Below, piece by piece: positions 1-48,086 of a stretch of DNA of 48,086 nt. Origin of the DNA: Acidobacteriota bacterium. GTDB taxonomy: Bacteria > Acidobacteriota > Thermoanaerobaculia > Gp7-AA8. The stretch's first letter is position 1; each line of letters begins with the position of its first letter. Location of the stretch: assembly GCA_021781455.1 (NCBI GenBank), contig JAJXWV010000045.1:1-48086 (forward strand), given 5' to 3'. The notes beneath the pieces are model-generated. The model did not search any database, was not told the DNA's origin, and was given only the letters and a program-made list of their open reading frames with translations. The position numbers and the translations under genes were made by a program.

Positions 1-24
1 CCCGATCCAGTGAATAATCGTCAT
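1..24 (-). CDS. 5' end of a small unidentified protein, cut by the window edge
   Basis: Only the first eight codons are present, reading MTIIHWIG, leftward off the window. The start is credible because a strong Shine-Dalgarno AGGAGG (complement of 33-38) lies eight bases upstream. The hydrophobic beginning would fit a small membrane protein such as the GlsB/YeaQ stress family, but eight residues cannot decide this. It runs in the same direction as the penicillin-binding protein upstream of it. Confidence 0.5.
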
Positions 25-84
25 GACCCGTTCCTCCTGTATGTGGCTCTGCGCCTTTCGGGTGTAACCCACGAAAAAGATACG

Positions 85-172
85 CGAGCGGACGGGTCAC
101 TCCATTCTGTCTCCGCCGGCTCAGAGTGAGGGGGAGGCCGCGGTTCCGCCGGCGCGGAATGACGGTGGAGTC
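85..172. repeat. Imperfect palindrome of the TCATTC/CTGAGCCGGCGG family
   Basis: Downstream of the penicillin-binding protein gene there is an imperfect inverted repeat with GCCGGC cores. One arm contains CCGCCGGCTCAGAGTGA and the other GCCGGCGCGGAATGAC. The same words recur at the 3' end of aroB and as the ends of the insertion in era, so this looks like one member of a dispersed family. It may also act as a transcription terminator for the gene ending at 171; that is inference. Confidence 0.5.
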
Positions 173-2690
173 AACCCGGCGGCGGAGTCGTGGCGGTTGC
201 CGGCGGCGTCTCGTGAGGCGGGGGCGCGGGCGGTGCCGGCGGCGGAGCGGTGGACTTGTTGCCGGCCGATTCGTCGACGTCCGGAGCCGGCGATTCAGCG
301 CTCTCGCCGGACTGCGCCGATGCGTCGGCGGCGGGCTGCGTGGGCTCGAGCTCCTTCGGCTGATAGAACGGGCGCTGGAGGTAGTAGGGCAATTTGCTCA
401 CCGCGACCGTCGTCCCGTTGCAGTCCTTGTCGGGCTCCTGGCCGGCGATGAACGCCTCCTGGATGACGCGCTCGCACGGACCGACGCCGCGACGGCCGGT
501 CTTCAGATCCATCGGCACGATCACCACGCCCGGCGGTTGATCGAAATCCGGTCGTGCCACCCGGAGCTTCAGCTCGTCGATCTTCTTGAAGATGTCGATC
601 CAGATCGGCAGGGCCACTTCGGCGCCGGTCGCTCCCCCGCCGAGGCTGCGGCTCGGATCGTCGTAGCCCACCCAGACACCCACCGTGTACTCCGGCGAGA
701 AGCCGATGAACCACGCATCGGTGTAGCTGTTCGTGGTACCGGTCTTGCCGGCCAGCGGTGGTGGGAGCACGTGCGCGGCGTAAGCCGTCCCCCGATCGAT
801 CGTTCCTCGCATGACGTGCTGGAGCTCGTACGCCACCTGCGGCTGCGTGGCCTCGGAAAGCTCGGCCAGGGGCTCCTTGAGCACTTTGTCCGTCTGATCC
901 GTGATCCGCCTCACGAAGCGCGGCTTCACGTAGACGCCGTTGTTCGCGAAGACGTTGTAGCCCGCCGTCATTTCGATCGGCGCAATGCCGGCTGCGCCTA
1001 ACGCCAGCGAGGGATACCGCGGGAGATCGGAGGTGATGCCACAACGCCGCGCGAAGTCGACGACGGCGTCGGGCCCGATCATCATGAGTGTCTTGACCGC
1101 AGGCACGTTGATCGACAGCTCCAGCGCTCGCTGGATGGTGACGATCCCGGCGTACTTGCCGTAGTAGTTCTTCGGCGCGTAAATCTGATTGCCCACCGGG
1201 ATGGCGATCGGCGCGTCGAAGAGCGTGTCCGCAGGCGTGAGCCCCTTCTCGAAGGCTGCGCCGTAGACGAATGGCTTAAAGGACGACCCCGTCTGGCGCC
1301 GCGACTGGATGGCCCGGTTGAATTTCGAGATGGCAAAATCGTAGCCGCCGACCAGAGCGCGCACCTCGCCGGTCTTCACGTCCAGGACCACGGCCGCCCC
1401 CTGCACCTGCGGCATCTGATCGAGCACCCAGCTGCGTTGCTTCGTCTTCGGGTCTTCGTTGAGGCGGACGTAGACGATGTCGCCGCGCTTGAGAATCCCG
1501 TCCATCGACTTCTTGCCTGTCCAGACGAACGACGCCGGCGGCAAGTCGATCTGGTCCTTGTTCAGACGGACGGTGGCGCCCCGATCGACGCCCAGCACCA
1601 CGGCCGGGTAGAGCTTGTCGGGCACGTAGGGCTCGTTGCTCCAGCTCGGATCCTTGTAGCTGTCCGGATTGATTCCCTCGCCGACCAGATTTCGCGACGG
1701 CCTGCGGAATCCGCGGCGGTGATCGAAGGCTCGGAGCCCCCGCTGCACGGCCAGCTCCGCCGCTTCCTGGAGCCGCAGATCGAGCGTGGAGTAGACCTTC
1801 AGCCCTTTCTGGTAGAGGTTCTCGACCCCGAACTCCGGATCGCGCTCGATGCCCTGTCGGATCTCCTCGGAAAAGTACGCGCCCACCCGCGGCGCCTCTT
1901 CGCGGTACGTGCCCAGGACGATGGGGGCATTGGCGGCCTGCTGGTACTGCTGACGGGTGATGTAACGCTCTTCCAGCATCCGGTGGAGAACGAAGTTCCG
2001 CCGCGAGATCGCGTGATCGGGATGCGAGATCGGGCTGTAGTACATCGGCGCGCGGATGAGGCCGGCGATGGTGGCCGCTTCCGGCAGGGTCAGGTCTTTC
2101 GCGTGCTTGCCGAAGTACATGCGGGAGGCGGCTTCCACGCCGTAGGCGCCGTGACCGAGGTACATCTGGTTGGCGTAGAGGTCGAAGATCTGGTCCTTGG
2201 TGAAGTTCTTCTCGATGTCGATGGCCAGCAGAGCTTCGTTGATCTTCCGGTGCCAGCTCTTCTCGGGGGTTAGGAATACCTGCTTGGCGAGCTGCTGGGT
2301 CAGCGTCGAGGCGCCCTGGACTTTCTTGCGGGCGATGGCGTCCTTCAACAGGGCGCGGAGGATGGCCTTCGGGTTGATGCCGCCGTGGTGGTAGAAATCG
2401 GCGTCTTCGGTGGCCACGATGGCGTTGACCAGCAGCGGCGACATGTCGCGCTTGGGGATCACGATCCGCTTCTGAATGGCGTACTCAGCGAAAGGAACGT
2501 TGTTGCGGTCGTAGATCCGAGTGATGATCGCGGGACTGTAGTCCTCCAGCGAGGTGACCATCGGCATGCGGACGGCGTGGGCCAGGACGAAGCCGCCGGG
2601 AATGCCGAGGGCGATGAAAATGAGGACGACCAGGAGGCGGCTGCGGCCGCGCCTCGAGGGCGTCTGCGGGATGATCTGCTCTTCGGCCAC
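171..2690 (-). CDS. mrcA: Penicillin-binding protein 1A (bifunctional transglycosylase/transpeptidase)
   Basis: This class A penicillin-binding protein polymerises lipid II and cross-links peptidoglycan at the outer face of the inner membrane. The 839 residues contain a cytoplasmic arginine-rich start, one membrane anchor (about 18-38), the GT51 transglycosylase domain with its catalytic EDADFY motif (about 95-100), an OB-like insert, and the transpeptidase domain with SSFK as the SxxK motif (serine 469), SIN and KTGTT motifs. The C-terminus is a low-complexity proline/alanine tail. The length fits PBP1A. The start is a GTG at 2690 without a clear ribosome site, so a different start is possible. 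It is divergent from the gene at 2798, with about 107 bases between them. Confidence 0.95.
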   Translation of the reverse strand: MAEEQIIPQTPSRRGRSRLLVVLIFIALGIPGGFVLAHAVRMPMVTSLEDYSPAIITRIYDRNNVPFAEYAIQKRIVIPKRDMSPLLVNAIVATEDADFYHHGGINPKAILRALLKDAIARKKVQGASTLTQQLAKQVFLTPEKSWHRKINEALLAIDIEKNFTKDQIFDLYANQMYLGHGAYGVEAASRMYFGKHAKDLTLPEAATIAGLIRAPMYYSPISHPDHAISRRNFVLHRMLEERYITRQQYQQAANAPIVLGTYREEAPRVGAYFSEEIRQGIERDPEFGVENLYQKGLKVYSTLDLRLQEAAELAVQRGLRAFDHRRGFRRPSRNLVGEGINPDSYKDPSWSNEPYVPDKLYPAVVLGVDRGATVRLNKDQIDLPPASFVWTGKKSMDGILKRGDIVYVRLNEDPKTKQRSWVLDQMPQVQGAAVVLDVKTGEVRALVGGYDFAISKFNRAIQSRRQTGSSFKPFVYGAAFEKGLTPADTLFDAPIAIPVGNQIYAPKNYYGKYAGIVTIQRALELSINVPAVKTLMMIGPDAVVDFARRCGITSDLPRYPSLALGAAGIAPIEMTAGYNVFANNGVYVKPRFVRRITDQTDKVLKEPLAELSEATQPQVAYELQHVMRGTIDRGTAYAAHVLPPPLAGKTGTTNSYTDAWFIGFSPEYTVGVWVGYDDPSRSLGGGATGAEVALPIWIDIFKKIDELKLRVARPDFDQPPGVVIVPMDLKTGRRGVGPCERVIQEAFIAGQEPDKDCNGTTVAVSKLPYYLQRPFYQPKELEPTQPAADASAQSGESAESPAPDVDESAGNKSTAPPPAPPAPPPHETPPATATTPPPG

Positions 2691-2797
2691 GGTTATTCAG
2701 TTTAAAGCGGTCAGCGTCCAGACCGCATGCGAATGTGAGGTGTCGGAATCGAGGAGCTCTCACAGCCGCAGCGCGTCAGGATAAACTACAAACTCGA

Positions 2798-3211
2798 ATG
2801 TCCACGGCCGCAAATCCCATCGCACCGCCGGTCCCCGAGTGGAGCCGCCTCGTCGGCGACTCGCTCAAGCAGTACGGGCCCTGGCACACCCACGCGAAGC
2901 TGCTGGAGGCGCGCAAAGCGTATCCCGATGACCTCGCTTTGCGCGGATACGTCGAAATCCTGCGCAACGCCATTGTCCGGGAGTTCCTCACCCATCCGAA
3001 GGGAATGCAGGCCGTGCCGCGGCTGAGCGCGGAGTTCCTGACGAACTTCGACCGGTTCAACCTGAACGCCCAGGAAGGCTACCTGGTGTCGTTGATCGAC
3101 GGCCGCCTCGATCTCCAGAAACTGACCATCCTCAGCCCGTTCGACCCGTTCACGACGATGTTCATCCTGGCCAAGCTCCAGCAGGAGCGGGCCATCACGG
3201 TGCCTCAATGA
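2798..3211 (+). CDS. Small protein of unknown function coupled to a histidine kinase
   Basis: This 137-residue soluble protein has no signal peptide or membrane segment. The second half (a run around EGYLVSLIDG, then a hydrophobic helix ending in LAKLQQERAI) resembles the C-terminal part of DUF4388/PATAN-type signalling proteins, where a 'SxIDG' motif is followed by a helical bundle ending in a basic helix. That similarity is from memory and weak. The ATG at 2798 is preferred over an upstream in-frame start because the extension looks non-coding. Its stop overlaps the start of the histidine kinase (ATGA at 3208-3211), so the two are probably translationally coupled and work together. Confidence 0.75.
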   Translation: MSTAANPIAPPVPEWSRLVGDSLKQYGPWHTHAKLLEARKAYPDDLALRGYVEILRNAIVREFLTHPKGMQAVPRLSAEFLTNFDRFNLNAQEGYLVSLIDGRLDLQKLTILSPFDPFTTMFILAKLQQERAITVPQ

Positions 3212-4251
3212 GCTCGTTCGCCATCGCCCTTCTCGATCGCCTTCCCGCTCCCGTGGCCGTGGTCACCGAGACGGGATCGATCGAGTACCGCAACAACGCC
3301 TTCGAAGAGTCGTTCGGAGGCAACGCCGCCACCTGGCTCAACCAGGCCGCACGCGCCGTGGCCGGCGAGCGCGGATGGCTGCAGGGCTTCTTCCTGACCG
3401 GCGGCGACGAGCAGACCACGATGGACACCGACATCAGCGGTCGCGTCTACCGCATCGACAAGATCATGAACGTCGACGGGGAGGCGCGGTCGGTGGCGCT
3501 GCGCTTCGAAGACGTCACCGCCCAGCGCGAGGCCGAGCAGGCCAAGTCCGACTTCACGTCGATGATCGTGCACGACCTGCGCGGCCCTCTGTCTGGAATC
3601 CAGGGAACGCTGGAGTTCGTGCTCAGCCAGGAAGGCTCGAAGATCGACTCGATGTACCTCGACCTGCTCACCGAGGCCCAGCGAGAGTCCGAGCGGATGA
3701 TGAACCTCATCAACGAGCTGCTGGACTTCTCGAAGATCGAGTCGGGCAACTTCGTCATCGATCCCGAGCCGGTACGCGTGGAAGGCATCCTCAAGCGCGC
3801 CGTCCGCTCCCTGCAGTCGGTCGCTCAGCGCGACGACATCTTCCTGCTCAGCGCTCACCCGCGCGACATCCCTCAGATCAGCGGCAGCCTCGAAAAGCTC
3901 ACCCAGGCCATCATCAACCTCATCTCCAACTCGCTGAAGTTCACGCCGAAGAAGGGCCTGATCTCGGTCGGTGCCCAGGTCGTCCGCGACAGCGATCAGC
4001 ATCCTGAGACCATCGTCGTGACGATCACTGACAGCGGCATGGGCATCAAGTCAGGCGAGATCGAGCAGATCTGGGAGAAGTACAAGCAGACCAAGAACAA
4101 GTCGCTGCGCGGCGGCGGCGGAACGGGTCTGGGTCTGTACATCGTCCGTCAGATCGTGCAGGCGCACGGCGGCAGGATTTCGGTCGCCAGCGTGGAAGGC
4201 GTCGGCACGAGCATGGTGGTGACGCTCCCAGTCAAGCGCGCGGCCGCGTAA
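3208..4251 (+). CDS. Soluble PAS-domain sensor histidine kinase
   Basis: This is a cytoplasmic two-component sensor of 347 residues without membrane segments. An N-terminal PAS-like domain (about 8-105) leads into a HisKA dimerisation domain with the phospho-acceptor in VHDLRGPL (histidine 122). The HATPase domain has the N box (NLISNSLKF, asparagine 241), the G1 box DSGMGI (275-280) and the G2 box GTGLGL (305-310). All residues needed for autophosphorylation appear present. No response regulator lies nearby, so its partner is encoded elsewhere. It is preceded by, and overlaps by four bases, the small gene at 2798. Its stop is 26 bases from the convergent aroB stop. Confidence 0.93.
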   Translation: MSSFAIALLDRLPAPVAVVTETGSIEYRNNAFEESFGGNAATWLNQAARAVAGERGWLQGFFLTGGDEQTTMDTDISGRVYRIDKIMNVDGEARSVALRFEDVTAQREAEQAKSDFTSMIVHDLRGPLSGIQGTLEFVLSQEGSKIDSMYLDLLTEAQRESERMMNLINELLDFSKIESGNFVIDPEPVRVEGILKRAVRSLQSVAQRDDIFLLSAHPRDIPQISGSLEKLTQAIINLISNSLKFTPKKGLISVGAQVVRDSDQHPETIVVTITDSGMGIKSGEIEQIWEKYKQTKNKSLRGGGGTGLGLYIVRQIVQAHGGRISVASVEGVGTSMVVTLPVKRAAA

Positions 4252-4272
4252 GGGACGCCATCGCGCGGCGCC

Positions 4273-4292
4273 ACCGTCACTCTGAGCCGGCG
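4273..4292. repeat. Half copy of the TCACTCTGAGCCGGCGG repeat at the aroB 3' end
   Basis: The words TCACTCTGAGCCGGCGG, also seen downstream of the penicillin-binding protein and (as TCATCC...) at the ends of the era insertion, begin just before the aroB stop codon. They encode the last few residues (ASAGSE) of AroB. A repeat seems to have replaced the original C-terminus or stop of the gene. Confidence 0.45.
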
Positions 4293-5365
4293 GAGGCAAC
4301 GCCCAGCACTTCGTCGATCCCGAACCGCACGTCGTCGTCGCTGACCCCGAACACCTCGCACGCGCCCACTCGCCGGGGCAGAACCATGATCCGCTCGCTG
4401 CCGGTGTTCTTCTTGTCGTGCTCCGTTGCGGCGAGGATCGCTGCCGGATCGAGGAGCGGCAGGCGCGACGGACCATAGGCGCGAATGGTCGCGTCGATCC
4501 GCTGTCGCGCAGCTTCCTCGAGAACATCGCGCCGTACGGCCACTGCGTTCGCACCGATCATTCCCCAGGCCACCGCCTCCCCGTGCGTGATGCCGCGATA
4601 CTGCATGGCCGCCTCGATTCCGTGTGCGATGGTGTGGCCGTAGTTGAGCAGGCGGCGCAGATCGGCCTCGCGTTCGTCCGCGGAGACGATCTCCGCTTTG
4701 ACTCGGATGGCGCGCTCGACGAGCTCCTCGACGAGCGCCGGCTCGAGCGCCAGGATCTCTTTGTGCCGTTCCTCGAAAAGAGAGAACAGCACCGGATCCG
4801 CAATCACGCCGCCCTTCATTGCTTCGAAGAGGCCGCTGAGAAGTTCGTTCGGCGGAAGCGTCCGCAGAACGGCCGTGTCGGAGAACACGGCCCGCGGCGG
4901 ATGGAAGCTTCCGACCAGATTCTTTCCTCTGGGGTGGTTCACGGCCACCTTCCCGCCGATGGAGCTGTCTACCTGCGCCAGCAGCGTCGTCGGGACCTGC
5001 ACCAGGTCAATGCCGCGCAGAAAGATCGACGCCGCGAATCCGGCGGTATCGCCCAGCATGCCGCCGCCCACGACTACCACCATCGAGTCCCGCTTCGCCC
5101 CGCGATCGAGCAGGGCTGTGACAATGCGTTCGGCGTTCTGCAGAGTCTTCGCCGACTCCCCTTCCTCGACGACGATCACGTCGGCGGCCGGCTCGAACGA
5201 CGCTGCCACCCGATCGCCGAAGCGCGCCCGCAGCGCCTCCGACGTGATGACGAAGACCCGCCCGCGCGGCGTTGCGAGCCTGCCGACTTCGTCGAGAAGG
5301 TCGCGGCCGACGTACACCGGGTACGTCGCAGAGGCTTGCTTGATGGTGATGATGAGTGGCTGCAT
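4277..5365 (-). CDS. aroB: 3-dehydroquinate synthase
   Basis: AroB converts DAHP to 3-dehydroquinate, the second step of the shikimate pathway; the first enzyme is also in this window (45026-46060). At 362 residues the length is typical. It carries the NAD-binding glycine-rich GGGMLGD (about 100-106), the conserved VPTTLLAQVDSSIGGK block (about 124-139), and the zinc/substrate motifs NYGHTIAHGIE (about 241-251) and HGEAVAWG (about 261). The start is ATG at 5365. The intergenic gap to aspS holds an inverted 8-bp repeat array, so the two genes are probably not tightly coupled although they share a strand. Confidence 0.96.
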   Translation of the reverse strand: MQPLIITIKQASATYPVYVGRDLLDEVGRLATPRGRVFVITSEALRARFGDRVAASFEPAADVIVVEEGESAKTLQNAERIVTALLDRGAKRDSMVVVVGGGMLGDTAGFAASIFLRGIDLVQVPTTLLAQVDSSIGGKVAVNHPRGKNLVGSFHPPRAVFSDTAVLRTLPPNELLSGLFEAMKGGVIADPVLFSLFEERHKEILALEPALVEELVERAIRVKAEIVSADEREADLRRLLNYGHTIAHGIEAAMQYRGITHGEAVAWGMIGANAVAVRRDVLEEAARQRIDATIRAYGPSRLPLLDPAAILAATEHDKKNTGSERIMVLPRRVGACEVFGVSDDDVRFGIDEVLGVASAGSE

Positions 5366-5370
5366 GTGCC

Positions 5371-5471
5371 GGTTGCGAGGTCACGAGGTTGCGAGGTTTC
5401 GAGGCGGGCGACGGGAGACCTTCGTCCCCGCGACCTCGCAACCTCGCGACCTCGTGACCTCGTGACCTCGG
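5371..5471. repeat. Inverted pair of 8-bp tandem arrays (unit CGAGGTTG)
   Basis: Left arm 5371-5402 is four octamers of the form GGTTGCGA/GGTCACGA. The right arm 5429-5471 is five octamers of the opposite strand, CGCGACCT/CGTGACCT. The two arms can pair around a loop of about 26 bases. The structure fills the gap between the aroB start and the aspS stop. It belongs with the heptamer arrays found elsewhere in this window but has period eight. Confidence 0.85.
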
Positions 5472-5475
5472 ATCA

Positions 5476-7227
5476 TCAAGTTCCCTTTTTCAGCGCGATC
5501 CCCAGCTCGTCGAGCTGCTTTTCGTCCACCGCGGCCGGCGCATCGCTCATCAGGTCCTGGGCCCGAGCGGTCTTGGGGAAGGCGATCACGTCGCGCAGCG
5601 ACTCGGCACGGGCCATGAGCATCACCATGCGATCGAGTCCGAGGGCCACGCCGCCGTGGGGCGGAGCACCGTAGCGAAACGCTTCCATGAGGAATCCGAA
5701 GCGCTGCCTGGCCTCCTGGTCGGTGATACCGAGAGCGCGGAACATCCGCGCCTGGACCTCGGGCTGGTTGATGCGGATCGACCCTCCGCCTAACTCGAGG
5801 CCGTTCAGCACGACGTCGTAGGCGCGAGCCATCGTGGCGCCGGGATCGCTCTCCAGCTTCTCGATGTCGGCTGCCGCCGGCGAGGTGAAGGGATGGTGCC
5901 GCGCGAAATAGCGCTGTGTCTCCTCATCCCATTCGAACAGTGGAAAGTCCGTGACCCAAAGGAACTCGAACCGATTCTCGGGAATCATCCCCTGCTCCCT
6001 GGCCACGCGGAGGCGCAGCTGTCCGAGGGCGTCGAGGACCTTCAGTTCTTTGCCTGCGATGATCAGCGCCAGGTCGTTCTCGTTCACGCGGAGGGTCTGC
6101 CGCAGCGCATCGAACGACGCGTCGGTCAGGAACTTCTTGATCGACGAGGCGTGCTGGGCGTCGAACTTGACCCAGATCAGGCCGCTGGCGCCGAGCTTCT
6201 TCGCTTCCTCCGTCAGGTCGTCGATGCGCTTGCGCGACAGAGACGCGCCGCCGGGAACGACGATGGCGCGCACGGTGGCTGCGGCGCGGAAAGGCTCGAA
6301 CTCGATCGTCCGTGCCACGGCGGTCACGTCCTTCAGCTCCATCCCGAAGCGCATGTCCGGCCGGTCGATGCCGAAACGCTCCATGGCTTCGTGCCACGAC
6401 ATGCGCGGGAACGGCACCGGCACGGGAATTCCGGCCAGTGGGAAGACCTCCGTGAAGAGCCCTTCGATGAGGGTATAGATGAACTCCTCGTTGATGAACG
6501 AGGCTTCGACATCGATCTGCGTGAACTCCGGCTGGCGGTCGCGGCGCAGGTCCTCGTCGCGGAAGCAGCGCGCGATTTGGAAATAGCGCTCCAGGCCCGC
6601 GACCATGCAGAGCTGCTTGAAGATCTGCGGCGACTGCGGCAGCGCGTAGAACGTGCCATGGTGAACGCGGCTCGGCACGAGATAGTCGCGCGCCCCTTCC
6701 GGCGTCGACTTCGTGAGGATCGGCGTCTCCACCTCGAGGAAGCCGTTCCGGTTCATGTAGTCGCGGACCGCGAACGCCACCTTGTGCCGAAGCATCATGT
6801 TCTGCGTGAGCGACGGCCGCCGCAGGTCGAGATAGCGGTACTTCAGCCGCAGCTCTTCGGCGGCGTCGGTGTCGTCTTCGACGGCGAAGGGGGGCGTATC
6901 GGCGCGGGCGAGGATCTCGACGTGCGTGGCCACGATTTCCACGTCGCCGGTGGCCAGCTTCGGATTCTTCTGGCCTTCGGTTCGTTCGACGACCTCCCCC
7001 TCGAGCCGGACGACGAATTCCGAGCGGAGCTCCTTGGCCGTGTTGACGGTCTCCTCGCTCGCTCCACGTTCGCGATCGACGACGACCTGGCAGATACCGC
7101 TGCGGTCGCGCAGATCGACGAAGATCAGCTCGCCGAAATCGCGCCGCTTCTGCACCCATCCGGCCAGAGCCACTTTGCGTCCGACCTTCTCCCGGCGGAG
7201 GGTTCCTGCATATACACGTTCGGTCAT
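5476..7227 (-). CDS. aspS: Aspartyl-tRNA synthetase
   Basis: This class II synthetase charges tRNA-Asp in the cytoplasm. The 583 residues match the bacterial type, with an N-terminal OB-fold anticodon-binding domain (about 1-110), a catalytic core with motif 2 (FRDEDLRRDRQPEFTQID), an inserted GAD domain (about 290-400), and motif 3 near the C-terminus (GLDRMVML). Whether it is discriminating or also charges tRNA-Asn cannot be told by eye. Its ATG overlaps the stop of the upstream carbonic-anhydrase-like gene by four bases (7224-7227), so the two are co-transcribed and probably translationally coupled. Confidence 0.97.
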   Translation of the reverse strand: MTERVYAGTLRREKVGRKVALAGWVQKRRDFGELIFVDLRDRSGICQVVVDRERGASEETVNTAKELRSEFVVRLEGEVVERTEGQKNPKLATGDVEIVATHVEILARADTPPFAVEDDTDAAEELRLKYRYLDLRRPSLTQNMMLRHKVAFAVRDYMNRNGFLEVETPILTKSTPEGARDYLVPSRVHHGTFYALPQSPQIFKQLCMVAGLERYFQIARCFRDEDLRRDRQPEFTQIDVEASFINEEFIYTLIEGLFTEVFPLAGIPVPVPFPRMSWHEAMERFGIDRPDMRFGMELKDVTAVARTIEFEPFRAAATVRAIVVPGGASLSRKRIDDLTEEAKKLGASGLIWVKFDAQHASSIKKFLTDASFDALRQTLRVNENDLALIIAGKELKVLDALGQLRLRVAREQGMIPENRFEFLWVTDFPLFEWDEETQRYFARHHPFTSPAAADIEKLESDPGATMARAYDVVLNGLELGGGSIRINQPEVQARMFRALGITDQEARQRFGFLMEAFRYGAPPHGGVALGLDRMVMLMARAESLRDVIAFPKTARAQDLMSDAPAAVDEKQLDELGIALKKGT

Positions 7228-7799
7228 GATTTCTTCACGTTGTCGCTGCCCTGAGGCTTGAGCACGTCGCCGAGCGTAACGGGCTCACGATCCCTGAGGT
7301 ACTCCTCTTTGTACTCGACGTAGTGCCGCCACGATTGTTCCAGCAGTTCGATCTCTTTCTCCGTGAGCTCGCGTTTGATGCGCGCCGGTACACCGACGAC
7401 CAGCGTGCGCGGCGGTACGTGCATACCCTCCGGAACGAGCGTTCCCGCGCCGACGAGAGCGTTTTCGCCGATCACCGCACCGTCGAGAATGCGCGCCCCC
7501 ATTCCGATCAGCGCTCCGCGCTTGATCGTGCACCCGTGGATGATCGCCCCGTGACCGATCGTGACTTCCTCGGCAATGATGGTCGGCGCCGTGCCGGCCG
7601 TGACGTGGACCACGCAGTTGTCCTGGATGTTCGTCCTCGAGCCCACCCGGATGATGTTCACGTCCGCCCGAACAACGGTGCCGAACCAGATCGAGCAATC
7701 GTTCGCGATCTCCAGATCGCCAATCAGTGTCGCGTTCTCGGCGATGAACACTTTTTCGCCGACTCGCGGCCGTTTCCCTTTGTAACGCCTGCCAATCAT
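7224..7799 (-). CDS. Gamma-class carbonic anhydrase family protein
   Basis: This is a 191-residue left-handed beta-helix protein built from hexapeptide repeats (pattern I-G-x-x-x-x). The three zinc-ligand histidines of the gamma class can be placed at 65 (in VVHVTAG), 83 and 88 (IGHGAIIHG), with the typical spacing of five between the last two. A C-terminal helical extension follows. Members of this family (YrdA, CaiE, Cam) are trimers; many have no proven carbonic anhydrase activity, so the reaction is uncertain. It is the first gene of a pair with aspS. Confidence 0.9.
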   Translation of the reverse strand: MIGRRYKGKRPRVGEKVFIAENATLIGDLEIANDCSIWFGTVVRADVNIIRVGSRTNIQDNCVVHVTAGTAPTIIAEEVTIGHGAIIHGCTIKRGALIGMGARILDGAVIGENALVGAGTLVPEGMHVPPRTLVVGVPARIKRELTEKEIELLEQSWRHYVEYKEEYLRDREPVTLGDVLKPQGSDNVKKS

Positions 7800-7863
7800 G
7801 GGCGCGGACTTTACCAGCGTGTCGGTTGTTGCGGGTAGCGCGTGGCCTTCAGAGCAGTTGTTT

Positions 7864-9078
7864 TCAATCCGACCGTAGCCGCCACATACGCCAGGTCCAC
7901 GCTGCCCAGACCACCGCGAATGCGACGGCGACCGAGGCGGTCACGATCGTCGCTGCAGGCGCTCCGAAGCGATCAGCCGCTAGGCCTGTGGAGATGCTCG
8001 ACACGCTCATCGCCAGCGTGAGCAGGCCGTAGTCCGCTGCGAAGACCCGGCCCCGAATCCAATCTTCGGTCTCGCGCTGCAGGCCGTAGGTCGATACCTG
8101 CCAGGCCGCGCCGCCGCCGAGATGCGCGAAGAAGATCGCGAACAACCCCGCCACGAGGGAACCGGAAAGGCCGAGACCCATGTAGCCGAGCCCGAATACG
8201 AGAATCGCCACGGCAATCGAGCGATATTGCGCGTCGTCGCGGCGCAGCAGTGCCCGGACGACGAACGGCCCGCAGAGCGCGCCCAGCCCGCGCGCCGCGA
8301 AGAGCAATCCAATGCCCATCGCCCCCGCCTTGAAGACCTCTTTGCCGAAGACGCTCAGCATGGCGATCACGCCGGCGCCGACGCTGTATCCGCCCTTCAC
8401 GGTCAGCAGCGCCAGAACGCGCGGATGCGATCGCGCATATCCGAACGTCTGACGGAGCGACTCGACGAGCGGCGGATGTTCGTACTGCTTCTCCCGAATT
8501 TCCGAGAACCGGGCGCGCATCATCGAGAGAATGACCGCCGAAAAGAGGAAGCTTGCCGCGTCGATGAGGAACGACCAGTCGCGGCCGAACTTCATCGTCA
8601 CCAGGCCGCCGATCGCCGCACCGGCCGCCAGCATCGTGCCCCATGTCGATCCCATCAGCACGTTTGCCGGCCCGAGCTCTTCGGTCGCCACGATGTTTGG
8701 CAAAGCCGCCTGCGACGCTGGCTCGAAATACGCCGAGCCGATCGAGATCAGCACCACGCCCAGAAACGCGAACGGCAGCGTCGCCGTTGTCCGCGCCAGC
8801 AACGGCAGAAGGCAGGCACCCGTGCGCACCAGGTCGACGGCGATCATGAGCTTGCGCCGGTCCACCTTGTCGACCACATGACCGGCCATCGGCGTCACGA
8901 GAAAGATCGGCAGCGACTGACAGAGCAGCATCACCGACGCGAGCGCCGCCGACCCCGTCAGCGTCAGCACGAGGTCGAGCAGCGCCACCGTGAGGAACCA
9001 GTCCCCTCCCAGCGAGATCAGGCTGCCGACATAGAGCAACCGGAAGTCGCGATTGTGCCGGAGCAGGCGCCAGTACAT
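7864..9078 (-). CDS. MFS transporter, probable drug or siderophore exporter type
   Basis: This is a 404-residue major facilitator with about twelve hydrophobic helices and short loops. It begins MYWRLLRHNRDFRLLYVGSL, typical of the MFS_3/EntS-like group ('NRxFRxLxxGxxxS'). The motif A-like loop between helices 2 and 3 reads GHVVDKVDRRKLM, which supports a proton-driven exporter. The substrate cannot be predicted. It stands alone: the gene on the left ends 64 bases away and the gene on the right is divergent. Confidence 0.88.
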   Translation of the reverse strand: MYWRLLRHNRDFRLLYVGSLISLGGDWFLTVALLDLVLTLTGSAALASVMLLCQSLPIFLVTPMAGHVVDKVDRRKLMIAVDLVRTGACLLPLLARTTATLPFAFLGVVLISIGSAYFEPASQAALPNIVATEELGPANVLMGSTWGTMLAAGAAIGGLVTMKFGRDWSFLIDAASFLFSAVILSMMRARFSEIREKQYEHPPLVESLRQTFGYARSHPRVLALLTVKGGYSVGAGVIAMLSVFGKEVFKAGAMGIGLLFAARGLGALCGPFVVRALLRRDDAQYRSIAVAILVFGLGYMGLGLSGSLVAGLFAIFFAHLGGGAAWQVSTYGLQRETEDWIRGRVFAADYGLLTLAMSVSSISTGLAADRFGAPAATIVTASVAVAFAVVWAAWTWRMWRLRSD

Positions 9079-9180
9079 GAGCCGCGCATCCTAGCAGTCC
9101 CGGCTGATCACCAGCAGCCGTGAACGGCTGCACATAGCCGTGATTCGTCCGGGCGTATCCGCTTGCCAGGAGGACCTTCC

Positions 9181-9786
9181 ATGCACAAGCTCACCAGCGA
9201 TCTTCGCGACCGGCTGCGCCCGCTCTATGCGGCGCGCGCAGGAAAACCGGCCATCGTCGACGTGCCGAAGCTCCGCTTCCTGGCCATCGACGGCAAGGGC
9301 GATCCCAACGAGCCACCTTTCACCGAGTCGATCCAGGCGCTGTTCGGAGTGGCGTTCACGATCAAGTTCGCGCTCAAGAAGCAGGGCGGAAGCACTCAGC
9401 GCATGATGCCGCTCGAGGCGCTCTGGTCGTGCGAGGACCCGGTCGCTCCGCTCTCCGAATGGAGCTGGACTCTGCTCATCGCGCAGCCGGAGGAAGTCAA
9501 CCGTACCGCGCTGAAAGCCGCGCAGAAGGAACTCGCGAAGCGCGGGAAGAGCGGCGGCGATTCCGTGCGGCTGGAAACGATCACCGAAGGGAAGTGTGTC
9601 CAGATGCTCCACCTTGGCCCGTACGACGAAGAGTGGGAGGACATCGAGACGATGCACGCCTTCATTCGTGAAGCGGGGTACGAGCTGCACGGGCTGCACC
9701 ACGAGATCTACCTGAACGATCCGCGACGCTGCGCGCCGGAAAAGATCAAGACCATCCTGCGGCACCCGGTGAAGAAAGCGAAGTAG
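9181..9786 (+). CDS. GyrI-like small-molecule-binding domain protein
   Basis: This stand-alone 201-residue GyrI-like (SOUL/BacT effector-fold) protein has a conserved core with KLRFLAIDGKGDP, a central helix with LEALWSCED, and LHLGPYDEEWEDI with the Tyr/Glu/Trp pocket residues typical of this family. Members bind hydrophobic cations; some stand-alone forms have been reported to hydrolyse cyclopropane-containing compounds. The true role here is unknown. The ATG at 9181 is chosen because AGGAGG lies at 9168-9173, seven bases upstream. It is convergent with folA across a palindromic element. Confidence 0.85.
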   Translation: MHKLTSDLRDRLRPLYAARAGKPAIVDVPKLRFLAIDGKGDPNEPPFTESIQALFGVAFTIKFALKKQGGSTQRMMPLEALWSCEDPVAPLSEWSWTLLIAQPEEVNRTALKAAQKELAKRGKSGGDSVRLETITEGKCVQMLHLGPYDEEWEDIETMHAFIREAGYELHGLHHEIYLNDPRRCAPEKIKTILRHPVKKAK

Positions 9787-9791
9787 GTCGA

Positions 9792-9851
9792 CCCCTCATC
9801 CGCCCCGCTCTGCGGGGCACCTTCTCCCCGCTGCGGCGGGGAGAAGGGCAA
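9792..9851. repeat. CCTCATCC/CTTCTCCCC palindromic element between convergent genes
   Basis: The element begins CCCCTCATCCGCC, then forms a perfect 7-bp stem hairpin (9802-9818, GCCCCGC/GCGGGGC) and a perfect 10-bp stem hairpin (9821-9846, CTTCTCCCCG/CGGGGAGAAG). The same element recurs at 13083 and 21141. Elements with these words are widespread in many bacterial genomes. Lying between the converging GyrI-like gene and folA, it could serve as a two-way terminator. Confidence 0.85.
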
Positions 9852-9894
9852 CGAACGGGCGAGCCGCATAAACACGGCGAGCCTCCCGGAAGCG

Positions 9895-10437
9895 TCATCC
9901 GCCCTGCTCGTCGAACGGGACGGGATTCCCGGCGGCATCAGACGCGCGGTCGTAGGTCAGGAACGAGAACGGGTACTCGTTCTTCTCGTCGGCTTCGAAG
10001 TCCTCGCGATCCGTCAGGTGCCATTCGTTGACGTCGTCGAACTCCGGGAAGAACGTGTCCCCCTCGACCTCGGCATGAATCTGCGTGATGTACATCCGGT
10101 CGGCGCGGTGGATGGTCTGGCGGAAGATCTCGCCGCCTCCGAGGATGAACACCTCGTCATCACCCGAAGCGCCGGCTTTGGCGATGGCCTCGTCGACCGA
10201 GCGGGCGATGGCGACACCCTGTGCCGCGAACGAGGGATTGTTCGTGATGACGACGTTCGCGCGTCCGGGCAGCGGCTTGGCGACGTCGTCGCCGTACGTC
10301 TTGCGCCCCATGAGGACGTGATGCCCCATGGTCAGGGCCTTGAATCGCTTCAGATCCGTGCTCTGGTGGAACGGCAGCCTGTTATTCCGTCCGATGACGC
10401 GATTGGCGGCGACGGCAGCGATGATGGACAGCCTCAT
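9895..10437 (-). CDS. folA: Dihydrofolate reductase
   Basis: This enzyme reduces dihydrofolate with NADPH, regenerating the cofactor oxidised by thymidylate synthase, its upstream neighbour. The 180 residues show the DHFR core: [11 protein letters not shown], the acidic catalytic residue at aspartate 28 (TDLKRFK), GRKTY, the cofactor motif GGGEIFRQ, and the C-terminal [11 protein letters not shown] strand. The usual LPW motif is LPF here (residue 23), a conservative but less common change at a position that helps place the substrate. A polar C-terminal tail extends beyond the family core. The start overlaps the thyA stop by four bases (10434-10437). Confidence 0.95.
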
Positions 10438-11228
10438 ACAGCAATCGGCGCTTTGATGGCCGGGTGCGGATCATAGTTCGCCAGAGTGAAATCGCCGAAT
10501 CGGAAGTCGAAGATCGACTTCACGTCGGGATTCAACCTCATCGTCGGCAGCGGACGAGGCTGCCGCTCGAGCTGCAACCGCGCCTGATCGAGGTGGTTCA
10601 GATAGAGGTGCGCGTCGCCGAGGGTGTGGATGAGCTCCCCTGCCTCGAGCTCGCAGACCTGCGCGACCATCATCGTCAGCAAGGCATACGAGGCGATGTT
10701 GAAGGGGACGCCGAGGAAGACGTCGGCGCTGCGCTGGTACATCTGGCAGGACAGCCGCCCCTCGGCCACGTAGAACTGGAAGAGTGCATGGCACGGCTGG
10801 AGGGCCATGCGGTCGAGATCGCCGACGTTCCAGGCGCTCACCATCAGTCGGCGTGAGTCGGGAGTCCGCCTGATGTCCTCGATGACCTTCGTGATCTGGT
10901 CGATGTGGCGGCCGTCGGCGGCCGGCCAGGAGCGCCACTGATACCCGTAGATCGGCCCGAGCTCCCCGTTCGCGTCGGCCCATTCGTCCCAGATCGTGAC
11001 GTTGTTCTCGTGAAGAAAGGCGACGTTCGTTTCGCCGCGCAGAAACCACAGCAGCTCGTAGACGATCGACCGCAGATGGAGCTTCTTGGTCGTGAGCAGC
11101 GGGAAGCCGGCGGCCAGATCGAAGCGCAGCTGGTGGCCGAAGATGCTGAGCGTGCCGGTGCCGGTGCGGTCGCTCTTCTTCGCGCCGTGATCGAGGATGT
11201 GGCGGACGAGAGCGTGGTATTGCTGCAT
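10434..11228 (-). CDS. thyA: Thymidylate synthase
   Basis: This enzyme methylates dUMP to dTMP using methylene-tetrahydrofolate; the product dihydrofolate is recycled by FolA, encoded directly downstream with an ATGA overlap. From the ATG at 11228 the protein is 264 residues, the length of the E. coli enzyme, and the nucleophile falls at cysteine 146 in [17 protein letters not shown], the active-site loop and the C-terminal block ending in IAV are present. The reading frame stays open upstream through the heptamer array, where it would encode repeats of STQHSVL, but this is not real protein. No clear Shine-Dalgarno is seen. Confidence 0.97.
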
Positions 11229-11262
11229 CTGCGAATTATCGCAGTCAAACGATACAAACCGA

Positions 11263-11718
11263 AGTGCTGAGTACTGAGTGCTGAGTACTGAGTGCTGAGT
11301 ACTGAGTACTGAGTGCTGAGTGCTGAGTGACTCTCGCCGAAACTCGGTCGCGACCCCTTCACCAAAACGCGAACTGGAGAGGCGGCGCGGCCGCCGTGAG
11401 AATTTAGCGTTGGCCGTCAGGCCGCCGGAACGAGCGGTCACGACAGCGAACGAGGGCGCGAAGTGCCCGACAGAATTGCGGTTAGTGGTTACGCGGATCT
11501 GTCGCGCGCTACGCGTGCTCAGACGCTGGTCTTGGTTGATCGGACGGCGGCCTGACGGCCGCCGCTAGATTCTTACGGCGGCTTCGCCGCCTCATCGCTC
11601 GGCGGCTCCGCCGCCTTGACACAGGCACCCATCCGACGTGGACAGCCGTGGTGCTGAGTACAGAGTGCCAAGCCCGGCCGCTCTTACTCAGGACTCAGCA
11701 CTCAGGACTCAGCACTCG
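11263..11718. repeat. Nested palindromes: inverted CTGAGTR heptamer arrays around a second inverted repeat
   Basis: Most of the 540-base gap between thyA and lysA is repeats. A left array (11263-11332) has about nine heptamers alternating AGTGCTG and AGTACTG. Two more units lie at 11650-11670. A right array (11686-11718) reads the other strand, ACTCAGG/ACTCAGC. Inside these, 11389-11426 and 11546-11582 form an imperfect inverted repeat of about 38 bases (GGCCGTCAGGCCGCC and complement), followed by GGCGGCTTCGCCGCC-type small hairpins (11575-11616). The central part (about 11427-11545) shows no gene I recognise. Confidence 0.85.
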
Positions 11719-11769
11719 GTTAAGTCACTGGCCAGAGGGCACTCGCATCCGTATCATGCACGCCGCGAT

Positions 11770-13038
11770 ATGCACTTCTCCCAGGGCGTCCTTCAGATCG
11801 GCAACATTTCCGCACTCGACGTTGTTTCCCGCTACGGCACTCCGGTCTTCGTCTACGACGCAGCCGTGATCCGGCGACAGGCCGAACGCGTGCGCCGTGC
11901 GTTCTCGCGGCTGCGCTTCCGGCCATTCTTCGCCATGAAGGCCAACGGCAACGCGGCCATCCTCCGGCTGGTGCACGAGTACGGCTTCGGATGCGATGCC
12001 GTTTCTCCCGGCGAGATCTTCATTGCCCGCCGGGCCGGCTTCGCCAGCAGCGAGATGTGGTTCACCTGCTCGAACGTGTCGGACGACGACCTTCGCGCCA
12101 TCGGCGACCAGAACATCGTCATCAACGTGAACTCCATGTCGGAGATCGATCGCGTTCTGGCCCTCGGCCTGCACAACCCCATCGCGCTGCGGATCAACAC
12201 CGAGATCGGCGCGGGCCACCATCACGACGTCGTGACCGCGGGCGGGGGCGTGAAGTTCGGCATCGACATCGCCGAGGTGGAGTCGGCGCGCATGCTCGTC
12301 GAAGACGCGGGACGGCTGGTGGTCGGCATCCACGCCCATATCGGCTCCGGCATCGACGATCTTGCGCCGCTGCTCGCTTCCGCCAGGCGGCTCATCGACA
12401 TTTCCCCCGCCTTCGAAAATCTCCGCTTCATCAACTTCGGCGGCGGCCTGGCCGTGCCCTATCGGCCGGGCGACCGCGAGTTTCCGATCGACGAGTACGG
12501 AGCCGAGCTCACGGCCCTCGCTTCGAAGACGCTCGATGCCCGCGACCTGACCGCGATTCTCGAGCCGGGGCGCTACGTCGTCGCGGAATCGGGCGTTCTG
12601 CTGGCGCGGGTCACGACCAAGCGCGTCAGCGGCGGCCTGACCTGGATCGGCGTGGACACCGGTTTCAACCACCTCGTGCGGCCGTCGAAATACGGCGCCT
12701 ATCACCACATCGTGAACGCCTCGCACGGAACCGACGCCTCGCTCCGCGACAGCTTCGATCCCTCGTCGATGCGCGAAGAGGCCGTCGTGGCGGGGAACCT
12801 CTGCGAATCGGGCGATGTCTTCACGCGCGATTCGGAGGGCGCTCTCGTCCCCCGGCGGCTGGAAGGAGCCCGTAATGGAGACGTCCTGGCCTTCTGCGAT
12901 GCCGGTGCCTACGGCTTCTCCATGGCTTCGCACTACAACGCCCGCCTGCTGCCGCCGGAAGTGCTCGTCGAGGGCGGCGACGCCCACCTGGTGCGCACAC
13001 GGCAGTCGTATGAAGATCTCGTGAGGAGGATGGAATGA
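11770..13038 (+). CDS. lysA: Diaminopimelate decarboxylase
   Basis: LysA removes CO2 from meso-diaminopimelate to give lysine, using PLP. The protein is 422 residues from the ATG at 11770. It has the PLP lysine in FFAMKANG (lysine 57), HAHIGSGI (about 188-195), the glycine-rich phosphate site FGGGLAVPY (about 223-231), EPGRYVVAESG (about 265-275), and the subunit-crossing CESGDVF and DAGAYGFSM motifs. Diaminopimelate in the wall is expected in such a Gram-negative. The upstream extension of the frame encodes heptamer repeats and is rejected. The stop overlaps the next start, so lysA and the deacylase gene are probably co-translated. Confidence 0.95.
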   Translation: MHFSQGVLQIGNISALDVVSRYGTPVFVYDAAVIRRQAERVRRAFSRLRFRPFFAMKANGNAAILRLVHEYGFGCDAVSPGEIFIARRAGFASSEMWFTCSNVSDDDLRAIGDQNIVINVNSMSEIDRVLALGLHNPIALRINTEIGAGHHHDVVTAGGGVKFGIDIAEVESARMLVEDAGRLVVGIHAHIGSGIDDLAPLLASARRLIDISPAFENLRFINFGGGLAVPYRPGDREFPIDEYGAELTALASKTLDARDLTAILEPGRYVVAESGVLLARVTTKRVSGGLTWIGVDTGFNHLVRPSKYGAYHHIVNASHGTDASLRDSFDPSSMREEAVVAGNLCESGDVFTRDSEGALVPRRLEGARNGDVLAFCDAGAYGFSMASHYNARLLPPEVLVEGGDAHLVRTRQSYEDLVRRME

Positions 13039-14753
13039 TGAAGTCAAGCGCTCGCGATCATCGCGCCGGGCGTATCGGTTGCCCTTCTCCCTGCGCCAGC
13101 GGGGAGAAGGTGGCCGAAGGCCGGATGAGGGGTCGTGCAATCATCACCAGCCTCGGATTTCTTCTCCTCGTCTCCGCCTGTTCTCTGAGCACGAAAGCTC
13201 CCATGCCACTCGACCTCAAAATCACCAACGGCCGGATCGTCGACGGCACCGGCGCGCCGTGGTACCGCGGCGACATCGGCGTCCGCGGCGACACGATCGC
13301 CGAGATCGGCGACCTTTCGCGCGTCAACGCAAAGAGCACCATCGACGCTCACGGCCAGATCGTCTCGCCGGGCTTCATCGATCTGCTCGGCCAATCGCAG
13401 GGATCGGTCATCGTCGATCCTCACCTGGAGGCGAAAGTCCGCCAGGGCGTGACCACCGAAGTGACCGGCGAAGGGCATTCACCCGGCCCGTCCCTTCCCG
13501 GCAAGGGCCGTTGGCGCACGTTGGGCGACTACCTCGACACCATCGACCGCCAGGGAAGCGCCATCAATTTCGCGCTGCTAGTCGGTGCGTCGAATCCCCG
13601 GGAGATGGTGATCGGCGAGATCAACCGCCAACCCACCGCCGCAGAGATGCAGCAGATGGAGGCCATCGTCGACCAGGCCATGCGCGACGGGGCCATCGGC
13701 ATCTCCACGTCGCTGATCTATCTGCCGGCGATGTACTCGACGACCGAAGAGATCGTGAACCTGGCCCGTGTGGCGGCGAAATACCACGGCGTCTACTTCA
13801 CCCATATGCGCGACGAGGGGGACCGGATCGACATGGGCCTGGACGAGGCCTTCCGGATCGGCCGTGAGGCCAGCATCCCGGTCAACATCTGGCACCTCAA
13901 GGTCGGCGGAGTGGCGAACTGGGGACGGATGCCGCACGTCATCGAGCGGATCGAGCAGGCTCGCCGCGAAGGCATCGACGTCGCTGCGAACGTCTATCCG
14001 TATCCCGCTTCGGGGACGGGGCTTTCGACGCTTGCGCCGGACTGGGCGATGGAAGGCGGATATGCCGACTTCCAGAAGCGCCTCCAGGATCCCGTTCAGC
14101 GCGCAAAGATCTTCGTGGAGTTCAACCGTCAGTTCGCCCGGCGCGGCAGCAAGGGCATCTTCGTGGCGAACATCGACAATCCTGCTCTGGCCCGGTATCA
14201 GAGGAAGTTTCTCGAGGACATTGCCCGCGAAATGAATCTGCCCGAGGACGAGGCCCTGGCTCGCCTGTTCACGGAGACGAAGTCGTCGCCGAACGTCGTT
14301 TACTTCTCGATGAACGAGGACGACGTCAAGTTCGCGCTCAAGCAGCCGTGGGTCTCGGTCGGGTCGGATTCGGGTTCACCGACGCCGCAGGCGCGGGCGA
14401 AAGGCTCCTACAGCCACCCGCGGGCGTACGGCACATTTCCGCGAGTCCTGGGGCACTACGTCCGCGACGAGAAGCTCTTCTCGCTCGAGGAGGCCGTGCG
14501 GAAGATGACCTCGCAGGCGGCCGACCGCGCGAATCTCGAAAACCGCGGCGTGCTGCGGCCGGGGATGAAGGCGGACATCGCCGTGTTCGATCCGCAGACG
14601 ATCCGCGACGTGGCCACCTTCGAGAATCCGGCCCAGTTCTCGACCGGCGTCATCGACGTCGTAGTCAACGGCGTTCCGGTGCTGCTGGACGGGGCGATGA
14701 CGCCCGCGCTGCCGGGGCACTCGATCCGGGGGGCGGGGTACGTGAAGAAATGA
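13035..14753 (+). CDS. N-acyl-D-amino-acid deacylase-like amidohydrolase lipoprotein
   Basis: This metal-dependent amidohydrolase resembles D-aminoacylase (572 residues from 13035, or 542 from an ATG at 13125). The mature part starts after a lipoprotein signal whose lipobox is LVSAC. The family features are ITNGRIVDGTG at the start of the beta-sandwich, THMRDEGD and WHLKVGG with the two metal histidines, GSDSG with the catalytic aspartate, and a C-terminal ADIAVFDP strand. Two usual ligands are missing: HxH is replaced by LLGQS and the bridging cysteine region reads TGEGHSP. The 13035 start has a perfect SD (GAGGAGG) and overlaps the lysA stop, but residues 17-33 are encoded by a palindromic repeat. 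The likely substrates are D-amino-acid conjugates. Confidence 0.85.
   Translation: MMKSSARDHRAGRIGCPSPCASGEKVAEGRMRGRAIITSLGFLLLVSACSLSTKAPMPLDLKITNGRIVDGTGAPWYRGDIGVRGDTIAEIGDLSRVNAKSTIDAHGQIVSPGFIDLLGQSQGSVIVDPHLEAKVRQGVTTEVTGEGHSPGPSLPGKGRWRTLGDYLDTIDRQGSAINFALLVGASNPREMVIGEINRQPTAAEMQQMEAIVDQAMRDGAIGISTSLIYLPAMYSTTEEIVNLARVAAKYHGVYFTHMRDEGDRIDMGLDEAFRIGREASIPVNIWHLKVGGVANWGRMPHVIERIEQARREGIDVAANVYPYPASGTGLSTLAPDWAMEGGYADFQKRLQDPVQRAKIFVEFNRQFARRGSKGIFVANIDNPALARYQRKFLEDIAREMNLPEDEALARLFTETKSSPNVVYFSMNEDDVKFALKQPWVSVGSDSGSPTPQARAKGSYSHPRAYGTFPRVLGHYVRDEKLFSLEEAVRKMTSQAADRANLENRGVLRPGMKADIAVFDPQTIRDVATFENPAQFSTGVIDVVVNGVPVLLDGAMTPALPGHSIRGAGYVKK
13083..13132. repeat. CCTTCTCCC/GGATGAGGGG palindromic element inside a 5' coding region
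   Basis: This is the same family as the elements at 9792 and 21141. It has a stem CCTTCTCCC...GGGGAGAAGG, then TGGCCGAAGGCCGGATGAGG. It lies within the first codons of the deacylase gene, in frame, and its terminal GGATGAGG supplies an ATG (13125) that can serve as the start codon right before the signal peptide. Confidence 0.8.
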
Positions 14754-14812
14754 GCGTTAGACCTGGGATTCGTGGATGTGCAACGGATCCGAATGCCATC
14801 AAAGAAGAAACT

Positions 14813-14937
14813 GAATTCAGAACGAAGAACGCAGAATTCAGAATGAAGAACACGTCTCGGGTTTCCTCAATTCATCGTTCTGCGTCGAGCCTTCTGCTTT
14901 CGTTGTTTCAATTTTCAATTTTCAATTTTCAATTTCG
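14813..14937. repeat. Degenerate heptamer arrays (GAAYNNA left, TTTCAAT right)
   Basis: The left arm 14813-14853 reads as 7-base steps GAATTCA, GAACGAA, GAACGCA, GAATTCA, GAATGAA. The right arm 14871-14937 reads TTCATCG, TTCTGCG, TCGAGCC, TTCTGCT, TTCGTTG and then four TTTCAAT units. The arms are complementary in their GAA/TTC phase. The AT-rich run stands out in GC-rich DNA. It lies between the deacylase stop and the permease start. Confidence 0.75.
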
Positions 14938-14964
14938 TCTACGTCGCTCCCAACGGGAGGCCGC

Positions 14965-16260
14965 CTGAACGCGCAAGAGCACCACCCATCTCTCGTCCGC
15001 ACCGTCGGCTTCTGGGGCCTGGTGGCGATGTGCATCAACTCCGTCGTCGGCTCCGGCGTCTTTCTTCTGCCTACAGAGTCTTACAAGCTGTTAGGGCCAT
15101 TCTCGTTGTGGGCACCGCTGATCTTTGCGGTACCGGTGTTCATCCTCGTGCTCTGCTTCGCCGAGGCTTCCAGTCACTTCAGTGAGCCCGGCGGCGCGTA
15201 CCTCTACGCCCGGACGGCGTTCGGTGATTTCGTGGGCTTCGAAACCGGGTGGATGAACTGGATCGCCCGCGTGACTTCCCTGGCGTCGCTCTCGAACGGA
15301 TTCGTGCTCTCCCTGGCGCTCTTCTTTCCCGTCGTCTCCACAGGCGGACCACGCGCGGCCATCATCGTGGGATCGATCGCCGTGCTGGCGGCCATCCACC
15401 TCGTCGGCGTCCGCTACGGCGCCGCATCGATCTACGTATTCACCTGGGGGAAGCTGATTCCGCTGGTGGGATTCATCGTGCTGGCGATGATCACGTTCAA
15501 GCACAACCCGATTCCAGCGTCGATGCATCTTCCGGGGCCGGGAACGGACTGGAACGGGGCCGCCCTGTTCATGCTGTTCGCGTATGCGGGCTTCGAGAAC
15601 ATGGGCGTGCCGGCCGGTGAGTTCAAGAACCCGAAGAAAGACCTGCCGAGAGCGCTGCTCGCCGGGATTCTGGCGATCGCGGCGATCTACGTGTTCGCGC
15701 AACTCGGTGCGATGAGCGCGGTCCCCGACCTGTCGCATACCGCCACGCCGATCGCCACGGCTGCGGCCTCGATCATCGGCCCCATCGGGGCGATGATCGT
15801 CACGTTAGGCGCATTGCTGTCGATGGCGGGAACGAACTCCGGGACCGTTCTCGAAGGCTCGCGCATGCTCTTCGCGCTGTCGCTGGATCGCCGCATGGGA
15901 CCGGTCAGCTACGTCCATCCGAAGTTCCGCACGCCGACGGTGGCCATCACCATCCACGTCCTTGTGGCGATGATCCTGGCGCTGGCCGGCTCGTTCGCCC
16001 AACTGGCGATGCTGTCGGCGGTGGCGCGACTGACCACGTACCTGTTCACCTGTGCGGCCGTGCCGCGGCTTCGAAAGCTCAGCGAAGGCTTCCGGACCCC
16101 GGGCCTGATCATACCGATCCTCGGCACACTCGTGTCGCTCGCGCTCTTCTTCTCGCTGAACCGATTCAACTTCCTCGCGGCAGGGCTGGCGCTGTGCGTC
16201 GGCGCAGTCATCTATGCGGCATCGCGGCCCCGCGACAGCATCGCCGAGGGCACGGCGTAA
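14965..16260 (+). CDS. APC-superfamily amino acid permease
   Basis: This is an inner-membrane amino acid/polyamine transporter with about twelve helices. The helix 1 substrate motif NSVVGSGVF and the preceding RTVGFWGLVAMC are typical of the APC family. The first conventional start in frame is GTG at 15022, which would cut away the beginning of helix 1. Upstream, the frame is open but has no ATG, GTG or TTG; a CTG at 14965 follows GGGAGG (14955-14960) by four bases and gives a family-like N-terminus (431 residues). I therefore use 14965 with caution. The neighbouring deacylase suggests, weakly, uptake of a released amino acid. Confidence 0.85.
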   Translation: MNAQEHHPSLVRTVGFWGLVAMCINSVVGSGVFLLPTESYKLLGPFSLWAPLIFAVPVFILVLCFAEASSHFSEPGGAYLYARTAFGDFVGFETGWMNWIARVTSLASLSNGFVLSLALFFPVVSTGGPRAAIIVGSIAVLAAIHLVGVRYGAASIYVFTWGKLIPLVGFIVLAMITFKHNPIPASMHLPGPGTDWNGAALFMLFAYAGFENMGVPAGEFKNPKKDLPRALLAGILAIAAIYVFAQLGAMSAVPDLSHTATPIATAAASIIGPIGAMIVTLGALLSMAGTNSGTVLEGSRMLFALSLDRRMGPVSYVHPKFRTPTVAITIHVLVAMILALAGSFAQLAMLSAVARLTTYLFTCAAVPRLRKLSEGFRTPGLIIPILGTLVSLALFFSLNRFNFLAAGLALCVGAVIYAASRPRDSIAEGTA

Positions 16261-16277
16261 AGGCGGTCGAGGGATAA

Positions 16278-16360
16278 GTAGGGACGCGCAGCAGCGCGTC
16301 CGCAACTCTCGTCGTTTCCCGACCGACCGAGGCTGCGGACGCGCTGCTGCGCGTCCCTAC
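16278..16360. repeat. Inverted pair of GTAG-headed REP sequences
   Basis: The forward copy is 16278-16306 and the reverse copy 16332-16360. The unit starts with GTAG and contains GGACGCGC-AGCA-GCGCGTCC, a perfect 8-bp stem with a four-base loop. Identical units surround the RAYT gene near 24 kb. This pair lies just downstream of the permease and just before a scar of truncated genes. Confidence 0.9.
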
Positions 16361-16384
16361 ATTCACGCGCCACGCGGCGGAAAG

Positions 16385-16864
16385 ATGCCAGTTTCCAGTT
16401 CTTCCGACGGTAGCGAGACCGGCGACGCGTGGCTCGGTGTGTTCAAGTCGACCAACGGCGGACAGACCTGGCAGAGCACTCTCCTCCCCGGCTACCCGCA
16501 GGACTCGAGCAGCCCCGGCTTTGCCTCGCCGCTGAAAGGCTTCCAGGCCGCGGCCGATCCGGTCGTCCGGGCTGGTGCGAACGGGATGTTCTACTTCAGC
16601 GGGATCGTCCTGAATCGCGATCCCAACAACCCGCTCGGCGGCGTCTTCGTCGCCCGCTTCATCGACGACAACAACACCGAGAATGGAGACCCGGTCGCGT
16701 ATCTCGGCACGTCGATGATCGATCGAGGCACGGCGGGCCAGTTCGACGACAAGCCGAGGATCGCCGTCGCACCAGGACCCAGGGGCGCCGCACCGTGCAC
16801 GGTGAACGGACAGACCTTCCCCGCTCAGAACGTTTATCTCGCGTACACCACCTCCCTCGCCTAA
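16385..16864 (+). pseudogene. Internal fragment of a sialidase/BNR-repeat-like secreted protein
   Basis: The frame encodes about 155 residues that look like a piece of a beta-propeller exo-sialidase-like protein: an Asp-box-like step STNGGQTWQS, then GMFYFSGIVLNRD and DDKPRIAVAPG. There is no signal peptide, no proper start and no C-terminal blades. The frame ends at a TAA formed where the sequence changes into the kinase fragment on the other strand. I read it as a gene remnant. The family assignment rests on the Asp-box-like motif and overall look. Confidence 0.6.
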
Positions 16865-17089
16865 CTGGCGCTCGATCTCATAACGCTGGCCGAGCTTCGT
16901 GCCGGGACTCAGCCGCTCGGCGTTGCTCCAGGAGCGGCTCGAGCCGGAGAAGCGCCGCGAATCGAGCTGCGTCGCCTCCACCGGCGAGTTGCGCTCCATC
17001 GTGGCCTCGAGCTCCGACAGATCGCCCTTGCATGCGACGCATGTCGAGCTGCCTCTGGCATTCTCCGCACCGCAGCGTGGGCATTCCAT
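16850..17089 (-). pseudogene. N-terminal fragment of a zinc-ribbon Ser/Thr protein kinase
   Basis: From the ATG at 17089 the frame encodes a zinc ribbon (CPRCG and CVACKG), a linker, and the very start of a Hanks-type kinase domain, GQRYEIERQLGEGG. The match stops exactly in the glycine-rich loop, where the DNA becomes the sialidase-like fragment of the opposite strand. The catalytic lobes are absent, so no kinase activity is possible. The downstream frame continues open to about 16208 without meaning. It is a truncated gene at a deletion or rearrangement junction near 16855. Confidence 0.7.
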
Positions 17090-17116
17090 GATCAGGGGGT
17101 TCGCCCCCGATTGTAC

Positions 17117-17650
17117 TCAAAACAGCCAGGCGCAGACGGCTACGGCTACGACGGCCGCAACGAAATCGCCGATGAGCCCGGCGGGAATCGCGTGCCGGGT
17201 CCGCTTCACTCCGATCGCTCCGAAGTAGACCGCGATCACGTAGAAGAGCGTCTCGCTCGAGCCGTACATCGTTCCCGCCTGCCGGCCGATCAGCGAGTCG
17301 GGGCCGTATCGCTTGACCAGATCGGTCGTGAACGCCAGCGATCCGCTCCCCGACAGCGTGCGCATCACCGCCAGCGGAAACAGCTCCGCCGGAAATCCGG
17401 TGCGCGCCATCAGCGGCCGCAGCGCGTTGGTCATCAGGTCCATCGCACCCGATCCCCGGAACATTCCGATGGCCACGAGGATCGCCACGAGGAACGGAAT
17501 GATCCGCACCGCCACGTTGAAGCCTTCCTTCGCGCCGTCGATGAAGACGTCGTAGACCTTGATCTTTCGGATCATCCCGATCAGCGGGATGCCGACGAGA
17601 AGGACGGGAATGGCCCAGAGCGAGATGCCGCCGAGGATGGCCCGGATCAT
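17117..17650 (-). CDS. spmB: Spore maturation protein B-like membrane protein
   Basis: This 177-residue membrane protein of the nucleoside-recognition (Gate) family is second in a pair with SpmA. It has about five hydrophobic helices and the family stretch LSGSGSLAFTTDLVKRYGPD followed by GTMYGSSETLFYV. In Bacillus SpmA/SpmB affect spore core dehydration, but homologues are common in non-sporulating Gram-negatives, where their transport role is not established. The start overlaps the spmA stop (17647-17650). Confidence 0.88.
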   Translation of the reverse strand: MIRAILGGISLWAIPVLLVGIPLIGMIRKIKVYDVFIDGAKEGFNVAVRIIPFLVAILVAIGMFRGSGAMDLMTNALRPLMARTGFPAELFPLAVMRTLSGSGSLAFTTDLVKRYGPDSLIGRQAGTMYGSSETLFYVIAVYFGAIGVKRTRHAIPAGLIGDFVAAVVAVAVCAWLF

Positions 17651-18294
17651 TCGCTCACCCCGGTTCGCGCGCTGCCTTCTCCCGGTGGAAGCGGGGGCGC
17701 GTCGTTCGCGGCGGGATACGGAAAGAACCGCTGCAGCAGCTTCGCGCTCGTCACCGCGGCGACGGCACCGCAGAGCGTTCCGATGAGGCTCGTGGAGATG
17801 ATCGCAGTCGGATTCTTCGATCCCGCCGCGGCCAGGACTCCAATCATCGTCGCCGGGATGAACTGAATCCCCGACGTGTTGAGCGCCATGAACGTCACCA
17901 TCGCGTTCGAAGCCGTTTCCTTATCGCGATTGAGCTCCTGGAGCTCTTCCATCGCCTTGATGCCCAGAGGCGTCGCGGCATTCGAGAGCCCGAGCATGTT
18001 CGCGGCGACGCTCATGATGATCGCGCCGATCGCCGGATGGTCGCCCGGGACCTCGGGGAAAAGCAGACGGCTGATCGGCCGCAGCAGACGAGCGAGCATC
18101 GAGATCAGGCCCGCTTTTTCGGCGACGCGCATGATGCCGAGCCAGAGCGTCATGATCCCGATCAGCCCCAGCGAGATCTCGACGGCGGTCTTCGCGGAGT
18201 CGACGGCGCCCTTGGTCACCCCGGCGGCCGTCCCCTTGAACGCAGCGACGATCACGGCGATCGCCATCAGCGCAAACCAGATGTAGTTCAACAT
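17647..18294 (-). CDS. spmA: Spore maturation protein A-like membrane protein
   Basis: This 215-residue Gate-domain membrane protein begins MLNYIWFALM and contains MTLWLGIMRVAEKAG and the family core NMLGLSNAATPLGIKAMEELQ, followed by NTSGIQFIPATMIG. The C-terminus is a short soluble tail. It is the first gene of the spmAB pair with an ATGA overlap. No other sporulation gene is present and the organism appears to have an outer membrane, so a role outside sporulation is more likely. Confidence 0.9.
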   Translation of the reverse strand: MLNYIWFALMAIAVIVAAFKGTAAGVTKGAVDSAKTAVEISLGLIGIMTLWLGIMRVAEKAGLISMLARLLRPISRLLFPEVPGDHPAIGAIIMSVAANMLGLSNAATPLGIKAMEELQELNRDKETASNAMVTFMALNTSGIQFIPATMIGVLAAAGSKNPTAIISTSLIGTLCGAVAAVTSAKLLQRFFPYPAANDAPPLPPGEGSARTGVSE

Positions 18295-18439
18295 GGCCGC
18301 GGATTGTAATCGGGAGGAACGCGAAGACTATCGGTCAAGTATCACCGCGCGCTGCTTGTCTTCCCAGGCGTTACTTGTCATCCCGAGCGTCAGCGGTTCA
18401 CCACCCGCCGCCGCACAGCTGGTGCGAACAGGCGGCTGA

Positions 18440-18566
18440 CCACGCGCGGAACGAAGCCGGCGTCCAGCCGGCCTGCCGACAGGGATCCCGCCCGGCAGTT
18501 CGCTTCCTTCCCCAAAACAGAGTCGCCGGGCTGGAAGCCCGGCGACGGGCCGGCAGGATGCCGGCA
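18440..18566. repeat. GC-rich hairpin cluster (GCCGGGCTGGAAGCCCGGC type)
   Basis: The 285-base gap between spmA and the next gene stop contains CGCCGGGCT-GGA-AGCCCGGCG (18524-18544, perfect 9-bp stem), GCCGGC-AGGAT-GCCGGC (18550-18565) and a related GCCGGCGTCCAGCCGGC upstream. I see no gene in the gap. The hairpins could end transcription of the leftward nfnB gene's opposite strand or simply be dispersed repeats. Confidence 0.6.
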
Positions 18567-18579
18567 CCCCGAAAGCGGC

Positions 18580-20010
18580 TTACCAGTTGCCGGTTTCGAG
18601 GTATTCGTTGATTCCCTTCGCCGCCTTGCGTCCTGCGCCCATGGCCAGGATCACGGTCGCGCCGCCGGTGACGATGTCGCCTCCGGCGAAGACGCCCTGC
18701 TTCGAGGTGCGCAGCGTCTCGGGATCGGCTTCGATGTAGTTCTTCTTGTTCGTCTTCAGGTCGGGAGTGGTCGACTGCACCAGCGGGTTCGCCGTCGTGC
18801 CGACCGCGATGATCATGATCGACGCCGGCATGATGTACTCGGAACCCTTCTTCGGGATCGGACGCCGGCGCCCGGACTCATCCGGCTCGCCGAGCTCCAT
18901 CTCCTGGACCTTCACTTCCTTCAGGCAGCCCTTCTCGTCGCCGAACATCTCCACCGGATTGTTCAGCGTCTTGAAGATCACGCCCTCTTCCTTGGCGTGC
19001 TTCACTTCTTCGAGGCGGGCAGGCATCTCGGCCTCGCTCCGGCGATAGACCAGCGTGGCCGTCTTCGCGCCGAGGCGCAGCGACGTGCGTACGGAATCCA
19101 TCGCGGTGTTGCCTCCGCCGACCACGATGACGTCCTTGCCCGCGCAGTCATAGACCGGCTCGTCGAATTCGGGAAACCTGTAGGCGCGCATCAGGTTCAC
19201 ACGCGTGAGGAACTCGTTGGCCGAGTAGACGCCGTTGAGGTTCTCGCCCGGCACTCCGAGGAACTGCGGCAGGCCCGCGCCGGTCGCGACGAAGACCGCG
19301 TCGTAGCCCTCGCCTTTCATCAGCGAGTCGATCGTGACGGTCTTGCCGACGACCACGTTCGTCTCGAAGACGACGCCCATCTTGCGGAGCACGTCCACTT
19401 CCTGGCGGACGATCGATTTCGGGAGGCGGAACTCGGGGATGCCGTAGACCAGCACGCCGCCGAGCTCGTGCAACGCCTCGAAGACCCGGACTTCGTGGCC
19501 CTTCTGGATCAAGTCGCCTGCGCACGAAAGCCCCGCCGGACCACTGCCGACGATGGCCACCTTCTTTCCTGTTTTCGGGGCGTTCTTTGGGATGCCGATC
19601 TGCCCGGTCTGGCGTTCCCAATCGGCCACGAACCGCTCCAGGTGGCCGATGGCGATGGAGTCGGTCTTCTTGGCCACGAGGCAGCTGCCTTCGCACTGCT
19701 CTTCCTGCGGGCAGACGCGGCCGGTGATGGCAGGCAGCGCGTTGTCCTCGCGGATCTTGGCCGCGGCGCCGAGGTAATCGCCCTCGATGATCAGGGCAAT
19801 GAACTCTTTCACCTTCACGGCCACCGGGCACTGGTACATGCACGTCGGTTTCGCGCACACGAGGCAGCGCAGAGATTCCTGCGTCGCCAGCGCGGGGTTG
19901 AACCCGAGGTTCACTTCTTCGAAATTGTGGGCGCGAACCTGAGGGTCGCGCTCGGGCATGTGCTGGCGGTGGATCTCCCAGCGCAGTTTGTTCGGAATCG
20001 TGTTAGGCAT
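18580..20010 (-). CDS. nfnB: NfnB/SudA-type large subunit of NADPH-dependent ferredoxin:NAD oxidoreductase (GltD-like)
   Basis: This 476-residue flavoprotein is of the glutamate-synthase small subunit fold. The N-terminal domain has cysteines for two Fe4S4 clusters (C49, C52, C57, C61, and C100, C106, C110 in CPQEEQCEGSC). Two Rossmann motifs follow: GSGPAG (about 152) for FAD and GGGNTA for NADPH. Because its neighbour is a dihydroorotate dehydrogenase-like FAD/Fe2S2 subunit and no glutamate synthase large subunit is present, an NfnAB electron-bifurcating transhydrogenase (NADPH + ferredoxin + NAD) is more likely than GltD. Sulfide dehydrogenase (SudAB) is the alternative name. It overlaps the upstream gene by eight bases. 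Confidence 0.85.
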   Translation of the reverse strand: MPNTIPNKLRWEIHRQHMPERDPQVRAHNFEEVNLGFNPALATQESLRCLVCAKPTCMYQCPVAVKVKEFIALIIEGDYLGAAAKIREDNALPAITGRVCPQEEQCEGSCLVAKKTDSIAIGHLERFVADWERQTGQIGIPKNAPKTGKKVAIVGSGPAGLSCAGDLIQKGHEVRVFEALHELGGVLVYGIPEFRLPKSIVRQEVDVLRKMGVVFETNVVVGKTVTIDSLMKGEGYDAVFVATGAGLPQFLGVPGENLNGVYSANEFLTRVNLMRAYRFPEFDEPVYDCAGKDVIVVGGGNTAMDSVRTSLRLGAKTATLVYRRSEAEMPARLEEVKHAKEEGVIFKTLNNPVEMFGDEKGCLKEVKVQEMELGEPDESGRRRPIPKKGSEYIMPASIMIIAVGTTANPLVQSTTPDLKTNKKNYIEADPETLRTSKQGVFAGGDIVTGGATVILAMGAGRKAAKGINEYLETGNW

Positions 20011-20917
20011 ACGCGACGTGCTCCCCGGCAGTCTTCAATTCGTCCTCGGCTTGCCGCATGCGGCAGGCGCTGCGGAGGTACTCGACTTCTGCGTCCTTGT
20101 TCGCCAGGAACTTGTCGAGCGCCACCTTTTCCTTGTCGCGGTACATCGCGTTCCGCTGCGTCATCACTTGGAAGTTGACCTGGTGCGCATCGAACTCGGG
20201 GCCGTCGACGCAGGCAAAGGCGCTCTTCTCACCGACGACCACGCGGCAGCCGCCGCACATCCCCGTGCCGTCGACCATGATCGAGTTGAGGCTGACGATG
20301 GTCTTGATCGCTCCGGCGCGGGTCGACTCGGCGACAGCTTTCATCATCGGGACCGGACCGATGGCGAGGACGAGATGGATCTTGCGGTCGGCGACGAGCT
20401 TGTTGAGCTTGTCCGTCACCAGCCCCTTCTCGCCGTAGCTGCCGTCGTCGGTCATGATGAAGGTCTCGTCGCTGACCGCGCGGACTTCGTCCTCGAGGAT
20501 CAGCAGGTCTTTGGTGCGCGCCCCGAGGATCGTCAGGACCGTGTTGCCGGCGTCGTGAAGTGCCTTGGCGGTGGGAAGCGCGATCGCTGTGCCGACGCCG
20601 CCTCCGATCACCACGACCGTTCCAAGCTGCTCGATTTCCGATGGTTTGCCGAGCGGTCCGACCACGTCGAGGATGGCATCGCCGGCCCCGAGCTCGTTGA
20701 AGAGCATGGTGGTCTTGCCGATCCCCTGGACGACAAGGGTGATCGTCCCCTTCTGGGGATCCGAGGCCTTGACCGTGAGAGGGATACGCTCGCCACGGTC
20801 GTGAAGCCGGACAATGACGAACTGGCCAGGGCGCTGGGCGCGCGCGATGCGAGGTGCAACGATTTCGAACTGTTTGACGCCCGGGCCGAGGAATTTCGCG
20901 TCAACGATCGCGAACAT
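20003..20917 (-). CDS. nfnA: NfnA/SudB-type small subunit (FAD/NAD-binding, Fe2S2)
   Basis: This 304-residue partner of the GltD-like subunit has an N-terminal ferredoxin-reductase beta-barrel (RIPLTVKASD region), a NAD-binding domain with VVIGGGVGTA (about 103-111), and a C-terminal Fe2S2 site with C221, C224 (GTGMCGGCR) and C236. The start at 20917 is set by GGAGG eight bases upstream; a longer frame reaching 20992 is not needed. The pair is expected to couple NADH, NADPH and ferredoxin pools in the cytoplasm, which supports anaerobic or facultative metabolism. Confidence 0.87.
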   Translation of the reverse strand: MFAIVDAKFLGPGVKQFEIVAPRIARAQRPGQFVIVRLHDRGERIPLTVKASDPQKGTITLVVQGIGKTTMLFNELGAGDAILDVVGPLGKPSEIEQLGTVVVIGGGVGTAIALPTAKALHDAGNTVLTILGARTKDLLILEDEVRAVSDETFIMTDDGSYGEKGLVTDKLNKLVADRKIHLVLAIGPVPMMKAVAESTRAGAIKTIVSLNSIMVDGTGMCGGCRVVVGEKSAFACVDGPEFDAHQVNFQVMTQRNAMYRDKEKVALDKFLANKDAEVEYLRSACRMRQAEDELKTAGEHVAYA

Positions 20918-21140
20918 TGAAATAACCTCCGTCGTCACAATGACATGTGAATTCTGCAGAGGGTGGTCATTCGGAGTCGCGACCGCAGGCACATGGGGCG
21001 GTGATGCGCGTCACGCGCCGGTCTCCGACCCCACCCAGCCCACCACGAAGACACCGAGGTCCCAGAGCTCTTTGCGTCCCTGTGGCTCCGTACTGCTGAG
21101 TCGAAGTTTCCGGGCGCTCCGCGAAGATTTCGGCGAAACG

Positions 21141-21358
21141 CCCCCTCCGCCTTCGGCACCTTCTCCCCCGCTTTCGCATTGCTGCCTGCTCGATCTCCGC
21201 GAGGCGACGCGGGGGAGAAGGGTGGGGAGAAGGGTCTCGATTTCACGTTTTTCACGAATCAACACCACCGAGAACCTTCTCCCCCGCGACGAGTTACGCT
21301 GCCCGTGCTCTCGCGAACAGTAAAGCGGGGGAGAAGGTGCCGAAGGCGGATGAGGGGG
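21141..21358. repeat. Tandem, partly inverted copies of the CCTCATCC/CTTCTCCCC element
   Basis: The 556-base divergent gap (20918-21473) holds four arms of one family: 21141-21171 (CCCCCTCCGCCTTCGGCACC then CTTCTCCCCC), 21209-21222 (GCGGGGGAGAAGG), 21275-21289 (CCTTCTCCCCCGCG) and 21325-21358 (GAGAAGGTGCCGAAGGCGGA). The outermost arms are near-perfect reverse complements, so two elements appear to be nested or side by side. I see no gene in the gap; the promoters of nfnA and of the sulfatase-fold gene must lie in or beside these repeats. Confidence 0.8.
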
Positions 21359-21473
21359 CGAGCTCGCGATCAACCATCATGGCTTCGCTTCACCCTCCCG
21401 AGTTGCGGCGGGAGGCTGCGCTGTCTTTCTCTGGTTATCTCTTCGATCGATTCGCCGGAATGACACTTAGCCG

Positions 21474-23546
21474 ATGCTGTTACGAGGTAGGACTTCAGTC
21501 TTGGAGCCGTCCCTGAACCTCAAGAGCCGCTTATCCCTTGCTGCACGCGCCCTTGCGTGCGTCGCTTTCCTCGTGCTGGCAGGCTGCCGAAAGCCAGCCG
21601 AAAACTCCGCCCCGGCGGAACGGCCGTCGATTCTCCTCGTCACCCTCGACACCACGCGTGCCGACGCAATCGGCCCCGAAGCGAAGGGGATCGAGACGCC
21701 TGCATTCGACGCCCTCGCCGCTCGCGGACGGCGCTTCCGGCAGGCCTATGCCACGGTCCCGCAGACCCTCCCCTCGCACACCTCGATGCTTACCGGCCTC
21801 TACCCTGCCGGACACGGTGTCCACGAAAACGCGCGCTACCTCGCAGCCACGCTTCCGACGTTCCCCGAAAAGCTCCACGCAGCGGGCTACCGCACCGCTG
21901 CATTCGTCTCCGCGTTCGTCCTTGCCCGACGCTTCGGACTGGCGCGCGGCTTCGACGTTTACGACGATGACTTCGGCGCCGGACGCGAGGAACGCATCGC
22001 CGGCGAGACAACCGATCGCGCGCTGGCCTATCTGCAGCATCCCTCTTCGCAGCCGTTGTTCCTCTGGGTTCATTACTGGGATCCGCACTACCCCTACACG
22101 CCACCCGAGCCGTATCGCACCCGGTACGCGAAGAACCCGTACCTCGGCGAGGTCGCGTACATGGACTCGCAGCTCGGGCGTCTCGTCGATGCGTTCCAGA
22201 AATCGGCAAAGGGTCCGATCGCGATCGTTGTCGCAGGCGATCACGGCGAAGGCCTCGGCGAGCACGGTGAGGCGCAGCACGGCGATCTGCTGTATCAGGC
22301 CACGATGCACGTGCCGATGGTGATCGTCGGTCCGGGCGTGGCGAAGGGCGTGAGCGACACACCGGTCAGCACGCGGCGGATCTTCCACACGATTCTCGAC
22401 TTTGCGGGCATCGATTCGACCGACAGCCTGCGCCGCTCCGATCAGGAGGTCGTCGTCGGCGAAGCGATGAAGCCGTTCCTCGATTACGGATGGCAGCCGC
22501 AGGTCATGGCGGTGGACGGCCGCCTGAAGACGATCCTGGCCGGCAGGACCGAGGTGTACGACGTGATCGCCGATCCGGGAGAGACGCACAACCTGGTGGC
22601 GACGGCGAGCATCTCGCGCGCGGCGCGTTCCGCGCTGAACGATTACCCGATTCCCTCAGCCGACCTGGCAAAGGCACCGACTGCCCTGACCAGCGAAGAC
22701 CAGAAGAAGCTCGCGGCTCTCGGCTATGTCGGTTCCGACGTGAAGCCGGTCGTTCGTAAAGACGCGCCACGGCCCGCGGACATGGCGCGCCTGCTGCCGA
22801 TTCTCGACGAGTCGTCTGGGCTCTTCGTTCGTGGCCAGTACGCGGAGGCCATTCCCCTGCTCGAAAAGGTCCTCGCGGAGGACCCTCACAACCTCGCCGC
22901 GGAGCTGCATGTGGCGACCGCGTATTCATCGCTCGGCCGAAACGCTCAGGCGCTCGAGGCATTCAGGAAGGCGGAGGCGATCGCGCCCGACTCACAGGAC
23001 GTGCGGACGTATCTGGCGCTGCACTACGCGCGGACGAGTGAATGGCCAAAGGCGGTTCCGCTGCTCGAGCGCGTGGTCGCGGAATCGCCGGACCGGCTTC
23101 CGGCCGTGGAAGCGCTGGCCGTCGTGCGCGAGCGGCAGGGACGCATCGCCGAAGCTGTTCAGCTCTGGCAGAAGGCGTACGCGATGCGAGAGCCGTCTGC
23201 CGGGGACCTCCTCCACCTCGGCGAAATGGAGATGGCGCTGGGACAGACGGTGCCGGCCATCGAATCATTCGAGAAAGCGCGCGCGGCTCTCGGCCCTGCG
23301 TTCAGGAACGATCTCGAGCTCGGAGTGCTGTACATGGCAGCCGGTCGCATGGAGGACGCCCGCGCGTCGCTCGATCGCGTTCCGCCCGCCAGCCCCGCGT
23401 ATCCGATGGCGCTCTTCAAGCGCGCCCAGGTGAGCGTCCTACTCCACGAGCCCGACGCCCCCGCCCGAGTGGCCGCCGCGAGAGAGCACTCGAACGCAAT
23501 CACGGCTCCCCTGATCGCGCGAGAGCGGCTGTTCGCAGGGATGTGA
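21474..23546 (+). CDS. Sulfatase-fold (alkaline phosphatase superfamily) lipoprotein with TPR repeats
   Basis: This 690-residue exported protein has a lipobox LAGC (cysteine 38) after an N-terminal hydrophobic segment. Residues about 50-400 are a sulfatase-type domain with ILLVTLDTTRADAIG (metal aspartate 59), TLPSHTSMLTG (98-108) and VAGDHGEGLGEHG. About 430-680 are TPR repeats. At the place of the formylglycine cysteine (C/S-x-P-S-R) the sequence reads T98-L-P-S-H, so a sulfatase needing formylglycine is unlikely; a threonine nucleophile as in phosphoglycerol transferases is possible. The start at 21474 is the first ATG; no strong SD decides it. The substrate is unknown. Confidence 0.83.
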   Translation: MLLRGRTSVLEPSLNLKSRLSLAARALACVAFLVLAGCRKPAENSAPAERPSILLVTLDTTRADAIGPEAKGIETPAFDALAARGRRFRQAYATVPQTLPSHTSMLTGLYPAGHGVHENARYLAATLPTFPEKLHAAGYRTAAFVSAFVLARRFGLARGFDVYDDDFGAGREERIAGETTDRALAYLQHPSSQPLFLWVHYWDPHYPYTPPEPYRTRYAKNPYLGEVAYMDSQLGRLVDAFQKSAKGPIAIVVAGDHGEGLGEHGEAQHGDLLYQATMHVPMVIVGPGVAKGVSDTPVSTRRIFHTILDFAGIDSTDSLRRSDQEVVVGEAMKPFLDYGWQPQVMAVDGRLKTILAGRTEVYDVIADPGETHNLVATASISRAARSALNDYPIPSADLAKAPTALTSEDQKKLAALGYVGSDVKPVVRKDAPRPADMARLLPILDESSGLFVRGQYAEAIPLLEKVLAEDPHNLAAELHVATAYSSLGRNAQALEAFRKAEAIAPDSQDVRTYLALHYARTSEWPKAVPLLERVVAESPDRLPAVEALAVVRERQGRIAEAVQLWQKAYAMREPSAGDLLHLGEMEMALGQTVPAIESFEKARAALGPAFRNDLELGVLYMAAGRMEDARASLDRVPPASPAYPMALFKRAQVSVLLHEPDAPARVAAAREHSNAITAPLIARERLFAGM

Positions 23547-23551
23547 TCGTT

Positions 23552-23724
23552 GTAGGGACGCGCAGCAGCGCGTCCGCAATCCCGGTTCACGCGTAGGGAC
23601 GCGCAGCAGCGCATCCGCCCGGTTCACGCGTAGGGACGCGCAGCAGCGCGTCCGCAACCCCCGTGCTGGACGTCCACACAAGACAAACGACCAGAGCTGC
23701 GGACGCGCTGCTGCGCGTCCCTAC
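23552..23724. repeat. REP cluster, left of the RAYT gene (three forward, one inverted copy)
   Basis: Forward copies of the GTAG-headed REP lie at 23552-23579, 23593-23618 (one base changed in the core) and 23630-23657, joined by GGTTCACGC spacers. The inverted copy is 23696-23724. The array begins six bases after the sulfatase-fold gene and ends just before the transposase stop. Confidence 0.92.
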
Positions 23725-23756
23725 TGCGCATCCCTACTCCGGGTTGCTACTCCGGG

Positions 23757-24311
23757 TTACCAGCGTTTGGGTGCCACCGGATGGTAGCGATCAGCGGTCC
23801 AGCGTGCAGGGTTGTTGGCTATGTACTCCTGTCGCGCTGCCAAATCGCGAGGCCCGCGAATGATCCGATCGTCGAACCGTTCCTGCCAGAACGGCCGTTT
23901 CATCCCGAGCTGCCTTTCGGCCGCGCGCGGGACGGCTCCCTTGAATCCGCCGATGAGCGAGGAGGGCGACCTCGGCTGGCGATGAAACGGCGACGATGGC
24001 GGAGCGAAGAGTATGTGAGCTTTCTCCACCTGGTCTGCCAGCGTTGGAGGAACAAACAAGATCGCGTGGAAATGGTTTGGCATCACCACGTGGCGATCGA
24101 GAATCACGCTGGGGCGAATGATCGGCGTGTTCAGCCACTCACGTTCGACGATTTCGCCGAGTGCGGAAAGATGAGTCGCGTAATCGTCGACCTCACCGAA
24201 GAGGCAACGCTGATTCCACGCGCAGATCGTCACGAAGTACGAAGCGCCACGATAGGAGTAGCCCTGTAGTCGCGTTGTGAACCGGAAAGGTCGGCCGGCA
24301 CTGGTGCGCAT
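23757..24311 (-). CDS. REP-associated tyrosine transposase (RAYT, Y1/HUH family)
   Basis: This 184-residue HUH single-strand endonuclease of the TnpA-REP type has the HUH motif in MPNHFHAILFV (histidines 80 and 82) and a catalytic tyrosine most likely at 163 in QEYIANNPARW. The N-terminal block YRGASYFVTICAWNQRCLF is characteristic of this family. The protein looks intact and full length. It sits between two clusters of GTAG-headed REPs with the same 3+1 layout on each side, the classic sign of a domesticated transposase that spreads or processes these REPs. Start ATG at 24311. Confidence 0.93.
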   Translation of the reverse strand: MRTSAGRPFRFTTRLQGYSYRGASYFVTICAWNQRCLFGEVDDYATHLSALGEIVEREWLNTPIIRPSVILDRHVVMPNHFHAILFVPPTLADQVEKAHILFAPPSSPFHRQPRSPSSLIGGFKGAVPRAAERQLGMKRPFWQERFDDRIIRGPRDLAARQEYIANNPARWTADRYHPVAPKRW

Positions 24312-24375
24312 GACATCACGCTACCTCGGTCCGTTGATTTCCGGTTGCCTTCTACAACCCGTAGATACGTTCAGT

Positions 24376-24562
24376 GTAGGGACGCGCAGCAGCGCGTCCG
24401 CAATCCCGGTTCACGCGTAGGGACGCGCAGTAGCGCGTCCGCAACTCTGGTTCACCTGTAGGGACGCGCAGCAGCGCGTCCGCAACTTCCGTGATCCGCT
24501 AGGACGTCCGCAAAGAAAGACGAGACGACGAAGGCTGCGGACGCGCTGCTGCGCGTCCCTAC
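24376..24562. repeat. REP cluster, right of the RAYT gene (three forward, one inverted copy)
   Basis: Forward copies are at 24376-24403, 24417-24443 (AGTAGCG in place of AGCAGCG) and 24458-24485; the inverted copy is 24534-24562. With the hairpin at 24596 this accounts for almost all of the 337 bases between the transposase start and the TonB receptor stop; I see no gene there. Confidence 0.92.
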
Positions 24563-24595
24563 AGCGCGTAGATCTCTTCGACTCCCCACAAACCA

Positions 24596-24625
24596 CAACG
24601 GCCCGGCGTTTCCGCCGGGCCGTTG
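24596..24625. terminator. Perfect 13-bp stem hairpin after the TonB receptor gene
   Basis: CAACGGCCCGGCG and CGCCGGGCCGTTG pair perfectly around the loop TTTC. It lies 24 bases beyond the stop codon of the leftward receptor gene. There is no T-run on the leftward strand, so it may be a GC hairpin terminator or 3' protection element rather than a classic intrinsic terminator. Confidence 0.65.
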
Positions 24626-24648
24626 CTGAACAGCGAATGAATCGCGAG

Positions 24649-27600
24649 CTAGAACTGAATGCGCGCGGTGACCTGGAACCGGCGAGGGTTGAGGAACGAG
24701 GTCGCGTACGGCGCCACGACCGCGTAGTTGGCGCGGTTGAAGTCGGCCGGGTTTCCGAGCTGTTTCGCCAAAACCGCATCCGAGATCGACGATGGAATCG
24801 GGACCGTTGCGCCTGTATACGGCTTGGCGCACGCCGAACCCGCGGTGCAAACAATGCCGAGGTCGGACAAAACGCGGTCGGCGTAGTTGTAGCCAGTCTG
24901 CCGGTTCAGCACGTTGAAGACATCGACGGCAAGCTGGAAGTTGAGGCCGCGGGTCAGCGGGAACGTCTGCGTGTAATTGAGGTCGAGATCACTCTGCATC
25001 GGCGTTTTGCGGCTGCCGGCGTTCTCCGCGTAGCGATCCGTTTCGCTCGTCGAGTACGTGAGGTTGCGGTAGGGAAGCGCGCTTTCGAGCTGGTACTTCT
25101 GACCGGACTCGAGAACGCCGAAGAAACCTGCCGTCGCGTTCCACGGCAGGAAGTACGTGCCGTAGAGCTTGATGATCATGGGACGATCACCGCGCAGATT
25201 GCCGTACTTGAAGTTCCACAGCTGACGTCCGGCGCTGTCGCCGATGTTCGACGATCCGATGAAGATCGCCGCGTCGTTGGTGCCGCCGGTGCTTGTCGTG
25301 CTGTAGTCCTGGTCGAAGTTGCCGTAGTAGTGGCTCCAGGTGTACGTGCCGTGCAGCACGGCTTTGCTGCCGTGCCACTCGGTCTCGGCCGTCGCTTCGT
25401 AGTACTTCGTGAACGCGCCGTCGAGATTGGCAATGACGTAGCTCGAACCGCTGCCGATGGCGTTGCGGATCGTGCCCGGCGTGGCCACGGTCCCGAGGTT
25501 CGGAACGTAAAGCTGCCGAGGCACGCCCGGTGGCGGGTCGAACGCGACGCGGGCGTTGTTGTTCGTATCCTCGAGGTAATGGCTGCCTTTGCGCGCACGG
25601 CCATAGAGCTTGACCGACCAGGTGTTGCTCAACTGCCGCGCTGTGCCGAGCACGAATTCCTTGATCTCGGGCGGCTTGATGCCCTCCTGCCACCACTTGC
25701 CGGACGAGGAACCTACGGGCGAGACGCCGATCAGTTTTCCATTCGCGTCGAAGTAAGAGTTGACGGTCTGCACGAGGCCGCGATCCCACGACGCGGCGCG
25801 CGCGTCGGAGTTCGCCGGCGGGTTGTACCGGGCAAAGCTGGCGAAGACGGTGTCGCGTCCGTTGTAGGCCCACGTCGCGCCGAGGCGCGGCTGGATCATG
25901 TCCTTCCAGTCGAATACGTGCATCAGGTACTTCGTGCCCGGCGAGGCGACGAAGCCGGCGACGTTGTCGGCCTTCTTGAGGCCCTGGCCGTACAACTTGT
26001 CCTGGCTGTCGAGGACGCCGAGATTGAACGTCCAGTTGGCCATGTGGATGGAGTCATTGATCTCGATGTTCTGCGAGTGAAACTCCGAGTGAATGACCGG
26101 TAGCGAACCGATGCCCTGGGCCGCAAAGGATGCCACGAAGAACGCCGGAGTGTCGGTGCCGCACGCGCTCGCCGGGCAGGTGCCCGCCGCGCCGACGCCG
26201 GCGGGGATGCTGATTCCCCCCCAGCCGTTCGATGCGCGATTGAGGTCTTCATACGCGCTCTCGCGCATGTAGCCGAAGTGCAGATCGTGCGTCACGTTCG
26301 TGCCGAGGGTGTAGTTGTACGCGAACTGACCGCTCTTGCGGCCGAATCCGTCGTTGTCCTTGGAGTTGACGCCGTATCCGACGACGCCGCCACCGGCCGG
26401 CTGGCCGGGCGTGCAGCTCAGACCACGCGCCGCCGCGTCCGGAGGGCAGATGTAGCCGTACTTGTTGATGAACGGCTGCACGAATGCGTTCTGCGCGGCA
26501 TTGCCGGCGATCAGCAGAGGAACCGACAGATGGCCGATCTGAGCGAGGTTGGCCAGGTCGAGCTGCGTGCCGAGCGCTGTCGACGGAGTCACGCTGGCGA
26601 GATGGTCCGCGCGGCCGAAGCCCGGCTGACTGAAGCTCGTCAGCTTGAACGTCGCATAGCTCTTGTCGTTGATGATCTTCGAGCCTTCGAGGTTGCCGAG
26701 TTTCGTGCGGCTCTCGTAACCCGTGCCCGCCGTCGGCGCAGTGCGCGTCGTGAAGGCGAGCTTCGAGGACTCGATCTCGTGCGCGTTGCGATAACTTCCG
26801 TTCAGCAGCCACGACTGCGTCGGCGTGTACGTCAGCTTGCCGAATTCCTCGGTGCGAACGTCGCGGTAATTGGGCAAATCTCCATAGAGGTTGGCCGGAT
26901 TGCCGCGCGATGCATAGGGCCGGTAGTACGAACCGTAGAAGAACAACTGGTCGCGAAGAATCGGTCCGCCGATGTTGACGGTCGTCCAGTTCTTCTTGTT
27001 CTGAAACGAGATATTCTGGGTTCCAGCCTGCTTCGCTACGAAATTCGGATTCTGCAGCTGAAATCCAAGCTGACCGGCGAACTTGTTCGTGCCCGACTTG
27101 CTGACGGAGTCGATTTGAAATCCGCCGGCGCGATTGAAATCAAGCGCATTCGCTCCGCCGCGCGTGATGTTGACCTGCGCGATGTCATTGATGTTCGGCT
27201 GCGCGAGCAGTACGCCGAACAGCGGCATAGTGATGTTCGCGCCGTCGAACAGGTAGACGTTGTCCTGACCGCTGGCGCCGGCGCTCGGACCGCGGACGCT
27301 GTCCTGCGTGTATTGGACGCCGGGGACGAGCTTCTGCAGGTCGCCGTAGTTCTGCACGAGCGGAAGAGCCTGGATTTGCTGCTGCGAGATTCCCGCCTGC
27401 AACTCCGTCGAAGTCTTGTCGACGAGCGTCGAGTGCGCGGTAACCGTGATGCTTTCCGCGACGCCCTGTACGCCGAGTTTCGCATCGGCGGCGACGTCCT
27501 GGGCCAGCAGCACGTCTGCCCGACGCGTTGTCGTCTGCATCCCCGAGAGCGAGAACGTGAGGGTGTACGAGCCCGGCTGCAGAGCCGGCAGGTGGTAATC

Positions 27601-27792
27601 GCCGGTGGAATTGGTCGTTGTGACACGAGGCTGCGGCAGGGCATTGGAACGGGCTTCAACCGTGACGCCTGGAAGTGCTGAACCGTCGGTGGCTGTCACG
27701 CGCCCGTGGATCGCGCCGGTCTGCTGCGCGAACATGGGGATCGCGAAAAGCAGCACGGTCAGCGCAAGCAAAAGACGACTGCGCAAGTACAT
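24649..27792 (-). CDS. TonB-dependent receptor with carboxypeptidase-regulatory domain (Oar-like)
   Basis: This 1,047-residue outer-membrane transporter has a signal peptide (MYLRSRLLLALTVLLFAIPM, cleaved after the AFAQ-like site), then a CarboxypepD_reg Ig-like domain (AIHGRVTATDGSALPGVTV), the plug domain with QIQALPLVQNYGDLQKLVPG and a beta-barrel that ends in the aromatic residue F (RRFQVTARIQF), as needed for BAM-assisted folding. The start is ATG at 27792, with GGAGGAGG about seven bases upstream; the frame is open further but without coding look. Such large receptors are typical of acidobacteria. The substrate (oligosaccharide, peptide or metal chelate) cannot be told. It is probably monocistronic. 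Confidence 0.92.
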   Translation of the reverse strand: MYLRSRLLLALTVLLFAIPMFAQQTGAIHGRVTATDGSALPGVTVEARSNALPQPRVTTTNSTGDYHLPALQPGSYTLTFSLSGMQTTTRRADVLLAQDVAADAKLGVQGVAESITVTAHSTLVDKTSTELQAGISQQQIQALPLVQNYGDLQKLVPGVQYTQDSVRGPSAGASGQDNVYLFDGANITMPLFGVLLAQPNINDIAQVNITRGGANALDFNRAGGFQIDSVSKSGTNKFAGQLGFQLQNPNFVAKQAGTQNISFQNKKNWTTVNIGGPILRDQLFFYGSYYRPYASRGNPANLYGDLPNYRDVRTEEFGKLTYTPTQSWLLNGSYRNAHEIESSKLAFTTRTAPTAGTGYESRTKLGNLEGSKIINDKSYATFKLTSFSQPGFGRADHLASVTPSTALGTQLDLANLAQIGHLSVPLLIAGNAAQNAFVQPFINKYGYICPPDAAARGLSCTPGQPAGGGVVGYGVNSKDNDGFGRKSGQFAYNYTLGTNVTHDLHFGYMRESAYEDLNRASNGWGGISIPAGVGAAGTCPASACGTDTPAFFVASFAAQGIGSLPVIHSEFHSQNIEINDSIHMANWTFNLGVLDSQDKLYGQGLKKADNVAGFVASPGTKYLMHVFDWKDMIQPRLGATWAYNGRDTVFASFARYNPPANSDARAASWDRGLVQTVNSYFDANGKLIGVSPVGSSSGKWWQEGIKPPEIKEFVLGTARQLSNTWSVKLYGRARKGSHYLEDTNNNARVAFDPPPGVPRQLYVPNLGTVATPGTIRNAIGSGSSYVIANLDGAFTKYYEATAETEWHGSKAVLHGTYTWSHYYGNFDQDYSTTSTGGTNDAAIFIGSSNIGDSAGRQLWNFKYGNLRGDRPMIIKLYGTYFLPWNATAGFFGVLESGQKYQLESALPYRNLTYSTSETDRYAENAGSRKTPMQSDLDLNYTQTFPLTRGLNFQLAVDVFNVLNRQTGYNYADRVLSDLGIVCTAGSACAKPYTGATVPIPSSISDAVLAKQLGNPADFNRANYAVVAPYATSFLNPRRFQVTARIQF

Positions 27793-27837
27793 AGAAAACC
27801 TCCTCCTTTTGGACGACTGCGAGAAATTACTCGCGGG

Positions 27838-27884
27838 ATTGTAAACGAAACTGAAACAGTCCACTCACTTCGGGAATCCCGAAG
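27838..27884 (-). promoter_or_regulatory. Candidate promoter/operator region of the TonB receptor
   Basis: On the leftward strand a TACAAT -10-like hexamer (complement of 27838-27843) lies about 46 bases before the receptor start. Upstream of it is a perfect palindrome, CTTCGGGAATCCCGAAG (27868-27884), which could be an operator or a small terminator (T-rich bases follow on the plus strand). A good -35 is not evident. This is a weak, sequence-only call. Confidence 0.3.
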
Positions 27885-27958
27885 TTTTCTTCTCTCGTGA
27901 AGATTTCGTGAGGGAATGACGGAGTGCCTTCGCGAGAAGCCGTGTAAATGGCCGCCAG

Positions 27959-29086
27959 TCATTCCCGGAGCGGCCACTCGAGCTCACCGAGGAAGCGCTC
28001 GTCCTCGCGCCACCGCTCGTGAACGGCCACGTGCAGGTCGAGGAAGACTTTCGCGCCGAGGATCGACTCGAGGTCGAGGCGCGCCTCGGTGCCGATTTTC
28101 TTGATCATCTGACCGTTCTTCCCGATCACGATCGGCTTCTGCGTCTCACGCTCCACGACGATCGTCGCCCAGATGCGAATCAGGCCCTTTTGTTCGTCCT
28201 CTTCGAAGCGGTCGACGGCGACGGCGGTCGTGTACGGGAGCTCGTCGGAGGTGTGGTGAAGCAACTTCTCGCGGATGAGCTCAGCGGCGTAGAACCGCTC
28301 GGGCTGGGTGGTGTAATCGCCAGTCGGAAACAGCGGGGCACCGGGAGGAAGAACCCCGAAGAAGAGCTTCAGCAGGTCGTCGACTCCATCACCGGTGGTC
28401 GCGGAGATCGGGACGATCTCGTCGAAGAGTCCGAAGCCGGCGTACTGCTGCATGAGCGGGAGCAGCTGATTTTTCTTCAGCAGGTCGATCTTGTTGAGGA
28501 GCGCGAATCGAAGCGGCCGCTGGACAGTGTCATCCTGAGTCGGCGGAGCCGCGGGGCCGGATGGGTGGGGGGAGCGGCGGAGCGCGGCGAAGGACCCCGA
28601 GGTTGCCGCGCCGCCCGCCCCACCGGGCTGACGTTCGTGGGGTCCTTCGCCGTCCTCCGCCGCTCCACCCTCCCGACCTTTCCCGCGGCTCCGGCGGCTC
28701 CGGATGACACTGCTGCGCTCTGTCGCTTCCTTCTCACTCTGCTCCTTCAGCATCTCGATCACGAACTGGTCGCCTTTCCCGAACGGCTCGGTCACGTCGA
28801 CCATCAGCGCGACGACATCCGCTTCCGACAGTGCCGACCTCACGTGATCCATCATCCGCACGTTGAGTTTGTGCAGGGGGCGGTGGATGCCGGGCGTGTC
28901 CAGAAAGGCGATCTGGCCGCGAGGCTCGTTGAGCAGCCCTACGATCCGGTTGCGCGTCGTTTGCGGCTTCTCCGAGACGATGGACACCTTCTGGCCGAGG
29001 ATGCGGTTGAGGAGCGTGGACTTGCCGGCGTTAGGCCGGCCGACGAAGGCCACGATGCCGGACTTCTTTTCGTTGGGTTCGGGCAT
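27959..29086 (-). CDS. era: GTPase Era, with an in-frame repeat insertion
   Basis: Era is the essential GTPase that binds 16S rRNA during 30S maturation. From the ATG at 29086 the protein is 375 residues, against about 300 in the family. It shows G1 GRPNAGKST, G2 in QTTRNRIVG, G3 DTPGIHRPL, G4 NKIDLL, G5 ISATTGDGVD and the C-terminal KH domain (VIGKNGQMIKKIG). The excess is a 62-residue stretch (about 126-187) between G3 and G4, exactly encoded by a 186-bp inverted-repeat element in frame. Without it the protein would be 313 residues. GAGGGA upstream favours 29086 over 29092. A palindrome separates it from the upstream CBS-domain gene. Confidence 0.93.
   Translation of the reverse strand: MPEPNEKKSGIVAFVGRPNAGKSTLLNRILGQKVSIVSEKPQTTRNRIVGLLNEPRGQIAFLDTPGIHRPLHKLNVRMMDHVRSALSEADVVALMVDVTEPFGKGDQFVIEMLKEQSEKEATERSSVIRSRRSRGKGREGGAAEDGEGPHERQPGGAGGAATSGSFAALRRSPHPSGPAAPPTQDDTVQRPLRFALLNKIDLLKKNQLLPLMQQYAGFGLFDEIVPISATTGDGVDDLLKLFFGVLPPGAPLFPTGDYTTQPERFYAAELIREKLLHHTSDELPYTTAVAVDRFEEDEQKGLIRIWATIVVERETQKPIVIGKNGQMIKKIGTEARLDLESILGAKVFLDLHVAVHERWREDERFLGELEWPLRE
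28526..28711. repeat. 186-bp palindromic element inserted in frame in era
   Basis: The ends are inverted: AGTGTCATCCTGAGTCGGCG on the left, and the complement of the right end reads AGTGTCATCCGGAGCCGCCG. The inner part is also partly palindromic (GAAGGACCCC and GGGGTCCTTC). TCATCCTGAG/GAAGGACC words belong to a repeat type found in many bacterial genomes. The length is 62 codons exactly and the frame read on the era strand has no stop. Confidence 0.85.
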
Positions 29087-29098
29087 TTCCATTCCCTC

Positions 29099-29212
29099 GG
29101 AGTGCGGACGTCCTCGTCCGCTTCGATCGGACGTCCTCGTCCGATCGTGTCTCTCTTGTTCAATACCGCCGGACGAGACGTCCGGCGGATGCGGACGGGA
29201 CGTCCGCACTCC
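29099..29212. repeat. Inverted repeat (GGAGTGCGGACGTCC) between era and the CBS-domain gene
   Basis: The outer arms GGAGTGCGGACGTCC...GTCCGC and its complement (ending 29212) match over about 22 bases with one gap. Inside are GGACGTCCTCGTCC repeats and GCCGGACG/CGTCCGGC. The element fills the space between the era start and the stop of the upstream gene. Confidence 0.75.
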
Positions 29213-29214
29213 GT

Positions 29215-30495
29215 TCATGAGGCTTCCTGCTCGCTCTCTTCGCGCCAGGCCGGGTCGCGGGAGACTTTCACGCGATAGATCCGGCGCCTGTCGGCGCGGT
29301 CGACCTCGAAGCGGAACCCGTTCTTCGTCACGATCGTGCCGACTTTGGGGACTCGTCCCAGGTTCGTGAAGATCAGGCCGGCCACGGTCTCGTAATTCTC
29401 GTCGGCGAAACCGGCGCCGAGCTTCTCCTCGAGCATCTCCACCCGGAGCAGGCCGCTGACCAGATAAGAGCCGTCGCCGATGTCCACGATGGTCGGCTCC
29501 TCCATTTCGTGCTCGTCGGCGATCTCTCCGACGATCTCCTCGACGACGTCCTCGATCGTGACGATCCCGGCAGTCCCGCCGTATTCGTCGACGACCACCG
29601 CGATCTGGATGTGCTCGCTCTGGAACTCGCGGAGCAGTTCCGAGACTTTCTTCGTTTCCGAGACGACGTACGGCGCGCGTAGGACATCAGGCACGGCCTT
29701 CTTCTCGCCTTTCAGCACGGCGTCGAAAATGTCCTTGATGTGCACGATGCCGATGATCTGGTCGATGGAGTCCCGGTAGACCGGCAGACGCGAGTACTTC
29801 GACTCGCTGAACAGCCGGGCCAGCTCGTCGAGCGATCCCTTCACGTCGAAGGCGCGCACGTCGATGCGCGGGGTCATGATCTCCCGCGCCAGCCGGTCGC
29901 CGAAATCGACGATCTGCTGCAACAGCTTCCCTTCGGACGGTTGCAGGATTCCCTCTTCTTCGCCGACGTCGATGTAAGCCTGGACCTCTGCCTCGCTCGG
30001 TTCTTCCTCCTGTTCGGCCAGCTCCTCGGCGCGGTCGATGCGCGCGGCCAGACGCCGCAGCGGATACAGCAGCGGCCAGAACGCGTAGTAGAAGAAGTGC
30101 GAGATCGGAATGATCCCGCGCAGCATGATCTCGCTGGCCTTTTCCGGAACCAGGGCCAGAACGAACTTCCAGATCATCACCAGCGGCAGCCAGATCGCGA
30201 TGGCGATCAGCGTGGCATCGAGGAGCGGCCGTTCGCCCTCCACGGCCACGATGGTCGCGCTGACGGCGAGGATCAGCGCGATCTGCAGGAGCGAGCCGCT
30301 GACGAGCTGGAAATTCTCCTCGTCGAAACGGCTCCAGCGGCCGTCGGCCGGCTCCTCGGCATCCCCCGCCAGACGGCGAAGCCCCACCGGCCCGAGTTGC
30401 TGCGCGAAGTGCCGCGCGGCGTCGAAGATCAGATAGAGGATGCCGCAGATCGCGGCAATTACGAGGGAGGATATGTGCGGGCCGCTACTTCCCAT
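29215..30495 (-). CDS. CNNM/CorC-type membrane protein with CBS pair (HlyC/TlyC family)
   Basis: This 426-residue protein has an N-terminal membrane part with four hydrophobic segments (CNNM/DUF21-like, ending near KFVLALVPEKASEI), a central CBS pair (about 205-330, beginning IMTPRIDVRAFDVKGSL and including VVVDEYGGTAGIVTIEDVVEEI), and a C-terminal CorC_HlyC domain (about 345-415). Family members take part in Mg/Co homeostasis, although older annotation calls them hemolysins. It is encoded just upstream of era on the same strand; ybeY, its frequent neighbour, is not seen. Start codon at 30495. Confidence 0.9.
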   Translation of the reverse strand: MGSSGPHISSLVIAAICGILYLIFDAARHFAQQLGPVGLRRLAGDAEEPADGRWSRFDEENFQLVSGSLLQIALILAVSATIVAVEGERPLLDATLIAIAIWLPLVMIWKFVLALVPEKASEIMLRGIIPISHFFYYAFWPLLYPLRRLAARIDRAEELAEQEEEPSEAEVQAYIDVGEEEGILQPSEGKLLQQIVDFGDRLAREIMTPRIDVRAFDVKGSLDELARLFSESKYSRLPVYRDSIDQIIGIVHIKDIFDAVLKGEKKAVPDVLRAPYVVSETKKVSELLREFQSEHIQIAVVVDEYGGTAGIVTIEDVVEEIVGEIADEHEMEEPTIVDIGDGSYLVSGLLRVEMLEEKLGAGFADENYETVAGLIFTNLGRVPKVGTIVTKNGFRFEVDRADRRRIYRVKVSRDPAWREESEQEAS

Positions 30496-30524
30496 GTCGA
30501 ATCGTGCGGCGGATTCTATCTGAT

Positions 30525-30998
30525 CTATCCAAGGAACAAGGCGATCAGCGCCGCCGCCATGGAAATCTTCATAACCCCTTCCGAACGGCGATGCAAAGCC
30601 ATGAAGGCCCGGCGCTCCGGATCGTCATCGCCGAGCGCGGGTTGAAACGCGGCCCGGTGCCGCTCCATGGCCGGCTCGATCCGGACGATCTCCTCCACGA
30701 CGACCACGGCGAGAAATGCCAGGCTGATCCATCGAATGACGATCCAGCCGCTGGCAGTGTGCGTTTCCCATACGGCGTACCGGATCGCAGCAGCGAGGAT
30801 GGCCACGGCCACCGCCCCGAGCCTCAGGCGCGCAAAGCGGCGCAGGATCGGCCCGAAGATTCCGCCGGCCTGCTGCCGCGGCAACTGCCGGAAAAGCTCA
30901 GGTGCGGTCAGCGCTCCGAGGGCGATGGCGCCGCCGATCCAGAGCGCCAGCGCGAGGTGGTAGGCGAAGCTGACGAGGATGTAGAGAATATTTGGCAT
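30525..30998 (-). CDS. DUF4149 (TMEM205-like) membrane protein
   Basis: This is a 157-residue integral membrane protein with four hydrophobic helices. The first contains LALALWIGGAIALGALTAPELF, with the conserved W-x-G-G and AP-x-LF of the DUF4149 family, followed by an arginine-rich loop and a last helix at the very C-terminus. The function of the family is unknown in bacteria. It lies 29 bases upstream of the CBS-domain gene and could form an operon with it. Confidence 0.8.
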   Translation of the reverse strand: MPNILYILVSFAYHLALALWIGGAIALGALTAPELFRQLPRQQAGGIFGPILRRFARLRLGAVAVAILAAAIRYAVWETHTASGWIVIRWISLAFLAVVVVEEIVRIEPAMERHRAAFQPALGDDDPERRAFMALHRRSEGVMKISMAAALIALFLG

Positions 30999-31050
30999 CA
31001 GGGTGCAACGTTACAGCAAGTGCTGAGGTTCGCTCTCGAGGGCAACGACC

Positions 31051-31719
31051 ATGACCGCCGCAACAATTCTCCTGCTTACCGCGCTGACCCTCCCGACCAA
31101 TGTGATCGTGCTTCGCTCGGGGCAGCAGATCGAGGTCATCACTGCGCACGAGGAAGACGGGCGCATCGTCTTCCGCACGCCGGGAGGAGCTCTTTATTCG
31201 CTGCCGGTCGGTGAAGTCGACCTGACGGCGACGCGCTCCGTCCCGGCCGTCGAAACGCGGCAGCCTGCTCCGGCACCCGCGCCGAAAAAGCTCAAGGCCA
31301 GCGACTCCGAACGGAAGAAGCTCATCCAGGACCTCGAGCAGAATCACTCCGGCCAGCCGGCTGCACCGGTGAAGATCGAACCGCTCCCTCCTGCCCCGAC
31401 GCTGGAGCAGGTCGCCGCTCAGACCGAGGACGAATGGACCTGGCGAAATCGCTCCAGAGCTCTGCGGGAAGCCGTCCAGCAGGCGCGTGAGGACCGCGAC
31501 CTCCTGGCATCGAAGGCCGATGCGCTGCGCTCGCACATCTCCGGCCTGATCTCGCTCGGCTACAAGCCGAACCAGTTCAGTTACGACACGACCGTCCTTC
31601 AGTTCACGCTCGAGCAGATCCCGTACGCGGAGCTGCAGATTACCCGTGCGGAACGGGCCTTCGCCGATTTTCTCGAGGAAGCGCGCCGGCGAGGCATTCA
31701 GCCGGGCTGGGTGCGGTGA
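31051..31719 (+). CDS. Secreted protein of unknown function
   Basis: This 222-residue protein has a short hydrophobic signal-like N-terminus and then a small beta-rich segment (VIVLRSGQQIEV ... GRIVFRTPGGALYSLPVGEVD). An Ala/Pro linker and a long charged helical region follow (about 85-215, coiled-coil-like, DLEQN to ADFLEEARRR). The beta segment resembles the start of the unknown protein at 46229. No enzyme motif is visible. It is divergent from the DUF4149 gene, and its stop is followed at once by a TTGAAAA heptamer array. Confidence 0.7.
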   Translation: MTAATILLLTALTLPTNVIVLRSGQQIEVITAHEEDGRIVFRTPGGALYSLPVGEVDLTATRSVPAVETRQPAPAPAPKKLKASDSERKKLIQDLEQNHSGQPAAPVKIEPLPPAPTLEQVAAQTEDEWTWRNRSRALREAVQQAREDRDLLASKADALRSHISGLISLGYKPNQFSYDTTVLQFTLEQIPYAELQITRAERAFADFLEEARRRGIQPGWVR

Positions 31720-31720
31720 T

Positions 31721-31790
31721 TGTGAAATTGAAAATTTAAAATTGAAAATTGAAAAGGAGGAGCGGGCATCCTTTTCAATTTTCAATTTCG
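31721..31790. repeat. Inverted TTGAAAA heptamer arrays between convergent genes
   Basis: The left arm 31721-31755 reads TGTGAAA, TTGAAAA, TTTAAAA, TTGAAAA, TTGAAAA, GGAGG; the right arm 31769-31790 reads TCCTTTTCAATTTTCAATTT. The arms pair over about 20 bases around a short GC loop. The array starts two bases after one stop and ends just before the opposite stop, so a two-way terminator role is likely. Confidence 0.88.
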
Positions 31791-31793
31791 TGC

Positions 31794-32447
31794 TCACGGT
31801 TCCGGGCCGAACGACTCGCTGATTATCGCCGTCGCGTCGAGGTCGAGATCGTCGAGTGCCTTGCGACAGCGACTCAGGAAGCCGTCGAATCCGGCCGCCA
31901 TGATCGTGGCACTCAAGACGGTGCGCCGGTTACGCGCGATCAGCGCCTCGATGTTTCCGCTCTCGTGGACGATCGTGCCGCTGCGCGCCAGCGGATCGAA
32001 ATCGGCAGCGTAGAGAATGTGCCGTCGATCGGGTTCGTACAGCACGGTGATCGCCCGCGGGTCATTCGCCGCCAGCATGTGCAGGACGATGCTGCGAATC
32101 GGCGCGATGCCGGTATCGCCGGCCAGGAAAACGACCGGACGGTCGTCCGCGACCGGCAGCAGAAACGCTCCATGCGGACCTTCGATCGAGACTTCCGCGC
32201 CGGAATCGAGCCTCTGCAATGCCGCGCCGCCCCTTCCCGCTCCCACCCTGATGCAGAGCTCCAGCGCCTGCGGCCATTCCGGTGCCGACGCGATCGTATA
32301 GGCCCGTGACACTCCCTCGGGGAAATGGAAGTTCACCCACTGACCGGGGGCAAATGTGAAATCGTCATGGATGAGCTTGACCGTGAGCTGCACGACGGAA
32401 GGTGCGAGCTGCTCGATTCCGGTCACCACTGCGGCGTGGGTCGGCAT
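31794..32447 (-). CDS. Ferredoxin-NADP reductase-like FAD/NAD-binding oxidoreductase
   Basis: This 217-residue flavin reductase of the FNR superfamily has an FAD-binding barrel with RAYTIASAP (RxYS-type motif, about 49-57), a phosphate-binding turn GAALQRL, and the NAD(P) domain with FLAGDTGIAPIRSI (about 107-120). No iron-sulfur cluster or oxygenase domain is fused. The electron partner is not evident from the neighbours. The C-terminal end ESFGPEP resembles the usual last strand of the family. Confidence 0.87.
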   Translation of the reverse strand: MPTHAAVVTGIEQLAPSVVQLTVKLIHDDFTFAPGQWVNFHFPEGVSRAYTIASAPEWPQALELCIRVGAGRGGAALQRLDSGAEVSIEGPHGAFLLPVADDRPVVFLAGDTGIAPIRSIVLHMLAANDPRAITVLYEPDRRHILYAADFDPLARSGTIVHESGNIEALIARNRRTVLSATIMAAGFDGFLSRCRKALDDLDLDATAIISESFGPEP

Positions 32448-32495
32448 GTGCCGAAGAGTTTAGCCCTGCGCGTCCTCGATGCGCACGGCCAGGCG

Positions 32496-32661
32496 CTAGT
32501 GGCCTGTATCGGCTGAATTGGTACCACCTGGCTTGGTCTCGACGCCGTGAGCTTCGTTGCGCCTCCTCAGCATAGTCACCGCTATGCCTGCGTCGGCGCG
32601 CCTCGCTCACGTCGCCGATCCCGGCGCCACTGGTACCAATTCAACCAATACAGGCCACTAG
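32496..32661. mobile_element. MITE-like 166-bp inverted-repeat element with CTAG ends
   Basis: The terminal inverted repeats are about 30 bases, beginning CTAGTGGCCTGTAT on the left and the same on the complement of the right end, then GAATTGGTACCA. The inside carries a smaller palindrome (GCATAG...CTATGC). No coding capacity is seen. The right CTAG lies on the last codon of def, where its CTA is the TAG stop. It fills the gap between def and the flavin reductase gene. Confidence 0.75.
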
Positions 32662-33173
32662 TACCACATGCCCGATTTTGCGAGTTTCGAAATCTTTTTG
32701 AGAATCCGGTCACGCCGCAGTCCGCGCAGCCGGTCCACGTACAGCGTGCCGTTCAGATGATCTGTCTCGTGGCACATGGCGCGGGCCATCAGCCCGTCGC
32801 CCCACATCTCCTGTACCTTGCCATGGCGATCCATATAGCGGAGCCTGGCCCTCTGCGGCCGCACGACGACTTCGGTGAAATCCGGAATCGAGAGGCAGCC
32901 CTCTTCCTCGGTCAGCTCGCCTTCAGTCTCGACGATCTCGGGATTGAGGCAGACGTAGAGCTCGCCCGGACGCTTGCCGACCGATAGGTCGATCATCATC
33001 AGGCGCCTGGAAACGCCGACCTGATTGGCGGCCAGACCGACACCGGGGGCGGCGTACATCGTCTCGACCATGTCGTCGATGAGCTTCTGCAGTGCGTCGT
33101 CGAGCTCCGAGATCGGCTCGGTGGGCCGGCGCAGGACGTCGTTGCCGAATTTGACGATGGGAAGGACAGCCAA
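32658..33173 (-). CDS. def: Peptide deformylase
   Basis: This enzyme removes the formyl group from nascent proteins, using a metal ion. The three family motifs are present: GVGLAANQVG (about 44-53), EGCLSIP (91-97, metal cysteine 93) and HETDHLNG (135-142, two metal histidines and the catalytic glutamate). A TTG start at 33173, preceded by GAGGA, gives 171 residues, the usual length; the ATG further upstream would add residues encoded by a TTGAAAA repeat array. The stop codon is provided by the CTAG end of a MITE-like element. No fmt gene is adjacent. Confidence 0.95.
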   Translation of the reverse strand: MAVLPIVKFGNDVLRRPTEPISELDDALQKLIDDMVETMYAAPGVGLAANQVGVSRRLMMIDLSVGKRPGELYVCLNPEIVETEGELTEEEGCLSIPDFTEVVVRPQRARLRYMDRHGKVQEMWGDGLMARAMCHETDHLNGTLYVDRLRGLRRDRILKKISKLAKSGMWY

Positions 33174-33202
33174 TCGTGATCCTCGCTGCAGCGCCAGGAG
33201 AG

Positions 33203-33268
33203 AGGAATTGAAAATTGAAAAGAGGCCGCCCTGCTTTTTCAATTTTCAATTTTCAATTTTCAATTCGC
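33203..33268. repeat. Inverted TTGAAAA/TTTTCAA heptamer arrays upstream of def
   Basis: The left arm 33203-33224 has two and a half units (GAGGAATTGAAAATTGAAAA) and the right arm 33234-33268 has four and a half units of AATTTTC. Only about ten bases separate them. They lie between the def start and the stop of the cNMP-binding gene. The AT content contrasts sharply with the surroundings. Confidence 0.88.
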
Positions 33269-33270
33269 TC

Positions 33271-34026
33271 CTACACGCCCTTCTTCTTGAGATTTTCGAT
33301 CATGGCCTCGACGGTGTGCTTGGCCCGGCGCCTGTAGAAATCGTCGAGAACTTTGCGAATGCCGGGGTACTTCGCCAGCGCATTGTCGAGCTTTTCCTTA
33401 TCCAGACGCAGCAGCTCGGTGCGTTCGGAAGCGGTGATCGTGGCCGTCCGGGGCTTTCCGGTCAGCACGCTCACCTCTCCGAAGAAATCGCCTTCGCCGA
33501 GCATGGCCAGGTAGACCGTCGAGCTCTGGCCTGCGGCGCGTGTAAAGACCTTCACCTCTCCGGAGACGATCAGGTACATCGACGAGCCGGGATCGCCTTC
33601 GGAGATGATGACGCTTCCCTGGTCGTGCGATTCGAGATCCATCTCGCGGACGAGGGCCTGCCTCTCTTCTTCCGTCAGGGCTTCGAAGAGGACGCTCTTC
33701 GGAACCTTGGGAGTGAAGAGCGGCTCGTTCTTGCCGGCCACCGGATGGGGCGCGTTCGAGCCGACCTGGGCCTGCAGCTTCTCGGCCTTCTTGCGGACGG
33801 CGATGGCCTGAACGGTCAGGCCGTTGTCGTCGTAGTAGCGGGCGGTGGCTTCGTATTGCGTGAGGGCATCGCTGCTCATGCCCGCGCCGGCCAGGGCGTC
33901 CGCGTATTGAAGACGGATGCGCGGATTGTTCGGGTACTTTTCCTGCTCGCGCTTGAGGAGGGGAACGGCGCGAGCGTACTCGCGTTTTGCAAGGAGCGAC
34001 GCGCCACTCTCGGTTTCTTCGGCCAT
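33271..34026 (-). CDS. Cyclic nucleotide-binding domain protein with TPR-like N-terminus
   Basis: This 251-residue cytoplasmic protein has TPR-like helices at about 5-85 and a cNMP-binding (CAP-type) beta-roll at about 110-235. The phosphate-binding cassette region reads GEGDFFGEVSVLTGKPRTATI, close to the consensus GExxL...RxA, so a cyclic nucleotide could bind. There is no DNA-binding helix-turn-helix, which suggests a regulatory adaptor, not a transcription factor. It is the last gene of a run with cpoB-like and bamD on the same strand. Confidence 0.88.
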   Translation of the reverse strand: MAEETESGASLLAKREYARAVPLLKREQEKYPNNPRIRLQYADALAGAGMSSDALTQYEATARYYDDNGLTVQAIAVRKKAEKLQAQVGSNAPHPVAGKNEPLFTPKVPKSVLFEALTEEERQALVREMDLESHDQGSVIISEGDPGSSMYLIVSGEVKVFTRAAGQSSTVYLAMLGEGDFFGEVSVLTGKPRTATITASERTELLRLDKEKLDNALAKYPGIRKVLDDFYRRRAKHTVEAMIENLKKKGV

Positions 34027-34030
34027 GGAC

Positions 34031-34720
34031 TCAGTATTTTATGCGCTTGAGCTCGGTCTTTGCCGAAGCAGCCGGGGACGAGTAGGGATATTTCCGAATC
34101 ACTTCCTCGAGAGTCTGCCGCGCCAGGACGAGATCGCCGCTCTTCTCCTGCGACAGGGCGATCTTGAACAGGGCGTCAGGAGCCTTGTTCTGATCGGCGA
34201 ATTCGGTGGTCACCCGCCGGTAGTAGCGCACCGCGTCGGTGTAGTCGCCGGTCTGGTAGTACGTCTCGCCGATCCAGAACAGGGCGTTGTCGGCGAGATC
34301 GCCGGAAGGTTCTTCGTCGAACACGCGCTGGAAAGTGCTGCGGGCTTCGGCGATCTTTCCCTGCCCGAAGAGGACGAGGGCGCTGCGATAGGTCTCGGCG
34401 ATGCGCGCGCTGGCCAGCGGGCCATTCCCGGTTGCCGGAGGCGCTGCCGGCCCGACGGCCGGCGGGGCGGACGAACGGGCCTGGGCCGGAGCGGCGGACG
34501 CGGCCACGGCCGACTCGAGCTTGTTGATGCGGTCGTTCAGCACGTCGATGCGCTCGAGCAACTCGGTCATCGACGTCTGCATCTGCGCGAGGCGCGCCTC
34601 GGTGTCGGCGCTCGTCTGCGGTGCGGCCGGAGCGGCGGTGATCGTCTCGTCCTGATCGCCGTGCGAGGACGCGCACGCCGCGAACAGGATCGCAAAGACG
34701 ACGACCGCTACTCTCCTCAT
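34031..34720 (-). CDS. CpoB/YbgF-like TPR lipoprotein
   Basis: This 229-residue periplasmic protein has a lipobox LFAAC near residue 16. A coiled-coil stretch (about 40-75, TEARLAQMQTSMTELLERID...) is followed by an Ala/Pro linker and three TPRs (about 105-229). This order (coiled coil then TPR) is that of CpoB/YbgF, which links the Tol system to PBP1B during constriction. No tolB or pal gene is nearby, so the name is by architecture only. The start overlaps the bamD stop (34717-34720), showing close coupling. Confidence 0.85.
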   Translation of the reverse strand: MRRVAVVVFAILFAACASSHGDQDETITAAPAAPQTSADTEARLAQMQTSMTELLERIDVLNDRINKLESAVAASAAPAQARSSAPPAVGPAAPPATGNGPLASARIAETYRSALVLFGQGKIAEARSTFQRVFDEEPSGDLADNALFWIGETYYQTGDYTDAVRYYRRVTTEFADQNKAPDALFKIALSQEKSGDLVLARQTLEEVIRKYPYSSPAASAKTELKRIKY

Positions 34721-35508
34721 GCCGCCTTGCTCTCGCTGAGTTTCTGTTTGGCGCGGCCCGCGTACTCGCTCTTCGGGAATTCGGAGACCACGCGCTCGTA
34801 GTACAGGCGGGCCTCACCGTGACGCCCGAGATGATCGAGCGAGTCGGCAAGGTCGTAGAAGACCGCGGCGCGGTCGCTGTAGTTCGGATACTTGTCGATC
34901 AGGTAATTGAGTCTCTGCACCGCTGCGAGATAGACGCCCCGCTTCATGTAGAACTTGGCGACGATGTACTCGTGCCTGGCCAGCCGGTCGAACGCTTCCT
35001 GCAGCCGCTTCTCCGCCTCGGGGCGCAGGGGACTGCGTGGATAGGCGCGGATCATGTCCTGCAGCTTTTCCACTGCCTCCCGCGTCTTGGTCTGATCGCG
35101 GTCGGGCTTGTCCATCTGCTTGAACGAAACCATGGCGATCTGCAGCATCGCGTAGTCGCCGTTCTCCGTTCCTGGATATCGGTTGATGAAATCACGGTAC
35201 TTGTACTGCGCCTCGACCAGGTTCACCGGATCGCCCTGCATGAAGTACGTGTCGGCAATGCGCAGAAGACTGCGGCGGCCGAGCGCGTCATTCGGATAGG
35301 TCTCGTAGACGTCCTGGTAATACACACGCGCTTTCGCCCACTTCTTCTTGGCGTACCACTGCTCGCCGCGATCGAAGAGTTGCTCCTTGGTCAGCTTGGC
35401 GAACTCGGGATTGACGACCGGGCGGTAACTCCGCGGGCCATGATGGCAGCCCATCGCGATCAGGATGACGGCGGCGACGGCCGCCAGGGTGATTCGGAAT
35501 CGATTCAA
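34717..35508 (-). CDS. bamD: Outer membrane assembly lipoprotein BamD
   Basis: BamD is the essential lipoprotein partner of BamA that assembles beta-barrel proteins. The 263 residues start with a lipoprotein signal (LIAMGC, cysteine about 21), then five TPRs; the typical phrases FDRGEQWYAKKKWAKARVYY, YPGTENGDYAMLQIAM and FYMKRGVYLAAVQRLNYLI are close to known BamD. Lengths of family members are 240-280. It is the first gene of the operon with the CpoB-like protein, which is logical because both are envelope TPR proteins. Its client proteins here would include the two large barrel proteins in this window. Confidence 0.93.
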   Translation of the reverse strand: MNRFRITLAAVAAVILIAMGCHHGPRSYRPVVNPEFAKLTKEQLFDRGEQWYAKKKWAKARVYYQDVYETYPNDALGRRSLLRIADTYFMQGDPVNLVEAQYKYRDFINRYPGTENGDYAMLQIAMVSFKQMDKPDRDQTKTREAVEKLQDMIRAYPRSPLRPEAEKRLQEAFDRLARHEYIVAKFYMKRGVYLAAVQRLNYLIDKYPNYSDRAAVFYDLADSLDHLGRHGEARLYYERVVSEFPKSEYAGRAKQKLSESKAA

Positions 35509-35547
35509 TCTTCCTCCAGGAAACGTGCACTGTTCGAGCGGGCCTCA

Positions 35548-35567
35548 CCCGGCCACGGCAGGCCGGG
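35548..35567. terminator. Hairpin CCCGGCC-ACGGCA-GGCCGGG between rpe and bamD
   Basis: A perfect 7-bp GC stem with a six-base loop lies in the 106-base gap between the rpe stop and the bamD start. It may reduce read-through from rpe. No T-run follows. Confidence 0.4.
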
Positions 35568-35583
35568 AACAGCTGAAAGAACT

Positions 35584-35611
35584 GCGGTCCGCGGTCCGCG
35601 GTCGGCAGTCT
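35584..35611. repeat. GCGGTCC heptamer array after rpe
   Basis: Four 7-base units GCGGTCC, GCGGTCC, GCGGTCG, GCAGTCT lie just beyond the rpe stop. They are in the opposite orientation to the array immediately upstream of rpe (36294-36335), so rpe is enclosed by an inverted pair of one family. Confidence 0.8.
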
Positions 35612-35614
35612 CTC

Positions 35615-36280
35615 TCATGCCCGCAGACCCGTAACAGCGCTTCGGATCGACTGCATTGCAGCGGATCGGTCGTTTTTGCCGAAAACGGCCGAACCGGCGA
35701 CCAGAATCGTTGCGCCCGCGCCGACAACGAGCGGTGCCGTCCGGGCGTCCACCCCACCGTCGACCTCGATTTCCACTGCCAGGCCGCGATCCGTGATCAT
35801 CCGTGAGATTTGACGGATCTTCGGCACCACAGGTTCGAGGAACGTCTGGCCGCCGAAGCCGGGATTGACGGTCATCACCAGCACGTAATCGCAGAACTCC
35901 AGGGCGGTCGTCAGCGATTCGGCCGGGGTGGCGGGATTGATGGCCACGCCCGCGAGCGCCCCGCCGTCACGAATCAGTTGCAGTGCGCGCTGAAGATGTG
36001 CCTCTGCCTCGAAATGCACGGAGATCATGTTCGCGCCGGCCTCGAGGAACGCCGCGATGTATTGCTGCGGGTTCGAGATCATGAGATGGCAGTCGAACCG
36101 AAGCCGGCTGTGCGCCCGGCAGGCCTTCACGATCATCGGCCCGATGGTGATGTTCGGGACGAAGTGGCCGTCCATGACGTCGAGGTGCAGCAGGTCCGCG
36201 CCCGACTCGACGGCGCGCAGCTCATCGGCCAGCATCGAGAAATCGGCCGACAGGAGCGAGGGTGCGATCTTCACGTTCAT
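35615..36280 (-). CDS. rpe: Ribulose-phosphate 3-epimerase
   Basis: This enzyme interconverts ribulose 5-phosphate and xylulose 5-phosphate in the pentose phosphate pathway. The 221-residue TIM barrel carries APSLLSADFSML, the metal ligands in HLDVMDGHFVPN and DCHLM, the catalytic aspartate in EVDGGV, VNPGFGGQ, and the phosphate-binding end VAGSAVFG. It is flanked on both sides by GGTC-type heptamer arrays. Confidence 0.97.
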   Translation of the reverse strand: MNVKIAPSLLSADFSMLADELRAVESGADLLHLDVMDGHFVPNITIGPMIVKACRAHSRLRFDCHLMISNPQQYIAAFLEAGANMISVHFEAEAHLQRALQLIRDGGALAGVAINPATPAESLTTALEFCDYVLVMTVNPGFGGQTFLEPVVPKIRQISRMITDRGLAVEIEVDGGVDARTAPLVVGAGATILVAGSAVFGKNDRSAAMQSIRSAVTGLRA

Positions 36281-36293
36281 GATTCTCTCGACT

Positions 36294-36438
36294 CAGACCA
36301 CAGACCACGGACCGCAGACCGCGGACCGCAGTTGAACGCGTGACGGGACAGCGTGATCGCCAGCGCTTTCGGCGCGAATCTCGGACTCCGCCGCTGTGGT
36401 CCGTGGTCCGTGGTCTGTGGTCTGTGGTCTGCGGTCTC
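36294..36438. repeat. Inverted pair of GTGGTCC/GGACCAC heptamer arrays
   Basis: The left arm 36294-36335 reads CAGACCA, CAGACCA, CGGACCG, CAGACCG, CGGACCG; the right arm 36395-36438 reads TGTGGTC, CGTGGTC, CGTGGTC, TGTGGTC, TGTGGTC, TGCGGTC. The loop is about 60 bases. The structure spans the gap between the rpe start and the stop of the PASTA gene. Confidence 0.9.
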
Positions 36439-36443
36439 AAAGT

Positions 36444-37310
36444 TCACTGTGTGGTCGTCCTTGGGCCGAGGACGGGCTGCGGAGGTGGCGGCTGCTCGGT
36501 GATGCTCGTCCCCTCCTGCTTGCTCACCACTACCGAAACGGCATCGCGCGCACTCACCGGTGAGCCGCGCGTCGGGAACTGGCGAATGATTATGCCATCC
36601 GCAATCCCGGGATATTCCTCGAACTTCACCGTCGAGATCTTCAGGCCGTGCCCTTCGAGATACGGGCGCACCTGGTCGAGCGAATGGTCGATCAGGTCGG
36701 GCATCACGTACGCCGGCGGTTGCGGCGGCGTGGATATCAGTAACGAGATCGGCGTCTGCGCCGCCACCACCGTGCCGATCGGAGGATCCGCGGCGACAAT
36801 CCGCTCTCGCGGCGCCGGGACGGGCGCCTGCCCGCCGCCATTCGCGTTCAGCGTCTCCGCAGCGGGCATGGCCGACTGGACCGAGGCCGGCACTTCGGCG
36901 TACGCGAGACTCCCGATTCGAAGGTTGGACTGCGAGAGCCGGAGGACGGCGGTGCCGCTCGACTGACCCCGCAGGTCGGGAACGTGGAGCACGAGCGGCC
37001 CGTCGCTCAACCCGACGATGATGTTCGTCCCGCGTTTGATGAGGTTCGTGGCACCTGGGGTCCTGTTCTGCCAGGCCACGTGGTCGGCCGGCACCTTGTC
37101 GGAGTTGCGGCGCATCTTGGGGTCGACCTTGAGCGCGACACCGAGGTCCGAGCAGGTAGCACGCGCGTCGGCCAGCGATTTTCCGATCAGGTTCGGAGTG
37201 GGCAGCGACTTGCCGCGCACGAAGAAGTTGAACCAGAAATACGTGCTGCCCGCAAAGGCAATGACGACGATGGCGACGAACAGCAGGTTATCGAAGCATC
37301 CCCGTTTCAT
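36444..37310 (-). CDS. PASTA-domain membrane-anchored protein
   Basis: This 288-residue protein has a single N-terminal membrane helix (about 9-30) followed by three PASTA modules in the periplasm (beginning near [33 protein letters not shown] and [16 protein letters not shown]) and a proline-rich tail. PASTA modules are usually found in penicillin-binding proteins and Ser/Thr kinases, where they bind peptidoglycan; here no catalytic domain is attached. Its ATG overlaps the lon stop (TAATG at 37308-37312), so it is made together with Lon. Confidence 0.87.
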
Positions 37311-39769
37311 TACCTTTCGGCTCGCTCGCTTTTCTGGCGCTCAGCGCGGTATTCGGCTTCGTCGTACTTGCGTTCCTTGCCACGCACGACGTACAGCGGG
37401 ATCAGCGCTTCCTTCCAGACGTCCTCGACCCGCTCAGCGAAGAGGAATCGCAGCTCGCTGCGGATCTCCTCGGGTACTTCGGTGAGGTCCCTGCGATTCC
37501 CTTCCGGCAGGATAACGGTCTTGACGTTGGCGCGGTGCGCGGCCATCACTTTTTCCTTGATTCCGCCCACCGACAGAACCTTACCACGAAGCGTGATCTC
37601 GCCCGTCATGGCCACGTCGTGCCGCACCGGACGCTCCCCCATCACCGAGGCGATGCAGGTGGCGATGGCCACGCCGGCGGACGGCCCGTCCTTCGGAATG
37701 GCTCCGGCCGGAAAGTGAATGTGGATGTCGTAGTCGCTGAACAGGCGGTCCTGGATGTCGAGCTCACCGGCCTTGGAGCGGACGTACGAATAGGCCGCCG
37801 AGACCGACTCGCGCATGACTTCGCCCAGCTGTCCGGTGACGGTGGTTCGGCCGCTGCCGGTCATGCGCGTCGCTTCGATGAACATGATCTCCCCGCCGAA
37901 CGAGGTCCAGGCCAGGCCGGTCGACACCCCGATTTCCGGTGTCCGTTCCGCGAACTCGTGCTCGAACGACGGGAGGCCGAGGTAAGGCTCGATGTCCGCC
38001 ACGTCGACCTTGAAGTGCTCCTCCGCAGCGTCGCCTGCTGCGACTTTCCGGGCGATCTTCCGCAGGATGGTGGCCAGCTTCCGCTCCAGATTGCGCACTC
38101 CCGCTTCCGCGGTGTAGTCGCGAAGGGTGGTCATGATGGCCTCGTCGGTCATCTCGACCTGCGCCGGTTCCAGGCCGTGGTCGATGAGCAACTGCGGGAT
38201 CAGGTGCTTCCTGGCGATCTGCAGCTTCTCCCTTTCGGTGTAGCCCGAGAGACGGATCACTTCCATGCGGTCGCGCAACGGCCCGGGTATGGTGTCGAGC
38301 ACGTTGGCCGTGCAGATGAACAGCGTGTGCGAGAGGTCGTAGGGAATCTCCAAATAGCGGTCGACGAAGGCGTGGTTCTGCTTCGGATCGAGCACTTCGA
38401 GGAGGGCCGAGGCGGGGTCGCCGCGGAAGTCTTTGCCGATCTTGTCGATCTCGTCGATCATGATCAGCGGGTTGTTCACGCCGACCTGGGTGTAGCTCTG
38501 GATCATTTTTCCGGGCATCGCGCCGATGTAGGTCTTGCGGTGGCCGCGGATCTCCGATTCGTCGGTCACGCCGCCGACGGCCATGCGCACGAACTTGCGG
38601 CCAAGGGCGTCGGCAATCGCCGCGCCTAACGAGGTCTTCCCCACCCCCGGCGGCCCGACGAAGCAGAGGATCGGTCCCTTGAGGTCGCCCTTCAGCTTCA
38701 GCACCGCCAGGAACTCGAGGACGCGCTCCTTGACCTTCTCCAGGCCGGCGTGGCGGTCGTCGAGAATCTCCTCGGCGCGTTTGAGATCGAGCTGGTCTTC
38801 CGTCTTCTCCGTCCAGGGCACCTGCAGAACCGTGTCGAGATGCCCCTTCAGGACCGCATAGTCCGAAGACGACGGCGAGAGCTGGCCCATGCGGGTCACC
38901 TCGCGCCGCAGCTGCTGCTTGAAGTCTTCCGATAGTGGGAGAGCCTCGACGCGGTCGCGATAGGTGTCGGCCTCGCGTTCCGAGGCGTTGTTGTCGCCCA
39001 GCTCGTCCTGGATGATGCGCAGCTGCTCGCGGAGATAGCTCTCGCGGTCGCGGCGGTCGATCGAGGTCTGGATCTGACGCTGCAGCTCGCGGTCGACCGT
39101 GGCTTTGCCGAGGTCGCGCTGAATCCAGTCGATGAGCAGCTCGATCCGCTCGACGGGGTTCACCGTCTCGAGCAGAAGCTGCTTCTCCTCGAGCGGAACG
39201 TTGACGAACGACGACAGGAGATCGGCGAAGGTGTCCGGGCCTTCGCTCATGTTCATGCGCACGATGTTCAGGAGCTCGTTCGAATACTTGGCATCGCTCT
39301 CCACGAGCTTCTCGAAGAGCGACAGAGCTCTGTTCATCAGCTGGTCGGTCTTGATGCTCTTGGCAATCGGGCGGGGCGCCACTTCGCGGAGGCGCGCTTC
39401 GAAGTAAGGGTCGCTCTGCAGCATCTGCACGAGCTCGACGCGCTGGCGGCCCTGCAGGAAGAGCTGGTAACGGTCCGAGGACAGCGGCAGGCGCTGCACG
39501 ATGGCGGCGAGCACGCCGATGTTGGCCAGATCGGCCGGCCGCGGATTCTCCTTGTCCCCGCTCTTCTGGCAGAAGGCGGCGATCAGGTTCTGATCATCGG
39601 GGAGGCCCTTCAGCAGGCGCACGTTGCGGTCGATGCCGACCTGCAGCGACAACACGCCGCCGGGAAAAAGCACCGACGAGACCAGCGGGATCACCGGCAG
39701 ACGCGTCGGGACTTCGACGTCCAGCCAGTCCGAAGAATCGGGCGATTTGTTAGGTTTGGTTTGGGCCAT
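37310..39769 (-). CDS. lon: ATP-dependent protease Lon
   Basis: This cytoplasmic AAA+ serine protease degrades damaged and regulatory proteins. The 819 residues have an N-terminal LON substrate domain ([19 protein letters not shown]), a coiled helical part, the AAA+ module with Walker A GPPGVGKT and Walker [10 protein letters not shown], and the C-terminal protease domain with catalytic serine in [10 protein letters not shown] and the lysine in [10 protein letters not shown]. The start is set at ATG 39769 (MAQTKPNKS), the frame being open further up. The N-terminal domain starts [12 protein letters not shown], as in many Lon proteins. Confidence 0.97.
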
Positions 39770-39949
39770 CACTTTTCCAGCCAGAATCCGATTCGCAAAG
39801 AACGACAAGCGGATTTCGGACCCGCGTGTTCCCGCAACCGCCGTGCGCGCCGTGCATCCTCATGCCGCCGCACCTCGATCTCACGGGCATGCGAATTGTA
39901 GAAAATGCCGTGAGGTGGAACAATCATCCCCGGGGCGACTGCAAACTCA

Positions 39950-40948
39950 ATGAACGACGCGGGGGCGCCGGATGTCGTGTCCGATACGAACCTGAAGCGG
40001 GCAGATCTGCACTGCCACAGCCGCTTCTCGGTGTTCAAGTACTTCCGCCGCGCCAATACTCGCGACTGCTACAACGCTCCCGAGGACGTCTATCGCATCG
40101 CCAAGGAGAGAGGCATGACCTATGTGACTCTCACCGACCACGATTCGATCGACGGCGCGCTCTATCTCCTCAACAAGTACCCGGAAATGACCGATTTCTT
40201 CATCGGTGAAGAAGTCGAAACCTACTTCCCCGAGACCGGCCAGCGCATTCACGTCGGTGTGTGGGGCCTCGACGAGGAGCAGCATCGGGAGATCCAGCGC
40301 CTGCGGCCCAATATCCGGGAGCTCGTCCCCTACATGAAGATTCAGCGACTCATCTTCGGGGTCAACCACCTCTTCCAGAACTACAGGATGAAGAACGTGG
40401 CCGGCCGGTACATCTCCGAGCTGATCGACATGTTCGACGTTTTTGAAGTGCTGAACGGGGCCATGGCCTCGTTCCACAACAAGATGGTCCAGCAGCTCGT
40501 GGCGCATGTTCGCGAGGAGCACGGCCGGACCGTGTCCATGGTTGGCGGCTCGGACGCCCACACGCTCAAGCACGTGGCCAAGGTCCACACCGTGGCCAAA
40601 GGCGAGACGCATGCGGAGTTCCTGGAGAACGTCCGTACCGGGGAGTGCTTCGCCTGGGGCTCGGAGATGCGCTTCCGCGAGCTCGTGGCCGACATCTATC
40701 TGCTGACGATCGCGTACAACAGCGAGGCCCGCCACGACTTGATGTCCAATGAGTACAGCGCCGTCGACAAGACCATCCAGCTGGCCGGGCGTCTGGCCTC
40801 GATTCCCACGGCCATCTCCGGAATCCCCGCCGCCATCACCTCGCTGAACTACCTCAAGCAGATCGTGGTGACGAAGGGGATCTCCATGCGCTTCGCCCGC
40901 CTGGTCGAAGAGATCCGGCCGGTTCTCGGTCCGAGCGACGAGCCCTAG
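39950..40948 (+). CDS. PHP-domain metal-dependent phosphoesterase
   Basis: This 332-residue protein starts with the PHP motif ADLHCHSRFS (histidines 21 and 23), then LTDHDSIDG (about 61-69) and, later, GVNHLFQNYR and GGSDAHTLKHV, which together give the metal-binding set of the PHP family (TrpH/YciV-like). Such proteins hydrolyse nucleoside phosphates or oligonucleotides, but the substrate here is unknown. The C-terminal 80 residues are helical and outside the core. It is divergent from lon, with about 180 bases between the two starts. Confidence 0.88.
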   Translation: MNDAGAPDVVSDTNLKRADLHCHSRFSVFKYFRRANTRDCYNAPEDVYRIAKERGMTYVTLTDHDSIDGALYLLNKYPEMTDFFIGEEVETYFPETGQRIHVGVWGLDEEQHREIQRLRPNIRELVPYMKIQRLIFGVNHLFQNYRMKNVAGRYISELIDMFDVFEVLNGAMASFHNKMVQQLVAHVREEHGRTVSMVGGSDAHTLKHVAKVHTVAKGETHAEFLENVRTGECFAWGSEMRFRELVADIYLLTIAYNSEARHDLMSNEYSAVDKTIQLAGRLASIPTAISGIPAAITSLNYLKQIVVTKGISMRFARLVEEIRPVLGPSDEP

Positions 40949-41120
40949 ACCAGAGCGCAGAGGGCAGATCGCAGGTGGGGTCAGCGCGAGCGACCTGACT
41001 CGCGTAGGGACGCGCAGCAGCGCGTCCGCAACTCCGGGGTCGCTTCATGACCAGTGCGCAAAAATGTCAGAAGGCACCGCCTTGCCTGCGCTCTGCGATC
41101 TGCCCTCTGCGATCTGTAAG
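40946..41120. repeat. Inverted CTGCGAT/CTCTGCG heptamer arrays with a REP between them
   Basis: The left arm 40946-40974 reads AGACCAG, AGCGCAG, AGGGCAG, ATCGCAG; the right arm 41086-41120 reads CTGCGCT, CTGCGAT, CTGCCCT, CTGCGAT, CTGTAAG. Between them lie about 110 bases that contain one GTAG-headed REP (41004-41032). The array begins at the PHP gene stop and ends just before the stop of the convergent outer-membrane protein gene. Confidence 0.85.
41004..41032 (+). repeat. Single GTAG-headed REP
   Basis: This is a single forward copy of the GTAG-headed unit with the GGACGCGC-AGCA-GCGCGTCC hairpin, identical in core to those near the RAYT gene. It sits inside the loop of an inverted heptamer pair. 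Confidence 0.9.
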
Positions 41121-41124
41121 CGCT

Positions 41125-42894
41125 CTAGAAATTGACGGCCAGGCCGCCGACGTACTTGCGCGACGCGCCGTTGGGCTCGAGCGTGTCGAGCAGGTAGGGC
41201 GAGTTCTCCGCCCGGGCCACTTCGACGCCGAGCAGGACCTTCAGATCGAGCGGCAGATGAAGTGACTGCGCCATGCGCACGTTCACGCGCTCGCTGCGAT
41301 AGTCGGCGTGGGCGGCCTGCGGCTGGTCGATGCCGCGGTACGAGATGATGAGCGAGGTACCAGTGGGGAAGAAGATCGACTGCACGTCGCCGGTGATGTA
41401 GACCTTGGCGGCGCCGCCGTGCGAAGGTGTGGCTTCTCCTGCGCTCGTGGAGACGTCGATGGCGACCTTGTTGCCGAGATCCCTGCGGTAGGAGATGCGC
41501 AGATCGCGGCGGATGTCTCCGGAATCGATGTACAGGCCGTCCCAGAACTGCTCGGTCCCGTCGCTGACCACCATGCGCAGCGGCGACTCGACCGCTGTGA
41601 CCGTGGCGATCGCTGACAGGTGGCTCGCGTTCTCATCGCCCGAGATGATGCCGAACGAATACGTGTAGCGCGGCAGGACGCGGCCGTCCTCGGACCAGAT
41701 CACGACGCTCGGCAGCGAAGAAACATCTCGCGACGAGTCCATGACCTTGTACATTCCGGTGGCCACGAGCGCGCTGTCCTTCCCGAACTTCCACTCCGCG
41801 CCGGTTCGGGGCGCCAGTTCCGTGCCGGTCAGCCCCACGCGGCTGGAGACACCGTATCGGAGCAGCAGTTCCGGCAGGACGCCGTAGGAGCCGGTGGTGG
41901 TGAAGTCCGCAGTCCTCTGCAGGGCCTGCGGAGCGCCGCGCACGTTCTCCTGCGTCACGCGCAGCGACACGCCGAGATCGCTGTGCCGCGTCTGCATCAG
42001 CGTCGTTCCGCCGGCCACCTCGATCAGGTCGGATCCGTTCGGAACCGAGGCGAAGAGGTTTTCCTGCGCGAAGTAGCGAACGTGGAAATTCGCGTTCCCA
42101 TGCTGCCACTCGAAGTTGTGCGAGCGGACGTCTGCTTCGGCAGTCTGGGGCGAGTCGCTGCGCAGGCGCCAGAAGCTCTTCGTCGACGCGAGCCGGTAGG
42201 CGTCGTTATCGGCCGAGCGGAGCTCCATCGACATGACGCTCGACTGCGCCGCCGTTGTCCCGAACGATCCCCCGTTGGAGTCGGTCGGATCGTCAATCCG
42301 GTGAATGTTGCCCCGAACGCCGAGCTGCCAGCTGTCGGTGAGCCGGCTCTGCACACCCACGCTCGTCTGGGCCGACATCGGAGTGTCGGGTTGATCGCCC
42401 ACGGCGGTCATCGACACCATCTGCCCGCGCAGGCGCGGCAGGCGGTAATCCGGCAATGACGAAGCCGCGAGCACCATGTCCACTTCGTGCAGGATGTCGG
42501 GCGGGAGCGAGGCGCGGATCTCCCACATCTCGTCGTTCGAGCTCGTGCCGGCCTTCTTCTCGTTCTGCATCGACAGCTTGACGTGCTGCAACGCCTTGCC
42601 GGGAACGACCGTAGCGATGGCCGGCTTCAGCCCCTGCTTGACGGCAATGACCTTGTAGACACCGGCCGGCATGGACGGCAGTTTGAAGCTGCCATCGAGC
42701 GAGGTGTAGGTCTGAATGGCTCCGAGGTCCTGGAGATTGAGGGCAATGACCAGCGCGTTGGCGACCGGCCGTGCTGCGTTCGTCACGCTCCCGAAGATCT
42801 GGAGTACCGGAGGGACGACCGTCAGATCCGCGATCGCGGAGGGCGCGAGCGCCGCGAAGAGGCTTGTGAGCGCGACAGCAGCAAATCGGCGCAT
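41125..42894 (-). CDS. Outer-membrane protein with carboxypeptidase-regulatory N-terminal domain
   Basis: This 589-residue exported protein has a signal peptide (about 1-22), an Ig-like CarboxypepD_reg domain (about 30-110, VLQIFGSVTNAARPVANALVI start), and then a long region of alternating hydrophobic/polar strands that ends in GLAVNF, with terminal phenylalanine as for BAM-assembled barrels. No plug domain or TonB box is recognisable, so it may be a barrel related to TonB receptors but not TonB-driven. The function is unknown. It stands alone, with repeats at its 3' end and a heptamer array upstream. Confidence 0.75.
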   Translation of the reverse strand: MRRFAAVALTSLFAALAPSAIADLTVVPPVLQIFGSVTNAARPVANALVIALNLQDLGAIQTYTSLDGSFKLPSMPAGVYKVIAVKQGLKPAIATVVPGKALQHVKLSMQNEKKAGTSSNDEMWEIRASLPPDILHEVDMVLAASSLPDYRLPRLRGQMVSMTAVGDQPDTPMSAQTSVGVQSRLTDSWQLGVRGNIHRIDDPTDSNGGSFGTTAAQSSVMSMELRSADNDAYRLASTKSFWRLRSDSPQTAEADVRSHNFEWQHGNANFHVRYFAQENLFASVPNGSDLIEVAGGTTLMQTRHSDLGVSLRVTQENVRGAPQALQRTADFTTTGSYGVLPELLLRYGVSSRVGLTGTELAPRTGAEWKFGKDSALVATGMYKVMDSSRDVSSLPSVVIWSEDGRVLPRYTYSFGIISGDENASHLSAIATVTAVESPLRMVVSDGTEQFWDGLYIDSGDIRRDLRISYRRDLGNKVAIDVSTSAGEATPSHGGAAKVYITGDVQSIFFPTGTSLIISYRGIDQPQAAHADYRSERVNVRMAQSLHLPLDLKVLLGVEVARAENSPYLLDTLEPNGASRKYVGGLAVNF

Positions 42895-42972
42895 ATCCTC
42901 CTCTTTTTTACAGACGCAGCGAGTCTACCACCATGGGAGTCGAAACATGACGAGGCGGGCGGGTTCTTCCCA

Positions 42973-42998
42973 GGGTAGCGGGTAGCGGGTAGGGACGC
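42973..42998. repeat. GCGGGTA heptamer array, left of the four-helix-bundle gene
   Basis: Three 7-base units (GGTAGCG, GGTAGCG, GGTAGGG) lie about 80 bases before the four-helix-bundle gene. The complementary array lies right after its stop (43451-43484). Confidence 0.85.
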
Positions 42999-43075
42999 AG
43001 TCCGAGGTACGATCGGTTCCCCCACACTGTTCGAGGTCTCTTCTTCCGCGGCTGTCCGATCGCACCAGACATTGG

Positions 43076-43447
43076 ATGGCCAAGAGTACTTTTCGTGAAC
43101 TTGTCGCGTGGCAGAAAGCGATGAGGCTGGCAGCAGGCGTTTACGATGCCACGGCTTCGTTTCCACGCGCAGAGGTCTTTGGGATCACGCAGCAACTGCG
43201 GCGGGCAGCCGCGTCCGTTCCCAGCAATATTGCTGAGGGAAGAGGTCACGGCAGCGCCCGCGATTACAGACGATTTCTCTACAACGCTCGTGGATCGCTC
43301 TTCGAACTGCAGACCCAGCTGCTTCTTGCCAAGGACTTGCACTACCTCGCTGATTCGAGGTGTGAAGGATTGGTGAATGCCACCGAAGAAGTGATCCGCA
43401 TTGTGAACGGACTCATCCATTATCTCGAGCGGGCTCTTACGGGATAA
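43076..43447 (+). CDS. Four-helix-bundle (S23/bIVP-type) protein
   Basis: This 123-residue protein belongs to the family first described as the protein of 23S rRNA intervening sequences (TIGR02436-type). It starts with the family hallmark FRELVAWQKAMRLAAGVY, then FGITQQLRRAAASVPSNIAEG and DYRRFLYNARGSLFELQTQL, giving four helices that form a pentamer in known members. Here it is a stand-alone gene, not in rRNA, and its function is unknown; relatives include Avd of diversity-generating retroelements. It is bracketed by an inverted pair of GCGGGTA arrays. There is no clear SD before the ATG at 43076. Confidence 0.9.
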   Translation: MAKSTFRELVAWQKAMRLAAGVYDATASFPRAEVFGITQQLRRAAASVPSNIAEGRGHGSARDYRRFLYNARGSLFELQTQLLLAKDLHYLADSRCEGLVNATEEVIRIVNGLIHYLERALTG

Positions 43448-43450
43448 CCT

Positions 43451-43484
43451 CCCCTACCCGCTACCCGCTACCCGCTACCCGCTT
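43451..43484. repeat. CTACCCG heptamer array, right of the four-helix-bundle gene
   Basis: Four 7-base units of CTACCCG (the complement of the left array) begin four bases after the gene stop and end four bases before the pyk stop. Together with 42973-42998 they form the ends of a roughly 510-bp gene-carrying unit. Confidence 0.88.
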
Positions 43485-43487
43485 CGT

Positions 43488-44918
43488 TCATCCCCTGACG
43501 CGGTGGACGCGCAGGAGATTCGTCTTCGCCCGCTGGTAAATGGGTGAGCCCATCAGGATCACGAGGCGGTCGCCGGCGCGGACGATCTCCTTCTGCAGCA
43601 GGTATTCGTCGACTCGTTCCACGATCTGCTCGTGGAACTCGCCCGCGTCGCGCAGGACGTATGGCTGAACACCCCAGAGGATGTTCATCCGGCGGGCCAC
43701 CCAGCTCGAAGGAGTCAGAGCGATGATGGGTGCGTGCGGCCGGAACTTCGACATCAGCTTCGCCGCGAAGCCGCTCTGGGTGAACACGACGATGTACTTC
43801 GCGTTGATCCCTTCCGCGGCGTAGTTCGCGGCTCCCGCGAGCGCGTCCGTGATCTCGTCGGAGATGCTCGTCTTCTCGAAGGGCAGCTGCTGGCGCGCGC
43901 TGTAAATCGATCCGTCCTGCTCGGCGGCCGTGATGATGCGCGCCATCATCTGCACCGATTCCACCGGGTACTTGCCCGATGCGGTTTCGGCGGAAAGCAT
44001 CACCGCGTCTGATCCGTCGAAGATCGCATTGGCGACGTCCGATGCTTCCGCGCGTGTGGGGCGGGCATTGGTGGTCATCGACTCGAGCATCTGCGTGGCG
44101 GTGATGGCGAAGCGTCCCCAGCGGCTCGATTGCGTGATGATCCGCTTCTGCACCATGGGCACGGCCTCGGGCGGCATCTCCACGCCGAGGTCGCCCCGCG
44201 CCACCATGACCCCATCGCTGACCGAGAGGATGTCGGTGAGGTTGTCGATGGCCTGCGGCTTCTCGAGCTTGGCGATGACGTTGATCTCCTCCGCACCGAG
44301 GGAGGCCAGCAGTTCCCGCAGCTCTTCGATGTCCGTGCGGCGGCGCACGAAGGACGCCGCGATGTAGTCGAGCTTCTGCTCGGCGGCGAAGGCCACGTCA
44401 CCGCGGTCCTTCTCCGTGATGGCCGGGATGCTCAGCTCCGAATCGGGGAAATTCATCCCCTTCTTCGAGGAGATCGGACCGCCATGGATGACGCGCGTGT
44501 GCACGCGGTTGCCGTCGACGGCCGTGACCACGAGCTCGACCAGGCCGTCGTTGATCAGGATCCGATGACCGATCTGCACTTCGCGCGGCAGCGCGGTGAA
44601 CGGAGTGGAGACCCGCACCACGTTTCCGAGAATCGGTTCCGTGGTGATCTCCAAGGACGCGCCGTTCTGAAGGTAGATCACCCCTTCGACGTCGCCGATG
44701 CGAATCTTCGGACCCTGGATGTCGCCGACAATCGGCACGTAGCGGCCCAGGTCCATCGAGGCCTGGCGGATCGTCGAGATCAGCTTCTTCTTCTCGTCCT
44801 GGGTTCCGTGGGAGAAATTCAGGCGAAAAACGTCCACGCCCGATTTGAGCAGGCTGAAGATCGTGTCTGCGTTGCTGCAGGCCGGGCCGAGGGTGGCAAC
44901 TATCTTTGTACGGCGCAT
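43488..44918 (-). CDS. pyk: Pyruvate kinase
   Basis: This is the last step of glycolysis, making ATP and pyruvate from PEP. The 476 residues begin MRRTKIVATLGPAC and contain LNFSHGT, the substrate region KGMNFP (SKKGMNFPDSELSIP), the catalytic lysine in VIAKLEKPQA, MVARGDLGVE, and TQMLESM. The C-terminal allosteric domain is complete and there is no extra PEP-utiliser domain. It is the downstream neighbour of the DAHP synthase gene, but a heptamer hairpin separates them. Confidence 0.97.
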   Translation of the reverse strand: MRRTKIVATLGPACSNADTIFSLLKSGVDVFRLNFSHGTQDEKKKLISTIRQASMDLGRYVPIVGDIQGPKIRIGDVEGVIYLQNGASLEITTEPILGNVVRVSTPFTALPREVQIGHRILINDGLVELVVTAVDGNRVHTRVIHGGPISSKKGMNFPDSELSIPAITEKDRGDVAFAAEQKLDYIAASFVRRRTDIEELRELLASLGAEEINVIAKLEKPQAIDNLTDILSVSDGVMVARGDLGVEMPPEAVPMVQKRIITQSSRWGRFAITATQMLESMTTNARPTRAEASDVANAIFDGSDAVMLSAETASGKYPVESVQMMARIITAAEQDGSIYSARQQLPFEKTSISDEITDALAGAANYAAEGINAKYIVVFTQSGFAAKLMSKFRPHAPIIALTPSSWVARRMNILWGVQPYVLRDAGEFHEQIVERVDEYLLQKEIVRAGDRLVILMGSPIYQRAKTNLLRVHRVRG

Positions 44919-44922
44919 ACGA

Positions 44923-45025
44923 AGTGCTGAGTCCTGAGTCCTGAGTCCTGAGTCGAAGCGCGGAGACCCTGCGATGCCACTCAGGACTCAGCACTCAGCA
45001 CTCAGCACTCAGCACTCAGCACTGC
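44923..45025. repeat. Inverted CTGAGTC/ACTCAGC heptamer arrays between pyk and the DAHP synthase gene
   Basis: The left arm 44923-44957 has four to five units of AGTCCTG/AGTGCTG; the right arm 44978-45025 has six to seven units ACTCAGG/ACTCAGC. The loop is about 20 bases. It is the same unit family as the arrays between thyA and lysA. It occupies the whole gap between the pyk start and the DAHP synthase gene stop. Confidence 0.9.
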
Positions 45026-46060
45026 CTATGACGCGGCCAGCGCCGGCTGCAATGTCCGCCCCACGACCTGTCCGATGGCATCGCACTCGCGGACGAGCTG
45101 CGCGAAATCCTCCGGGAGGATGGCCTGGGGGCCGTCGGAGAGCGCCTCTTCCGGCTTGTGGTGAACCTCGATCAAGACTCCGTCGCATCCGACGGCGATG
45201 GCCGCACGCGACATCGGAAGGACCTTGTTGCGCTTGCCGGTGCCATGGCTCGGGTCGACCAGAACGGGCAGGTGGCTGGTGCGCTTGATGGCCGGGACGA
45301 TGGAGAGGTCGAGGGTGTTGCGCGTGTGATCGGCGAACGTACGCACCCCGCGCTCGCACAGGATGACCGCGTAATTGCCCTCGGACATGACGTACTCGGC
45401 CGAGAGCAGCAGTTCCTCGAGCGTGGCCGACATGCCCCGCTTGAGCAGCACAGGAGTGCGGGTGCGGCCGGCGGCCTTCAGCAGCGCGAAGTTCTGCATG
45501 TTGCGGGCGCCGATCTGAATGCAGTCGGCATACTGAACGACGAGCTTCAGCGACCCCTCGTCGATCGCCTCGGTGATGATCGGCAGGTCGAATTCCTCGC
45601 GAACGCGGGCCAGGATCTCGAGGCCACGCTCGCCGAGCCCCTGGAACGAATACGGTGAGGTTCGCGGCTTGTAGGCACCGCCCCGGAGCAGCTGTCCTCC
45701 GGCCCGCTTGATGCCCTGGGCAATCGTGCGCGTCTGATCGAGCGATTCCACGGCGCAGGGACCGCCGATGACCACGATTCCTCTTCCACCGACATCCACA
45801 CCGCCGACACTGACAATCGTGTCGTCCGGCTTGGCCTCGCGGCTGACGAGCTTGTACCCATGGGAGACCCGGATGACTTCCTTGACGCCCGGAAAATTCT
45901 CGAGCACTTCAGGATCGGCGGTGCGCTGGGCGCCGGTGATCCCGATGGCGGTGCGGTTCGCGCCGGGAATCGGGTGAGCCTTCAGCCCCATCTTCTCGAT
46001 GTGGCGGACGACCGCTTCAATCTGTTCCGGCCTCGCGCCGGCATCCATGACAACAAGCAT
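45026..46060 (-). CDS. aroF: 3-deoxy-7-phosphoheptulonate (DAHP) synthase
   Basis: This enzyme condenses PEP and erythrose 4-phosphate, opening the shikimate pathway; AroB, the next enzyme, is encoded at 4277. The 344 residues have an N-terminal ferredoxin-like regulatory domain (about 1-70, as in the Thermotoga-type enzymes), then the TIM barrel with GGPCAVES, KPRTSPYSFQGLG, IGARNMQNF, the metal cysteine in CERGVRTF, and LVDPSHGTGKR. The N-terminal domain usually gives Tyr or Phe inhibition. The start is ATG at 46060. Confidence 0.95.
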   Translation of the reverse strand: MLVVMDAGARPEQIEAVVRHIEKMGLKAHPIPGANRTAIGITGAQRTADPEVLENFPGVKEVIRVSHGYKLVSREAKPDDTIVSVGGVDVGGRGIVVIGGPCAVESLDQTRTIAQGIKRAGGQLLRGGAYKPRTSPYSFQGLGERGLEILARVREEFDLPIITEAIDEGSLKLVVQYADCIQIGARNMQNFALLKAAGRTRTPVLLKRGMSATLEELLLSAEYVMSEGNYAVILCERGVRTFADHTRNTLDLSIVPAIKRTSHLPVLVDPSHGTGKRNKVLPMSRAAIAVGCDGVLIEVHHKPEEALSDGPQAILPEDFAQLVRECDAIGQVVGRTLQPALAAS

Positions 46061-46084
46061 TGGGGGTCCTCGGGAATGCGCGAA

Positions 46085-46142
46085 GCGGGCAGGGGGGAGC
46101 GGGCAGGAAACCCCTGCCCGCTGCCCGCTGCACGCTGCCCGC
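46085..46142. repeat. Inverted GCGGGCA/CCCGCTG heptamer arrays upstream of the DAHP synthase gene
   Basis: The left arm 46085-46107 has GCGGGCA, GGGGGGA, GCGGGCA; the right arm 46113-46142 has four units CCCGCTG/CACGCTG. The loop is about five bases, so a strong hairpin should form. It lies in the divergent gap between the DAHP synthase gene and the gene at 46229, where promoters must be. Confidence 0.88.
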
Positions 46143-46228
46143 GTCGTTTGCGGAATCGGCGTCCGTCAGGAGTCGTTTCCGGAGGTCAGTATAATCGACC
46201 ATTCGAGTGTGAGATTCCGGAGCCCCCG

Positions 46229-46972
46229 ATGAGAAAAGAGCTGAGACTCTCCCTGACACTGGCCGCCGTCGCCGCGTTCTTCTGCGCGAACGCCTTCGCC
46301 ACCTATATCGTCGCCCTCAAGACCGGCGCGAGCTATAAGGCCAAGGCCAAGTGGACCGTCAAAGGCGGCAAGGCCTATGTCTCCCTGGAAAGCGGCGAGA
46401 CGCTCGAGCTCGATCCTTCGCTCATCGACGAGGCCCGTTCCGAGCAGATGACCCGATCGGGGCTCGGCGACGCCCGCATCATCGCTGTCGGAACGAGTGA
46501 CACCGCGCCGGTGAAGCAACAGCCCTCGCTCGGCTCCACGATCCGCCTTCGCAAGCTGCCGCCCACTCAGGCCGTTCCGGCGGCGCCTGCCACGACTACG
46601 ACCGCTCCGTCCCCCGACGTTCCTGCAAGCGGAAACCTGCTCGGTCAGGACGTCGTCGAAAAGTTCGCGCGTGCCTACGAGAACGTCGGGCTGTTCGAGC
46701 AGAAGCTGACGGCCACCGGTCCCCACTCGCTGCGTGCCGAGCTCACGGCCGACAGCGAGGACAAAGTCTTCAACGCCATTTCGGCCACATCGTTCCTGAT
46801 GGTGCGCAACGCCGGCGTCCCGGGCGCGCAGATCGACATGGTCGAGCTGTTCATGAAGACGACCACCGGCGGATCGTCAGGGCGTTTTCAGATGTCGCAG
46901 GACGACGCCCAGGCTCTCGACTCGAAGAAGATCTCGCAGCAGGACTACTTCGTGCGCCGCGTGATTTACTGA
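46229..46972 (+). CDS. Secreted protein of unknown function
   Basis: This 247-residue protein has a clear signal peptide (MRKELRLSLTLAAVAAFFCA, cleavage after NAFA). A short beta segment follows (YIVALKTGASYKAKAKWTVK, then YVSLESGETLELDPSLIDEA), a Pro/Thr-rich linker, and a C-terminal domain of about 90 residues (LLGQDVVEKFARAYENVGLF to RRVIY) of mixed helix and strand. The beta segment resembles that of the unknown protein at 31051. The ATG at 46229 has GGAG about eight bases upstream. No known family is recognised. Confidence 0.75.
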   Translation: MRKELRLSLTLAAVAAFFCANAFATYIVALKTGASYKAKAKWTVKGGKAYVSLESGETLELDPSLIDEARSEQMTRSGLGDARIIAVGTSDTAPVKQQPSLGSTIRLRKLPPTQAVPAAPATTTTAPSPDVPASGNLLGQDVVEKFARAYENVGLFEQKLTATGPHSLRAELTADSEDKVFNAISATSFLMVRNAGVPGAQIDMVELFMKTTTGGSSGRFQMSQDDAQALDSKKISQQDYFVRRVIY

Positions 46973-46996
46973 CGAGCGGGCCCTGCGCTGCACGTG

Positions 46997-48010
46997 TCAT
47001 TTCAGCACGTCTGCGCGTGCCGGTCTGCCGTAGATCGAGGCGTAGCGGAAGTGGTGCACGTCGGTGTCGACCACTGAGGCCTCCCCTGCTGCAAACACGA
47101 ATGGTTGCACGGGCGCCTCGATCAGCCTGAGCTCATCCGGTGCATTGGCGAACCGGACGTTCACGACCTCCGGCACGCCGATGTTGTACAGCCGCGTGAC
47201 GCGCAGCCTGCCGTCGACGAAGCCGCCGAAGTCGTAGGCGTTCGCGCGCTCGGGACGCCGCACCACGATGGCGATCCCGCTCGTGTCGCGAATCTCCGGC
47301 AACGCCGTCTTCAGCCACGTCGACGACTGCGGCTCGATCGCTTTCGTCGGCAGGGTCTCCAGCGGCCGCTCGACCGGTTTCAGGTAGTTCCAGCGGCCGA
47401 TCGGCGGCTGGCCGACGATGGCCGGCCGCTCTGTGACCGCCGGATCGCGCAGAATCAGGCCGGGTGTCCATTTCCGGACGATGTGCCAGGCACCATCGGT
47501 GACGATGAAGTTCTCCACTTCCGGCGAAAGGTCGACTGCGGCGATGACTCCGCCCACGCTTTTCGTGCTGCGGACGGCGATGACGATGCGGTTCCCGTGA
47601 TCTCTGGCCAGCGCGGTCACGTCGTAGACATCGAGGAGGCTGTTCTCGCCGGTCCGGCGGCCGCCGATCTCCCGCCCGTTGAAGGTGAGTGTGTACTCCG
47701 GATCGGCGCTGACTTTGACATGCGTGTAGTAACGGTTAGGCGGCAGGTCGAAATCGCGGGTGGCGAAGAAGACCACCGGGTCGTTGAGGCTGATGTCGAC
47801 GGGCGCCCAGATCCATGCCGCCCGCCCGGTGACGTCGAAGAACTTGTGCGAATAGAGAAGGTTCAGCCGCGTGAACGCGGCGATGAAGAGGAAACCGAGG
47901 ACGACCACGATTGTGATACGCCACAGCAGTGCGCGGTCGGACGCGGGCAGCGGGTAGCGGGCAGCGGGCAGGGGCCACACATCGGGTCTGGTGCTCGAAT
48001 CGCTGTCCAT
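46997..48010 (-). CDS. Membrane-anchored protein of unknown function with beta-sandwich ectodomain
   Basis: From the ATG at 48010 this is a 337-residue protein with a short cytoplasmic N-terminus, a membrane helix (about 33-50, ITIVVVLGFLFIAAF) and an extracytoplasmic beta-rich part. The core (DPVVFFATRDFDLP, VSADPEYTLTFNGREIG, NSLLDVYDVTALAR) has the pattern of a galactose-binding-like/jelly-roll module as found at the N-terminus of rhamnosidases, but no catalytic domain follows. Residues 12-23 are encoded by a GCGGGCA heptamer array. No SD is apparent. Function unknown. Confidence 0.7.
   Translation of the reverse strand: MDSDSSTRPDVWPLPAARYPLPASDRALLWRITIVVVLGFLFIAAFTRLNLLYSHKFFDVTGRAAWIWAPVDISLNDPVVFFATRDFDLPPNRYYTHVKVSADPEYTLTFNGREIGGRRTGENSLLDVYDVTALARDHGNRIVIAVRSTKSVGGVIAAVDLSPEVENFIVTDGAWHIVRKWTPGLILRDPAVTERPAIVGQPPIGRWNYLKPVERPLETLPTKAIEPQSSTWLKTALPEIRDTSGIAIVVRRPERANAYDFGGFVDGRLRVTRLYNIGVPEVVNVRFANAPDELRLIEAPVQPFVFAAGEASVVDTDVHHFRYASIYGRPARADVLK
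47943..47974. repeat. GCGGGCA heptamer array inside a coding 5' end
   Basis: Four units GCGGGCA, GCGGGTA, GCGGGCA, GCGGGCA lie within the first codons of the unknown membrane protein and encode WPLPAARYPLPA on the leftward strand. No inverted partner is seen between here and the window end. Confidence 0.8.
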
Positions 48011-48086
48011 CGGAGCGAATTGTAAGTGAGCGTCAACGTCTCCGCCCGGCTTCCTGCCCACGGCCCGCTAGAATGCGCGCATGAGC

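Follow-up and report, generated by a model that had tools for sequence, protein, structure and literature searches.

Genes for S23-family proteins lie between inverted heptamer arrays in many bacteria and may belong to mobile elements with word-matched satellite hairpins

The window, i.e., the whole stretch of 48,086 nucleotides analyzed here, belongs to a 4.88 Mb draft genome in 90 contigs (G000) of an Acidobacteriota bacterium. Between pyk and an outer-membrane protein gene, it contains an element of ~510 bp in which a gene for an S23-family protein, preceded by a short leader, is enclosed by inverted arrays:

42973-42994, no strand: left (5') arm and outer end of the element, a GGGTAGC heptamer array of period 7, 22 nt, fully complementary to 43452-43473
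42995-43075, plus strand: leader from the left arm to the start codon, with CCGAGGTA (43002-43009) and CCACAC (43022-43027)
43076-43447, plus strand: S23 (23S rRNA intervening-sequence protein) gene, 123 aa, four-helix bundle, PF05635 and TIGR02436
43452-43483, no strand: right (3') arm, a CTACCCG heptamer array, 4 bases past the S23 stop codon

The arms, GGGTAGCGGGTAGCGGGTAGGG on the left and CCCTACCCGCTACCCGCTACCC at 43452-43473 on the right, are 22 nt each, 100% complementary and 457 nt apart. Both are built of GGGTAGC/CTACCCG repeats (lineage word, GCGGGTA), and the right period-7 array spans 43454-43483. The original prediction of an S23-type gene between GCGGGTA and CTACCCG arrays, with four bases between its stop and the right array, was thus borne out by perfect arms and, to the base, by the interval 43448-43451. 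The right arm also lies 4 bases beyond the stop codon of the convergent pyk. The S23 transcript is predicted to fold with its arms paired (z = -6), and an RNA family search of the window yielded no Rfam match. In the leader, CCGAGGTA and CCACAC, which are common to one S23 subgroup, are inferred to be a possible promoter; CCACAC is present in 14 of 93 S23 leaders (3 expected), and GAGGTA in 15 of 93 (6.5 expected).

Membership of the S23 family is supported by both profiles, PF05635 (E=4.8e-35; 120 bits for a curated cut-off of 33.8) and TIGR02436 (E=4.8e-36; 123 bits for a cut-off of 24). The protein also matches PDB entry 2GSC (XCC0516; E=9.7e-21), which is the best structural match of its predicted, helical model. 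S23 proteins are homologous to Avd, the reverse transcriptase (RT) partner of diversity-generating retroelements. They have remained without a function since their discovery inside rRNA intervening sequences (IVSs) in the 1990s, and we know of no nuclease, recombinase or polymerase motif in them. The solved homologue XCC0516 is pentameric, a toroid of four-helix bundles (pentamer: PMC4990558). A second, divergent S23 subfamily with the motif QLLRSGTSIGAN (L158, L095, L096, L098, L099 and relatives; alignment A2) follows the same array rule, with words that are often AT-rich.

Inverted heptamer arrays are not confined to S23 genes. In 0.85 Mb sampled from this genome we found 103 inverted heptamer pairs, with loops mostly of 8-60 nt, and strong arrays numbered 190 for period 7 versus 42 for period 8 and at most 6 for any other period tested. 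The expectation that loci other than the S23 gene have only short loops held for most of these pairs but failed for long-loop exceptions, such as the first of the following pairs in the window:

11263-11717, no strand: inverted AGTGCTG arrays, 356-nt loop with nested palindromes, no S23
31725-31788, no strand: solo hairpin AAATTGA, loop of 16 nt
33206-33265, no strand: solo hairpin AAATTGA, loop of 14 nt
36294-36437, no strand: solo hairpin, mixed CAGACCG / CTGTGGT, word family of S23 element L001
40951-41116, no strand: inverted CAGAGCG / CTGCGAT arrays, loop of ~117 nt
44923-45023, no strand: solo hairpin AGTNCTG / ACTCAGN, loop of 24 nt, in the aroF-pyk gap
46084-46142, no strand: solo hairpin GCGGGCA / CTGCCCG, differing by one mismatch from the window's own S23 word

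Solo hairpins far outnumber S23 copies, and an S23 word recurs in dozens to hundreds of empty hairpins in genomes with that S23 gene. For a given word, the 5' arm is always on the same strand (18/18, 17/17, 8/8, etc.; 84 hairpins), which is mostly G-rich. Arm lengths are quantized in steps of about 7n+2 or 7n+3, with the same sharp peak at 30-32 nt for solos and S23 elements, and the loops of the solos are short and not conserved. The hairpins lie a median of 9 nt after stop codons. We rejected the idea that solos are internal-deletion remnants of S23 elements: among loops longer than 80 nt, only S23 copies match S23, bar one marginal match. Other sequences also occur within heptamer arms. Another family of nested palindromes, of the GGCGGCCGTCAGGCCGCC type or, in G255, of a GAAGCGGCGAAAGATCT type, is enclosed in this way without any S23 at 11263-11717, L159:7985-8488, L160:12188-12538 and L238:15342-15805. 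A further palindromic repeat family of the window's genome, dispersed repeats of 37-41 bp (GTAGGGACGCGCAGCAGCGCGTCCGCAAC), occurs at 23552-23660, at 24369-24486 and within 40951-41116.

Enclosure of S23 genes by inverted arrays is general. The genome of the window has eight S23 genes, three of which are clearly enclosed by inverted arrays, with the words ACAGACC, GCGGGTA and AAAATTG. We then used one fixed test, under which a gene counts as bracketed if each side has a period-7 array no more than 260 nt away and the two arrays align as reverse complements with a score of at least 12. It was applied to the retrieved S23 loci of 60 relatives, taken best first and mostly of the same family. Fifty-nine of 94 S23 genes were bracketed, versus 1 of 219 small control open reading frames (ORFs) in the fetched regions (Fisher p ~1e-37); that one is an S23 duplicate, leaving 0/218, and ORFs of any size gave 7/778. 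With other periods, the same test detected none for 4, 5, 10 or 11, one for 12, two each for 6 and 9, and seven for 8. Across the phylum, 24 of 33 S23 loci were bracketed. For 80 named S23 loci from Planctomycetes, Verrucomicrobia, Clostridia, Bacteroidetes, Proteobacteria, Chloroflexi and others the count was 44, versus 1 of 197 neighboring control ORFs (p ~9e-28), and for S23 loci of cyanobacterial plasmids it was 9 of 12. In total, counted before the plasmid set was added, 139 of 215 distinct S23 genes with flanks (65%) passed the strict test, 117 with period 7 and 22 with period 6, 8 or 9. No locus of an RT or a Y1 transposase was bracketed (0/32). The bracketing is not due to chance, and it extends from Acidobacteria to Clostridia, Bacteroidetes and cyanobacterial plasmids.

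These counts are limited by kinship among the loci, by draft assemblies broken at repeats and by the use of one genome per species, and the strict detector undercounts bracketed S23 genes. In many that fail the period-7 test, the inverted arrays are degenerate or have a period of 8, 9 or 6; most of the true exceptions have an array on one side only, and their S23 stop codon abuts the downstream gene. The count proposed by the original prediction came out at ~65% strictly bracketed, and the outcome that would have refuted it, most S23 genes lacking arrays, did not materialize. At five loci (L134, L085, L097, L104 and L080), S23 occupies apparently one orthologous site, between an upstream gene with a conserved C terminus (ANFLTATIAGMLL) and a downstream gene; only the left array remains, the right one being lost, and some S23 copies therefore look settled. 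At L126 / L048 (G005 contig C66:45384-47204), S23 and pyruvate kinase apparently share one open frame of 675 aa with no stop between them and degenerate arrays outside, a possible fusion. Among the very few bracketed non-S23 ORFs is one of 222 aa at 35614-36280 (minus strand) in the window, between inverted GCGGTCC / CAGACCG arrays (35584-36331).

Comparison of orthologous gaps revealed presence and absence of the arrays. The gap between pyk and the outer-membrane protein gene contains an S23 element in G000, G001, G015 and G017 and a solo hairpin of another word in G012. Empty gaps, which the original prediction proposed to look for, also exist: in five relatives (G002, G006, G007, G011 and G016) there is no S23, and the genes are ~70-140 nt apart. 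The aroF-pyk gap is only ~5-13 nt in G002, G010 and G012, and it holds hairpins of different words in G000, G001, G003, G006 and G007. As these two gaps are empty or differently filled, entire hairpins, including the loop, appear to have been inserted, with repeated use of the site. No target-site duplication, which together with a related transposase would mark a MITE of a DDE transposon, was recognized at the compared gaps, and no insertion events between close strains were seen; the relatives compared were different species, without close strains. At some loci the S23 elements are old and common to several genera, and some lack the right array.

Within genomes, the words of solo hairpins match those of the S23 genes. 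In the sampled sequence, 35 of 138 solo words were exactly S23 words of the same genome (null mean, 10); without G000 there were 12 exact matches among 50 versus 1.6 expected, more than in any of 2,000 random draws. We also counted five word patterns genome-wide in the relatives. AAATTGA arrays are present only in G000, G010 and G011, the very genomes in which an S23 is flanked by AAAATTG, and GCGGGTA arrays in G000 and its genus mate G001. GAACGAT arrays occur in G004, G007, G008 and G011, plus a single array in G000, where no S23 owns the word; GCAGAAR arrays in G007, G009, G011, G014 and G015, with none in G000, G004, G008 or G018; and ACTCAG arrays in G000, G004, G009 and G011. With the five words pooled and one mismatch allowed for ownership (G011 counting as a GCAGAAR owner through its AATGCAG word), arrays were found in 17 of 18 owner genomes versus 2 of 36 non-owners. 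The corresponding p value of 6e-11 is too small, because owner and non-owner genomes are kin; despite this kinship, the patchwork of words across genera is hard to obtain otherwise.

Genomes without S23 were also informative. No inverted heptamer pair was detected in ~380 kb from ten S23-free genomes of the same class, and S23 is present in 17 of 19 genomes with ACTCAG arrays versus 137 of 297 overall (p = 7e-5). One exception, G254, has a single array match and two weak matches to the second S23 subfamily. The other, G255, has ~90 ACTCAG matches per strand and neither a PF05635 nor a second-subfamily match, which calls for an explanation. The possibility that array-rich genomes lack S23, which would have counted against the original prediction, is thus not met in general, but G255 does carry arrays without a detected S23.

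The heptamer word differs among S23 lineages and is inherited with the protein. S23 pairs of at least 60% identity have a word in common, within one mismatch, in 62-83% of cases, and pairs below 50% identity in 1-2%. Clades of the S23 tree carry the word families AACGATG, AAAATTG, AAAGCAG/AAGGCAG and ACTGAGT/AGTGCTG, with members at different loci. We infer that non-coding repeats would not outlast such divergence without selection or continuous renewal.

The reading that we favor, with a probability of roughly two in three, is that of a mobile S23 element with array ends and word-matched satellites, whose protein recognizes its own arrays and, with host enzymes, spreads them. The S23-bearing copy would be the autonomous element, consisting of array ends, a short leader and the S23 gene. 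Its protein may recognize its own heptamer array as a folded single strand or hairpin, of DNA or RNA, and host enzymes together with it would insert copies into intergenic DNA. Solo hairpins would then be non-autonomous, word-matched satellites, with a division of labor as in RAYT and REPIN, and the 23S rRNA IVS would be a special case of the mobile S23 element. Anatomy, breadth, word matching within genomes, inheritance of the word with the protein and presence or absence at orthologous gaps are observed; action of S23 in trans, its binding to arrays and insertion via a hairpin are inferences, with no cutting or joining enzyme identified and no direct action shown.

The original prediction had allowed S23 to be either passenger or agent of the array system, and the link itself is supported. 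If a host or other process spread the heptamer hairpins, S23 genes might simply be exploiting them as safe places to land or riding along in one copy. The great excess of solos over S23 copies, the arrays of G255 and the presence of other repeats inside heptamer arms would all fit such a passenger, and the ownerless GAACGAT array in G000 also speaks against an agent, as does the report that the S23 protein encoded by the rRNA element of Coxiella is seemingly not made (PMC4990558). We nevertheless consider a passenger unlikely: the word tracks the lineage of the S23 protein from one locus or genus to another, its hairpins are nearly missing from relatives without an S23 of that word, and RT and Y1-transposase genes are never inside arrays. 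The agent is favored because the S23 word predicts the solo hairpins of the genome and is inherited with the S23 lineage, although spreading driven by S23 is only inferred.

The remaining explanations fare worse. Transcription terminators or mRNA-stabilizing hairpins under selection, with S23 as an ordinary gene needing such ends, would account for hairpins close behind stop codons and for the predicted pairing of the arms in the S23 transcript. However, solos lie between divergent genes as often as background (18/73 versus 71/321 other gaps), orthologous gaps gain and lose hairpins, whose words differ, and control genes have no such arrays. The terminator model was rejected on the gene orientation around solos and is in our view very improbable. 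Still less credence is due to local slippage and template switching as the makers of period-7 palindromes, with the S23 link a mutational by-product of leader or context. Array lengths do vary, and correction of palindromes is known to occur, but words are common genome-wide, lengths are quantized, handedness is fixed, and neighboring genes show nothing similar. No more plausible than slippage is a retroelement, in which an Avd-like S23 and an RT would write the word from an RNA template, as telomerase does. The homology to Avd, the fixed handedness and the inward-pointing 3' ends of the G-rich strand, which suit 3'-end extension, are in its favor, but no RVT_1 gene was found in G004, G007, G008, G010, G018, G034 or G277, all of which bear arrays or S23 (some assemblies being incomplete), and the RT model was rejected as a general one. 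A Y1 transposase as hidden mobilizer was likewise rejected: it is present in most genomes, including array-free ones, is never bracketed and gives only one weak match in hairpin-rich G009; a helper role is not excluded.

The element can be set beside known systems, of which the rRNA IVS is the closest anatomical relative and RAYT with its REPINs, by analogy, the closest working one. IVSs of 23S rRNA with an S23p ORF, in Coxiella and Leptospira, are 428-444 nt long, and that of Coxiella has a stem of 28 bp, with tandem GACAGAT heptamers immediately preceding its ORF (PMC4990558). In both cases terminal inverted repeats enclose the S23 ORF (perfect arms of 22 bp in the window; arm mode, 30-32 nt). 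IVSs occur within rRNA genes, and RNase III excises them from the transcript. The S23 elements described here are situated between protein-coding genes; their arms are arrays, and dispersed solo hairpins of the same word accompany them. The window's element, between pyk and the outer-membrane protein gene, does not share the location inside an rRNA gene, and a short 23S rRNA motif was absent from the S23 loci searched.

RAYT master genes are flanked by inverted repeats of their own class, coexist with many non-autonomous hairpins and are kept vertically for long (PMC3116915, PMC2817692). Genomes with S23 similarly carry dispersed hairpins of the master gene's own class. In contrast to the Y1 HUH transposase, S23 is a four-helix bundle of PF05635 without an HUH motif, and its repeats are tandem heptamers of a lineage-specific word rather than the fixed palindrome of REP. 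Avd is homologous to S23 and, like the solved S23 homologue, a small pentameric bundle; it acts on nucleic acid within a system of mobile type. Unlike diversity-generating retroelements, the S23 elements were found with no RT, template repeat or variable repeat, and RT loci are not near arrays. Dispersed intergenic heptamer arrays are also represented by the cyanobacterial STRRs, by the Xanthomonas GGGAATC repeats, mostly of four units with 70-75 inverted pairs per genome (PMC4692102), and by the TAACTGA repeats of Beggiatoaceae and cyanobacteria, for which no mechanism is evident (PMC4679880). These were described as simple repeats or G-quadruplexes without a link to an S23 gene, and the cause of their spread is unknown; among openly licensed PMC papers we found none linking S23 to arrays outside rRNA. 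At a Phycisphaerae locus (L280), the left-arm word of the S23 element includes TCAGTTA, the reverse complement of TAACTGA (PMC4679880).

Three of the twelve cyanobacterial plasmid S23 loci are in CRISPR-Cas operons:

L381, 1501-1857: S23 between cas10 and a cmr3 family gene, with weaker period-8 flanking repeats
L387, 1492-1851: S23 between cas6 and cas4, with clear inverted heptamer arrays on both sides
L388, 1501-1869: S23 between cas6 and cas4, with clear inverted heptamer arrays on both sides

Because two of these cas-operon S23 genes are clearly bracketed, the 23S_rRNA_IVP genes that others have reported at cas loci (PMC3936711, PMC10910872) may be insertions of the element. A link between S23 and arrays, if true, would explain the presence of S23 genes in CRISPR-Cas operons.

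The findings point to widespread mobile DNA of an unrecognized class, governed by or associated with a protein that does not belong to the known transposases. Whether the S23 family as a whole acts as the agent of a pan-bacterial class with lineage-specific heptamer ends, each lineage spreading its own word without a known transposase, RT or recombinase, and with rRNA IVSs, cyanobacterial STRRs, Xanthomonas GGGAATC repeats and 23S_rRNA_IVP genes in cas loci all among its products, is a wider proposal that we regard as evenly balanced. The origin of the heptamer repeats in cyanobacteria, Xanthomonas and Beggiatoaceae has so far been unexplained. The S23-array link would merge this puzzle and that of S23 function into one testable system, whose logic would be two-component, like that of REPIN-RAYT, but with a new kind of protein.
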